From Stenopsyche tienmushanensis (Eukaryota > Arthropoda > Insecta > Trichoptera > Stenopsychidae), in assembly GCA_008973525.1 (NCBI GenBank), contig WACJ01000523.1:1426001-1490000 (forward strand): 64,000 bases of DNA, given 5' to 3'. Of the stretch, positions 1 through 64,000 are shown in pieces. Every line of letters begins with the position of its first letter. Position 1 is the first letter of the stretch. The notes beneath the pieces are model-generated. The model did not search any database and was not told the DNA's origin. It was given only the letters and a program-made list of their open reading frames with translations. A program made the translations under genes and the position numbers.

Positions 1-32
1 ACAGGTATGAGTTATTTAAAATAAATAGCACG

Positions 33-215
33 GGTGCATGTCCCAAAAGTCATGAAATATATATTTTTTTAAAAGATTTATCTACTATTTTTTTCCATCG
101 ACTTTCCCATGCCCGGTATGATCTCTCAAAAGCCTCGACGGGAACCTCCTTCAGAACCTCCTTCAGTAGGAGTGTGACAAAAAATAATATTTCATGACTT
201 TTGGGACACTGTATT
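33..215. mobile_element. Short MITE with ~25-bp terminal inverted repeats
   Basis: The left end (about 39-66) reads GTCCCAAAAGTCATGAAATA and the right end (about 183-213) carries its reverse complement, ending in TTTTGGGACACTGTA. The interior is only about 120 bp and non-coding, and holds a short direct duplication of GAACCTCCTTCA. The element sits in the intron upstream of the first visible exon of the repeat-protein gene. A lone matching end (TTTCATGACTTTTGGGATAC) occurs at 45335-45356 inside the thyroglobulin-domain gene. The family is probably Tc1/mariner-derived, judged from the form of the ends only. Confidence 0.6.
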
Positions 216-263
216 TACGTTAATTGTAATTGATTTGGTATTAATAAATATGAAATTTTACAG

Positions 264-2605
264 ATGATTTTTCTGAAAAGCTGGAAGATGCTCATCATTC
301 ACAGCATACATGCCAAAAGCATTCACAGCATCCAGGTATTTAATTAATTATTATTTATAATCTTATGTCACAGTTTTCATCAAATCCTCGTTATATTTTA
401 TCAGAAGAAGAAATGGAAAGTACTGATGCACAGGGAGAAGAGAATTTAGGCTTTCAATGTGAAAAGCAATCCCCCACCAGGTACGCAAATAGTTCAGGAA
501 ACATTTATACGTTACAATCCTTTATCGAAGATTCTTTTAATCAATTTTTAATGTGATTTTAGACAAGGTCGCGGTGGTGAATCGGAACTTTATTTTGCCG
601 ATGTTTCCAGTTGCTGTAATGTCTCACTTAAGGTATGTTTCAGATCAATATCTTAGTTTTTATTTATTGAAATAAACAAATATTAATATATGTTTTTTAT
701 TCTACAGACGGTGGAATATTGTGCTGGATTGGTTGGGACTATTGAAACGCAAGCTGATACTTCTTCGGGCGATTCCGATGTAGGATCCTGTCCTGTATTC
801 AAAGGCAGACCTCCGAGACCTCGTCCTAATCATTCCGGTATTGGAAACTTACAAAGTGAATCACCATCACCTCATTTAAATAACGCTCGTTGGAAAAATC
901 AAAATTCACCTTCACTCAATTGTTCAAGTCCTAGTCGAGCAAAAAAAAAAAGTCCGATGATATCATCCGAAAAGGAAATGCATAATCGTTCCGCTAACAC
1001 TTTACAAACTAGATCGAGTCCGAGCCCAAATCTGTCCAATATTCAGTGCAGATCTAGCTTGCCTTATCAAGATCAAGCCGTATGTTTTGATTGCTCCGAT
1101 AGCAAATGCAAAAGTTCTAATAGACACATGAATGATTGCCAAGCAGGAAGAAAAATTAGCCAGGACGTAACGGAAGATGGAATGAATCCCAGTCTATCCA
1201 ATATTCATTTGACCGTAAATCATTTGGAGAATTGTCAAGGGAATCCCATCGGACATCATATTGAAGGATCGAATAGATCGAGTCTAAGAGTGAAATCGAG
1301 TCCCAATCGATCTAGTATTCATCATATATCACAACAAGGAAGCGATCCAAATGATGTTGGATTACCGCCTATAAATCAAAAAAGAAAAACAATTGATGAT
1401 TCGTTAATCATAATCAATAACGATCTCAATCTGTCTCATGGCAAAAAAAAGATTCTAGAGGAATCGTTAAATAACGATTCAAATATGTGTCTCTCTCAGG
1501 TGAGAAGGAAAGTTTTAGACGAATCAATAAATGATCCTAATTCTTCCATGTCACCACTACGAAGACGAGGATTGGAGGAAACGATGTTAAATAATGAGTT
1601 GAATTCTTCTTTGTCACCTCTGAGACGCAAGTGCGTCGAAGATTTAAACAATGAAGTGAACGGGGCACTATCTCAATGTAACCGCAAAGGGATGGACGAT
1701 CCCCTAACATCTCCAATGAGGCGAAAAAGAATGGACGACGTAATGCTAAACAAAGAAGAATGTTCCAAACCTCCAATCAGACGAAAGCCATTGGACGATT
1801 CCATGCTGAGTAGTGATTCAAATTCATCATCGTCGCCATTCCGAAGGATGTGCATAGAAGACTCTCCAATCAGTGACACCGATTTATCCATGAACTCGAT
1901 GAGAAGACAAGCGGAAGATGCTTACATCAATACCGAAGTCAACCGTCATGTTGACTCCGTTGAGAAGAAAAAATATAGATCATTCAGTATTAAACAATTC
2001 GATAGATCACAAAGAAATAAATATTACCGCTGAGAAGAAAGAGCGTCGAAGATTCATTGAATCCGCCCATGTCGGCCATAAAAAGAAAAGGCATCGACGA
2101 ATCGTTATTATTAAGTGCCGATTTAAATAATTCATTAAGCCCAATGAGACGAAGAATATTCGAGGACTTGGGATTAGTCGACGATGCAAACATCCGAAGA
2201 AAATGCGTAGACGAAGACTCGTCGATGTCGCCGTTGAGGAGGAAAGCATTGGACGACGGCTTGTTCAGCAACCAAGCGGACGTTAACGTAGGAAAATTGA
2301 ATCTCGTGCATATGATGCAGCACAATGCTCGGTATTCGGACGATTTCGTCGGCGTAAACGACGGCTTGGACGAGCCGTCGCTCGTGACTGAGGCCGAAGG
2401 CAGCAGGAGGGGAATCGTCGGCGGCGTGTGTATCGCGCCCGATTTGAGATACGAGCCCGTTCAAGGGTTCGACAATGACATTCAAGTATGTGAAAATAAC
2501 GTGGGGACCAATCACGCGGCGCCTGTGCACATGCGATGTTATAGCGATAGTAATACAATGGACTCTGGGTGGCAGTCAGGATCAGAGAAACATGCGACTG
2601 ATTAA
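264..2605 (+). CDS. Unrecognised Ser/Arg-rich tandem-repeat protein, 3' exons (5' end outside window, two frame breaks)
   Basis: I do not recognise this gene. Predicted exons are 264-335 (weak), 374-480, 563-632 and 708-2605, joined by small introns with GT donors and CAG/TAG acceptors; the phases of the last three match. The conserved-looking part reads ELYFADVSSCCNVSLK (exon 3) then TVEYCAGLVGTIET (exon 4), followed by proline- and serine-rich sequence. From about 1378 to 2280 the protein is a degenerate tandem repeat of 14-22 residues with the core S-P-L-R-R-K and an acidic start such as LDDS or IDES. The C-terminus DSGWQSGSEKHATD is followed by TAA at 2603-2605. No signal peptide or membrane segment is seen. 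Exon 1 gives the most protein-like frame (DDFSEKLEDAHH) in a phase that does not match exon 2, so either the boundary is wrong or there is a further break. Reading the repeats requires two shifts of +1 (near 1947 and 2026); as written, frame 0 stops at 2031-2033. It is either an expressed gene with assembly errors or a recent pseudogene. Confidence 0.6.
1378..2280 (+). repeat. Degenerate coding tandem repeat, about 14 units of 14-22 codons
   Basis: Each unit runs roughly [LIVM]-[DE]-[DE]-S, 6-12 variable Asn/Ser-rich residues, then S-P-[LMF]-R-R-[KR]. At least seven units carry S/T-P-x-R (SPLR, SPLR, SPMR, SPFR, TPLR, SPMR, SPLR), which is the full consensus for proline-directed CDK phosphorylation. 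Units vary in length and sequence, so the array is old rather than freshly amplified. The last three or four units lie in a different reading frame from the first ten. Function is not known. Confidence 0.75.
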
Positions 2606-3999
2606 ATATATCTTTAATTATAAGTTTGAAACTGTGACATTGAGATTTAATTAAAAATTATCTATAGTTCAACGCGAGATCTGTCAATGAAAGTTTTAAT
2701 TACCTCTCGCCGATGAAATGGTTTTGGCTGGACCTTCATATATTTTGTATGGAAAATGGTTTTATTACTCTGCCTGTGTCTTTTGATCGTCAAATCCGGT
2801 GAAACAAAATCGCTAAACAAGATCTGGCCAGACCTTCTTATCGACAGGAGGATTAAACACTTATTTAAAATTATATTGCTTCGTATACCACAATTCAGCC
2901 TTTTGTGCAATGTATTTTTATGTCGATATCTTTTACGTTCTATAAATTTAATCTTACAATCGAGAGAAGCGATAATAATGTAAAAATTCCTACAAAACTC
3001 TATATGAATTAATCTTGTTTTAATTGTTTCGACTATTGCCAATACGTTCGTTGTAGTAAACTATTTATAATTATATGAAATAAGTACGAGCAATGAGCTG
3101 TTATATTTATACATGTAATAGGATGCATTTAAATCTTACGTTTATGATTACGAAGTGATGTTGAATAATAATTTCAATAAGTTGCCATTCTTTGTGTACA
3201 TAGTGTCCGGTGAAGGGTCGCACAGTACAAGGTACCTGATGATGGGTAACGCATGGATTTAAAGAATACGAGGGATTGTAACGGGATACATGTTGTCTGT
3301 CATGTATTATAAATATATTTATGTGACTGAAACTCTGCCTTATTTGATAAAATGTAGCATTTCACAATTAACTTCAGGAATAAACCAAATATTACACTAA
3401 ATATATATGACAGTGCAAAACTAATGCTTTATGTAATTGACAATTATCGTAAGAAATGTTATTTTTTTATTGTACATAGAAGTAGTTTTTTATAATAAAT
3501 TTTTTAGTTTTTAATATTTTTTGTTGTTGTTGTTAGAAACGTTAGTATATTATTTATTACAATTAATTAGCATACTTACGAAGTGTGACTCCCTTTATAA
3601 CATCCTGGGGTGTCTGAACTCGAAAGGTCATAATAATTAATTTTCTATGGGAGAATTTATAACTACGGTAGCAATTTTATCTTTCAATTTACATCGTTTT
3701 TCATTGCAAAAATCACAAATGTTAAGACAATGAGTTTTAACTCTTTCGCGACGGGCGATTCATATATGAGTCTTTTAATACCCAACGCTTAGTATCGGAA
3801 GTTTCAAACTCGAACAGACGAAAACATTTTAATTTCTTTGAAGAGATATCACTTATTTGGGGCTCTCCACTTACCCATAGGGTCTGAACATGATGGGTCA
3901 CCAAATCTGTGTCCTACTGGCTCGGAACACGGACCACTACATCGACACAGCTTCTCCCACATACAACTTCGAATCAACAGCTTCTATATCTGTTCCAAC
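2606..3999 (+). other. 3' untranslated region and intergenic sequence
   Basis: No gene is supported here. The stretch after the repeat-protein stop is AT-rich with no conserved open frame. AATAAA-type polyadenylation signals occur at about 3380 (GAATAAACC) and 3495, which would give a 3'UTR of roughly 0.8-0.9 kb. From about 3840 onward the sequence starts to look like the 5' side of the following non-LTR element, but I cannot place its start. Confidence 0.4.
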
Positions 4000-5610
4000 C
4001 AGCTTTGTTGTTTTGAAAAAATGCGATGAAAGCATTACGCAACGCGATCAAGAAAAGCAAGGCGCAATCTTGGGAAGAGATATGCGACTCTGACAATGCT
4101 GAACCATGTGGGAAACCTTACAAAATTATAAGGCGGAAACTATGGGCCACAAATACGGATCCATACTTTAATAAGGCAGAAAATCTGGAGTCCGTGATTA
4201 ACACCTTGTTCCCGTGCCCAGCAGCAACTACTGCAAGCACAGGGGTCGTTGCTGTCAACGCTGACGCAGTACCCCCACACCTTCACACCAGGATAACTCG
4301 CCATGGCTATCAATGGAATGAATGGTGTCCCTAACAGAGTCATCGGGCAGGTCTCTGGTTCCTGCCCCTGGAAAAGGCAGATGATTGTGCTTATTCCCAA
4401 AAGGAATATAGCACCTCCTAGTCCGTCGTGCATGCTGGACGGACTGGGCAACCTGCTGGAGAGACTAATCCTCCAGTGACTCCAGCAGCATATGGAGATG
4501 GGACTTTCTTCTCTGCAGTTTGGCTTTCGTCCAGGCCGTTTCACCATCAACGCCATCAATCAAGTCGTGGAAACTGTGAAGCAGGCGTGACGAGCTAGCG
4601 TCAAGGCCAGTGGACAAGTTGTCATGATTGTGCTGGATGGGAAGAACGCATTCACGAAGGCTTTGAACGAAATTGATGCTTCACTATACCTTGTTATAAT
4701 GGTGGAGAACTACCTTCACGAACGAACACTGGCGTACAACGACGTTGATGGGGGAGCAAACAGTTACGGCGGGCGTTCCACAGGGGATTGTACTCGGACC
4801 CGCTCTGTGGAACGTAATGTATGATGGCTTGCTAAGAATACTGCTAAGAAATCTGCGGAGATTCCACGCGTGAATTGCAAAGACAATGCGAAAAGCGAAG
4901 AAATGGTTAACAAGAGCTGGACTGGAGCTCGCTATCCAAAAGACGGACAGATATGGGCCGATGTACTGTAAGTTGAAAGGGCCAGGCTCAACATGGCCAG
5001 AGTGCAGAAAATAAACGCGATCAGAGTGGCTGCTGCATACCGCACAGTATCGGAAGACGCTATATTGGTACTGATTACGATACCGCCAATAGACCTGCTC
5101 ACCCAAGAGAGACGGGCAGTCCACTGGAAGGAAACCACCATGATAGTGTGGCAGTCCCAATGGGACAGCTCCACCAGAAGGTCGGTGGACATGCCGACTA
5201 ATCATAGACCTGGAAGAGTGGACTAGAAGGAAACATGGTCAACTGTGCTACCATCTGACTCAGGTTCTTACCAGGCATATCTGCTTTGGAGCATACCTCC
5301 ATAAAATACCCAAGGAGAGTGTTGAAAAGGACACTTTCCACGAGGAGTCAATATAATTCCATCAATGCTTAGGGATGCTAGGGCATGGAATGTGTGGTGC
5401 AGGTACACAAAGTGCGTTATGCAGAAGAAGGAAAATTCTGAATGTGAAAGGCGAAGAAGAGCTTCTGAAGCACCTCCCACGGAACAGGCAGCATAATCTG
5501 ACCTGCTAAGCTATACAATACTTACCTAGTAGCTGGTTGGCAGTAGAAGAGGAAGGGGGTTTTAATAGGTAAAAATACCACACTGCCACCAGAATGGTGG
5601 TGTCTTTGGA
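4000..5610 (+). mobile_element. R1-clade-like non-LTR retrotransposon, broken reverse transcriptase and C-terminal region
   Basis: Pieces of one pol reading frame follow each other in the order expected for an R1-type element, separated by stops and frameshifts. Around 4026-4200 lies AIKKSKAQSWEEICD (the linker before the RT). At 4510-4680 is LQFGFRPGRFTINAI and VMIVLDGKNAFTKALNEI, an RT core. At 4780-4850 is a frame-broken version of the VLGPALWNVMYDGLL motif. At 5100-5240 comes WQSQWDSSTRRS, and at 5240-5480 YHLTQVLTRHICFGAYLH and a C-terminal tail. The 3' end (about 5530-5610) matches the end of the minus-strand copy at 51560-51660. No part is intact. Confidence 0.85.
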
Positions 5611-5614
5611 AGAT

Positions 5615-5950
5615 TTCTTCCTTTCAAAGTTGTTTTACCAAAGGCTTTGGCCGCTCTTGCTGTCGTGTAGAGTAAGTTTGTTGCTCTATTTCCAGTATTT
5701 TCGATCTCCAACCTGGAATTTCCACAAACTGTCACATTGAGATCGTCAGCATATACGATAAGCCCACATCCCACCGGTAACCCAATCATGATAATATCGC
5801 TAAGTAGAGCATAGGACCCAAAACTGATCCCTGAGGGCAGCCCTTAAAGAGCGTTCTATTAATGATATTGCTTGCAACTGGTGCAATAACCACTCGTTCA
5901 GCTAAATTCTTGATAAGTTAGCAATGTTGGCAGGAACTCCACGTTTCTTG
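5615..5950 (-). mobile_element. Second non-LTR reverse transcriptase fragment, opposite strand
   Basis: On the minus strand 5789-5562 encodes a fragment with GCGLIVYADDLNVTVCGNS, which holds the YADD catalytic box of reverse transcriptases, followed by EIENTGNRA and a helix typical of R1-like RT. The strand is opposite to the neighbouring element, so the two abut tail to tail or one inserted into the other. The upstream part (to about 5950) contains a degraded SPQG-S-like box with frame breaks. Confidence 0.75.
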
Positions 5951-7860
5951 AATACTATCATCTCCGAACGCCCCTTGAAAAAACAGGAACATTGCAGCAA
6001 CATATTTAATAATCGAGGTTTCAGCAACACATAATACACCTTCAATTGCATACGTTGCGGATTTACCAAGTCCCGAAGTCTATGCTGTCGAGGATGGGCT
6101 TAAGGAAAAAGTCTAAAGAACACTTGGTGATGATGGAGGTAAGGGTGTATACGATCAGGTAACAAAGATGTTCACAAGAACCAATAACACAGGATAAAAT
6201 AAGGGATGGAATCTAGGTTTATGGTCATCATAGATAGTCAAAATTTTTTCAAAACTTTTATGCCGCCTATATTTAGCATTGCTTCCGGAAGGTTAACGAT
6301 GTGTAAAAATGTCCGTCGGAACAAAATAAGAGTGTCAGTAATGGACACAACGATTTCCTAGGATTAAAACAGTTGCTACTATTTATACAATTGATGATAT
6401 ATCGTTGCTCAGTATCCAGAGAGTTAAATATCAGCATAAAGTCAGGACAAACTCGATTAAAACCATCGATACTTTTAAAAAATGTATTTGAATTAAATCA
6501 CTGGTGACAATTTGCTTTAATCACGGTTTATATATACACATGTACATATATAAATATTTACACACAACTGGCTAGAAATAAAATCATAGAAAATAATAGT
6601 TTTCATGGATACACCATTTAAAGTCTTTAAATTAAGTAGAACGAGGAATGCTTTAAATCAATAGCCGTTGAAAGCCGACAGAGTTTTGCAACATGTCCGG
6701 AATCTGTTAATATATTATTCATAATTAATGCTTTATTTGTTTCCTTACTTACGTACCTAAATTTAGAAAGCATTTTCCAACAAATTTTGACTTAGATTTT
6801 CTCAAGTGAATATCATAATAAAAATGTTTCCTTAATAGATATAACTTATAAATACTCGTGAATTTAACACTCATTGATCGTTCTTTTAATATTTTTCGCA
6901 GACTTTTGTGACACAATAAAAGATTAATCGGCATGTTGACGATGATCATACAATATTGACAATTGAACAGAACAATACGATTTAGTTTTAAATATACATA
7001 TAAAAATATATACACAATCTGTATACGACAATAAAAATATTAATATTCTTGAGACCTACATTTAGTAAAACGTCTAGTGGTATGTTAATGAGTGTTATAA
7101 TTGCAATCGTCTAAATTTTAACATTGACGATATAAGTGCGGAACAAATTTTTGATTATCGTGTGAGACTATTAAATCGTCAGGACAAAATCAATGAAGCG
7201 TGCATTCAAAATAGTAGATTTATATGAATCTTATATTAGTTAAGAAATCAATTCATAAATACTATGCAATTAACGAAAATATTTTGAGCAAATTTCGCAT
7301 ATAAATGATTAATTTATTACAAGCCGAATTCTAACCTGCATGAAAATAATCCTAAACCGTTGTTTTCAACGTCCGTATGAATGCAGGGGAAGGATAAGAA
7401 TTCATTTATGCGCGCCATATAGAATTAAACCTATAAAAAAATAATTTTATCAGTTGACATGGATTCTTAAATTCGGTGGTTGCAGTCGCGCGACGGCAAT
7501 TCTAATTAAAATCACTTACTCGTTAATATTTGATAGTCTCTCAATATGAATAAGCCTAAGTTTATTAAAATTATATTAATTATTATGAAATTCTATTTGT
7601 GGCAGGGCATAAAACGAAGAATTTCAAGCACCGCGCGCTAAATTTTTTGCCGGATTTGTTTCCGGGAAGACGTATTCACTGTCGGTTGATTGACGGTTAA
7701 ATGTTAAATGTTTATAAACCGCCTAAACATCCGTGTAAAATGTATCTCAATAAATAGGGCCGAGACAAAAATTAAGATCAACAATAAAAAACAGGTTTAT
7801 TTTGATGATAATACACGGGAAAAGAGAAAGATGTCCTAATTTCTGGATGTGTTCATAAAA
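5951..7860. other. AT-rich intergenic stretch, no gene seen
   Basis: Both strands were read: open frames here are short, low-complexity and start without splice or homology support. I see no transposase or RT motif after about 5950. It probably consists of old, unrecognisable repeats and unique intergenic DNA. Confidence 0.4.
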
Positions 7861-8019
7861 TAACGCTGGCCTAGATCACTGATCATTAGTCTCACAGACT
7901 ACAGACTCGGAATGCATTCGAAATGTATGCATATTATAGAACTTTAGGGCCCTGTCCCGCTCAGTAAAAATATAGTAGTAGTGTTTTAAAAAAAATACTA
8001 AATAAAAAAACACCCGCGC

Positions 8020-8575
8020 ACCACCATGATATGTATTTGGTACACCATATGAAATTTTGAAAATTCTGAATCCCGTATCTATTATATTCCATATCAAGAG
8101 AGCTGTGTGCAAAATGGGTGCCGCGTTTGCTCACAATATAACAAAAACAGCGTTGTGACGATGTTTGAATCGAGTGTTTGGCGATGTTTCACAGTATAGA
8201 GTTTTTGCATCAATTCAGGATGAAACATGGGTCCATCACTTCACATCTGAGGCAAAGGAATATAGAGACCCTCCTCCAATCAGAAGACCATGCCAATCCA
8301 CTCAACAAAAGTGCACAGCAAGGTGCAAAACCAGAGTTTAATATCCATGTCTGCAAGGAAACGCTCATTCGAGTTATTTATTCCTGAAAATTTGACAAAA
8401 ACCCCTAAAAGGCAACAAAGTGACCACAAGGTCCAACTGGTCCGTTTTTCGGATCGCTGACATACCCCTATCCGAGACTCCATACCCGAACATGTCTACA
8501 GAATGATTGTGTGTGTGTGTGACCCATGCAAACTCAATGTGTGTGCACATTAATTGAGCTTGGATATGCGACAAA
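8020..8575. mobile_element. Composite repeat: mariner fragment (+) joined to non-LTR 3' end (-)
   Basis: At 8040-8100 is a box found twice more (AATTCTGAATCCCGTATCTA). At 8100-8285 lies a frame-broken mariner transposase (CAKWVPRLLT, then FLHQF and, after a one-base shift, DETWVHHFTSEAKE). After a ~60-bp bridge, 8570-8374 on the minus strand encodes the C-terminal part of a non-LTR element whose better copies lie at 26225-26535 and 29345-29640 (+). The same order and orientation recur at 59440-60060, so the composite seems to have spread or been duplicated as a unit. A short GT microsatellite sits at 8507-8521. Confidence 0.75.
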
Positions 8576-8579
8576 ATAT

Positions 8580-9211
8580 TAGTATCTCAAACTAATATTT
8601 AGTTGCTGTATTTGAAAATTGCTTGAGTTTAGTTTCATTGAGTTTAATAAATATTCTTTCAACTAATAAACATTTCATTTTGTTAGTCTGTGAGACTAAT
8701 ATGTAGTGAATGCGTGACTCGAAAATATGATTAGTGATCTAGGATTAATTAATATCACGCGTGATTTAAATAGAATTTATACTTTTACGTATTACGAATA
8801 CAAGCGCGTTAAATTAAATTAGCGTAGAACCTGAGGTGCGAGTTTCAAACGAATATTTCATGAATTATGGGACAAAATTAAATACAAAATAGGCGTATAT
8901 TACTTTAAAACATCTATAAACTATTTTTCTACATAGGAATTGTTCGACGAATCAATCGATAATTTATCAGCATCCCGATGAACGAATCTACGTTATGATA
9001 AACAACAAAATAGTTAGATAGTTATAAAATAAATAAACAACAAATACTTTTACATATATACAAAATAATTCGTGTCGTATCAATTACACTCGCTTAATGA
9101 GACTAAGCCATTTTTTTGAAATAAAACGATGTAAAAAACTTTCAGTTTCATTGTACACATGCGTTATGCGCTTTTAAATCATGTTGATTGTCGAGTTAAC
9201 GATAGAAACGT
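8580..9211. other. AT-rich intergenic stretch, no gene seen
   Basis: No open frame with family motifs on either strand. The stretch at 8850-8875 (ATTTCATGAATTATGGGAC) resembles a decayed end of the MITE family at 33-215. Confidence 0.35.
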
Positions 9212-9461
9212 GTATTAGGGGAGACCCAAAAGTAATCAAAATGTTTTCGACGGGGGCGTTTTTATAATTAAGTTTGCGTCGAGACACGGTCTAATTGGTA
9301 TCGTTGAAGATTGGTCGTCCATGGTGTATAGTTAGGTTGTATAGTAGCGTCTGTTTTGATATAAAGACAATCAGTTTTTGCGGCAAAACTGGATATGAAA
9401 CGCACATGGATACGTTTTTCAGTGAAAAAGTTTTTTGATTACTTTTCGGTCCCTCGTATAA
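9212..9461. mobile_element. Mariner-type MITE with terminal inverted repeats and TA flanks
   Basis: The left end reads GAGACCCAAAAGTAATCAAA and the right end, on the opposite strand, reads GAGGGACCGAAAAGTAATCA; both lie next to TA dinucleotides, the mariner/Tc1 target. The 250-bp interior has no transposase frame. The ends match the form of mariner elements (ACGAGGG...AAAAGTAATC), so it is a non-autonomous derivative. Confidence 0.7.
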
Positions 9462-10592
9462 TAATACATAAACATGTAAAATAAATCCGAAAGCTTTTCA
9501 ATCCCGCTTCGAATAAGCCCTACCAAATATTAACACCGTCTTAAATTAAGACCTAAACCAATTGATCTAATCAAATGACTACGATTGAAACGGTATAAAT
9601 CTATACGCTTTGAAGACTAAATTTTCATCCGCTAGAGGAGACTTGAGCAATTATAGTAACTGAATAATTGTACGCAGTACACATTGACAATATTCAAAGA
9701 CTGTAAGTACATAGAAAAATGTTTTACAAGATATTCGGATTAGACATAGTTATCGAAATAAAAAAGTACAAAATTTTTATTACAATAGATCGACAAAACC
9801 CAACGATTATCATCCCGATACCGGATTTACGACGATTAAATACGGGTCACCGTTTTTCGCATGAAGAAGTGCATTAAAACAATAAACATATAAACAGCAC
9901 AAACCCCACGAATGCTTAAACTTAAAGAGAAAAAGAGGAAAACGCATAAAATTTACAAACAAATAACAATACGTACATAAATAAATTTAATTAAACAAAG
10001 TCTGCGTGGAAGAAAAAAAAACCATTATTCACACGCATAAATATCAATATATATATTTTGTGACAAATTGTATTATTAATGATTTTCTTACGCTGTTAAA
10101 TGCAGATCCATTAATACAAAAAATGACTTTACGGTCACTTTACGTTAGATTATTTAATATGAAATCATCTAAAACGGAATGAAGACATACGAGGATAGTA
10201 CCAGAAGTGTCCGACGTAATACTTTCATTCGAAAGGATGACCGTCGACTGAAATTGCGCGAGCCTCATAACTCCCAATCAATACACCATACAAAATATTA
10301 TAAATAAGTGTTGATTTATACAATACCAAAATCACATTTGACAATGTTATGAAACATAAATTTATCTTAAAATATCAACAAATTAACTTACGCGTAAATA
10401 TATTATATAACCCGCTGCGCAAAATGATATCAATAGGTCAACTTTTACTATTAAAATATTTCATTTCATCAGAAAAATAGAAAGGAAGAAAATTGCACCG
10501 TATTAAAACGTCCTTAAATAAAAATTTTCTACAATATTCACAATATTCTTCTATGTCTATTAATTATCATTCTTCATTCCAATCGGGATCGA
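9462..10592. other. 3' flank of Mgat1, no separate gene seen
   Basis: AT-rich sequence downstream of the Mgat1 stop codon on the minus strand; probably includes its 3'UTR. No open frame with recognisable motifs was found. Confidence 0.4.
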
Positions 10593-13500
10593 TCAATTCC
10601 AACCGGGATCGTACGTGTACGTCGGTTTTACCACCGTAGGAGTGATGTAGACGCGACGTCCCTTATAAAAACAGCTGACCACGCCCAAATACGCCGTCCT
10701 GCCGACGCCACTCTAAAAACGCATAAATAATTACGAATGCAATAAATTATGGAAACGCTAGATTGAATATCGTTGGCCTTACTCGAAAATCTTCCATCAA
10801 TCCCAGATGACGAATGAGCTTCTTGTATTCCTCCTTAGTTGCGTACGTCAAATGAAGAGTGGGCGGTACAGGATCCGGATTTTTTATGGGTTCCAAGCTG
10901 GGAAGCATCGCCAGTGTTACATTCGTGGCCGCGTTTATATCGGCGAGGAACTTTTTATCATAAGCGTCCTGTGGAATTTTAAAAAATTATTTCATTTATA
11001 TATTTCTATGAGAAGAGGAAAAATACTGGACGATGAGACGCAATTCTCTTCCTTCTGCAATGACTGCATCGCTGCGTTAAGCGCAACAAAAAGAGGGAAA
11101 ACAAATTGAGGCTGCAGCAACAGCAATTACAAAAGCAGTAACCCCGACAAAAGCACTGCACGAACTCCTTGGTGAGGCTGCAGGATCATCCTTTGGGGTT
11201 TGGCACAAGGTTCCGAAACGAATGGTCATCGTTTGGGATCTGTATGAGAGTGCCGAGGAGTCAGAGCATGTGGTTGACTCATTGTACAGAGCACTGGACG
11301 ATGGCTGTCGGAAATGCATTAAGGTGCTGTCGTTAAGACCAGCATACGACGACACATTCTTTGGGGCGGCTTTCCGAAAGCGGAGGAATCGATAACAATT
11401 GCTCTGCAAGAGGAAGAAAAACCCTGGAGGACTGATTGATTGATCCAATCTCAGAAAGAAGGATGGGCTTGAGTTGGCTTATTGAGCCTGAGTGTAAAAA
11501 CGGCATGTATTTTTGGCACTACCGATTTAATTTTTAGGAAATGATAAAATACAACTTTATCGCTCAAGTGCACACTCATGCGAGTGTATACTCATCAAAA
11601 GGATAATGTTTTGCATAAACATTAATGCTAATTCGTTACTATGAAAACAGCATTATTTATGCTAATCTCTCCTTTAAACGTTAGCAGTTTTTATGAGAAT
11701 GTAAAAAATAGGCAACAAATGGATAATCTGATAATGGAAATTGTACAAAGAAAACAACAATTCTTTTTTATTAATTAATTCATAGATAAGAATCAAAGGA
11801 ATGTGGACCCTACTACAACAATTTCTTTTATAGCAGTCGTAGACTAATAGCTATTAAAGGCTGATAAAACAATATTTTAAATAACGCGTTGATAAGTCCA
11901 CGTAAAAGTATCTAACAAAATTCGTCTATCTTTATAAGCTGTTTGACGCTTTTAGCAAAAAATATAAATTGGGGAATGATATTAGGATAAATGATTAATA
12001 AAAAGTGATTTTACCTTCATAAGGTATGTAAGATCCATTTCAGTGAATGCAATACTTTTATCATTCAGCTTAATCAATTTAAGGTACTTCTCGAAAAATA
12101 ACCCATTGCTTACGCCAACCTAAAAAGAGCGAATCATCTAATTTATTATGGAATATTATTTATATAAATTACGCATCAAATTTATTATTCCTTACCTTTC
12201 CGAACGTTCGAGTCCGCGGTAATTCCGGCCTTATGCAAGCTCTATCGTTGCGCTGTTCAGGTTTTCTGATCCAATCGTCCCAATAGCTGCAGAATTTATT
12301 AAAATAATAGATATATTTTCTCATCTAACACATGTGGATAATTTAATAGTTGTGTTTCTGGATTATCATTATGACAGTCTGGCGACTAAGTGCCGTTGGG
12401 TTTGGGAGGGGAAAGGGTTGCCAGACTATTACCAGCTAGTTAAGATAGTACCAGACTGGTTCAAACTTGCTGAAGCTACCCATAAAATGATGTCAATTTT
12501 AAAAAGTTGGAATAAATTATTTTTTATCTTGTATATAAAAATGTATTGGGTTTTGTTCGTTCGAAGTGCGCTGCCATACCGTTCATCGGATTGTGATAAA
12601 ACTTTGCCAACTTATTGTTTGTACTTTCTCAAATAATATAGATATAGTACAATTGACCAACAAGGAAAAGCTCTGAAGGACCATGTTAGAGATGGGAATC
12701 CTGGGTAAACTGGTGAGGCTATCGAGGTCGAGGTTTTAACAGTGCCTCAAGCTTCGCCTGAGTCCAGCGTCTTCAATGGGCAAGCCATATGGCACAGATG
12801 CCAACAAATAGTCCCTTGAGACACATCGTAAGGCAGTAGATGCCCCACGTCTGAACCTGGGCAAATGGAAGGAGGAGGCGCAGGACAAACGGAAATGACG
12901 AAATGCATTGTCGGTGACTGGGAATCTGTTATAGGGCTATAGGAGCCACCTAAAGTAAAAAGTTCTCATAAAATTATTGACTCACGCTGATGGCCACTTT
13001 GGTTGCAATTCATCCCACAGTTCTTTCAACAGCATCCATCCGAGACCCGGGAAGAAATCAGTACGATGCAATAATTCTGGTTGCGCAGGATTAATTAAGC
13101 CAGCTTTTCCATTATCATTCCAAGCGGAAACACACCTATAAAATATATATTTTTTATACACGTTAAAATCAAAATGATTGAAATACAAATATGTTAATTA
13201 TAATAATCAACGTATATTATTTACCACAGAGTGGGGTCATATTTTAAAAGAGGATACGTTCCCAGAAAGTATTCATAAAAGTCGGGAGACACGTCCAAAT
13301 CATCTGAAGGAAAACACATTATTATATCGTTATTTTTTCGTGAGGAATTTGAATAAAATCAACGATGAAACTTAACATGCCTTCGACTATTATGGCTGCT
13401 TCGTGACCGAGCGTATAAAAAGTGTGATTGAGTGCAAAACGATAATGTCGAGCGATGTTGAAGTAGCCTCGGAATTTTTTCTCTCGTGAAGGGACAGGCA

Positions 13501-15535
13501 TATCGCTCAGATCGGGTTGCAATATTAACGAAATTCCAGAATCGGCGGCATTCGCGTACGATTCCAAAACATTTTTGGTCGCTTCGTGATTACAGTCCTA
13601 AAAAATAACACATTATAATACATAAATTATGCATTAAACCAGCCAATCTTTACATTAATACATAATAAGGAAAATATTTGACATTTAAAATGTTACATAA
13701 ACAAATCTAATTGTGGCTTATAACCTTTGAAGCTGATAAGTTTTTATTGCATTCCAAAAAAACGCTATGAAAATCAATACGAGAACATTTTATGATGTAA
13801 CAAGATGACGATTATATACCTGGCTGACGATTATAGGAAACTTTTCTTTGTTCGGTCTATATTTGATGAGGAGATCTAAACATCGCTGCACCGTGATCCT
13901 GTTGCACGCCAGAACGAGCACGGCAATTTTATCCGATGCTGAATTTTTGATTACGGCTGAAAAAGACGCAACATTAAGTCTGTATCGTGAGATATAACAT
14001 CATGTTACGCAGCATTGTATTCATAAAAACGATTAAAACTGATTTTGGACATTCAGGATGATTTGTTGAAGCCGTTTTTACGCGTTCCGACGGTCGAAAA
14101 TGTCTCTTTTTTTGGTGAATTCGAATTTGAATGAATTGTCTTTTACCAATTACCAAGTCGTTCGTTCACCATTTTTAATTGTATTGATTTATTCCGATTT
14201 AAAAGAAGATAAGAATCAAAATTACGACATAAACGATATGATAATGCTGCTGTGTTTTTGAATGAAAAAAGAAAGTCCAACGGCGATTCGCTTAGCCGAG
14301 TATCAAACAATACATTATATAATAACACATCAATTGATAAGTTTGTAGGATGACTAATAAAACTCTCTAACAATAACACTTCAATGTCTTTTTGTAAAAC
14401 GATTTATCTTTGATATCAAAAGAGGCTTCATTTTCAGCAATTACGTCTTTATTGGAGACAAATCTTATTCCCTAGAACTGAAGATAGGAGTCACTGGAAG
14501 CCAAATCCGGCGAATAAGATGGACAGGGAAGCAATTCAAAGTGCAATTCAATTCAAAGTCGTTTTATCGCAATTTCTTCCGGCAAACATATCAATTGTGG
14601 GGGGGTTTTGCCGGTTGCTCCACTCAGTTGACCGACGTTTTGACTCTGGAATATAGTAACAGATCTATATTTCATCCATTATCACATACCGTGCGAAAAA
14701 ATCCTTTTTATTGCACCGAAACGGCTCCAAACAACGCTCTGAATTGTGGACGTGTTGGACACAGTTGATTCTTGGACAAAGTTTTCCGGATCATTAATTA
14801 CAAAAAGCGTCATTAAAACCACTGTAACTTGTGAACTAAACATAAGATTGCTATGAAATATTGACACGTATTATTTGAAGATTGCTACTTGCTAAAAATC
14901 ACATGGATTCGTCAACAGCAGCGTCGACTATACGTCATCCTATGAATTTATCAAGTGACGTGTCCTCAAAATACATTATTATCGACACGGGATCAAAACA
15001 TTATAATAGTAATGCTCTATTATACTTCAAAAAAATACTGTTTGCCTTTGTTAATCTCAAACAAAAGGACGGAGCTCCATTGTTGAATTACATTGTATGC
15101 GGTTTTTAGACCATTGCATTTATTTAGCGAGCATCCGAAGCACGTTATCTATAATAAATAATGATAGAACAAAGCAAAGTGTATTTAATTTGATCCTAAA
15201 TCTGTCTACGTCTACAAATCAAATAAAAACATACGTATTAAAACATAATAAATACCGTTATCGTTGGCAATTTTTTGCGCCTCCTTCTTTTCTTCTAATA
15301 TTTTCTGCTTTATTTCTATGAGAATTTCTTTATTACTTTGCAGATGTTGTCTAAAATCATGTTCTAATTTATCCACCCTCTGATCGAGATACTTTCTGAA
15401 TTCTTCATCGGGATCGGTTTCGGTGGTCTCTTGAGATCCCAACGGACTGTTGGTGAAGGAGACGTACGTGAAGATCACCCAGAGCGTCAGACATACCAGG
15501 CAGCCGACGGCCGCTTTTTTGGCGTACAAGCGCAT
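10593..15535 (-). CDS. Mgat1: Alpha-1,3-mannosyl-glycoprotein 2-beta-N-acetylglucosaminyltransferase (GnT I)
   Basis: This Golgi type II membrane enzyme adds GlcNAc from UDP-GlcNAc to the alpha-1,3 arm of Man5GlcNAc2, the first step toward hybrid and complex N-glycans. Nine exons on the minus strand keep one frame of about 454 codons (vertebrate enzymes are about 445): 15256-15535, 13820-13956, 13381-13597, 13225-13303, 12986-13135, 12196-12286, 12015-12119, 10783-10968, 10593-10712. Residues about 8-28 form the membrane anchor, then a charged coiled stem to about 93. The catalytic part holds [32 protein letters not shown], the nucleotide/metal-binding EDD (residues about 211-213, split between exons 3 and 4), [34 protein letters not shown] and ACIRPE. 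It ends YDPGWN, close to the family's usual end. The first ATG in frame is at 15535; the TTG six bases before it is not used. Intron 3 (13304-13380) starts with GC. Introns contain R1 ORF1-like and mariner remnants. No frame break is seen, so it is probably functional. Confidence 0.96.
11081..11440 (+). mobile_element. R1-clade ORF1 (gag-like) fragment in Mgat1 intron 7
   Basis: A 104-codon open stretch (11081-11395) reads on the strand opposite to Mgat1. It contains [18 protein letters not shown] and [12 protein letters not shown], resembling the KVxSLRPxYxxTQ box of ORF1 in R1-like elements, followed after a stop by a frame-shifted continuation ([14 protein letters not shown]). It has lost its N-terminal half and zinc knuckles. 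Identification is by motif similarity only. Confidence 0.5.
12530..12660 (+). repeat. Interspersed repeat family A (Helitron-like?), copy 1
   Basis: Shares GCGCTGCCATACCGTTCATC, GATAAAACTTTGCCAACTTA and TTTCTCAAATAATATAGATA with copies at 40185-40570 (reverse), 42140-42480 and 55440-55800. The copies start after a TATATAAAAAT stretch. No protein is encoded. The layout is compatible with a non-autonomous Helitron, but I cannot see a diagnostic 3' hairpin and CTRR end here. Confidence 0.5.
14340..14870 (-). mobile_element. Mariner transposase remnant in Mgat1 intron 1
   Basis: On the minus strand about 14540-14340 encodes a broken C-terminal mariner domain: [11 protein letters not shown], the YSPDLAPSD box preceding the last catalytic Asp, then [18 protein letters not shown], the usual region after it. 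The part toward 14870 is less clear. Several stops and shifts make it non-functional. Confidence 0.65.
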
Positions 15536-17522
15536 TTTCAAATATGACCCGATCCAATTTTCACATAACCACCGGCGCTTTGCTGCTTTGCAATTTTTTC
15601 CACGTGCGGTGTGCTAAATTACCCATGACGGTGACAATTTCCTGACACGACGATTAGATAAAAACCAGTCCGGCATACGTGTATAACCTCCAAAATTGCA
15701 TTCATATTAGACTCGTATTAGTTTTCAATTAGTCCATCGGAAATTCCTTCCGGAAGGAAGTACTCGAATTTAACTATTTAAATAATGTCGCGCACGTCAG
15801 ACAGGCCGTATAATCAAACACTCCACGATCCCACTGACAACTGAAAACGTCACGTCAAAATAAAAACATCTGTGTAAATTATTGGCTTATAAAAATATAC
15901 GCGGCCATAACCTACATAATAGCGGCCATACAAATGCATCGCCGCGACGATTGCGCCGAATTTAAAAATTTAAATATAAACGCTATTTAAAAATGCAAAT
16001 TAATAAAATATAAGATTTAAAAAATATATGAATAAATCAGACATTTTATTTGATGTATGGGCGTTTCTTAATAAATGAAATAAGTCATCCTAAGAAAGTT
16101 GTTAGGGTATCGTGTATTTAAATGAAAAATACGGTTTTAATAGCAAAATTAAACGTTTTAAAATTATTTCCATAAGCTTTTGAATTTAAGAATTACGCAA
16201 TTGAACAATAAAGTAATTAAAATTAAGTTTTTTTATAATATTCTATTTATATTTAAATTCTAACCTTGAAATCGCATTGTAAAATCAAATTATAAAAATA
16301 TTCAATGTTCTCAAAATGCTGACACATACTTTAATTTACTTTTATAATCATACATTAATTAAATAATAAGCAGGTCTAATTAAAACAATCATAAACTATT
16401 TTTATCAATACGGTTGACTTGATATCTCAAGTTATAATCAAGCGATTTACTTCATATTTGATATTGACCTTTTATATATAACCCTCTAACGCCCCTACCA
16501 AATTTATGCCAAAATTTTGTTTATAACTATTTTAAAAAAATTAAAATTGAAAAAATATGAACAAAAAATGATTTTTTTAAACAATCGCCTTTTAGCGAAA
16601 ATAAAATTATTATGTTTTCTTCTGAGGTAGGAACTATAGACACATTCTTTGTTAATTAAGACCCTTTTTAATTTTTTTATTTAAAATGACTAGAAGGGTT
16701 GGAATCGTGTCAACCAGGACACACCCTTTTTTTTACCTCTTACATTTCATCAGCTTATAACTTTTTTATTTTAGGCTTTTTAAATTTTTTGTATATTCTA
16801 AAAATATCAATAAATATCTGGTAAAAAATGTATATTAAAAATATTTTCGTGTATTTTTTTAACAAGCTTGAAAAAATAGTGTTTTTAGAATCATTTTTTA
16901 TTGATCGGAACGGTTTAAAAAACACTAATGCTGTTTAAAAACCCATCTGAAATATTTTTATATCAATGCTATTTAAATTATCTAATTAATTGTTGAAAAT
17001 ATTTATAAATAAACTGAAAAAACAGTCATGAGGAAAATATAATATACCGATTAAAATAATCAAAATACAAGCCAGTAATGACCTTTTTATCAATCGTATT
17101 ATAAAACGTCCAAATGCAATTAATATGTTATCTTTTATTATGCAAAATGGGTGTGGTTATATTATTCTGTGAAGTATTCGTTGAGCGTAATTTTTCAAAT
17201 AGACGGTATAAATTCAATAAAATAACTTTATAGCGTTAGATATATATTATAGTTTAACCATATAATAATCCTCAATCTTCAGCAATCGGATGGAGATTGC
17301 CAACATTTAATAATACTGCCATTATATTTCAATAAACATTATTTTAAACGAGATTATTAAGAAAAAATCATTATGTATTTGAAATATATACTCTTTTTAA
17401 ATACAATACATTCAAATCAGTCGGTAAAAATTAATGGAATGATAATATATATATGTGTGTGTGTAAATTAATGAATTGTTGATAGAAGCAAACATTAAAA
17501 CAGTTCGTCGAAAAAAATATTT
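15536..17522. other. Intergenic region between Mgat1 and the HIBADH-like gene
   Basis: Head of Mgat1 on the right side (its 5' flank at 15536-15850 is less AT-rich and may hold the promoter) and 3' flank of the dehydrogenase gene. No gene is seen. It contains one copy of a repeat pair at 16440-16770, annotated separately. Confidence 0.4.
16440..16770. repeat. Dispersed repeat pair, copy 1 (partner at 60330-60640)
   Basis: The copies share GACTAGAAGGGTTGGAATCG followed by TGTCAA(C/T)CAGGACACAC at their right sides, and share TTTACTTCATATTTGATAT, CTCCTACCA/CCCTACCAAATTTAT and GAGGTAG(G)AACTATAG(A/C)CAC at matching distances to the left. Similarity spans about 300 bp in the same orientation. 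No coding potential; identity of the element is unknown. Confidence 0.65.
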
Positions 17523-18978
17523 TCATTTCTTATTCTGAAGGAAATCGTAGATGACCGAGAAGTCTTTATTTCCGAGATCCTTGGTAACGAGCGTCTGATA
17601 AATTTGCTGCGATAGCGATCCCAATTGAATGGGAGTATGCGATTTAGTCGCAATCGCCGTCGCCAAACCGAGATCCTAAAATCATAAATCATTTTAATTC
17701 AAATTCAAACTTAATAAACGCATTTTTTCTGCATTTACATACCTTGCAAATGAGCTGAGATGAAAAGCCTCCTTTATAATCGTTACTCGCTGGACATGTT
17801 GATACTAAGCCTGATTTATAAGGGTAAAAAACATTATTATTTGAAGCGTAAACAAATATTCAAACGTATTTAAATACAAGTCTATTCACCGGGCACGGGA
17901 TTGTTGACTTCGGACGACCAACAACGTCCCGGTTGAACTGTTTACGATGTCCATTAATACCTTTGGATCGAGACCGAGCCTTAAAATTTATAAACGTGTT
18001 AATATAAATATTTATATGAAACAATTTCAACGGCGGCTTCAATTACCTGATTCCTAAATTCATACATTCCGATACGCCGATCATCGATATGGCCAATAAC
18101 ATGTTGTTACAGATTTTAGCGACTAATCCCGCTCCGATTGGACCGCAATGCGTTAATTTGCCTCCCATGGGTTGGAGATATGGCGTGGCTTTCTGGAAAT
18201 ATTCTTCCTTTCCGCCGACCATGAACGTTAACGTCGCATTCTTTGCTCCAATTACGCCTATTTTGGCATATAATTACAACAGAAACATATAATTAACAAC
18301 GAATTAACGTATACATTATATGATTCAAACGTAAATACCTCCGGATACTGGTGCGTCTACAAAGAGCACGCCTTTGGATTCGGCTTCGGCGCTGATTTCT
18401 TTAGCGACGCTCGGATCGACGGTGCTAGAATCGATTAAGAATGCTCCTTTTTTTGCCTTAAAATTAATTGCAATAATAAATTAACGTTCTACGATGATAC
18501 GTATCAATTTTATAACGTAGATACCTTGGATATCAATCCGTTTTCTCCGCAGTAGACGTTCAAAACTATGTCGTTATTGGGTAGCATCGTAACGATGCAG
18601 TCTGCCCCCGAGCTTGCTACGTCCGATGATGAACCGACGGCTTTGGCACCTTTTTGGACGATAGCGTCGGTGGCTTCTTTAGAGACGTCATAAACGGTCA
18701 GCGAAAAGCCCTTTAAATATACAATACAGACGCGTTAAATATAGTTTTATAGATTTTAAAGGCTTTCATTTGTATACCTTGTTGATAAGATGCGATGCCA
18801 TGTGGGATCCCATGTTGCCGAGGCCAATGAATCCGACATTTTTAGGAACGTTATGGCAGCAATAGTTCCTTTGAAGATTTATCCGCCTGGCTTCTTGTAG
18901 AAGTTTACCGTTGCAAATTAGAGCTCTACTTCCGAGGGAATATCCCACGGATAAGCTAGATTTTAAACAATTTGCCAT
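17523..18978 (-). CDS. HIBADH: 3-hydroxyisobutyrate dehydrogenase, mitochondrial (one-base frame break in exon 4)
   Basis: The enzyme oxidises 3-hydroxyisobutyrate to methylmalonate semialdehyde with NAD+ in valine catabolism. Exons on the minus strand: 18778-18978, 18525-18710, 18339-18456, 18047-18257, 17890-17979, 17743-17810, 17523-17675, all with GT-AG borders and matching phases (seven coding exons). The N-terminus is Arg/Ser/Leu-rich without acids, as in a mitochondrial targeting peptide. Residues 50-61 are FIGLGNMGSHMA, the family signature and NAD-binding glycine loop. DAPVSGG follows near 162-168; the catalytic Lys lies in GAGLVAKICNN (about residue 216). The end DFSVIYDFLQNKK is typical. 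In exon 4 the expected SSTG-RCWSSEVNNPVPG is interrupted: one extra base at about 17927 puts RCWSS out of frame and leads to an early stop after about 275 residues. All other exons are clean. This looks like an assembly error or a very recent lesion. Confidence 0.93.
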
Positions 18979-20450
18979 GGCTTTCTGAAACTATATATTT
19001 TAATACACGTTATAAACAATAAAATCAATATTTCTATCTACGGCAGGAGCTTTTATTAACAGATTTAAATTGACATTTAGATCACACGATAATATTAATA
19101 ACATACTGATAATCTTTATAACCATTTATCTAAGATAGCGTTGATTGGCTTGATAATTTATTTAATCATCTAATTGTACACAACTATAAAGTTTTTCAAT
19201 TAACTAAAATTAATTTTTATTGAGTGATATTTATCGTTTTTCAGCGTTTATTCAAGGTTTTTCTAAAAATAATCATTTATCTACTGAAACATTGTAAAGG
19301 GGAGTGTTTCTTTTGATGCGTTATATAAGATAATAGCAAAAAAGAAGTAATATTATGTTTATCAAATTGATTAACTGAGAGATAAAAAGAACACATGATT
19401 TTTAATCACCGGTCTTAAAGTATATGAAGCCTGAAAAATTGAGTAAACAACTTGTTATTTTTACGATTTTATAACAGCGAATTTGAACTTGAAAAAAATT
19501 AATCAATTGTGGTTTCAAACATTATTAAAATTTAATTTAATTAAAACATTCACAATACAAATTTTAAATCGTTAATAATGACACATATCCCCTTTGACAA
19601 TATGCAAATATTTATGACATTTGAAAATAAAAAATATAATCGTATAAAATCACAATGGGAATTAATTAACCTAGTTAATATCTATTTAAATGTATTTGCA
19701 TATTATTTATTACTATAAAAATATATAAGCACGTGTTTTTAAATATTTCATCAATTTAATTTCGTGCAAATTTAAGATCATGGTCAAAATTTTGACAGTT
19801 AAGTTCAAATCCATTTTTGTCGGTTAAGGTTAAGGTAAATTAGTGTTAAGGCTTATTTTTGGATGACGTGTAAAGAGTGAAAGAAAGTCGTTTGAGGCTA
19901 ACTTCATTGTATGACCTTGTCTTTGTATTTCTGCATGATAAACTCTATATCTTCATTCCATGAAGCTAACCATTTACATTTTTATCGCTCAATCGAAATA
20001 TAAAAGAATCGTTAGAGCCATTGTCGTTGAAAAAAGGGAGCTCGCAGATAAAGACTCGGCGACACAACCTCGTGATAAAATTCAAAACATTTTAAAGTAT
20101 CGTTGTGTTAAAATGTATTGTAACGAGCGAGATTATTAGATTTTATTATAGCTAAAATATGATTTAACCTGTTTCAACGCACCCAAGGTGAGAGACAAAA
20201 ATAAACTGAACAACTTTGCTGGTATTACACTATCAAATCCAGTATCAACAATCCATGAGGGGCATATCAATAATACAAACAAAATATTATTCTATTTCCT
20301 TCTATTTGAAAACGAAACTAATTAATAACAAAACAGTTTTAAACATTATTATAAAACATAATTCAGACTTTTGATATCTTTTTTGTAAAAACGGATTAGA
20401 ATTAGGATATTTTTTCAACAAATTAATGCAAAACCTCCTGTTGCATCTTT
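18979..20450. other. AT-rich intergenic stretch, no gene seen
   Basis: 5' flank of the dehydrogenase gene on the left, then AT-rich sequence with no conserved frame or splice-bounded exon on either strand. Confidence 0.4.
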
Positions 20451-20456
20451 GCTAAT

Positions 20457-21090
20457 ACGAGGCATGTTCAGAAAGTAAATGTACTGTGACCATAACGGGT
20501 TGTTTTTTTAATTTTTTTTTTTTACACCGAGTGGTAAAAAGAGATCCCATGACAGAACAGGCATAAAAAGAACACGATAGTACGTAAACTCACATTGTCA
20601 TACCAATTCCTTATCTGCCAAAAAACTCAAAACCACAACTTCGAGCAAAAAAAATCATGATCTTAGGTGTTTTAGGACCGAAAAAGACATCATTTTGATT
20701 GAATGTATACCTTAGAAGAAGACTATCAAAGCACAACAATATTATGAGACCATAAAAAAACTCAAAAGGAGCATTCAAAACAAAAGGAGGGGAATGCTGA
20801 TGAAAGAACACTCACAGCCTCAGCCACCAAGCTGCTCTTGGATTCATTAGGTTGGGATGTTTTGGACCACTTTCCCGTATTCCCCTGACTTGGCGGATTC
20901 GGATGATCATTTTTTCACCTCCCTGAAGTGACACATCGGTGGAATTAGTTTTTTTAACCGCCGAGCAATTTCTGAAATGGGGAAAAGAACTGGCGGGAAA
21001 GTTCTTCGAGCTAGAAATAAAAAAAAGTCAGTTCCACGACTCACCATATGCATTGAACGACATGGCAATTATGTGGAAAAATAGTTAACA
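20457..21090 (+). mobile_element. Mariner element remnant with left terminal repeat
   Basis: The left end reads GAGGCATGTTCAGAAAGTAA followed by ATGTACTGTGACCATAACG; a reverse-oriented match lies at 40104-40155. From about 20790 a broken C-terminal transposase reads LGWDVLDHFP, then after shifts a PDLADSDDHFF-like catalytic box, and finally VPRLTICIERHGNYVEK before a stop near 21090. Frameshifts and stops make it inactive. Confidence 0.7.
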
Positions 21091-21239
21091 ATATACTGTA
21101 ATATTTTTCACATGAATGGTTGTTGATAAGGACATTAATGCATTTATAGCTTTACAGCTTAAAGATGGATGTTTACATCTTCCACTGCTATTCAAAACTG
21201 AGGCAATGTTAATGTTTTGTGTCTGGATGTCAGAGTGAC

Positions 21240-21600
21240 ATCCGAAGACAACTCTATTCATTGTTATTTTTCTCTATTCGTAAGAGTACACGAAATGACG
21301 TCCTCCATGAAGGGATTATTAATCCAGAGATTTCCTTTACGAGGATCCTCATTTTCGAGATAATAGTGATTCAATTTTAAGTACCAATGCCTTTAAGTGT
21401 TGGCGTATTACATTTAAAACACATTTACTACCGACGCCAGCAGCAATTAATAATTCTTGCAAAAGTGGAAACATTTCAAATGCTCTTCTTATACGCGACA
21501 ATCCCAAAGAACCAGCAAGCAGCATAAAGGTTAAGGTCATTAAGTAGACTAAATATGACTAAAAGAAAGAGATGTTATGATTTAATATTTTTGCATGGTG
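21240..21600 (-). mobile_element. hAT (ZBED/Buster-like) transposase remnant
   Basis: Minus-strand frames give ALVLKIESLLSRK and, shifted, YYLENEDPRKGNLWINNPF, which resembles the segment of hAT/ZBED-type transposases just before the C-terminal dimerisation domain. The adjacent plus-strand text at 21615-21670 (GGTTGGGAAACACTGG) resembles the 3' tail seen with such elements. Assignment is by motif recognition only. Confidence 0.5.
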
Positions 21601-21734
21601 AATTTTTTACAATTTAGCATACTGTTTGCGGCCCAGTGGAAAGTCTGGAGGGCACCGGTTGGGAAACACTGGTTTATGTGATGTTCGATGAAGGCCTGCG
21701 ATACCCATCTTATCCCATAACACCCATCCTATTC

Positions 21735-21935
21735 GTTTTGTAGTGGTTTAGATCCTGAACTCTTATTATAAAGGTTCGGGTTCAAATCCAGATTGTGGAA
21801 AAAAATCACCGTATCAATAAATTTGGGAGTCCTGAAATATTAATATTCTGATCGATCGTCGCAACCCAGGCTTACCCTGATTTTCTGTATTTGAAAAAGT
21901 AGATGCTGAGGCTATTAATAAAGTTATGCAGAGAC
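21735..21935 (+). mobile_element. tRNA-derived SINE
   Basis: The head resembles a tRNA gene: an A-box-like TAGTGGTTTAGA at 21741-21752 and a B-box GGGTTCAAATCC at 21778-21789, spaced as in an RNA polymerase III promoter. There is no complete cloverleaf. The body after the head (TATCAATAAATTTGGGAG ... CCTGATTTTCTG) recurs at 25705-25790 without the tRNA-like head, suggesting a 5'-truncated second copy. Confidence 0.55.
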
Positions 21936-21938
21936 GCC

Positions 21939-22019
21939 CATGAGTGAGTGATTACATTTGCAACAACAATTAAAATTATCATTTATATATAATGATAATT
22001 TCACTACTCACTCATAGAT
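21939..22019. repeat. Nested inverted repeat / hairpin
   Basis: An exact 11-bp palindromic pair, AAATTATCATT (21973-21983) and AATGATAATTT (21991-22001), is separated by 7 bases. Outside it, ATGAGTGAGT (about 21940) and ACTCACTCAT (about 22008) are also inverted, so the fold could extend over about 80 bp. No gene is attached; it may be a small palindromic MITE. Confidence 0.6.
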
Positions 22020-23890
22020 TCTCTTCCTCTTCTACCTTTCCAAATAGTTCTATCCTTACTTTACCACGCGTAGACGGCAGCAGGAATCACATTAAATTTT
22101 TACTTTAGTAAAATTTCCTATGGAGATCGCCTACGTCCGATAGTTCGAATATGGCAAGAAGATTAAGAAGATAAGTTTTAAATGTATTTGCACAGTAGTC
22201 CATGGGGATCCCAGTTTTTACGATAACTCTTCGATTGTTTGTTGTGGATCTGACTCGATTAGGGATTCTAGTACATCCTTATCAAAATTCGAAGATCCTC
22301 CCGTTCTTGATCCATTCTTTAAGCTTCTATTGTCCGATTTAAATGTCTGAAACCGATATTGACATCTGCGGATTATTATCAGCAGCAGACAATGACGGAT
22401 GTGAACTTCGTTAATTTTGGGTTTGAAAATTTTATCCTAAACAACAAAACAAACAAAAAATAGCTAATCCCCCCCCCCCCCCCCTAATATTTTATGTATT
22501 ACTGGAATAGAGAGCAGCACTTAATCGGTGGTTGCGGAATGATGCGACGAAGGACATAGAACAATTTTTTCACTTTATACGTGGTTTTTCTTCATTTGGG
22601 GTTATTTTTTCGCAATTTCTTTAAAAATAATCCTACGAACTTATTGAGTGATGTGTTATTTAAACATTTCCTTTTTTGAAAAAATATTTTATTACTGCCA
22701 GTTAACATTAATCAGAAAGCTTTATTCAACATTTAAGGACATTTTAACTCTTTTACAGGCATAATATGCAAGTATTCTCTTAATTTTGGATAACAATTTT
22801 AAATATTAGAAATTGATTTTATTTCTGCCTTAGTCAGTCTGCAAAATATTTCGCTTATTTTCCGCGTAAAAAGAATTAGCGGTAAAAGCCGTTATACATA
22901 CGTTACGAAGTCCTCATTATTATTATTTTTTTAATAACATATTATAGTATAAAATAGTCCAAAATGTATAAATATTATATAATAATGTAAAAATTTGTAT
23001 AAAAACTTATCGAAAGCGCCTCGCATTTTTATTTACTTGTTACAAAAATAGCTTAACATTTTTTGCACGTAGCATTTCGAGCATCGGCCATAATAAAAGT
23101 ATTCGTTGGCCATCCGTTTATTATAATGAGTTATCGATAAAAAATAATATTGATAAATTATTTTATTATAGTTGATCATTGATATGTTATTAAAAATTAA
23201 ATCATTAATTGCGATTTTTTAAATTAATATTAAAATAAGCGTATTCGCTCGCAAAATTATAGCCATTTTATTTTAGGTTATGTTCTAATAATCCGAATTA
23301 ATTTAAAAAGTAATTAGAAAATGTGTACATAATTTAATTAAAATATTTATTACTGCCATCTATTAATTAAATGTTTAATTATTAAAACAGCAATATTTTT
23401 ATCGACGAACAGAGATGGCGTTAAAATTATTTTAATTTTAAATTGTGAAAATCATTTTTGCTTATTAAATAGAATTTTTAATCTGCGCATGCGCAGTCCC
23501 TGTCATTGTTGCAAATCCGCTTTTTAATCATATTAATTTACGTATCTTTCGATTTTGATTGATAAAAGACAACACAAACTTCTTTGAAAAATACCCTACG
23601 CACGCGCACATATTATATATTGAAAAATAAAATAGAAAAAATGGGCGAAATTAATTATTCAATTGTAAATTGAAAACTTAAAAACAAGTGGGAAAACTCC
23701 GCATAAACAGAACGCATTTTAAATGAAACATTTTATACTAGTCTCTGATAAGATAACCATTAATGATACTTGGACAAACATTGCATTAGGGGAGTTGAAA
23801 ATAACACACGATACGAGTGCAGAACAAAATCATCATTGTGCGGACTTGTGCTTGAGTAAAAAGATTTATTTTAAACTAGTCGACATCACA
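22020..23890. other. Intergenic stretch with homopolymer tract, no gene seen
   Basis: No supportable gene. A run of about 16 cytosines at 22470-22486 is striking in this AT-rich DNA. The rest is AT-rich with short open frames lacking family motifs. Confidence 0.4.
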
Positions 23891-23892
23891 AT

Positions 23893-24235
23893 ATGGAGTC
23901 TCTCAATACGGACGCTCGAAAATTCTTAGGTGATAGCGCCCGTGTTATTAAAACAACATCTATCAAATTTATTGGGAATTGTTCAGTAGTCTATGGCAAA
24001 TTATTATGGAAGGTTTTAGTACGGATTCTGATCTGGCGGAATCATCGGTTTGTATTTGTTTCAAAAAGAAACTGGGATTCCCATAAACGTCAACGGCGAT
24101 CGCTACAGATCGATGATAAGCAACTTTTTGTGGTCTAAACTAGATGATATGGATACCGACGACATGCATGTATCGCACAGCGCATGCCATGATGAACATT
24201 CTGCACGTCACCGTTCAAGCCATCTTTCCGCATGA
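23893..24235 (+). mobile_element. Tc1/mariner-like transposase fragment (family B)
   Basis: Reads DARKFLGDSARVIKTT and IKFIGNCSVVYGKLLWK, then in another frame GIPINVNGDRYRSMISNFLW and a degraded box before a CH-x-AR motif corresponding to DGATCHTAR of this transposase family. A minus-strand copy at 34940-35290 shares the DAR...IKFI.NCSV.YGK.LWK block. Multiple frame breaks. Confidence 0.6.
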
Positions 24236-24954
24236 AAATAAGTGATTTCTCAAAGTTTATACATTCTGAATGAAGCTGACTTCTGCAAAATATTAAATAG
24301 ACTAATACAATTTATCATGAGTATGCTGTGGCATAATTTGACCTCCATTTTACTGCTCAGGTATTTTGCGCCCGCAATTCTTTTAAAGCAAACTGTCTAT
24401 TTTTATTGCAAGATAAGGGACATAGACTCTGATAAGAGACGTCTTTAAATATTTTCCGCGAAGGTGATCAGTCCATTTTCTAATACAACAAACACTCGAT
24501 GTGTCATGCGAGATAAAAATATCCAACGAAGCATTCTTCAGCGGAGATTCTTTATCTTTCAGCAAGGATTTTATTAAGCCTACTTGTGTGAATTCAGATA
24601 TGCAAACATCGTTAGCATGCACGACTCGGAAAGCAAGGGTTCAGTATAATCACACATTCAACATGTTCATAAAACCCTCCAGAAAAAAAGCAGCTGAAAC
24701 GACTTTTACTTAGAACTCGACAAGCATACTAATTTACTTTGATATTACAGTACAATTCATGACGCAATTGCAACTATTCGATATTCATATTATGCTTAGC
24801 ACTACACACACATGTGTGTGACACATGTGTGGTGCCATCAGCAAGTAACGATTAGCAACGTCATGGACTTAGGTTGTATTGTCGGGATATATCGGGAGTG
24901 GGATGCGGCCTAAGGACTTTGCTCTGAGAGCGCTCCCGCACCACTACGTAACAT

Positions 24955-24971
24955 TGGTGTCAGAAGTGGGA
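24955..24971 (+). other. Candidate LTR-retrotransposon primer binding site (tRNA-Leu)
   Basis: TGGTGTCAGAAGTGGGA is complementary to the 3' end of a eukaryotic leucine tRNA including CCA. It follows ...TACGTAACA, compatible with an LTR ending in CA. A near-identical site (TGGTGTCAGAAGTGGAA) lies at 28634-28650. No flanking gag or pol is recognisable, so these would be remnants (solo or truncated) of LTR elements. Confidence 0.5.
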
Positions 24972-25294
24972 AGAACGTCTTCTCGCAGCCTATCTGACGC
25001 CTCTCATAACTCCCACTTCCTGCGCGTCTTCACCGGACTGGCAATGATGATGCGCAAGATGCGACAGTTATCGTTAATTCAGACGTAATGTGTCTGCAGC
25101 TCCACAGAATATGTTGCTGTTAAATTGACGCATTGCATCTAAAGAGAGACGGAAGATGTCGCTGTTAATATTGGGAACTGAATCTGCATAGATCAGAACA
25201 TAGGAGGGAGATGGGGGTGAATAAAACATGACTGTTAGCTTCAAGTCTTTATTATTCCATCCAGATAAAGATCATGATTATGAGAATGATTAGA

Positions 25295-25410
25295 GCAAGC
25301 TTTCCCGCGGCCAAGACGATCGGTCGGATCCCAAGAATTAATTGGAAGCTCTTCGAAGACCGGTTCAGTCTCAAACTTCAATCGCTTAGTTTAAACCTAT
25401 TGTAACTACT
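25295..25410 (+). repeat. Repeat block shared with 34625-34740
   Basis: Both copies read TTCCCGCGGCCAAGAC, then CGGTCG-A-CCCAAGA-TTAA and continue with weaker similarity for about 100 bp. A looser copy begins at 28745. Two of the three blocks lie downstream of the tRNA-Leu-type sites, so they may be untranslated or gag-region remains of the same LTR family; this is inference. Confidence 0.45.
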
Positions 25411-26224
25411 AAGTGGTGGATAATTGAGCGAAAACCGAAGCTGAAGCTAAACATTTTGATATTGAAATATGTGCTTTAAAGCCTTACAAAATCCAAAAAT
25501 ACAGTATAGTGTATAGTTAAACAATAATGACGCGATGTAGCATTTTATCAATGAAGATAACAACCGTTTTCTATGAAATAAAGAGCAGCGAGTGACAATT
25601 AAAAAATAAGGATTTACTTAGGTCATGATTAGGATGAAATAATCAGAGTAAATTATATAGAGAAAAATACACTTAACCAAGTTTAGATAGAGTGGATTAG
25701 TTCCTCTATTTGTATCAACAAATTTGGGAGGTCGAATATATTAATATGTCCTATTCAGATGTAGCCTGATTTTCTGAATCTGAAAACTCGTAGATCTTCT
25801 CCCATTTTAAAATCCTCATTCAAATCTTTCAATTATATTCAATCCTATGTTACACATTTTGAGACATCGATTTTTCAGACGTCGTTCCGATGGGTTCTAT
25901 GTTGAGCAGGGCCATAACAATGGGGTGGCAAAGAAGGCGCTCGCCACGGGCGCAACTGGGCTTGGGGCGCAAAACGCAGAATACCGACCCGGTCGAGAGC
26001 TGCACGTGGTTTTTATTTTGCTTGGTCATTCTACTTTTCACGAATCAACATCGATTGACTGTGCCCATTTTTATTAAGTATGCTAATCCCTATTTTCTTC
26101 GTTATCGCTTAAACATTGGACTGTTCCCACCCGGCATAAGCCTGCAATAAAATAAAAACAACTATATGTCTTCGGACACCCCGGCGTTCGTTGTATCATC
26201 CCCTATTTTGATTCCGCTGCACCT

Positions 26225-26535
26225 TACTTGGGAATGCGGATCCAGATTACTGGACGTCTAGGGCTTCGCTTTTCAGATTTGGACGTTCCTCTATCTCGGA
26301 GTGTTCATGCGGAGATCCGTTCATGGACGCAGACCATGTTCTATGGATACGTTCGGGTATGGCGTTCGATCGCGAGGCACTCGTTCGTCGTATCAGCGAT
26401 CCGAAAAGCGGACTGGTTGAACACACGGATCTTGTGGCCACTCCGCCCTCTTGTAGAGCAGTTTCGGTGGTTGGGGGAGGGGGGGCGCAAGTTACATATT
26501 TGCCAAGGCACTTCATGCTTTCGTTACGGCTCTGA
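26225..26535 (+). mobile_element. Non-LTR element C-terminal end, family C (copy 1)
   Basis: Plus-strand frame reads ECSCGDPFMDADHVLWIRSG, a C-x-C-x7-H-x4-(C) zinc-finger-like tail seen at the C-terminus of R1/I-type polymerases, then SDPKSGLVEHTDLVATP. In this copy the last Cys is replaced by Arg. Related copies: 29440-29640 (+), 8570-8374 (-), 60050-59900 (-). No upstream RT domain survives here. Confidence 0.6.
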
Positions 26536-27179
26536 TGTTGAGTCTGACTTGATATGTTTATTTCAAATTCTTACACCAAAAAATGACGGAACATAACATT
26601 CAGTTTGTCTTCTAGAAAGTCTTCTAAAGACGATGTTATTGACCAGATTGGCGCTCGACAAAAATTGGGGAGAAAAAACCCTGATATAAATGAGTCTGAA
26701 TGTGTTGACGGCATGAACTACAGGGTCTTTCAATAAATACGCATCCGTCGTATACCGCTTCGATTCTTCTGGAACCATCATCCGGCAGTCGTTACATTGA
26801 TGTAGTTACCCGAGTTTCGCCTATTTTATCTAAAATTTATCTTTTTAGAAGAAAATTAGAAACTGATAGGCTTGCACGCCCTTGCTTTTTTATTTTTGTA
26901 AAGAGGCTTGCAATTTTCCAACAATATGACCAAGAAAAAGTTATCTTTGATATAATTGCAAATGTTTTTAACACATTTTTTTGCGGACAAAATTCATCAT
27001 TTCTGAAATGGGAATACAATGTGTACATATAAGGCCTTTCAATAAGAACGCTCAATCTTTAAATGTAATTTAAACAAGTTATGTATAAGATATCTGCTTG
27101 ATTTTTTTTTGTATTTGCAAGACTATTTAATGGCATTTATTATGAAATATAATATAGTTCAAATATCTGCCCAAATTTT

Positions 27180-27660
27180 GTTTGGTGGTTCATTTTAAAG
27201 AGGTTAATTTTTCGACGACTTTGTCGCATAATCTGGCTGAATTTGCTGAATGGCGTTCGTTTTATTGAATTTGAGAGCATCAATTGTTTGTAATTTATAC
27301 GAATAGACCTGCGATTTAAGATAGCCCCAAAGGAAGAAGTCTAAAGGCGTTAAATTACATGATTTCGGTGGCTACCGTGTCTTCAAATCGTTCGTGCAGA
27401 ATGTCCATGCGCTATAGCGTCATCCTCCATAGTCAAAATCCATGTCATCCAGTTTAGGCTACAAGTAATTGCTAGGTGTCAATGATAGTCCAAAATTTAG
27501 TAGGATTTAGAGTTCTATGCACGTCTATTACATCATTATAGTTTTTTCAATTATTTTCTATCGAAGAATGTATCAAAAAAGCTACAAAAGCGACAAAAAC
27601 GTGCAGGTTTCTAGCATGGCGTTTCATCGTTTTTTTGAAGTAGCTGCACCACTGTTGACA
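27180..27660 (-). mobile_element. Mariner-like transposase C-terminus (family B)
   Basis: Minus-strand frames with breaks give a LTPLDFFLWGYLKSQVY box (around 27400-27300), the usual C-terminal motif after the last catalytic Asp, followed by LQTIDALK and NAIQQI. The copy at 34940-35140 contains the matching LQTIDALKVQITNANQQIRS. Inactive. Confidence 0.65.
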
Positions 27661-28509
27661 ATTACACACTTTCGTTTTAGTAAAAATTAACATAATGCCC
27701 CTCGTGTGTGTGCAGACTTACAAAGATAAGTGTATGTAATTATTATAAATGTACTTTTAACATTTATCTGACGCGTCTCTAGTTTACAGTGTCAACAGCG
27801 CTATAATTCAGTATGTGAAATTTCAAGATGGCGCCTGTAATAACTGATAAGATATTTTTTCATGATTCAGATGATAACTGGAACAAAACTAGTACTATTA
27901 CGACGCTTTGCAGTCTTTGTGATGCTTGATGATTTTATTCTTCAGGCTATCGCTCGTCGTGGAGTAGACCCGATGCCAATTTGCAGGGAAATCTTATCGA
28001 CGAACCATTACAAGAATCATTTATCGAGTACAATATCTTGCACTCGAAACGGTCACGTATCTTTGCCCGCTTCGAATCTCGCTGTCAATTCATAAAGTCT
28101 TTACGTAACGTTGGAATTCTTCCTCTGAAAAAATAATAAATTACAGAGTGGAAAGGTGTGGAAGCCTCGTTGTCAACAGCCTGGTAATTAAAATATTATG
28201 CTATTAATTGTAGCCAGTCATGTGCCGTGTTCTGTGTAAACAATGTTAGACTGTGAAATGCTGGCCGTAATAACAGCGATTATGGCCATAAACAAATCAG
28301 ACGAATGTTTACCCAGTCAACCGCCATCTTCAATTATGGACGTTCCTTTGTAGTGGTAATTATGTGCAACCGTAGTGCATAAGGGGTGCATTCAGATATA
28401 TTTCAGTCACTATGCATCAGGCAATATATCTACCTAAAAATATATTGAGCAAATCCTGTGTGACTTGTCCAGATGGATTTGTCCAGTCGAATTTGTCCAA
28501 TTGGTTTGG

Positions 28510-28760
28510 TGATTGGGAAAGCAAAAAAACTTCGATCTTCATTCGAACGTAAGAATATTGAAAACAAACGATGTACTTGAAACGATGGCTCGGATGGAGG
28601 TAGACGGGTTTCGAATAGAAAGACTCACAACAATGGTGTCAGAAGTGGAATGGAGGTGGACAGACGTCGAACAGAAAGTCTCTCGTCTTAAATAACTTCT
28701 ATATTAATCACGAGGGAAACCATGCGATCTGACCACGGGAAGCACGTCTTCCCGCTGCCA
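28510..28760 (+). mobile_element. LTR-element remnant with tRNA-Leu-type site
   Basis: A 60-codon open stretch overlaps a TGGTGTCAGAAGTGG site at 28634, followed by ACGTCTTCCCGCTGCCAAGG (about 28742), similar to the text after the first site at 24970-25000 and to the 25295 block. I infer the 5' junction of an LTR element; long terminal repeats themselves were not demonstrated. Confidence 0.4.
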
Positions 28761-29344
28761 AGGCTATCCGACGACCCTCGCGATGATTTAAATTTGAAGA
28801 TGATAATTTAACCAATTTCAGGAAAAATAAATACGTTATTTAATGTTATACATAGAATAACACAATCTTGGTCAAAGGCAAAGCTAGAAACACTTGTTCG
28901 ATACACTAGTAGAGAGATTCTTCTTGGTATGGAAACATATTTAATGCATTCTGAAGAGAATGAAATATGTGAATTATTTGAAAATTTTAAATGCTTTGAA
29001 AAAAAGCTACGGTAAATATAATATTATATTCCAAATCAAGTAGAAATTTGATGATTTGGATTATCCGTGTTTTCCAGATGTTCCTGTTCTTCCTCCCCAG
29101 CATTAGCCCGGATAATCGAGAGTCTACTGTATAATACAAGATAGATTTCCATATAACACTTCACTCAATAACTTCGTAGGATGACATATAGTTGGCGCCA
29201 CTATTGACATATCCATATGATTTTCAGAAAGTACAGATCTTCAAATAATACGAACCAAAATTTTATAACAATCAAAACATTCCAAGATTAATTTTAAGAG
29301 ATTCTTCGCTAAAAATGATAAAATCCCGGAAATCAGTGGCAGGG

Positions 29345-29640
29345 AAATCCCCATAGAGGTGGTCCGCGTCGGTCAGAGATGTCATCACCGCCCTAGGTCA
29401 CTAGGCTTCAGTTCCTCACTAGGACACAGGCGGTTTGAGTCCTTGTTGCTTAGGGTTTGGGCTTTCACCGACTTTGGAGTATCCATGCAGAGATCCGTTC
29501 ATGGACGCAGACCATGTTCTGTGGACATGTTCGGGCATGGCGTCCGATTGCGAGGCGTTCTTTCAATGTGTCAATGGTCCGAAATTCGGACCGGTTGAAC
29601 ACAGAAAACTTGTGGCCACTCCCTCCAATTTAATTTAGGG
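29345..29640 (+). mobile_element. Non-LTR element C-terminal end, family C (copy 2)
   Basis: Encodes RDPFMDADHVLWTCSGMASD, the best-preserved zinc-finger tail of this family (H-x4-C intact), then GPVEHRKLVATPSN and a stop at 29636. It matches 26225-26535 in the same orientation and the minus-strand pieces at 8374-8570 and 59900-60050. Confidence 0.65.
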
Positions 29641-29884
29641 CTTTTTGCAAGAGTTTTGGAAAATATATCCCCGGGACTTTCTACAACTTCCATAGGATCG
29701 TCACTAGGCCGTAGTAGGAAACCACATATCGAGGGCCGAAATGGTAGAATTTGTCCCAGGTTAAAAAACCAAATAGATCTAGAAGATCTCAAACTTAAAT
29801 TGCGCTAAGATGCTAAATCTGCTACTGAATAATAAAAATATGGTTTGCTAAATATGCAGCCGTATAAACATCGATGATCCTAAA

Positions 29885-30300
29885 CGCTCTGGTCACCCGA
29901 ATTCGGAAAACAAAATAGTTTTGGGCTGTCGCAAACTGAAGTTGCGTGAGATAGCTGACACCTTAAAGATATCATAAAGCGGAGTTTTCACCATTTTGCA
30001 TCAATGCATTTGCAGTCCATGAGAAAGCTCTGTTCGAAGTGGGTACCGCGTTTGCTCACACTCAATCAAAAAGAACAACGCGTCCATATTTCTGAGCGCT
30101 GTTTGGAGCTGTTTCGGTGCAATAAAAGGTTTTTTTTACAGTGCGGTATGTGACAATCTATCCATCTCTACACTCCAGAATCAAAACGTCACACAACTGA
30201 AATTACAAAAACCGGCAAAAGCCTCCCAAAGCGAACAAAAGCGCATTGTTGATGCGTTTGATGGAAAAAAAAATAATAAAGCCGTGAACGACGCTGAAAA
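29885..30300 (+). mobile_element. Mariner transposase remnant (middle part)
   Basis: Reads RSGHPNSENKIVLGCRKLKL with REIADTLKIS and GSVFTILH (helix-turn-helix part), then KWVPRLLTLNQKEQRVHISE and, after shifts, LYTPESKRHTTE and GKSLPKRTKA. These are consecutive mariner transposase segments. Several stops and a missing DETW core make it inactive. Confidence 0.8.
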
Positions 30301-30309
30301 CTTAAGAAG

Positions 30310-31590
30310 AAGTGAGGATTGAAAGTATTTTTTCAAATATTATAGTTGACTAATCTTAGTTTAATGTCGAGTTAATGTTGAGTGACTTTTTATGGCTTCG
30401 TTGGTTAAACATAAAACCTAGGCATCACATTTGAATGATCTTACATCTGAGGCTGTTTACAAGCCAATAATCATTTTTAGCGAGATTTGGTCGATAGAAA
30501 AACTACAAGGATCCTCAATGCTTTTGACCAAGTCTGTATTAATAAGCCCTATTTGTTAACGACGTTATAACTTAATCCATAATTAAGCATAAACAACTAC
30601 TTAAAGCTAGAAATCCAAACAAAATGCAACGAAAATAACAATGTCGTAAATGCAGAGAGAGACCTCATTCCTTTTGCATTCAGATAAAAATCAGATTCAA
30701 CACCTTCTTGCAGCGGATTCTAAGTCGTTCTCAAACAACAAATAAGGTGCGAGACATTAAAAATCGCATAGAGGACGTCAACAATCGCATAAATCACAAG
30801 CTACGTTTTGAAAAACGGCAAACAGTCTTCAGCTTCAGTGATAATTCACTAATCCTGATGACTATTCATGAAGCAAAATAGACGCAATGTGCTATTATGG
30901 TCTGATATTCATGAAGACAAGGCTGTTGCTCGAATAAAAAAGTTCATTTGCTCGTGAAAAATGTTATTTGAACGCTTTTCGATGTTCAGCACGTGGTAAT
31001 TATGATGAAGACTAGAGAGGAAGATACATTTTTTTCGGAAGTTGAAACAAGTCTATATATGTATAACGTCTGCCAGATCAACTGTTGCCAATTTCAAACA
31101 CCAATATTTGCGTCCAAGCCAACAATACAAGTGAAGAGCGACCTTCGACTAAGTCGAATCTCGTCTTTAGAAACTTAGTCATAGTCTGTGTTCATATTGT
31201 AGTCTTCGGATTTTCGAATAAGTCTTTGTCTACTCTTGGTGATTCCACACTCAAGGGTTCTTAATTTGGTCCCTTATCTGCCGAATAATTTCCAGGAATG
31301 TTGTTCGTTTCAGACAATCATGATTGAGACTGATAGAAACAAGTCTTGATCCATGATTATTATTTCTTTCCTGTAGCCCAAAGCCCAAACTATCTTTTGA
31401 AATGGCATTTTGTCGATAAGATAAGAATGCAAACAATTTATTCAGAAAAACAGTAGCAAAATTGTATTGTAATAGTCCAACAAATGTATTCTCCGAATCT
31501 TGTTCCAGCAGATTTTCATCGATACAAGACTTTCTGGATGAAAATCATAGTAAATGACTGACAAAGACAGACAAGCTCTCGAACAAACTA
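30310..31590. other. Intergenic stretch, no gene seen
   Basis: No conserved open frame, splice-bounded exon or transposase motif was found on either strand. Likely old repeats. Confidence 0.35.
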
Positions 31591-31599
31591 GCTTCTATA

Positions 31600-31990
31600 T
31601 GCCAAAATGTTTCCTGTGGGAGGGGAATCTACGAATTTCCGCCAAAGATCCTAGTTCTCCTTGCTCACCATCATGCCGTGGATCATGTTCTTGACTTTGA
31701 GCTCAATTACCCGAGTGCTTCTTTCAGCTCGTTCCTCTGGGGCATTCAAGCCTCACAATCTTTGATGGTGTACTTTGTATCATCAACCTCCGCCTGACAG
31801 TAGTGAGACGAGGTGGTTGTCTTTTTACCTATCCGTTTTTGATAGGCTCTGAAACATCTATGCTTTCGGGTCCTCCACCGACTTATGATCGATATAAGTA
31901 GATGGGTCCATCTTTCTTTATTGGACTGATCCCAACTCTGCTGTCAGGCTTCCTTCTGTTTCTGCTCGTGCGATTTGCGACTCTTGGGAT
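31600..31990 (-). mobile_element. R1-clade C-terminal zinc-finger fragment
   Basis: Minus strand reads SHYCQAEVDDTKYTIKDCEA, a C-x2-C...Y-x4-C-like tail, followed by MPQRNELKEALG. It resembles the piece at 34440-34715 (CHHFRAETDDEEYTMFKCEA). Both are the C-terminal end of R1-type polymerase. Upstream frames are broken. Confidence 0.55.
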
Positions 31991-32149
31991 ACTCAAAGTC
32001 CAAGGTTCTCTTCTTTGCCAGGAGGTCCGGCGATCACGAGCACTGCGTCCTCAGATACTATTATGTATGCCGCGGTAATTCGTAGTGCTTCTGCGCAGTT
32101 ACTTCAGTGTGCTTGTCACGGATCAGCGTGCAATCCATTGTGACAACAG

Positions 32150-32345
32150 ATAATAAAATTAAACCCTAAACTTGAACTTGAGTGGAAATTATTATTACAC
32201 TACCGACAATTGACGGTCGGCACTGCGGGAGCGACAGTGCTTTCTCTCCCTCGCAGCCTCGCGTGTCGCTTCCTATGTGTATATGAGCACAACAGGCAAA
32301 AACCACGCCGCTGGAACTGTGAAGCGCACAGTTCCAGCACCTAAA
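32150..32345. repeat. Inverted repeats in a GC-richer block
   Basis: GGAACTGTG and CACAGTTCC form an exact 9-bp inverted pair with a 5-base loop at about 32310-32336. About 100 bases upstream CCGAC...GTCGG also pair. The block is GC-richer than its surroundings and codes for nothing I can see; a transposon end is possible. Confidence 0.4.
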
Positions 32346-33850
32346 TATTTGTACCTTTTCATAAAATGGGGGATGACTACTTACATTAAGCTTATGGATT
32401 ATATATTGTACAAGTTTATATTCTTGTAGCTTTTTCTAGAGCATATTCGCTTAAGTCTGGGAATTGTAGGGGCTAATTCATGTTTTTAAACTTTAATTTT
32501 AGTCTCTCCAGCGTTACATAAAATCTACATGAATTCAAGCAATTCTTTACTATAGACGCCATTCTTACATTTACATATCATTTTTACGTTTATAATGAAG
32601 TTATACACAGCACCCGTAGTAGACTTTGGGCCGGTCCGGTCTTTTCCTATCCTTCAAAGTGTCAGTCTTCTAATATCTTCAAAGACTACAATCTATCCTT
32701 TTGATAAAAAAATAATTTAATATATTTATTAAAACAATATCCCAAATTAAGAGTCTAATGATGTCATTTTAAAGCAATTTTTCAAAACGCCTATTCATTT
32801 AAAAATGCACTGAAACAGTCAATAGATAAAAATAAATTACGTTTTGTGCAATTTGGATTTATGTGACTGTTTTTATATAAAAAACAATAATATACCCATT
32901 CTATAGTAGATGGCAATTATTACTCCCTACAATTTTTATTTTATCCTTACGCTTATAATAGCAGTTCGAATGCACATTATGATGTATTGTTAGGTAGAAG
33001 TATTCTAGCTTTGAAAATAAGGTAATATAAATTATTTTTAACGGTTAATTGTTATGACTTTTAAATAAAACTCGATAATATACTAAGCGTTTCTTACTTA
33101 TTATACGTATTATCGGTAGTGTAGTTATATTATTTATCCCTTTCAACTTATTCTCCAGATTTTATACATCGACGTTCTTGAATTGTTTTATTATAACTTT
33201 GATAAGATCTCATATTTCAAATGGAGTAATTTGTTTGAAATAGGAGTAATTTGCTTGTAATGGAAAAATTTGCTTGAAATTCTTTGAATCATTTTTAGAA
33301 AATAAAAATGAATGAACGAATTGCGAATAGACAGATGAAAGACAGCGTGAATATAAATTTCAGGAAATATCGCAGAGGTCACATCATTTAGATCGCAAAC
33401 ACTAATTGTAACGGCTTCAAGATGATTGTGTAAAATCGTTTGCCATAAAACGAAGACGGCGTCCTAATCCTGAAACAATTAATATTATCAATGCTTCCTC
33501 TTGCATTAAGTAACTATTTGATGAAGGCTCTCCCGCAGAAACGATATAATAAACTATTCCAATAAAAGCAAATCTTCTTGGACTAGTTTTTCGATTTTTG
33601 CAAATTTTTCTAGACGCTATTTGTTTAACATTTCAAATTGTTGCTCTATTAAAGCCACACATTCAACAACTTTACCATTGTAACAGTACGGAGGTGTTAG
33701 TTCATTATCACATTTGTAATACTTGACTTTTCACAGCGTTTCTCCATCTTTGAAAACGTGTTTCGGTTATGAACAGAAAATAAATGTCGACGAACCTGAT
33801 AAAAATTATCGACGAGATATCGAATCCTTTTTTTTATTCAACCAGATTTT
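32346..33850. other. AT-rich intergenic stretch, no gene seen
   Basis: Strongly AT-rich, with short open frames only. No family motif on either strand. Confidence 0.35.
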
Positions 33851-33859
33851 GATATATAA

Positions 33860-34060
33860 AAATACAAATGGAGTGTTTTATATTTTTCTACGTGGTTTCC
33901 TTCATTAGAAATACATTTATTCCATCGGATAGGAAGCTTTTTGAGCCCGTCACTGAAGAAAAATAGCGAGAAATAGCATCCTCTGTTGCGCAACGCGTAA
34001 TTGTTCGTTTTCAATTGAGCTTGAGCGTCATCTAGCAGCTGGCAGTAGTAGAAAATCAAT
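33860..34060 (-). mobile_element. Mariner transposase C-terminus
   Basis: Minus strand reads GCYFSLFFFSDGLKKLPIRW followed by NKCISNEGNHVEK, the typical last residues of a mariner transposase (…RWNKCI…EGDYVEK). Only the C-terminal 60 residues or so are present. Confidence 0.7.
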
Positions 34061-34439
34061 CAATAAAATACCGTTTGAAACCCAAAATACCGTACCCATC
34101 ACTTTCTAGTATGCAATTTCTTGACTTTTAGACCTTCACTAAGCTTTTGGGCCAAAAACAAACACTTGGGTCTTAGTGTAGCATCACTTAACTGAGCCTC
34201 AAATCTAATTACGCGTCGCGCAACAGAAGATGCTACTTCCCTAAGATATTAGGATGGATTCCATCACTTTATCAAGAGGCAATTTCTTCACGTGTTTCGA
34301 TATTAGTTTTTGTTGAATGTTAATCCTCATTTTCCATCTTTAATCAATATATTGTTATGTAGACGCTTCCAAACGGACGGCCTCTTGGAGTCCGTTTAGA
34401 AGCGAAGGAACGTGGAGGCCCTCAGGCCATCCATTTTCC

Positions 34440-34715
34440 CTCATTCTCTAGCATCGATTCCATCATTATCACCTATAGAGGCGCGGAGAATTCTTTGCTC
34501 TTTCTCAGATGCTTCACATTTGAACATCGTGTACTCCTCATCATCCGTCTCAGCCCTAAAGTGGTGGCATTCGGTCGTCGCCTCTTTGCCTGTCCATTTC
34601 AGATGGGAGAGACGGAGGCTAAGAAGATCAAACCTTCCCGCGGCCAAGACTAGCGGTCGAACCCCAAGACTTAACTGGTTCCGACTGCTATGGACGATGT
34701 CCCCTAAACTCAACT
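34440..34715 (-). mobile_element. R1-clade C-terminal zinc-finger fragment
   Basis: Minus-strand open frame with LSHLKWTGKEATTECHHFRA, ETDDEEYTMFKCEASEKEQR and ILRASIGDN. The Cys/His/Cys pattern and the downstream E-R-R-L-like helix match the C-terminal tail of R1-type elements; compare 31600-31990. The adjoining 34625-34740 block is shared with 25295-25410. Confidence 0.6.
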
Positions 34716-34939
34716 ATAAACTAAATTAAACTCTCTACCTCTTAGAACAACTTTTATGCCTAATCTCTCCTACTTATTTAGATTGTTCTTGAAGCTATTT
34801 ACAACTCATTTTTTGTGGGAAAATTCAATTTCAATCCATGTGTATTTAAACACATTCGCATTTTTGGATAGCATTCATCATGAAATGGAAATAAAACAAA
34901 TTGTGTGTGAGATATCCGCTCTTTTTATTTGTAATAATA

Positions 34940-35290
34940 TTTTACGGCATTAAATAATCGTTCAAATGGCTGCCGCGGCTTTGCTTGGTGGCACGCATTC
35001 GGGTGCTCAATTTTCGATGACTGTCACATAAATCTGATCGAATTTGTTGGTTGGCGTTCGTTATTTGGACTTTTAGGGCATCAATTGTTTGCAACACATA
35101 AGGCATTAAATCGCACGTGCAGAATGTCCATCGTGGCATGCACTACAACGCCTGAGAAGCACCAATATCTTCCATAGTGATTTGCCATACATTACGGAAC
35201 AATTTATGATAAATTTGATATATGTTGCTTTAACAGCATGGACGCTATAATCTAACAAATTTCGAGCGTCCCTATTAAAAAACAACAAAG
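34940..35290 (-). mobile_element. Tc1/mariner-like transposase fragments (family B), internally deleted
   Basis: From right to left on the minus strand: NRDARNLLDYSVHAVKATY, IKFIINCSVMYGKSLWKILV, a CHDGHSAR box, then directly LQTIDALKVQITNANQQIRS and a C-terminal tail ending GSHLNDYLMP. Compared with 23893-24235 and 27180-27660 the catalytic middle has been lost. Confidence 0.65.
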
Positions 35291-35744
35291 TATGGGGATG
35301 TATTATTGCTTGTTTTCTTCATTTAATTCGCATGAAATTCATACATCTTGTCTTTGAATCTTCTCAGTGTATTAATAGATGTAGTTTGGTTTCTTTGTTG
35401 ACTGATGAATGGTTTGCTTCAATTTCTGCAGCTTTGAGCATTAATAAAAAGCGTCCATCCATGAAATTATTGAGATAAATTCAAAATTATTGATAAATTT
35501 GATGAAAAACTCAAACAATGCTATTGCTCAAGACCATCGCTTGCCGAGGCTCGGGGGAATGAAATATGATTTAAATGTGTTCTCGAACAATACGGTCGGG
35601 GAGCTTTGGCAAACAAGAATACGGTCGCATAGAAAATAAAGCATTCTCGGTATATTAATAGTGAATATGTTTGAATGCCACAGGTGCTGGTGGACTTAAA
35701 GCAGCAGGTAGCCTGATAAGGCTGAACCAACAGAAACTCTGACA

Positions 35745-36010
35745 TCACACTCGGAGTCTATATAAGCATCCCCGCTGCCCGGAAAACGTGTCATTCAGCA
35801 CTACCTTTTAACAGTGTTGTTCTTCAGTTCGCATGCCTACTCCCATTTTCATCCGAAGACGCGGAAAGATGGCGGACGACGCCGGCCTTCCCGCGTCTTT
35901 CGTTGTAATCGCCCCGCAAATGTACGATAGAGCGACGTTAATCGGGACCTAATTAGATAATAAGTGCCGCATGCAGACTTGCAGCCTGAACATTATCGAA
36001 CCGAGTGAGT
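35745..36010 (+). promoter_or_regulatory. Candidate promoter and untranslated first exon
   Basis: GTCTATATAAGC at about 35757-35768 resembles a TATA box; about 30 bases downstream TCATTCAGC fits an arthropod initiator. A GC-rich stretch follows (35860-35960) containing a short ATG frame of 27 codons (MADDAGLPAS...), and CCGAGTGAGTAC at about 36001 looks like a 5' splice site. A possible partner is the acceptor TTTTCAG ending at 41707, just before the thyroglobulin-domain gene start; acceptor-like sites also occur near 36523, 38730 and 38826. No transcript evidence is available. Confidence 0.35.
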
Positions 36011-36019
36011 ACAATTCAA

Positions 36020-39000
36020 TATTTAATCGATTTGACACAAATGCTTCAATAGCCATCTGACATTCCACGCAAATTCGGTCATAACATTTAAATTTTCAAC
36101 CATGTCATCATGTGACAAACGAACGCCGGTGTGTGTCTTAAGACGACAACATATCGCCATTGATCGGAATTAATTAATTTATATTGTATATATATATATA
36201 TATTTATGATGATATTTTTATACGTGCATTATTTTAAATTCGATATTTTTAAAGCGTTTAAATTGTACGCATTAATAAATTAATTAATTATATTAAATAT
36301 ATAATAAATCCGCACCCGGTGGTTGGTCGACATTTGATGAATTACGACCAAATGAGACGCTGCAAATTCAAACTTCATCGACGCGCATTGACATCTTTAG
36401 TGCGTCCAATTTGAACTTCAGCGTATAAATACGGCAACAAATCATTGTTATTCACGACAAGATATGATAAAATCGTCTTATAAATTACTGTATTTAATTT
36501 AGCGCCTTTTTTATCCATTTCAGAGCTGGAAACTGTTCATGTCGGATCCATGGAAAAAATCGTGCGTAAATATAAAAGTCGTGTTGTACCTGTTAGAGTT
36601 ACACATTTAATTTGTCGGTTAGTGTTTGTCGTTTTATCTGCGCTTTTATCAGGGCTGTCAAACCAGCTCGAACGACTGCGTACGTTGCGATCGCTCGCCG
36701 AAGCATTTAAATTCATCGAGTTGAAAGCCCCGCCTGATCCACCTTCGAGTGTTTGCTCGTCGGCTTGATTTGTTGGAGCGTCCAATTATCACATGGTCTT
36801 CTTCGCTCTGAAGACTGAGTGAACTGTCACGACGGTCCACGCCGAGGATGACTCAAAATGCAGCCGTTCGAAATTAACGATTTTATGTTAACACATTTAC
36901 GAGTCGCCAGATGCTTCGAATCTCATTTTACATAATCGATTCGTCGCCGACGTATAAAGATCCCGAGACGCTTAAGATTCATCCCGTGTAAGCTTATTCA
37001 TGAGTCGCTTTCACGACTTTCGAAAATGTGTATTTGAAACATGGCAGTTCTAAATTTGAATTATGATTTTGCGAATACATTAACGGAGTGTGCAGTACAT
37101 GAATGCACGGCGTCGCTACAGCGCGATTTGTCACCCATTGTTTTCTTCATAATGGCCTTTATGTTGCCATGGCGTAGCGAGAGGCGCGAAACTAACCGGA
37201 CAGCACGTGACCGACATTTCTTATACACATCGACGATTGCCACCAGATGAGACGCTCCACGAATTTATCGACGAGGACGTCTTCATCGAAATTCGAAAAC
37301 CTAACCTCAATTGATCGCCGAGCGCGTTTTAAACAGATACGATTCAAACTCGTATCGATAATTTATAGACTTATAAAAACGACAACGTTTTACAACATAA
37401 AAGACGCAAATACAATAATAAAATTGCAAACGATGCTCAAAAATTAAACTATAAAATAGCTTATAAACCGATCGCTCAAATTCATAAACGTCAATCAAAA
37501 TATGAGCCATAAGCGAATTTTTTTCGGCCATGTCGATAAAAATGCGTCGATAAAAAGGCATAACTTTACACTCTCATTCGGCAATAAATACATTTGAAAT
37601 TTAAATCGCATAAATTTGCGTGATAAATTTGAGAATTTTTCAACATACAGAACCCATCCGAGAACAAACAGTGAATTCGTTTCGCCGTTAAAATCTGCAT
37701 TTTCCATAATTATGTAAATATTGCCTCTTAATAAAAAAATGACCTCTAGCTTATGATTTGGTCCTGCGTATTAATACGTCATCGCCAGACGTACCGTTTA
37801 TATATTTATGCCACAGCAAGAAAAATGAAGAACTTATCTGCAATGAAAATTCGTTAATGAAGAGAGCTATCCGTCGACAGTATAGTATTTGAAGCACTGT
37901 CATGGAGTTGCTCTCTTTATGGACGAATCTACTCACATCGAAGAACATCAGAATCGAACGAAAGCGCATCCCGAATAATTTAAAATGTTTCGCCGCATGT
38001 GTCAAATAAAATTTGGCCTTAAGCAGAAAAAAATCGTCCAGCATCGTAAACCAATACGAAGCATCCGTTCGAGTGCGTGAAGTATCATTTGAACAAACAA
38101 ATACCGGTGTAATTCCACATTAGTAACCAACTGTGAAAATAAACCGTAGCGTCTGAGGCACATCTTCGACAATATTAATCAATAAGCGAAATTCCATTGA
38201 ATTTATTTCTATTTTTAGTCTGCGAAAAAGTATAGGCGAAAATAACAGATGTATAAAGTATGCACGTAAGAATAAATTGTTTTTTTTTTTTTTTTGTATA
38301 TACACAAATCAAAGTTTTATAATTTGCAATACAAACATGTTTAAAAATTCGCCAGTGTATAATCCAATCATAATCTAATGCAATATAAGTTTTGTACGAG
38401 CAAAGAATTCCAATAGTTTATGATGTATGCCGAGAGAATTAACTCATAACTCAAGCATCTTTACGTCGCTGTTGATTTGTGGTCCAATGGCAACGTTCCC
38501 CCGGCTTGATTTATGAACATTTTCATGATTTGTCGATAACGTCAAAGCATACGATTGCTTTATAACCTATTGTTAATTTTAATGGCGTTCATACAATGGC
38601 GCATTACCGGCTAGACTTTAATTATCTAGGAATTTCTTATGCAGGGAAACGTCGTTTGGATAAAATAAATCGTAGACGCGCGATAAAAGCAAATTAATAT
38701 CGACGTGTACATATTTCTTGCATTTCAGATTTGGAACCGCCTGAAAATAGGTATTGTATTTATTTGATCTTATATTTTAATATATGGAAACTTGTACGAT
38801 AATAATGTACGATTGTTGCTTTTCAGAATCGCACCGCTTTTAAAACCTCTGGCAAAGAAAACACGGGTAAAATGTGAACGCAGGTATTTTTTATCTGACG
38901 CGCCGAAGGGATCCCGACTAATTTTATATGATTCCTTATCATTCGACAAACAAAGCGGACCCGCTACAACTGCCTTATCTTATTTTCATTGTAACAGCTT

Positions 39001-40100
39001 GATTATTTAGCCGATAACTGCTCGTTTATTTAACAGTGGTTTTCTATTTTTTTTGAGCAATGTGTAATTTAATTAAAAAATTAAATACAAATGCGGCGAA
39101 TTCTGTTAAAATATGCATGTGAATTTCATGCATGAGATCATTTGATGTGTAAATTTCTATTTTACGCAGCCCTTTTGATTTTCGCCACAAAATGTATTAC
39201 GAAACCGACTGTTTTTCCATGTAATTACTGTGAAATATAAATATATTTTTAAAAAAGACGCTTTACTTTTGCTAATCTTTTGATTAAAAATATATACAGT
39301 TTAGTATATTTACCCATAAGATACCATATTTTGGACGTCATACTACTGAGATGTTCGTACGAGGGAAACCAGCAAAGTTTGAGTTTAGTATTAGAGAACC
39401 GAGTGATTTTCTGTCCACTTTAAACAATAAAAACCTCAGCGAAAGAACCAAAAGGAGGCTTTGATTATAAATTTGATAAATTTGAACCAAGGCATGTGAG
39501 GTGTGGATTTACATGACAATCTGATTGAACCACGTAGTCTGTTACCACCAGTCTTTGGAAATTATCTTTTCTGAGAGCGTTGTTTAAAGAATTGTAAGAC
39601 ACGTCTTAAGCACGTGGTTGACAATCTTGTTTCTATTTTTTAACTCATCCAAGATAGCTGAATTAGAGCGTCTCTCGGATTCTTAGTATACGTCTCTGTG
39701 TTTCACGCAGTGTTTTTCAAAATTTCATAAGCGATGCCATTAAATTGTTTCAGTTTTTTCATACAATCTTGTACATTTTGAGCAAATAAAGGCACGTGAT
39801 CAGAATAATAAAAGGATTATACCAGGAACTCCTGACGTAACACCAGTGCAACATCATTTGTGGCGCAAACAACAATTGCTGCTGATTTTTAATTATTTAA
39901 AAGTGTAATTGATGACAAAATAGTATATTATGTTATAAATAAGTCTGTCTGCATATTAAACAATTGACCCGCTTTCAGCAACAGACATTTTTCATGCAAC
40001 TGGACACTACAACGTGAGTTTACGTACTACCGTGTTCCTGCTATGCTCACCTTATCCGGAGATCCTCCTCTATTACTCAGTATTTCCAACCCGTAAATAA
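36020..40100. other. Long stretch without a supportable gene
   Basis: Moderate open frames exist on both strands at 36537-36840 and 37041-37250, but none shows a recognised motif or clear splice context, and frames on opposite strands overlap. A dinucleotide TA run lies at 36186-36204 and a poly-T run at 38280-38295. It may be the first intron of the downstream secreted-protein gene. Confidence 0.3.
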
Positions 40101-40103
40101 CAA

Positions 40104-40155
40104 AAACTCATAACGCGTTATGGTCACAGTACACTTACTTTATGAACTTGCCTCG
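40104..40155 (-). mobile_element. Isolated mariner terminal repeat
   Basis: Reverse complement reads GAGGCAAGTTCATAAAGTAA followed by GTGTACTGTGACCATAACG, matching the left end of the mariner remnant at 20457 with few differences. No transposase remains next to it. Confidence 0.55.
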
Positions 40156-40184
40156 TACATAAAAACTATACTATATTTACTTTT

Positions 40185-40570
40185 ATGCATCTTAATAATT
40201 ATTATAAAACTAGCCGATACCTAGCGCGTTGCCGCCACAGAAGTAATAATTCTAAAAATATTGTTTGTTGGTTTTATTATAAATATGAACATACATTTAT
40301 TTTTATATATAAGATCTACTGTAAGTTAATTGTACTATACTTATATTATTTGAGAAAGTGTAAACAATAAGTTGGCAAAGTTTTATTGCAATCGAATGAA
40401 CAGTATGGCAGCGCATTAAATACGGACAAACATTAATTTTTATATATTAGACATGTTACTCGCGGAATCCTTAGCAATAAGTGGACGAAGTTTTATCGTA
40501 ATCTGATGAACGGAACGGTAACACATTTCAAACAAACAAAACCAATTCATTTTTATATATATAAGATAAT
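40185..40570 (-). repeat. Interspersed repeat family A, reverse copies 2 and 3
   Basis: Two adjoining reverse-oriented units carry the complement of GCGCTGCCATACTGTTCATT / GATAAAACTTCGTCCACTTA and end in TATATATAAAAATGAATTGG on the minus strand. Shares its sequence with 12530-12660, 42140-42480 and 55440-55800. Confidence 0.5.
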
Positions 40571-41211
40571 GACTAATTAACGCTTGTTTCAATCAACATA
40601 AAAGTTTAATATTAGGTTCGATATTTAATAGCGCAACCTGAAGTTCTTGGTCAAGACATACTTTTAAGCATGACGTACATCTTGGTACAGGAATTATCTG
40701 AAACAGAGGCTGTCGTGGAAACATGGCAGCTGACACGACATGACATTGATGACCGGAAGATACCATATCTTGCTACGAGAAGGTAACCCCAATTGAATCC
40801 GCTGTTGGATAGCAGCATCGCCAGCGCTCGCAATAAGTTCAGATGAATTACTGCAGTGCAGCAGGCAATGGGAAACCATTGCACTATCTATACCCAAGAA
40901 AACCCCAATATTATAACTGAACAGTCTATAACAGTTGTTAGATTGATCATCATCATAATACATACAGCTGTTCACATAGCGGGTCACCTAAGACAGTGAA
41001 AAACTACTGAAGACGTTGATTTTACTGAAAAAGGCTTTCTTCCCAGAGTCCAGTCCCTTCTTTCCACACAAAGGTGAAGACAAACACGATGCTTAGAGTA
41101 TTTCAGAACCTGTTTGCTAGTTAACATAATTTAAAAATTGGGGTAAATCTTTATGACATGGATGATCCACATTTTAGTTCCCCGTTTGCCGATAGATTCT
41201 TGCGAATATTA

Positions 41212-41457
41212 TCATTTAAAAGCATCTCCGCTAGTGTGCTTAAATAATAAAAGCCGATAAGAAGAGCTAATTGTGTATGAATCAGTATTACACTCATAGA
41301 TAATAAGATAAAAGGCCACGCTAAGAAATGCCATTATCAAAATGATAATAAAATCGAATACATTGAATCTATTCTTCCGACGATTGATATGGATAGATAA
41401 TTCTTCGACTGCGTCAAAGTTTTCATCGCAGTTTGAGCTGTCAATCAAATTTAACAA
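41212..41457 (-). CDS. Possible small membrane-protein exon (uncertain)
   Basis: A minus-strand open frame of about 80 codons contains a charged stretch (EELSIHINRRKNRF) and one strong hydrophobic segment (FDFIIILIMAFLSVAFYLII), ending at a stop near 41212. There is no ATG at its upstream limit, so it would have to be an exon or a chance frame. No family is recognised. Confidence 0.2.
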   Translation of the reverse strand: MLNLIDSSNCDENFDAVEELSIHINRRKNRFNVFDFIIILIMAFLSVAFYLIIYECNTDSYTISSSYRLLLFKHTSGDAFK

Positions 41458-41734
41458 ATCCGTCCGTCACTGCTCACAATAAATAGGTAAGTAAATCATT
41501 ATATATTTTTTAAACCTATAAGGATTACGAGGAGTTTTTCCTATATTAGATTGCTTGATGTACCGATACGAAATAAATACAACCTATTCGTGAAGCGAAA
41601 TAATCTCGTTGCCGATTTTCACATACAAATTGTTATTGAGCTCGGCAATTCGAGGACTTTAAATGCTTAAAAACATGCAGTTTTATTAAAACTTGTTTGA
41701 TTTTCAGATAGTTACTCGATAAAAAAAAAAGATA

Positions 41735-44700
41735 ATGCAGATTTTACAAGCAAGAAACATAATGTGGCGATTGATTTCCATATATTGCATCGTCGCAATA
41801 ACGCAGATATATTCCGTGGACGCAGAAATCGATTCCAGTTTGCTTTGCACAAACGAATTTTGCAACGTAAGAATATTTTTTAAATCATCCATAAAACAAA
41901 AATAAACACTCCTATGAGATTCCTACTCTGAATCTTATACAGGAAACGTCTTCCGATGAAAAGTTGAAGTGTGTTTGTTTGTTAGTGTTTGAATAGTCTG
42001 TGCCTCGACGGTTCATAGAATCTTTTCCTGGAGTCATTCCTCAACAGTCATCATGTAATTCCTCCAGAGCGGTCCCTTGACACATTTCTAATCTCATTCG
42101 TTGAGGACTTTCCCGCTGACTCTCCAGATTTTCTTAGTGTTATGACAACATCTTATATATATAAAAATTAATATTTGTTTGTTCGTATTTAATGCGCTGC
42201 CATACCGTTCATCAGATTGCGATAAAACTTCGTCCATTTATTGTTTGCACTTTCTCAAATAATATAGATATAGTACAATTGATTTACAGTAGATCTTATA
42301 TATAAAAATCAATGTTTGTATGTTTGTTCATATTTATAATATAACCAACAAAATAAAATAAATTTCATTCTTTCTATCATTAAACAAGCTAATCCATGAT
42401 AAAAATTTATTTCAAATGAGTCTACCTTTATCGCTTCGGGATGCACGTTTCAAATAAGGAAGATTCCCTGCCGCACCCTGTATAAAGACAATTATTTGCA
42501 GAATTTAATATTTATCAAAACATTTCATAGTTTTATCTTCCAACATATTTCCTTTCATTGTTGATTTATCTTGTGACTCATTCAATCGACATTATAATTT
42601 TATATACCTTTATATAATAATAAGTCTTACGTCCGTCTATCATTATTTTAATTGCGATTAAACACTTGTCAACAGGAATATATAGCGGAAAACGAATGTC
42701 CAAATATCCCCGACCATTGTACCACGCAGAACGACACGCACAGTGGAGTATTGTTGCCGTCGCCGACCCTTTGCAACTGCTGCCAATTTTGCCTCACTCA
42801 TTTATGTAAGATCTTCAAGTATAAATACTTTATTTCATCGTCGAGTAATGTATTTTAGCTTTCGTAAGTCATCGTTTAAATCAACTATACCGAATTAGTT
42901 AAAACGGCTACTGTAAATGAATCATTTAGTTTCCGACAAGATTAATAATGGGATGTTCAATCGTACTGGTTTACACAAGGTTCGCATCGACACAATGAGG
43001 TCGGCGTTGTCTTGCATTCTTGAAGAACCTCTTCAATGTTCCGCTCAGCTGTCTGACTTCCATTGATGAACGCCAACTCTGTACGCACTTCAGGGCTTAT
43101 GCCGCTCCATACCATCACAGATCCCTCGTGAAAGCTCACAGTATCCGGTAGTTATGATAAAAAAAGACTATCCACTTCTTCTGTAGACTTGCTCACAACC
43201 ATCTGGAGCACCTCTTATCGATTGGAGACGCGGCTTAATCTCAACGATGGTAAGGAACCGATTTCACAGGACTTCCAAGATGATAAACCGATCATCTGCT
43301 GATACTGTTTAAAGGCATATCGAAATGTCGTACGTTGTACAGTCAGGATAGCATCCACCTTTTACCGAGTTCAGCCCTGCTTGTGCGACTTGAGCTGCAT
43401 TAATTGACACCTTTGAAGGATTTCTGAAATTCAAATTAATCGCATATAAAATAAACAATAAAACAAAATATAAACAAAGTCAATAAACCACATTTAACTC
43501 ACTGTATTCGTAGCGCGGCTAACACTGTTCCGAACATAATGTTGCACAGAAGCTAAAACACAATTAATTTGAATTGAATATCTACTCTTAATAAACAAAC
43601 ACAAGTTCTTTTACATACATACCTAAACAAATTAATTAAATGAAATATGATTGCTTCATATTGCTATGTATGTTTGGGCTACATTCCGTGCCGCTGATCT
43701 TATATAGCCGGAAGATAATTAAAATTTGCATAATTTCATTTCGGATGCACGCTCACTTTGTTTACAGCTTTCAACGAAACGTGCACCATAGGAGGGCTAG
43801 GTTCGCCGCCTACCGGCTCCATCTGTGGACCAGGTTTATATTGCACCCCGAATGTAAATCAATCCGGATCGAGATGTCAACGAAGTGAGAATAATTATAC
43901 ATGCGTACAATTAACTACATTACGTATCGTCAAATCCATAATTTACTTTCAGTGGATTCGCCGTGTCTCAACGCCCAAATTGAATACGACGAAATGAGAA
44001 TGAACGGAAGTCTAGGTTTCCTGCAAGAGAGACCCGTATGCGACAGCAAGGGAGATTACGGACCAGTCGCTTGCATACCCGGACAAACGTAAGACCTAAA
44101 CATCAACGTCTTCGACAGATTTATTATAATATAAAAACCGCAAATGTTCAAATTATATTTTTAGGTGCTTCTGTTTGAATAAATACGGCGACAAAATATA
44201 CGGCGAGGTGATAAACGAAAGATCCGTCGCCAGGGATATGAAGTGTGGTAATATCGATTCACATCCAAGTATTGCTATTGTGGGATTGATTGAATATTAA
44301 CGACAAATGATTCATTTTTAAAATTTAAGAATGCGCTCGGGCTGCGGACGTAATCGACAAACTTTTGGGCGCTAAGATATCCCATAACATAAGATGCTAT
44401 TCAAACGGCTCGTATGACAGCCTTCAGTGTATCGGAAATCGTTGCTTTTGCGTTTCCCAAGAAACCGGAATTTTATCAGACAATAAAATCATCGACTGGA
44501 GGTTCCAGGCGTTAACAGAATTGCCGTGCTGTAAGTCTAATCATACAGAGAAATTTATTTCATTGGATATGTAAAAAATATGATCGTTTATTAATTTTCA
44601 GACAACGAAGAAATTCACCAGCCGAGATCTTACTTAAAAGAATGCGAAGAAGAAAAACTCGCCATTCTAAAAATGGTAGTAGAATTTGCAGAAGACGGGT

Positions 44701-45800
44701 TTACATACTTTGGCAATCCAGTTCCGGATTGTCAGCCAGACGGAAACTATCATAAGATCCAAAGAATCAACGGCAGGTCTTTGGCATTATTGATTATTTG
44801 CAATATCATCAACCGATTTTATGGTTTTTTATAGTCAAAAAATGTTTTTTTTCTAGTATGATGTGCGTCACTCCTGAAAATATTCCAATCGAAGATTTTT
44901 CTGTACCTGTCGGTGATCCTAAATCTGAATCGATGAACTGCAGTGAGTAATAGATGAAATATTTATATTCTTTTATAAAATTTAAGCACAGTAAGACCCC
45001 GCTTAATGCGACGGGATACGACGGTAGTTTAAAAAGCATCCGAACTAACGAATAAAACAAAATTATAACACGTACATCCCAAAAAACTGAAACCATGACT
45101 TCTCCTTCTTAGGGGCCGATTCTTCCCTTTTCAGTTAATTATTTTGACCGTTCCTTTATCTCGGGTGTGAAATGATGTATCCACATTTCATCAGTATATT
45201 TCACTATTGATGGCTGCCAAAAAAATACTAAATAATGTTGTGTCTTCAAGGGATCTCGTGGTGTTAGACTTGAGACTGGAGAGTATTTTGAAGAATATTA
45301 TCATATAGTACCGGAATCGTTAACTAAAAAAATATATATTTCATGACTTTTGGGATACACCTTGTATGTTAAGAGTTGAAGTTGATTTTTGAATCGTTAT
45401 AAATAAACTTATATCAGTAACAGTTTCTCGATAAACATAATAACATTAAATAACTGCAATAAATTCACGTTTTAATCCGAGATCAGAGATCGACGGCAAA
45501 AATTATTAGCAAAGCAAAAATATAATAAGCGAATACAATTACAGAACTCAAATTAAATTCTACTTCTATTTAATAAATTTATTCATACACCTTTTTTTTT
45601 CAGACTGCGCCAGAACTCGTCATCTTCTTAAATCCGTTGTAACTGCTCACCGAATTCCCCAATGTTGTAACAACGGCAATTGGAAAAGATATCAATGCCA
45701 TCAAAATAACTGTTATCGCGTCAATGAAAACGGTCAACAGATTGAAAAGGAAGTCGATATGGCTTCTCTCGCTGGATTTTCGTTAGATGAATGCGTTTAG
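41735..45800 (+). CDS. Secreted protein with IGFBP-like module and four thyroglobulin type-1-like modules
   Basis: Nine exons with GT-AG borders and consistent phases: 41735-41866, 42676-42805, 43768-43884, 43953-44088, 44165-44247, 44330-44530, 44602-44776, 44857-44942, 45604-45800; 418 residues, stop TAG. The start lies behind an acceptor at 41707; ATGs at 41735 and 41762 are both in frame and both give a signal peptide (MWRLISIYCIVAITQIYSVD). Residues about 50-126 are Cys-rich with CNCCQFC (77-83) and CGPGLYC (107-113), like the N-terminal IGFBP fold. Then come four Tg1-like modules at about 130-200, 201-267, 277-353 and 354-418, each with G-x-Y followed by a Cys motif. The canonical CWCV is CFCL, CFCV, MCVT and CYRV, so the last two have lost a cysteine. 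Tg1 modules often inhibit cysteine proteases or bind growth factors; the role here is inferred. A Tc1-like remnant sits in intron 2. Confidence 0.9.
42140..42480 (+). repeat. Interspersed repeat family A, copy 4 (intron 1 of secreted-protein gene)
   Basis: Contains TATTTAATGCGCTGCCATAC, CAGATTGCGATAAAACTTCG, TTACAGTAGATCTTATATAT and ends near GATTCCCTGCCGCACCCTGT. The order is the same as in 55440-55800 and 56660-56930. Confidence 0.55.
42940..43430 (-). mobile_element. Tc1-like transposase remnant in intron 2
   Basis: Minus strand reads FHEGSVMVWSGISPEVRTEL and AFINGSQTAERNIEEVLQ, the conserved block around the second catalytic Asp region of Tc1-like transposases. Upstream frames (43400-43150) are broken; there is no C-terminal catalytic part. 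Confidence 0.75.
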
Positions 45801-46692
45801 TAATAGCTATTATGATTATATTTATTATGTTTAGTTCCGCATTATCATATACAAACAATAAAAAACCCATTTTTTTATAAAACAAATAAATTATTCTTTA
45901 TTAAATTACAAAAACCAATTTACAAATGGCATATGCAACATTTTTTTAATTAAAGCTCCATTATATCTAGATGCGTTATAAGAATTATGAAACTTTATTA
46001 ATTCAAATAAGTTTTATAAAATAGGTGTGAGCGTTCACACACTTCATAGACAATTGACTAGTAGCAAATTAACAAATCAACCGATTATTACTAATGAAAC
46101 ACGATATGATAATGGAATATTTGTAAATATTAAATTAATTTATTATCAGGAGGTGATAGTAATGTCAGTTTACGTGACAAATTATTAGTTGTATCTCCCT
46201 CCCAAGCAAATTGTTTAATTTATTATATTTTAAGGCACGCCCATTTCATTTTTTTCAAGTACACGAGTGCGACGACTGGGAATAATCAAGAGATTCATAA
46301 AATAAATCGATACAAAGGGTATATCAAAGGGGAAAAACCTTTTCCTTCGATACGCAGTGCGCTCAACGGATCAGTGTTCGGAAAAGATTTATTTAGGAGG
46401 TAGTTTTTAAAAATTCATGCTAAATACATATAAAAAAATATATGATCAAAACTTCCACCTGCATAAAAAAGCAACGATAATAAAAACGAAAAGCTCACTT
46501 TAAAACGGTACATTAAAACGTAAATAAAAAATGGATAAGATGCAGGATAGAAAAATATTCAGTATATATATATGGCATATGGAAAACTTTTAGTCATTTT
46601 TCTATTTTCGTTTTAAGTCGAAATTGTTGGGAAATCAATCGCAACCACCTTCTTTCGATAATATTGCAATTGACATAATATAATATGTCTAA

Positions 46693-49600
46693 TTAACCTT
46701 CCTTTTCGAAAGGATTTTTAGTCTCTTCTTGAGCAACTTGAGTATCACTGTCACCGGCATCGGAGCTCATCGTAGGTGGATCCAATGGGGATACGCCGAT
46801 ATCTGTATCCGAATCTACGAAAACAATTCTAGGTATATTTAATCACACATTTTAAATACTTATACTATCGAAGAATTAAATTCATACCCAGTCACCATCT
46901 TATTGCTGAATTATTGGGTGCGTGAATAAATTCTCGCCGTTTTTCATGATGTATTGCGCATCTTTCTGGCAGCATTTGAATTTTGCGACGAAAAAATTAA
47001 AAGCTATCCGTGAATCGACCCATTTTATGGTATCTTCATAAGAAGCTGCACGCTATGAGCCATCGATCGGAATACGGCGGATGAGGTAAAACTTCCCATT
47101 TCGTCGTTTCCAAGTAGATTTTGATCGCTAATGTGACATACAGCCTATCAGTGTCATGCTGCAGAACCTTGTTGTGTCTTTGGACATATTGTGGCCGCTT
47201 TTTCTTCAATACTGGTCTCAAACGCATCGATTTGTTTGGTTGGGTTGGAGCAACTCATAATATCTGCACCGTCTGCCCCATTCACCAAGAAGAGCTCCTC
47301 ATAGGAAGAAAAATGAAGACAGGGAAAAACAACCGAGACTGGAGGGCATGCCCAGCGAGATCATCAAACTGATGATTGCCGAGTACCCAGGTATAGTGCT
47401 GGGAGCACTCAATGCTTGCTTGGCAGAGAGGAAATTTATCCAAAAATGGAAAACAGCCAGGCTGGCGCTAGTACCGAAACCAGGTAAGGCCACAATGAGA
47501 CCGCTGTGCATGCTGGACAGTCTTGGGAAAACCTTAGAGACAGTCGAACATCGAAGACAAGTTGTCAGACAGACAGTACAGCTTCAGACCGGGTCGATCC
47601 ACACTTGGAGCAGTGCAGAGAGCAATCGAAATAATACGGAAGGCGTGGAAAGGCTCGGTCAAACAGAGCAAAGACGTCGTGATGATCACGCTCAACATAA
47701 AGAATGCTTTTAACAGCGCCAGATGGAAGCTGATCGTTGACGCGCTCAGGAAAACTTCGAAGTTCCCGAATATATAATTGAGCTCGTCAGCGACTACTTT
47801 AGAGATCGACGTATCTATTATTATGAGACGAGCACAACCAAGAACCTAGAGATGGGTGTTCCGCAGGGATCGCGGATAACATCGTACTGTTGGTGACAGC
47901 TCGACATCCATTGGAAATGGAGGCAACGGGCAAAATCACAATACTCACAATACGATGAAAATACGCCTTTCCACATCTCTCGGCTTTAAATCGCAAGACA
48001 TCAAAGACCATTCCTTTTGTATCATTCCCAAAACTGTTGTTCAATAAACTCCTGATAGTTTCGCAAGTTCAGATTTCATTTGACGCTTCTTTGTCTTCAA
48101 ATTTTTTAAATGCGTTCTCATCAAAATCATTTGAAGCGATTAAACCAATCTTCCGCCAGTTCTTTCCGTCAGAGCATGATTACCATAGGTCTTACTTGGC
48201 ACAAAATTGTTATACCACCATCTGATAGTGAAACGGCAGGAACCTATTCACACGCCCAATACTAAGATACATTTCGTACGAATAATTCTAAATTGATTTA
48301 ATACCTTTATCGGTTTTTCGTTCTTCTCCACTATCATCACTATCAGTACTGCTGAATGCGGGTCTCGCTGCAAAACGAAATTACAGATAACGAAACGTTT
48401 GCACACTTTTGAAAGAACATTTCATAAATATAATACGCAGAGTAATTTTAGCGTTACCTTCGATTGCCGACGGTTTATTATGAACTGGTGTAGTGACTAA
48501 CGGCGGTGCTTTTGGTTTTTGTTTTTTAGCTGCGTTAGGATATTGACAATAAGCACATCTATATGATAGATATTCAAACTCTTCGGGAAGAGCCATACCT
48601 AAAAAAAAAATGTGTTGAAAATATTTTTTCATGAAAATACTATTAAAACTCCATTTAACCTTTCAAGCTCAAGTGACTGCGGATTTCTTAAAATAAAACT
48701 AAATACATGTTGCGTACAATAAGTAATGCATCCAAATGTTTTTGCATTGTTACCCTGATTGATATAAAGGCCTTCTCCGGGATGTCCTTCAGAGCTGATG
48801 TAACATGAGCTCGGATGGTTTCAATTGTGTCGGCCCTTTCAGGACTCTTTTTAAGCGGTCGGGGGAACCAGGTCAGGACTGTAGGAAGGCTGGGGAATCA
48901 ATGAGGTGCGGATCTTGGCCATAAAATCATTGACAATGAAGGTGCTTTGTCGTGATGAAGTTTCCGTGCGTCTTTGTGTTCAAATCTTTGGTTACAATGA
49001 GTTTAGAGTTTCTGCTATCCATTGAAGGCCCAAACATCCATCCACCACGGATCTCGCCAGCAACATATGGATAAGCAATCGTTTACAAAGGTCTGCTGAA
49101 TTAAAATTAATGTTTCAATAGAACGATGTATTAGGCCGTATTACATAGCCTCATAAAGAGGTTCATGGGAACGTACGTTCTGACTCTTTGACAGAGTCAA
49201 TTTTTAAAAGGCGCATTAAAGCTAATATTCCCCTCAACCTAACTCATTAGGTTAGAATGCGCTGTGATGTATCATCGCGTCTCAAAAAAATTGTACGCTT
49301 ACTTATTGAATGCACCCTGTATGCATGCAAAGCAGTTGTATTTAGTTAGCACATGGGCTTACTAATTTAACCCTCTGGCTGCTATGATGTTTTTCAAAGT
49401 ACCGTCGAAAAATGGTACTGAATTTTGGAAAAAAATACAGTAATATATTATTTAATTCAATACTTCATTGGGTCGGTCGCAATTATATCGGTCGGTAGTT
49501 GAGAGTAATCGATATGCGCAACAATACGTTGATTCGAAATACCTTTCTACTCATTCAAGCGCGAATAAGGCATATGACGCAACGCTGGGAGGTAACGCCA

Positions 49601-52600
49601 CAATTGCCCAACTGTTAGACCAAATATTCTATTTCAAATTACTGCGCGGCATTCTTCTGCTATAAGATAGCAAAAAGATCTGAATATCAGGATTTATGCT
49701 CGTCGTTGTGAACAAAATAATCGAAATGGGTGGCAATTTTAGAATATTTTTTTACTGGTGTACCGCCGATTATAACGCAGTAATTGAAATTGATAAACCT
49801 ACATGTGAAAAATGTTTTCGACCACCGACGCCCTCTCACACAGAAAGTATTTACAATCGACGTCATCAACGATGTTGTTAGCAGTCCTCGACAGTTTCGC
49901 AAACAACGATATATCGCTCTTCAGCAGTTTAAGGGTTAGCATGCTCTATGCCACATGAGCTACGGATGAACAGGACAAACATTGCTTATCATGTCATAGT
50001 TAATTAATTAACAAAGTTTTGGAGAGCTTGAAAGTTTAAAAGCTGTTCAAAAATACCATTGTGTCCTAAGCATTGTGAGCATATAAGTGCATAGCGGCTT
50101 CCGGGACCATCTCCTACAAGATAATCGACGAGACGATCGAAAGCACCACCACTAGCTGACAGTACAGGCCTCGGTAATTGAGGAACCTAAAAAACGGAAC
50201 ACAAATCTTAGTAAAACATTAATATAAACATTCAAAATAATATATTACGTAGCAAGAACATACTCTCATAGGAGTCATTGGATTATTATTTATACCGGGC
50301 CGAGCTAAGTTATTTGAAACTGCGACAGCAGAATTATTTAATGGCCCCATTCTAGCAACTGGCCCAACTTGCCTCTGACGCAATTGTGCTGGCGTTGCTA
50401 AAAGATAAATAGTTATTTAATAAAGCTGTGGAAATATATTAACATGCACAGTTGCACGCTTTATTTTAATAAATATTACAATGTAATTAAAGTATCTTAA
50501 TATTACCGAGGGCATTGGAGGCTGGCATGATTTTGACGGGAGTATTATTTTTATCAGATATAGCGGCAGGAAATACTTCTTTTGTATCCCCAAACTTGTC
50601 TAAAATTTCCTTTGCATACTGAAATGAAAATTGAAAAAAAACATTTTTTCGCTGTTTAATTATACATTCCTTTTTATCCAAGATATTTTTTAACATGTCG
50701 TATTTTTCACGACTTTGTTTTTGGGAAAAAAGATTAAGTTGCCATTCATTAAAGATAATTCTTGTAAATCATAGGCTATTTAAAAGTCCACTAATTAAAA
50801 GAGATACACAATAAGCTGTAAATATGACGAATAATTCACACATTTATCAAAAAATTAATATATTTCACATTCGTAAACATGTTAATCGCATTGATATATA
50901 CCCTTACTAACATCTACATTGTTGTAAATAAAAACAAGGAAACTATGCCATAAATAAATTTAAAATATAGAAGAAATTGCATTAACACATCTTATACGAG
51001 GCCAGTTTAATCAAAGATTATACTTGTAGCGGGCATCTCCGCATTTTATGAGATCTGTCTTTCACTTACGCAAAAGATATTTGAAATCTATTCTGATTCG
51101 TTTGCTTTTATTAGAGGAACCCATAGTTAATATCGTTTTTTTGAGGCATCATCTTCAAAATAGTCTTTTTCAGTCTGTACAGTAGGAGATATGTAAAGCT
51201 ATACACTTTTTCAATAGCGTATAAAAAAGAAAGCGACAGAGCCTACGAAGAACATCTGCGAGATTTATGGTGATATATTGCATGAACAGAATCGCGGGAG
51301 GAGTGGCCATTTTCAGAAAAAAGGAAATTGTTCATTCCACCATCAGAACTCCTACTTCTCACGCTCTCGAGACAGTCGCCATCCAAATAATCTTGGATTG
51401 TGACATCTAACTCATAGACGTTGCAGCGTGTAATCCGCCTCCCCTGGATCTCCTTCCGAGCGAGCTATCTCAATTGTTCAGTGTGGGTGAAAGAGCGTTG
51501 GTTGCCGGAGACTTCAATGCAAAACACCAGCAAAGGAATTTTTGTTTTTTTTTGTTTGCGAAGGGGGGATTTTTTTTGTTTGGACCACCAAAATGGTGGG
51601 ATAAAAACCCAATAAAACCCCCCTCCTCTTTTGCTGCCACTTTGGGGCAGCCATGTGTCCCTTCTTGAGCTCTTCCGTTGTCAGCTCAACTCGTTGGGGA
51701 TATTTCCATTGGTCGCCTTCTCCTATGTTTGGCAACCTTCTTTTGCTGCATAACGAACTTTTTGTATTTGCACCACGCATTCCATGCCCTAGTATCCTTG
51801 GGCATTGAAGGAATCATATTGTTCCCAGCTCCTCATGTAGAGTATCCCTTTAAACGCTCCACACAGACGAATTTTGTGTGTGCGGCATCATCATAGCCTG
51901 CTCCACAGTGATGGTATTCCGGGCCAGCCTATTTTCCTATTTTATTAAGGCAGCTACCGAAGCAGTCATGCCCGGTAAAGACCTCGGTAAGGTGGTGAAA
52001 GAGCTGACCATGTTTCCTTCTTCATTCTTCCAGGTCTTTGATCAGTCGGTACGTCCACTGACTTTTAGTGGAACTGTCCCATCGGGATTGCCACACCGCC
52101 ATCGTGGTTCCACTGGCCGCCTTCTTTGTTTTTCTTTTTTGGACCACCTGTCTCTCTTGGGCGAGCAGGTTAATTGGCGGTTTAGCAGTCAGGTACCAGG
52201 ACAGCATCTTCTGGCACTATGCGGTATGCAGCAGCCACCTTGATTGCACTTCTTCTCTGGACTCTAGCCATGTTGAACCTCTTTCAACTTGCATTGCCTT
52301 GGCCCATATTGGTGCACCATACAACAGCACTGAATGCACTACTTCTTTGTAGTCTTCTTCTGCTAGTTTTTGGGCCTTCGATATTAGGCATCAAACTGGT
52401 CAGATCCTCCACGATGTTAGCTGCCTTCCCCGTGTGTGCGGTGAAGCGGAGCTTGTCATCGATTTCCACCCCCAAGTATCGAACAGATCTTGAGAATTTG
52501 ATCTCACATCCATCGATAATCGTAAGTGAAGGCGCAAGTTTCCTACATCTTGTGAAGAACAGTGCTTCCGTCTTTTGGACAGCGAGCTCTAGTTCAGCTC

Positions 52601-55600
52601 CTGTTAACCATGTATTCGCTTTTTGCATTGTGTCTTCACAAGTCATTCGTAGACGCCTATAATTAAGGATAATCCGATGCTGTCCATTGCAAAATATCAG
52701 ATATAATCTACATATTCTAATCCAACACTTGGGAGGATCATTGATCGGCCTCAAGATTCCCCAACGGCTCAACATCAGCAGATTCTTGCAAGAAAATCAA
52801 CAATTAAGTCCATTTCTTCGTCATTCAATGACTGGTGATAAGAAATGGGTTTTCTATGCAAACACGAAGGAAAAAACAGTGGTTAGATTGTGGAGAAAAG
52901 GCTATTTTAATCGGCAGACATGTCCATCACCATGTCACCATGCGTCACCAGATCAAAACTTTAGTTAGTTCTATGGAAGGGTTGAAAACCGTCCTTTCAG
53001 ACTATTTTTAGTCGATTCCCGCTGGATTTTATGAGAAAGGCAAAGGAAAATTTAAAAAGAGGTGGCAGAAATTGAGAAGAAAAGTTTAATAATGGCAAAA
53101 AAACGACATCATTTATGGGAACATCTAATATAATGACGCATATATAATAATAATCACGTTTTTCCCCTTCTTACGTTAAAAATGAAACCTTTTTCGTGTA
53201 AATGCAAGGTTAAATTTTTTTGCAAACGACCAAAAATCAATATTAATTAGCAGTAAATTTATTCACATCCGGTCTTTTCAAATTTAAAATGGATAGATGA
53301 TGCACAAATGACAAAACTATGATATTCAATCTGTATGAAATAACATGAAAAAATTACATACGTGAATATAGGATTTTAAGCAGCGTAAATCGTGTTTACA
53401 TTGACGTACCTTGTAGGTTTCTTTATCCATAACTTCTTCTAAAATTTTCTTTTTCTCAGCCCTCATGTCTATCAACTGCGTTTTATTCTTTTTCAACTTC
53501 CATTCATAGTAACGCGTAAGTACGGCACGAAGAACCACCACTCTGATAGAAAACAAATCAAAATCATTACATTACATTGAAAAATTAGACTTTATAAATG
53601 CATCGGATGAATCCATCTATATACCTACATAATTGGAAATACCAGCAGCGGAGTAGAATATAAAAGCACCTCTTTCCAACTCGTCAATCGGAAGTAAAAA
53701 TAAAAGAGGATCACAGAGAGTATGTATAGGCCGATAGAAAATACCATCAAGACGCCGATGACTCGTCTTCTTTGCTGCTCGGTGCTATATCCATATTGCT
53801 CAATAGAGCGGATGCTCTTCTCCAGTTCTTCCAAAACTTGAAAAGTAGTTCTTTTACGCTGCAAAAAATCAATAAAAACAAACACGTTATATTAATATCA
53901 AGTTGAATATATTCACACGCATAATTAGTTCCAAACGAGCCGTCGAACAAACGATCCGATTTTTTAACCCGATTAAATGCCATTTTCATCGTCAATTAAA
54001 TGCTATATTGTATCCAAGAATGCCGCATAATAATTGGCAATCAGCTTTCAAAAATTTAATTACAGCCCGACAAGAGAGAAATTGAATTGTTCATGAAATA
54101 TTTATGAATCCAAACGAACAAAGACCGGCATCGAGCACTGTGATTATTATTCATCAAAGTGCATTCGCTTTCATGCAAATGTTTTAGGTCGCCCAATATT
54201 TGTAGCGTATATACGATTTTTAAATAGCGCACGGTCTTTCTTATTGCGTTTTCTAATTGCAATGCCGAAATATTCGTATTTCGAATCGAGGAGTCGATCT
54301 CGAAAGCTATACGAAGTCTTTTAACGGTTTATTTTCATAAACAAATACATAATTTCGTATGAAAAGAATGCGTTATTCGGGCGCTTGATAAAAACGAGCC
54401 ACCGTACATTTGTTACACTTATCATTAAAGGGCAAAAGTACAATATTTGCAGTCGTGATAAAGTTAAGAGATCATTCCGAAAGGTTAAACTTGTTTTTAA
54501 AAGCTTCAATAAATCTGATTACGTACATTGATAAAAAACGCTATGAAATAGAAATTCAGAATTGTGCATTGCTTCAAATATGCGACTGCAACTTTCGCTT
54601 TCGCTATGTTGCAATTGAATTTTTAGTCGTCGCTCTTCTTATGCAACTATTGATTGTTGAAAAACTTAGTTTTATAACAATTTATATCTCTTTTATCCGT
54701 GTATTATATACGGATATATCGGAAGTGCCGAAAATAGGTGTCGTTTTATAGACGTAATAAAAAAACGATACAATATTAATCAATAATATATTATTCCTCT
54801 GAATCTATTACAGTTTGCTATCTGGTCGACAGTTTTTGAATTCTTCTGTTGTAGAAATGTTTCAGTTCGGAAGCAATTTGTACACTAATACGGGTGACGT
54901 AAATTAAAGGGACGTCAGATGAAAATGTGATTAATTCAACGGCGTGCGATCCGCAATTGCCAAATATAGTTACGTACTGTTCAAAGACCTACATAGAATA
55001 GAATATCGGTTACTTTTGAAATTAAAATTTATTATGAGTAAAGCGAATGAACGAATGATAAACGAGGAGTGTCAAAAACACAAGGAAATTGAGAAACTAA
55101 TTGACGGCTGAGATAAGAACACGTAGATAATTTAACATATATATTAAGGTACGTTTATCCAATTTCATTCAAATAAATTTGAAAATGATCTCAAGATAAA
55201 ATTGACTTGAATACATTCTTCCAAAAGATAATTTCAAGCGTTTTAAGCATTTATATTCGGTGTACACTGAGAATCCACTAGACCAGGGATCGGTACTCCG
55301 CTAAGTGAGAAGAGCCAATTATCACGGAAACAGGATAACAAAGCTACCAGAGAGCCGCATACTGTGTACTCTCGATCCGTGCTAACTGCTTAACTGCAAG
55401 GGAGATTCAAATATAACCCGGAATTTCGCTGTACAAATTTATTAATCTTCTAATATATAAAAATGAATTGGGTTTTGTTCGTTCGAAATGCGCCGCCATA
55501 CCGTTCATCAGATTGCGATACAACTTCGTCTACTTATTGCTAAGGATTCCGCGAGTGACATAGGCATAGTCTAATATATAAAAATTTGATGTTTGTTTGT

Positions 55601-58580
55601 CCGTATTTAATGCGCTGCCATACCGTTCATTCAATTGCAATAAAACTTTGCCAACTTATTGTTTGCACTTTCTCAAATAATATAGGTATAGTACAATTAA
55701 CTTACAGTAGATCTTATATATTAAAATCGATGTTTGTTCATATTTATAATAAAACCAACAAAATAAAATATTTAATTCTATCATTTCTAATTAAACAAGA
55801 ACTAAAACGCACCGAATACCAGCTAGTTTATTTTCCAAGAAGTTCTTCTTCGAGACCTTGTGCCGATATATAACACACAAAGAAATTTACTTGTGCTGTA
55901 TCACCGATATCACATGACTCATCAGCTGCAATTGATATTGCGGAAATCATATGCTTCGAATGCTACCACTTGCATGCGATTCATATTGACTAACGCGAAT
56001 GTGGTAATGTGCGCATGGGTTAAAGAGCGGTAGGGAGTACGCCGTGCGAGTCAAAGTTTGTTCGGAGGCTCAATCTCATACACTTATAAGTTATAAGACT
56101 GCCTGAAATGAGATGAAAGTGGAGTTTATATCCGAAGAAACGTCTATGCAAAGAGTCACTCCTGCACTATACTATCGTTCCCAAGAAAACAAAAATATCG
56201 TCCGAGCACAATTCTTTGGATACGTGGCAAGAATAAGCAAGGACAAGATGAAGATGACCTTTACATCCTGAACCGATCAAATCAAGAGCGCTTCAAGCTG
56301 TTCTGTGGTTGGAACGGAGAGTAGTTGTATTGCAGGCGGATTGGAGGTCACAATCCTCAACAATGAGGGACCAATTTAACAGAAAGTTAAGAATAAGAAA
56401 AAAAAATTAAGACCTTATATTCTGGCGAAATTAATAATTAGTATTAATAAATATCAAGTCATCTATATTGCGTTCATTTGAATGCGGGTATTACTCAAAA
56501 TAATTTGGGGGAAATACAGGATACGGCAGGGAAATTTCCTAATGTATTTGAAACACGCAACCAGTAGCGTTTCAATTGAAAGAGCGGGATCTAGTGTTTG
56601 TTGTCTTAAAGACTATCTTAAATGTGTCTCTGTAATATGGAAAAAATAATTAAACCGATATGCTGTTTGTTACTTATTTTTAAAATAAGGAAGTTTTCTG
56701 CCTACCGCACCCTGGAGCAGCATCAAAACTCGTCTATCTCAATGCGTTGACCAGAACAGAGGTCACCGCTTTGATATAATTTTTAAATCGTAATAAATAA
56801 AAACTCTAATTGTCTCTCGGTAGCATGGATAAAATAAATAAACTGATATCTCCTATTTGCGTTATTCATTTTTAAAATAGTTTTCCTGCCGCATCCCGCG
56901 TACAATTAATTTATCGCATAAAACGTTCTTAATTTCGCTTGGAAATTCCGTATGATGAACGTAAAAAAAGGAATAATTCCGCTGTGAATGTGTGTGCTAA
57001 TTTTTTATTGTGACGCACATTTTTTTCTGGATATTTAGATGGTGCCAAAAAAATGATCGATGACTATTCAAGCGGTTTTTTTTGTACATTAATTATAAAA
57101 TATTTTGCCAAAAATTATTCCGCACGTTCATATATCGTGAGGACCTTATGCTCATTCATTTGAATCTTTTTTCTGCGCTTTTTATGCGTTCCGGAGGTTT
57201 GGTTGGTGAGCTCTTCGACCAAACGGTTGGGGTGTGTGTTTAGTCTTTGTTTATACTTTTGACTGTGGCTTTCAATATCCTGTTTCACTGTAGATATGTT
57301 TAGTTCTCTGTATACGATGTCGTTTGTCATGTACCATGGAGCATCGCCTATAGTATGCAGCACTTTGGACTGAAAGTGTTGGAAAATGTCAATATTCATT
57401 TTAATTGCGAGTTGCTTTATTTACTTACTGATGTGCATTTTCCATATTAAGCGTCTGTCCAAGTACATACCGAGATATTGTACTACGTTTGCTTGTGGCA
57501 GTGGTGAAAGTGACACGGGTGGATTTGGTTTCATTAGCCTTTATGTGCCAATTCTTGAGCCGTTTCTGTATGTTGTTGATATACTGTTGCGGGGTCGTTA
57601 TGCAAAGTCAGAATAGCTGTGTCGTCAGCAAAGGTAGCAGTTTATTGTGGTGTCTATTGTCGGAATGTTGTCGACGAAATCCAAATTAGTGATTAGGTTG
57701 TTTTTCTCAATTATTGGCTTGAGTCTCTTCAGTAGTAGTTTTTGAAAAATTTAGGAAATTATTGGGCGATTGTATATCCTTGTCGGGCTTGTGGATTAGA
57801 ATAATCTTAGCCACCTTCCATTGCGGAGGAAAATAGCCCATTTTTTTAATCGCATTGAATGTTTGCACCAAGAACTTTTGATAGGAAGTTCCTTTACCAT
57901 TCTTCCCGTAATCGTCCCAAACATAAATACACGTCGAATTCACGATGTGTGTATAAGATATGGGTTGCGTTTAAATATTTCAATTCCGATTGATGTAAAT
58001 GAACATTGTTTTTATTGTAATTACGATATATAATGGCACGTTCCTTAAATGATAGCATGAAGGTCGTTCTTGTATTTGAATACTATTTACGTTCGTACCT
58101 GATTTAAATGAGTCATGTGTGAATATAAATTTAGAAGTGATTTAATTTATCGAATCGTTTTGGATGAATTGAATATTGAAATGACGATATTAAAATAAAA
58201 CCGATGATGGCGTAGAATGAAAGCGAAACTTTTTGCCCCTCGGCTTTCATCGGTGATATTTGAAATTGTCGATTTAATGCATGTCGATAATTGAAATAGA
58301 TTTTGAGTGGAATTGTTCGAAGTAGTGGAATCTGACATTTTGTGTAAATACTGGTAAGAAACGAGGCACGTCGAGGAGTATTTATAGAAGCGATTTTATC
58401 GTTTGTAGAATTGGCCAAGTTTTGTAGTTTTGAAGGGTCAGGTTCGGCGCCAAATGTTCCAACCGTCAGTGACGTTTTGAAAATAGAACGTCTAAAAAAA
58501 GAGCGAATATATTTAGAGTGCATACGTCAGGCGTCAGGACGTTCGGGACTCACCCGGAAGCGCGAGACGATGAGGCCCAT
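46693..58580 (-). CDS. Lnpk: Endoplasmic reticulum junction formation protein Lunapark
   Basis: Lunapark stabilises three-way junctions of tubular ER. Nine minus-strand exons with GT-AG borders and matching phases give 363 residues: 58554-58580, 53629-53858, 53410-53542, 50507-50618, 50264-50397, 50057-50186, 48458-48598, 48305-48367, 46693-46814. Exon 1 encodes only MGLIVSRFR, the N-terminal (myristoylatable) start seen in the family. Residues 10-41 are a charged coiled coil, 42-65 and about 73-95 are two membrane segments, and 96-130 a second coiled coil with RAEKKKILEEVMDKETYK. After a Pro/Asn-rich linker comes the Lunapark domain: FDRLVDYLVGDGPGSRYALI, then the zinc ligands C248/C251 (CSQC) and C270/C273 (CAYC). 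The tail is acidic (STDSDDSGEE) and ends KNPFEKEG. No stops or shifts interrupt it. Introns 1, 3, 6 and 8 carry transposon remnants. It is convergent with the secreted-protein gene. Confidence 0.95.
46900..47245 (-). mobile_element. Mariner transposase C-terminus in Lunapark intron 8
   Basis: Minus strand reads KRPQYVQRHNKVLQHD, AIKIYLETTKWEVLPHPPYS, and after a break MLPERCAIHHEKRREFIHA. These match the C-terminal part of mariner transposase around HDNARPH...PHPPYSPD; the catalytic residues are damaged. Confidence 0.75.
47280..47940 (+). mobile_element. Non-LTR reverse transcriptase fragment in Lunapark intron 8
   Basis: Plus strand reads MPSEIIKLMIAEYPGIVLGA, KWKTARLALVPKPGK, PLCMLDSLGKTLE, then in a shifted frame LSDRQYSFRPGRSTLGAVQR, VVMITLNIKNAFNSARWKLI (first catalytic Asp changed to Asn), IIELVSDYFRDRRIYYYET and MGVPQGS. 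A fragment ADNIVLLVTARHPLEMEATG follows directly, so the segment between GVPQGS and the YADD box has been deleted. R1-type RT, antisense to Lunapark. Confidence 0.85.
48706..49323 (-). mobile_element. Mariner/Tc1-like element with imperfect inverted ends in Lunapark intron 6
   Basis: Left end GTACAATAAGTAATGCATCC and, on the other strand, right end GGTGCATTCAATAAGTAAGC align over about 38 bp. The minus-strand frame near the left end is open: ETIRAHVTSALKDIPEKAFI then TMQKHLDALLIVRN, a typical transposase C-terminus. The rest is broken and shorter than an autonomous element. Confidence 0.6.
49460..49890 (+). mobile_element. piggyBac-like transposase fragment
   Basis: Plus strand reads VVESNRYAQQYVDSKYLSTH and SSANKAYDAT, similar to the E-T-N-x-Y-A-x-Q...H-S-R-A-N-K-W block near the start of the piggyBac DDE domain. 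A second open piece (49696-49880) ends in a Cys-containing tail. Assignment rests on one motif block. Confidence 0.4.
51237..51560 (+). mobile_element. Non-LTR endonuclease (APE) fragment in Lunapark intron 3
   Basis: Frames around 51290-51540 read GGVAIFRKKEIVHSTIRTP, SHALETVAIQII and VGERALVAGDFNAKH, the last being the conserved GDFNAKH active-site box of apurinic endonuclease domains in Jockey/R1-type elements. It ends abruptly in a T-rich stretch at 51545-51575, where an oppositely oriented copy begins. Confidence 0.8.
51560..52760 (-). mobile_element. R1-like non-LTR element, RT 3' part and C-terminus, minus strand
   Basis: From right to left: MQKANTWLTGAELELAVQKT, ALFFTRCRKLAP, SVRYLGVEIDDKLRFTAHTG, AANIVEDLTSLMPNIEGPKT (RT thumb region), then AVWQSRWDSSTKSQWTYRL and LIKDLEE, and a C-terminal tail with GMRGANTKSSL and QKRRGVLLGFYP. 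It is the same family as 4000-5610, which has the same WQSxWDSST block and 3' end. Several frame breaks. It shares the transcription direction of Lunapark. Confidence 0.85.
52735..53090 (+). mobile_element. Mariner transposase fragment in Lunapark intron 3
   Basis: Plus strand reads RFLQENQQLSPFLRHSMTGD followed by KKWVFYANTKEKTVVRLWRK. The usual GDEKWV box is GDKKWV here, so the first catalytic acidic region is altered. After a deletion, SSMEGLKTVLSDYF resembles the region near the C-terminus. Confidence 0.75.
53860..57100 (-). other. Distal part of Lunapark intron 1
   Basis: Intronic. It holds a family A repeat cluster at 55440-55800 with satellite pieces at 56660-56930 (annotated separately) and otherwise AT-rich DNA. 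The open frame at 54410-54751 has no family motif or exon context and is not called. Confidence 0.5.
55440..55800 (+). repeat. Interspersed repeat family A, copies 5 and 6, with tails at 56660-56930
   Basis: Two tandem units carry CCGCCATACCGTTCATCAGA and GCGCTGCCATACCGTTCATT with the shared downstream text TTGTTTGCACTTTCTCAAAT. The end motif CTGCCGCACCCTG / CTGCCGCATCCCG recurs at about 56700 and 56890, matching 42470. The arrangement suggests nested or tandem insertions of one family. Confidence 0.5.
57110..58000 (-). mobile_element. Jockey-clade non-LTR element remnant in Lunapark intron 1
   Basis: Minus strand, right to left: FNAIKKMGYFPPQWKVAKII and LIHKPDKDIQSPNNF (start of Jockey RT), then after a large deletion VVQYLGMYLDRRLIWKMHI, IKQLAIKMNI, and a long clean C-terminal frame with KVLHTIGDAPWYMTNDIVYR and VKQDIESHSQKYKQRL ending at 57115. 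The 3' side has a T-run on the plus strand at about 57076, compatible with a short poly-A tail. Same orientation as Lunapark. Confidence 0.88.
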
Positions 58581-58850
58581 GGCGAAGGGGCGACGGAGCG
58601 AGGAGGCGAGATCGGAGGCAGCTGTCGCGACTGTCACAGGTCTCGCGAGCCGGGGAACATGACGGCTGTCACCCGCAACACTCCTCTCGCCGTCACCGCC
58701 GGTCCCGTCTACCGGTTGTCGACTTGCCGCGTCAAGAACGAACCCTTCACTTTGGCCGACGTCGCGCAACAACCGACCATTGCCGCTGCGCTCTTTTATC
58801 TGTCAGACATCGCCCCCCGTTCAAAAGGGCAAAATAAATAACGCGACCAT
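58530..58850 (-). promoter_or_regulatory. GC-rich CpG-dense 5' region of Lunapark
   Basis: About 300 bp around exon 1 are far richer in G+C and CpG than the surroundings, with CTCGCGAG at about 58643 (a palindromic core-promoter-like motif). It extends upstream of the ATG at 58580, as expected for a promoter and 5'UTR of a widely expressed gene. The open frames within it on both strands are by-products of base composition. Confidence 0.55.
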
Positions 58851-58859
58851 ACCTAAATT

Positions 58860-59165
58860 AAAATATATTCTTAAATGCGTCTACAATTATTGGATTATGA
58901 TGTGAATAATAAAATATCATAGATAAAATATATGGGCGTTTTTCAATAAAATGGGCAACTCCTGATGCTCAGCGTACAGCATCCATTTAAATGACGCTGA
59001 TCTGTTTATTATTTTATCAATATATTTTAAATTACATTGAATAAATTTGATCAAAAATTATTAATAAATCCATTTGTTTAATATAAAAAATAACTTGAAG
59101 TGGAAAGAATTTTATTTATTTAAGAAAAGATAAAAATACAGTTAAAAAACAGATAAATAAAACAC
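58860..59165. other. Intergenic, no gene seen
   Basis: AT-rich 5' flank of Lunapark, ending where the hAT fragment begins. The text GGGCGTTTTTCAATAAAATG at about 58933 resembles a transposon end but has no visible partner. Confidence 0.35.
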
Positions 59166-59169
59166 CAAA

Positions 59170-59330
59170 AAATTCGAATATTATTTTGAAAATATGCCCG
59201 AAGTAACATTAAAGCATCGAGTGATTCGTCATTTAGCCTGAATCTGATTTTGAAAGTCAGGCAACTTGCTGCTGAAAATGTACGCTCAGTCTCCACACTC
59301 GTTGGAAGTATCGTCATCAGATATTTAAAT
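59170..59330 (-). mobile_element. hAT transposase C-terminal dimerisation domain remnant
   Basis: Minus strand reads ILPTSVETERTFSAASCLTF, IRFRLNDESLDALMLLRAYF. This is the hATC signature (…PATSAESERxFSxAG…RxRLxxExLxxLxFLR…). Only this C-terminal piece remains. Confidence 0.8.
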
Positions 59331-59439
59331 GCTAGTTCGAGTTGATGACCACGTCAGCCTCCATATTATTTATTTCCGTCGCTGCAGATGAATACTTATA
59401 TACTATAATACTTTGATGTGATTCGCAATTATATTACGG

Positions 59440-60060
59440 AGGAATACAAAAATTCTGAATCCCGAATCTATTGTATTTCATATCGATATTCACATTATTA
59501 GAGTCGAGGTGTAGTAAATACATCACCGGTAGGGAAAGATTAATATAACAATTTGAAAAACATATATGTACTCTATATATATGTATACATAGATTAGACA
59601 GTTACTACTAGGCGCTACTAATCCCGGAATTTATAAGCTCTTAAAACTGGATTGGATTCCCTAGTCATGATGATGTTTCAATCAAGTTTGGCGATGTTTC
59701 ACAGCAATAAGACCGAATTTTTGCATCAATTCAGAATGAAACATGGGTCCATCACTTCACATCTGAGACAAAGGAACATGGGGACTGACCCGAACTGTTT
59801 ATTGGTCCCGCTATTCGACATCACGCTAACTCGTTCAACAAAAGTGCACAGCAACACGCACATTATTAACTTCAAGTGGTTACTTGCGCTTTGAGCGCCG
59901 CAAAAAGCCCTAAAAGAAGACGGAGTGGCCACAAGGTCTGTGTGTCCAACCGGTCCGCTTTTCGGAACGCTGACATAATGGATGAACGCCTCGCGATCGG
60001 AAGCTATACCCGAACATGTCTACAGAACGACTATGAACTCTCGTTATAAAACGAAGTTGT
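59440..60060. mobile_element. Composite repeat, second copy of 8020-8575
   Basis: The same order as at 8 kb: box AATTCTGAATCCCGAATCTA (59455), a mariner piece on the plus strand (59680-59790, GATGAAACATGGGTCCATCA frame-broken), a bridge with TTCAACAAAAGTGCACAGCA, then a minus-strand family C non-LTR end (60050-59900). Confidence 0.75.
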
Positions 60061-60329
60061 CCGAAGAAGACTGATCGGGTGGGTTGTTTAAATTTTACAA
60101 TCGGTCGAAAATGTTGTAGTCTTTATTTCATTGCGAAAAGAGGGATTAGACAACTTAGTATATATTATAAAAACATATTCCCACAATTTGTGTGATTTAT
60201 TTTGAAAAAAATACGGATTATTTACGGAGTTATAACTATTTTAGTAACGCGGCAACTAAGCCGATCCTACCAAAATGAAATCTTTAAACGTGTTTTTCTC
60301 GAAATTACTTTTTGCAGCACGGTTGACAT

Positions 60330-60640
60330 TCATATTTCAAGTTTTAATTCATTTATTTACTTCATATTTGATATAATTATTTTATATATATGTTTCTATC
60401 GCTCCTACCATATTTATATCAAAATTTTATTTTTAACTATTTAAAAAAAATGTGAAACTGAAAAAACAAAGCAAAAAAATGACTTTTTTTGAAGTCACCA
60501 TTTTACGAAAATGAAATGATTTTCTCTCCGAGGTAGAAACTATAGCCACATTTTTACTAATTAAGAATATTATTTTATTTCAGATGACTAGAAGGGTTGG
60601 AATCGTGTCAATCAGGACACACTCTTTTTTACCTTTTATA
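60330..60640. repeat. Dispersed repeat pair, copy 2 (partner at 16440-16770)
   Basis: See the partner for shared blocks. This copy ends GACTAGAAGGGTTGGAATCG then TGTCAATCAGGACACAC. Same orientation as the partner. Non-coding. Confidence 0.65.
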
Positions 60641-60959
60641 AAATATCAATAAAGGGCTAAATATTTATCAAAAAGACATCTATTTCTTTAATAAGATTTG
60701 ATCAATATATAAACAAAAAAGTAAAACCTGTTTAATCTTCTTAGGACCATCAGCCCAATTTCCTGAGAAACCCCCATATAGCAGTGCCTCCCGAGGGGGT
60801 GAGGCTGGTATTCTTTATCATCGATGATGATCAATCTTCCCAAAGGCAATGCCAAAGTGGAAAGCAACTATTATTCGCATTCTACACTATTTATTAGGGC
60901 ATTTCACATGAACGTTCGGAATTTATAGGGGGAATTAAAACGCCATAACTCCTTCATTT

Positions 60960-61115
60960 TCCTTTCATATTGTTAAAAAATACTCGCGTGCTACGATGAT
61001 ATGTATTTGGTACACCATATGAAGCTCTGAAGCCGTATCTATTATATTTCATATCGATATTTCCATTATTAGAGTCGTGTTGTAGTAAAAACATCACGCT
61101 GAAGGGAAGGTTAAC
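60960..61115. repeat. Third copy of the box repeat seen at 8 and 59 kb
   Basis: ATGATATGTATTTGGTACAC and CCATATGAA match 8025-8055; TATTATATTTCATATCGATA and the text up to AACATCAC(C/G) match 59470-59530. It lies in the 3' flank of the LIM gene. No coding sequence. Confidence 0.6.
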
Positions 61116-61188
61116 AAAAAAAAAAATCAAATAAAAAAGTTAACACGATAATATTATAACATTTATATTCAAATTGTTTTGTCTTAAT

Positions 61189-64000
61189 TCAAAAAAGCGC
61201 ACATTTGGCACAAAGCGGTTTTCCATTTTCGACCATAAAAGATGATTGCGTCACTGGTTTGGAGCAAGACTAAAATAGATGATAAATCATTTGTTACAAT
61301 GAGCGCAGGTTCATATTTCAACAATGTTTCGAGATTATCATATTGTTTGTCTCACTTTCTATTTGTATATTTTCTAGAAGATCATCTAGACAGTAAGGTT
61401 ACGAGATCTCCTGACACCGGGGGATTTTTGTTTTCTAAATTTGCGTACCTGGTGTGTTGGGGGAATCTTAACAGTTGGTTTGTTTGGTTCAGCGTGTTTT
61501 GTCGGCCATTTTGTTCAGTCACAGTAAATTCTTCCGATGGAGAAGTCGTCGCGCGCTCCTGCCACATCTCTTCCGTGTGAGATCCGTACGGTGATCTGTT
61601 TTTTAGCTTTGCAGAACAATACCACTGCGAATATTCATCGGGAGCTCGTGGAAGTAGTGATGTGACGAGTCATTTGGTCGGAATAGTCATGACATCTATT
61701 TTTTTGGGAATGCAAGGGAGTCCTTTTGGTAAATATTATGCCCAAAGGGACTACCATCATTACAGAGACTGCCTGGGGTGTCAGCTTCATGCGTGACAAC
61801 GCCAAGCTCCACACCGCGCCAGTTTCACAAGAGCTGCTCATATCATTTGGATGGGATATTGTCACCCACCCACCCTATTCAGCCAACTTGGCGCCTTTGG
61901 GCTATCCATTTTTCACTAAATAAGTTTTTAGGTGTTGTAACCTTACTTTCTGGATGATCTTCATTAATTCATTTATACTTACTCCACAGAGGAAACAATC
62001 AGGATGCCATTTTTTACCAAAAGCTATTATTGATTTTGCATCAATTGGTTTTTTACAATTTTCACAACGGGGTGCAAAATTATTAGTATAACAAGAAGTG
62101 CAGTATGGTTCTCCATTTTTCTCCATAAAACTTAAACCAGCCAATCGTTGCTTACAATCCATGCAAACAAAATGTTCTTCGTGCCAACATACATCCAATG
62201 CCTTGATTATTCTCTGTAATAATAATGTTAAATTCATTTACTTCTGTAATTTGAATGGATTGGTCAATTGATTTGATAAATTAAATATTATAAATGAATA
62301 CTTACGCCTACAAGCGGTTCTTTACAGCTGTGACATTTGCTTGCATGAAGTTTTAAAAAGTCCATTGCACAATAAATCTTTCCATCTTTCTCATGAAAGC
62401 TTCCATCAATTGGCTTCTTGCATTCCAAACAGGCAAAATGTTCTGGATGCCACGCTTTATTCAAGGCTGTAATTATCTATAATATTCATATTCCCTATTA
62501 GAATTAAGATATTATAAGAAAGTGTTCATTTTATGGAAAGTACGACGGTGGGCTGAAAACTAACGCACACAGGCTTATAGACCGCGAACGAAATGATCTT
62601 CAGAAGTGCACCAGATGGCATGTGGAAGTATTTCCCTTAATTTGAGATTTGAGGTCGTTAGGTTCATCCTAAAGCGGAAGTATGGAGATGTGTTCAAGTG
62701 CTATGTCAAGGCAACTTCTTGAACAGCGTACTGTTATCGAATTTTTATCTGCTGAAGAAGTGACTTCCACTGATTTTCATCGTCGTTTAAAGGTTGTTTA
62801 TGTTGATGGTGCTGTTAATAGATCACAATGTAAAACGATGTGTATTAAAATTTCGTCGTGAATGAGATGAAGGCAGCTGTTAAGTCCTGCATTCAATTTT
62901 TCAGAAGAATTTTTCAGTGATGGAATGGAAAAACTTGTTACAAATTGGGAGAAATGTGTTGGCCTTAACAGTGACTATGTTGAAAAATAAATATATGATT
63001 TTGAAACTTAAGAATTGTACTTTAATATACTTTTTGGTCGATCTTGCAATTTGTTTTTTTTTTCGCGCTCTGCAAAAATGCGTGCACTAATTTTCAGCCT
63101 ACCCTCATATAATATTCATCAAGATTATGTTAAATATAATATAATACTGAATACTATTTGACCTTGCCGACTATGAGTTTATTACATCCATGGCAAATAT
63201 CGCTCTTCCTGATATATTCCTTAGCAAAGATGCTTTTGTCATCAGGCTGAAAAACAAATAGTTTGTAAAAATTATCACTCTTCGAAATGTAATATAATAT
63301 TGAATTTTTTTAATACATTTTCGGTTATGGGGTTATCACATCCATGGGAATTTTCATTCTCATTGATATCATCCTTAGGAGAGATGCTTTTATCATTAAA
63401 CTGAAAATATACAATTTGTAAAAACCATCACTCTTCGAAATATAACATAATATTGAATTATTTAATACATTTTCGGTTATGGGCTTATCACATCCATGGG
63501 AAATATCGTTCTCCTTGATATTATCTTTAGCAGAGATGCTTTTGTCATCAAACTGAAAAACAAATAGTTTGTAAAAATCATCACTCTTCGAAATGAAATA
63601 TAATATTGAATATTATATTACCTTTTCGGTTATGGGGTTATCACATCCATGGGAAATTTCGTTCTCCTTGATATTATCTTTAGCAGAGATGCTTTTGTCA
63701 TCAAACTGAAAAACAAATAGTTTGTAAAAATCTTCACTCTTCGAAATTAAATATAATATTGAATATTATTTTACCTTTTCGGTTATGGGGTTATCACATC
63801 CATGGGAAATATCGTTCTCCTTGATATCATCTTTAGCAGAGATGCTTTTGTCATCAAACTGAAAAACAAATAGTTTGTAAAAATCATCACTCTTCGAAAT
63901 GTAATATAATATTGAATTTTTTAATACATTTTCGGTAATGGGGTTATCACATCCATGGGAAATTTCGTTCTCCTTGATATTATCATTAGCAGAGATGCTT
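61189..64000 (-). CDS. Triple-LIM-domain protein, paxillin/LIM-only type (5' end outside window)
   Basis: LIM domains are double zinc fingers for protein binding, usual in focal-adhesion and actin-associated factors. Terminal exons on the minus strand: 63163-63246 (28 codons), 62306-62476 (57), 61983-62213 (77), 61189-61269 (27 with stop); all borders are GT-AG and phase 0. LIM1 runs from CHGCNKLIVGK through WHPEHFACLECKKPI to YCAMD; LIM2 from CHSCKEPLVG through WHEEHFVCMDCKQ to YCTSC; LIM3 from CENCKKPIDAK through WHPDCFLCGSCSKPV to LCAKC, ending ALF. All ligands of the three domains are present. H-x-x-E-H-F-x-C spacing is closest to paxillin-type and Drosophila/Manduca LIM-only proteins. 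Upstream, five further copies of the first 28-codon exon run to the window edge. Two mariner remnants lie in its introns. Frame is intact throughout. Confidence 0.9.
61537..61925 (+). mobile_element. Internally deleted mariner in the last intron of the LIM gene
   Basis: An ATG at 61537 opens MEKSSRAPATSLPCEIRTVI, FLALQNNTTANIHRELVEV, a mariner-type N-terminus. After a stop the sequence jumps to a middle part and then SFMRDNAKLHTAPVSQELLI with FGWDIVTHPPYSANLAPLGY (the second and third catalytic regions; the final Asp region is PLGY instead of P-S-D-Y). It is antisense to the gene and ends 60 bp from the splice donor of exon 61983-62213. Confidence 0.8.
62541..63109 (+). mobile_element. Short deleted mariner with both terminal repeats, LIM-gene intron
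   Basis: Starts TACGACGGTGGGCTGAAAAC and ends with the inverted form of TATGAGGGTAGGCTGAAAAT; about 30-bp terminal repeats are flanked by TA. Inside, SRQLLEQRTVIEFLSAEEVT and TDFHRRLKVVYVDGAVNR form the transposase N-terminus, which is joined after a deletion to a C-terminus (MEKLVTNWEKCVGLNSDYVE). The whole element is 569 bp, so more than half of a usual ~1.3-kb mariner is missing. Confidence 0.85.
63163..64000 (-). repeat. Tandem exon-intron array: at least six copies of an 84-bp coding exon
   Basis: Exons on the minus strand at 63163-63246, 63317-63400, 63468-63551, 63622-63705, 63775-63858 and 63928-64000 (cut by the window end). Spacing is 154, 151, 154, 153 and 153 bp; each complete exon is exactly 84 bp, preceded by CAG and followed by GT. 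The first is the canonical exon opening LIM1 (SDICHGCNKLIVGK). The others encode close variants of FDDKSISAKDNIKENEI followed by SHGCDNPITE(K/N), without stops. Donors alternate between AAG|GTAA (two copies) and a weaker AAT|GTAT (three copies). The introns (67-70 bp) are also near-identical, so the unit was amplified as a whole. Confidence 0.92.

Follow-up and report, generated by a model that had tools for sequence, protein, structure and literature searches.

A young, homogenised array of in-frame exons, probably descended from a disabled domain exon, in a paxillin-like gene with three LIM domains of Stenopsyche tienmushanensis

The window, i. e. the whole stretch of DNA analysed here, comprises 64,000 nucleotides of the Stenopsyche tienmushanensis genome (451 Mb in 549 contigs) and corresponds to C520:1426001-1490000. 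Its minus strand carries the exons of a LIM gene. Exon A, hereafter the LIM exon (63163-63246), has 28 codons, contains the first zinc knuckle CHGC of LIM1 and is followed by a donor of the form AAG/GTCAAA. Exon B (62306-62476, phase 0) encodes the rest of LIM1 and the start of LIM2, exon C (61983-62213, phase 0) the rest of LIM2 and most of LIM3, and exon D (61189-61269) the end of LIM3 with the stop codon. The translated exons matched Pfam family PF00412 with an E-value of 2.6e-38 in three stretches, the first of which begins at residue 18 of exon A, the first cysteine of CHGC. The closest relative of solved structure was the LIM region of paxillin isoform alpha (7qb0_A, E 5.5e-29), the best of 43 distinct sequences. 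Paxillin itself has four LIM domains and N-terminal LD motifs. Since exon D closes the gene after LIM3, the gene is a paxillin-like three-LIM gene and not paxillin. Two introns hold insertion-like stretches: one between exons A and B (62541-63109) with 53-nt inverted repeats at its ends that are 72% complementary, and one between exons C and D (61377-61962) with 33-nt inverted repeats that are 85% complementary. Both are intronic and leave the exons of the LIM gene intact.

A genome-wide search with LIM exons B to D gave 23 matches, distributed over contigs C39, C44, C82, C149, C219, C274, C327, C406, C511, C520 and C525. Three of these are the array gene itself and three belong to a paralog (72-77% identity). 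The paralogous gene (C149:88216-89160) has the same four exons, with a single LIM-start exon (FGDKSISAKEHIKMSDTCNKCNKTIGGK) in which the C-x2-C is kept, and has no array. Between the two genes, exons B and C together gave a dN/dS of 0.23, and thus the LIM gene is maintained by selection. A protein search for outside relatives returned one candidate and none at an E-value of 0.001, and no relative was found on viral contigs.

Elsewhere in the window, a microRNA precursor of the mir-46/mir-47/mir-281 family lies at 37846-37930 on the plus strand and scores 84.4 bits, where the gathering score is 44.7. It was the sole Rfam match in the window at the gathering threshold, and its family is in keeping with an animal, probably an arthropod. 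Two long open frames, also on the plus strand (690-2033 and 2057-2605), contain repeated SPLRRK..(D/E)(D/E) stretches, and Pfam gave nothing for them at 0.1. A Pfam scan of five open frames of the window was likewise without a match at 0.01, and no tRNA was found in the window.

Upstream of the LIM exon, the minus strand carries a tandem array with a period of 153 nt, and the window edge falls inside it. Within the window, Tandem Repeats Finder reported 5.4 copies with 89% matches and a score of 1292, so the array is not a product of chance. Five 84-nt copies (the LIM exon counted) are whole in the window and a sixth is cut at position 64000; their spacing is 153, 153, 152 and 154. Each of the complete copies has 28 codons in phase 0, is preceded by CAG, followed by GT and free of stops. 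The preliminary description had proposed six or more copies running past the edge and had suggested extending the contig to count them. This extension bore the proposal out, with the period at 152-154 rather than 151-154: eleven complete repeat exons, R1 (C520:1490931-1490848) to R11 (C520:1489400-1489317, minus strand), precede the LIM exon on contig C520. All eleven keep the 84-nt length, the frame and the AG and GT dinucleotides, and the array introns measure 68-70 nt each. In the extended stretch, Tandem Repeats Finder counted 11.7 copies of period 153 and also reported a higher-order period, of 460, at 93%. When the genome was searched at the DNA level with 63163-63400 as the query, at least 12 matches were obtained, all on C520; the paralog on C149 was not returned.

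Within the window, R7 is cut by the edge (63928-64000; complete at C520:1490011-1489928). R8 (63775-63858), R9 (63622-63705) and R10 (63469-63552) have 28 codons each, read SHGC at the knuckle and carry the donors AAG/GTAAAA, AAG/GTAATA and AAT/GTATTA, respectively. R11 (63317-63400) adjoins the LIM exon and is the most diverged of the eleven. Like the exons, the five array introns of the window lie on the minus strand (63859-63927, 63706-63774, 63553-63621, 63401-63468 and 63247-63316; together spanning 63247-63927). Since the 69-nt intron after R7 is stop-free, one open frame runs from R7 across this intron into R8. The introns that follow R8 and R9 contain a stop, and those that follow R10 and R11 cause a frameshift.

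The segment 63246-63163 had been taken for a plain copy of the array. It is instead the exon that starts LIM1, with the zinc-knuckle cysteine that is missing from all the others: the codon of the first knuckle cysteine of LIM1 is replaced by a serine codon (SHGC) in 11 of 11 repeats. A Pfam scan of R8 to R11 joined together found no LIM domain. Because one zinc ligand is lost in all eleven, the R exons cannot replace the LIM exon; the LIM exon is kept downstream, and LIM1 would therefore stay whole however many R exons were included. The R exons, kin of an exon that starts a domain, would at most add 28-residue non-LIM repeats before the LIM exon. The three repeat peptides for which properties were computed (R8, R9 and R11) are acidic and hydrophilic, with GRAVY values of -1.21 to -1.59 and a pI of 4.1-4.6, compared with -0.51 and 8.9 for the LIM exon peptide. 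Much of this gap arises from changes within the LIM exon itself. A strong acidic and polar shift, obtained with the LIM exon as the ancestor (joint P 0.0002-0.0007), was set aside. With an ancestor inferred from u (see below), the LIM exon, the array and the paralog, the joint P was about 0.015 and the single measures gave 0.13-0.14, and this shift was not retained either.

A further relative of these exons, u (C520:1491222-1491140, outside the window), lies upstream of R1 across 208 bases. It is 83 nt long: one base is missing, which causes a frameshift, and the second cysteine is replaced by tyrosine. Its AG and GT (donor GTAAAA) are intact. The earlier claim that every copy has 28 codons in frame, with CAG and GT and without a stop, thus holds for R1-R11 and the LIM exon and fails for u. 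Thus u is a dead sister exon, with a candidate start exon on one side and the array on the other. Past the first ~30 intron bases, u and the LIM exon are followed by similar sequence (TTTAACA...TTGATGAATAT), whereas the R units change there to the bases that precede the next exon. From this we infer the probable order of events: duplication of the exon, loss of the cysteine in one copy, and amplification of that copy. Before the amplification, the nonsynonymous to synonymous changes were 8:1 on the array stem, 10:2 on the LIM exon and 7:2 on u, with two ancestor columns ambiguous, and gave no sign of constraint. Pairwise dN/dS was 1.08 for array and u, 0.78 for u and the LIM exon, 0.51 for array and paralog, and 0.35 for the LIM exon and paralog. 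A Fisher test that pointed to positive selection in the comparison of the array with the LIM exon (P 0.035) was dropped, as it used unsound site numbers; counted dN/dS was 1.5-3.0, on few changes. A possible distant copy near C520:1500075 was also rejected, having a stop just past the match and not being found by the exon profile; its frame resembles what we take to be a transposase.

The copies are highly similar to each other. R2, R5 and R7 are identical exons, as are R3 and R4, and the eleven repeats comprise 8 distinct exons and 7 distinct introns. R11 stands apart, with 9-11 differences from the other repeats in 84 positions, compared with 0-5 differences among the other ten. Ahead of the LIM exon, 39 intron bases show 1-2 differences from those before R8-R10, and the intron start after the LIM exon shows 5-8 differences in 30-33 bases from those after R7-R11. 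An ungapped count for the acceptor half of R11 (22/39) was inflated by a one-base shift and was set aside. This pattern suggests exchange within the array with escaping ends. The preliminary description had seen here either the recent amplification or the continuing homogenisation of an expressed array. Recent amplification with homogenisation is upheld by the identical exons and the 460 period; as an argument for expression, the frame retention on which that description partly relied is weak. In sum, R1-R11 form a young, homogenised, in-frame exon array that arose from a disabled domain exon.

A candidate start exon, encoding MDYLITRSE with a GTATGT donor, was found at C520:1493225-1493199 on the minus strand. 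A diverged duplicate, MENLRRRTE, lies 13 kb away (C520:1506332-1506306). The two copies agree at 75% over 184 bases, including leader and acceptor, and then share the same 24-base intron start. In the genome search, exons of this type occurred at these two places only; the paralog locus yielded none. Strand, phase and position suggest that the candidate start exons belong to the LIM gene. The two copies could be alternative promoters of the gene. Joined to R1-R11 and the LIM exons, the candidate start exon gives a stop-free frame of 505 amino acids, or of 197 if the array is skipped; any number of R1-R11 can be spliced in phase, as had been proposed. The weak point is u, whose inclusion would end the frame at its codon 14: for the array to be read, splicing has to leave u out or transcription has to begin downstream of it. 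Directly 5' of R1 there is an open stretch of 42 codons that contains an ATG; it may permit a start downstream of u, or it may be open by chance. Scored against the consensus over nine positions, the donors of R8 and R9 reach 7 matches, those of R7, R10 and R11 reach 5, and those of the LIM exon and exons B and C reach 6. R1, R3, R4 and R6 have the R8-type donor GTAAAA, and five of the eleven (R2, R5, R7, R10 and R11) have GTATTA after a T. Some R donors are thus at least as good as that of the LIM exon and others are weaker, which makes mixed inclusion of the R exons plausible.

Retention of the frame is rejected as proof of selection, because 0.54-0.73 of neutral simulations with 13 changes (0.61-0.69 with 15 changes) kept all frames open. 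Invariant splice dinucleotides are likewise compatible with chance (P 0.32). These values favour an explanation in which the array is neutral: the repeats would be intronic duplicates that are skipped, the start exon would be joined to the LIM exon, and the open frame would be due to common descent and homogenisation. The 8:1 ratio on the stem, as expected without constraint, and the array-u dN/dS of 1.08 fit this explanation too, as do the dead sister exon, the loss of the zinc ligand in all copies and a paralog that manages without an array. We consider such a neutral origin a serious possibility, if a somewhat doubtful one. It is opposed by the way in which the copies vary. Diversity among R1-R11 was 0.025, 0.013 and 0.102 at codon positions 1, 2 and 3 and 0.082 in the introns, and positions 1 and 2 are less variable than position 3 (P 0.010) and than the introns (P 0.013). 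Variation at position 3 did not differ from that of the introns (P 0.62). Nine of the 14 variable exon columns are third positions (P 0.017; for any phase P 0.029), and 6 of 8 when R11 is left out, compared with 7 variable columns without phase (3, 2, 2) in the seven 69-nt introns. These phase tests, few in number, take columns as independent and were picked after the data had been seen. The splice sites intact in all eleven copies also speak against neutrality, as does the lack of indels in the exons, compared with 2-3 intron events counted by eye in the alignment (P 0.03-0.09). The dN/dS among the copies, which had been named earlier as a check, came out less clearly: counted by hand, there are 10 nonsynonymous changes at 69 sites and 5 synonymous changes at 15 sites, a ratio that cannot be called significantly low (P 0.09 relative to synonymous sites, P 0.08 relative to introns). 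Nor were the amino acid changes within the array unusually conservative (P 0.18-0.34). The dependence of variation on codon phase is a better argument for coding than frame retention, and a moderate one; translation of R1-R11 has about even odds.

Three further explanations seem much less probable. Frameshifted u, perhaps along with variable R exons, could tune the amount of functional mRNA by nonproductive splicing, since u retains its AG and GTAAAA and yet brings a stop at its codon 14. However, R1-R11 are all in frame and would not trigger decay, and the 7 nonsynonymous and 2 synonymous changes of u from its inferred ancestor, together with the missing base, are the pattern of a decaying exon; such a control is very unlikely. 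The equal length and phase of R exons and LIM exon would suit mutually exclusive splicing as in Dscam, with one R exon or the LIM exon per transcript varying LIM1. This is hardly to be expected with the first LIM1-knuckle cysteine absent from every repeat and with copies that are homogenised and not diversified. Clusters of the Dscam type also have competing RNA structures; the five array introns of the window, each folded singly, showed no structure beyond shuffles (z -0.75 to 1.87). That the array or its copy number stems from misassembly is the most improbable of all. Copy number can indeed be misjudged where copies are identical, as in the two groups that hold five of the exons, but copy-specific differences run throughout (8 distinct exons, 7 distinct introns), and the contig of 1,999,899 bases continues beyond both sides.

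The best explanation, in our opinion, is that R1-R11 are coding exons that are spliced in and extend the LIM protein at its N terminus, and we hold the case for it to be evenly poised. According to this explanation, a duplicated LIM1-start exon would have lost the first zinc ligand by a Cys to Ser change. Unequal exchange or conversion would then probably have multiplied the Ser copy until eleven phase-0 exons stood head to tail, separated by minimal introns. Splicing would insert the R exons, as a block or as a variable subset, after the short start exon and before the intact LIM1 exon. With its LIM domains intact, the protein would thereby gain an extension at the N terminus that is acidic and hydrophilic and up to 11 x 28 residues long, and this extension, possibly disordered, could act as a spacer of variable length or as a docking tail. 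A bolder version, which we put forward tentatively and consider rather unlikely, is an expandable, concertedly evolving coding array in which copy number and splicing set the N-terminal length of a LIM adaptor, probably varying between individuals, and in which the repeat is selected as a non-zinc sequence.

If the copies are used, the locus would show at a young stage how an exon of a structured domain becomes a repeat outside the domain, and how an array of coding exons grows and is homogenised at the same time, with exon copy number setting protein length. If they are unused, it would illustrate clearly how far an intact frame can mislead when an array is young and homogenised. The single-exon paralog and the dead sister copy u provide built-in comparisons.

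No LIM gene with an exon array was found, by title, among the literature matches listed, and a search for 'tandemly duplicated exons' with 'LIM domain' gave 0 matches, which does not prove absence from print. The Drosophila genes CG34325, CG31988, CG30178 and CG31624 probably have three LIM domains, like the array gene, and we know of no exon array in them. A table in PMC7928361 classes these four genes as LIM-Only, and as small insect LIM-only genes they resemble the array gene.

As in tandem exon duplication, R1-R11 are homologous to each other, lie side by side on the same strand of a single gene, and have symmetric phase and their own splice sites. In the PEVK region of titin, single exons code for single repeats. 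These repeats (PPAK motifs) have 26-28 residues, close to the 28 of the R exons, and are described in PMC9100103 as disordered; they are however unrelated, diversified in sequence and of known elastic role, whereas disorder of the R repeats is suggested by composition alone. The honeybee apidaecin gene, as presented in PMC3415428, has several exons that each encode one repeat of a multi-repeat product, as the R exons would. Its products are secreted antimicrobial peptides cut from a precursor, in contrast to the LIM protein that carries the R array. The exon 4 and exon 6 arrays of Dscam are likewise tandem duplicated exons of equal size with short introns in one gene; the account in PMC3236188 reports that no gene conversion was found between the duplicated exons and that one exon is chosen per array. 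The R copies differ from these in being near-identical and in having lost a residue needed by the domain. In Dscam-type arrays each exon is able to complete the same domain, and none of the eleven repeats, all without the first cysteine, could do so. We therefore regard the R1-R11 array as a variant of tandem exon duplication, unlike the arrays of the Dscam type.
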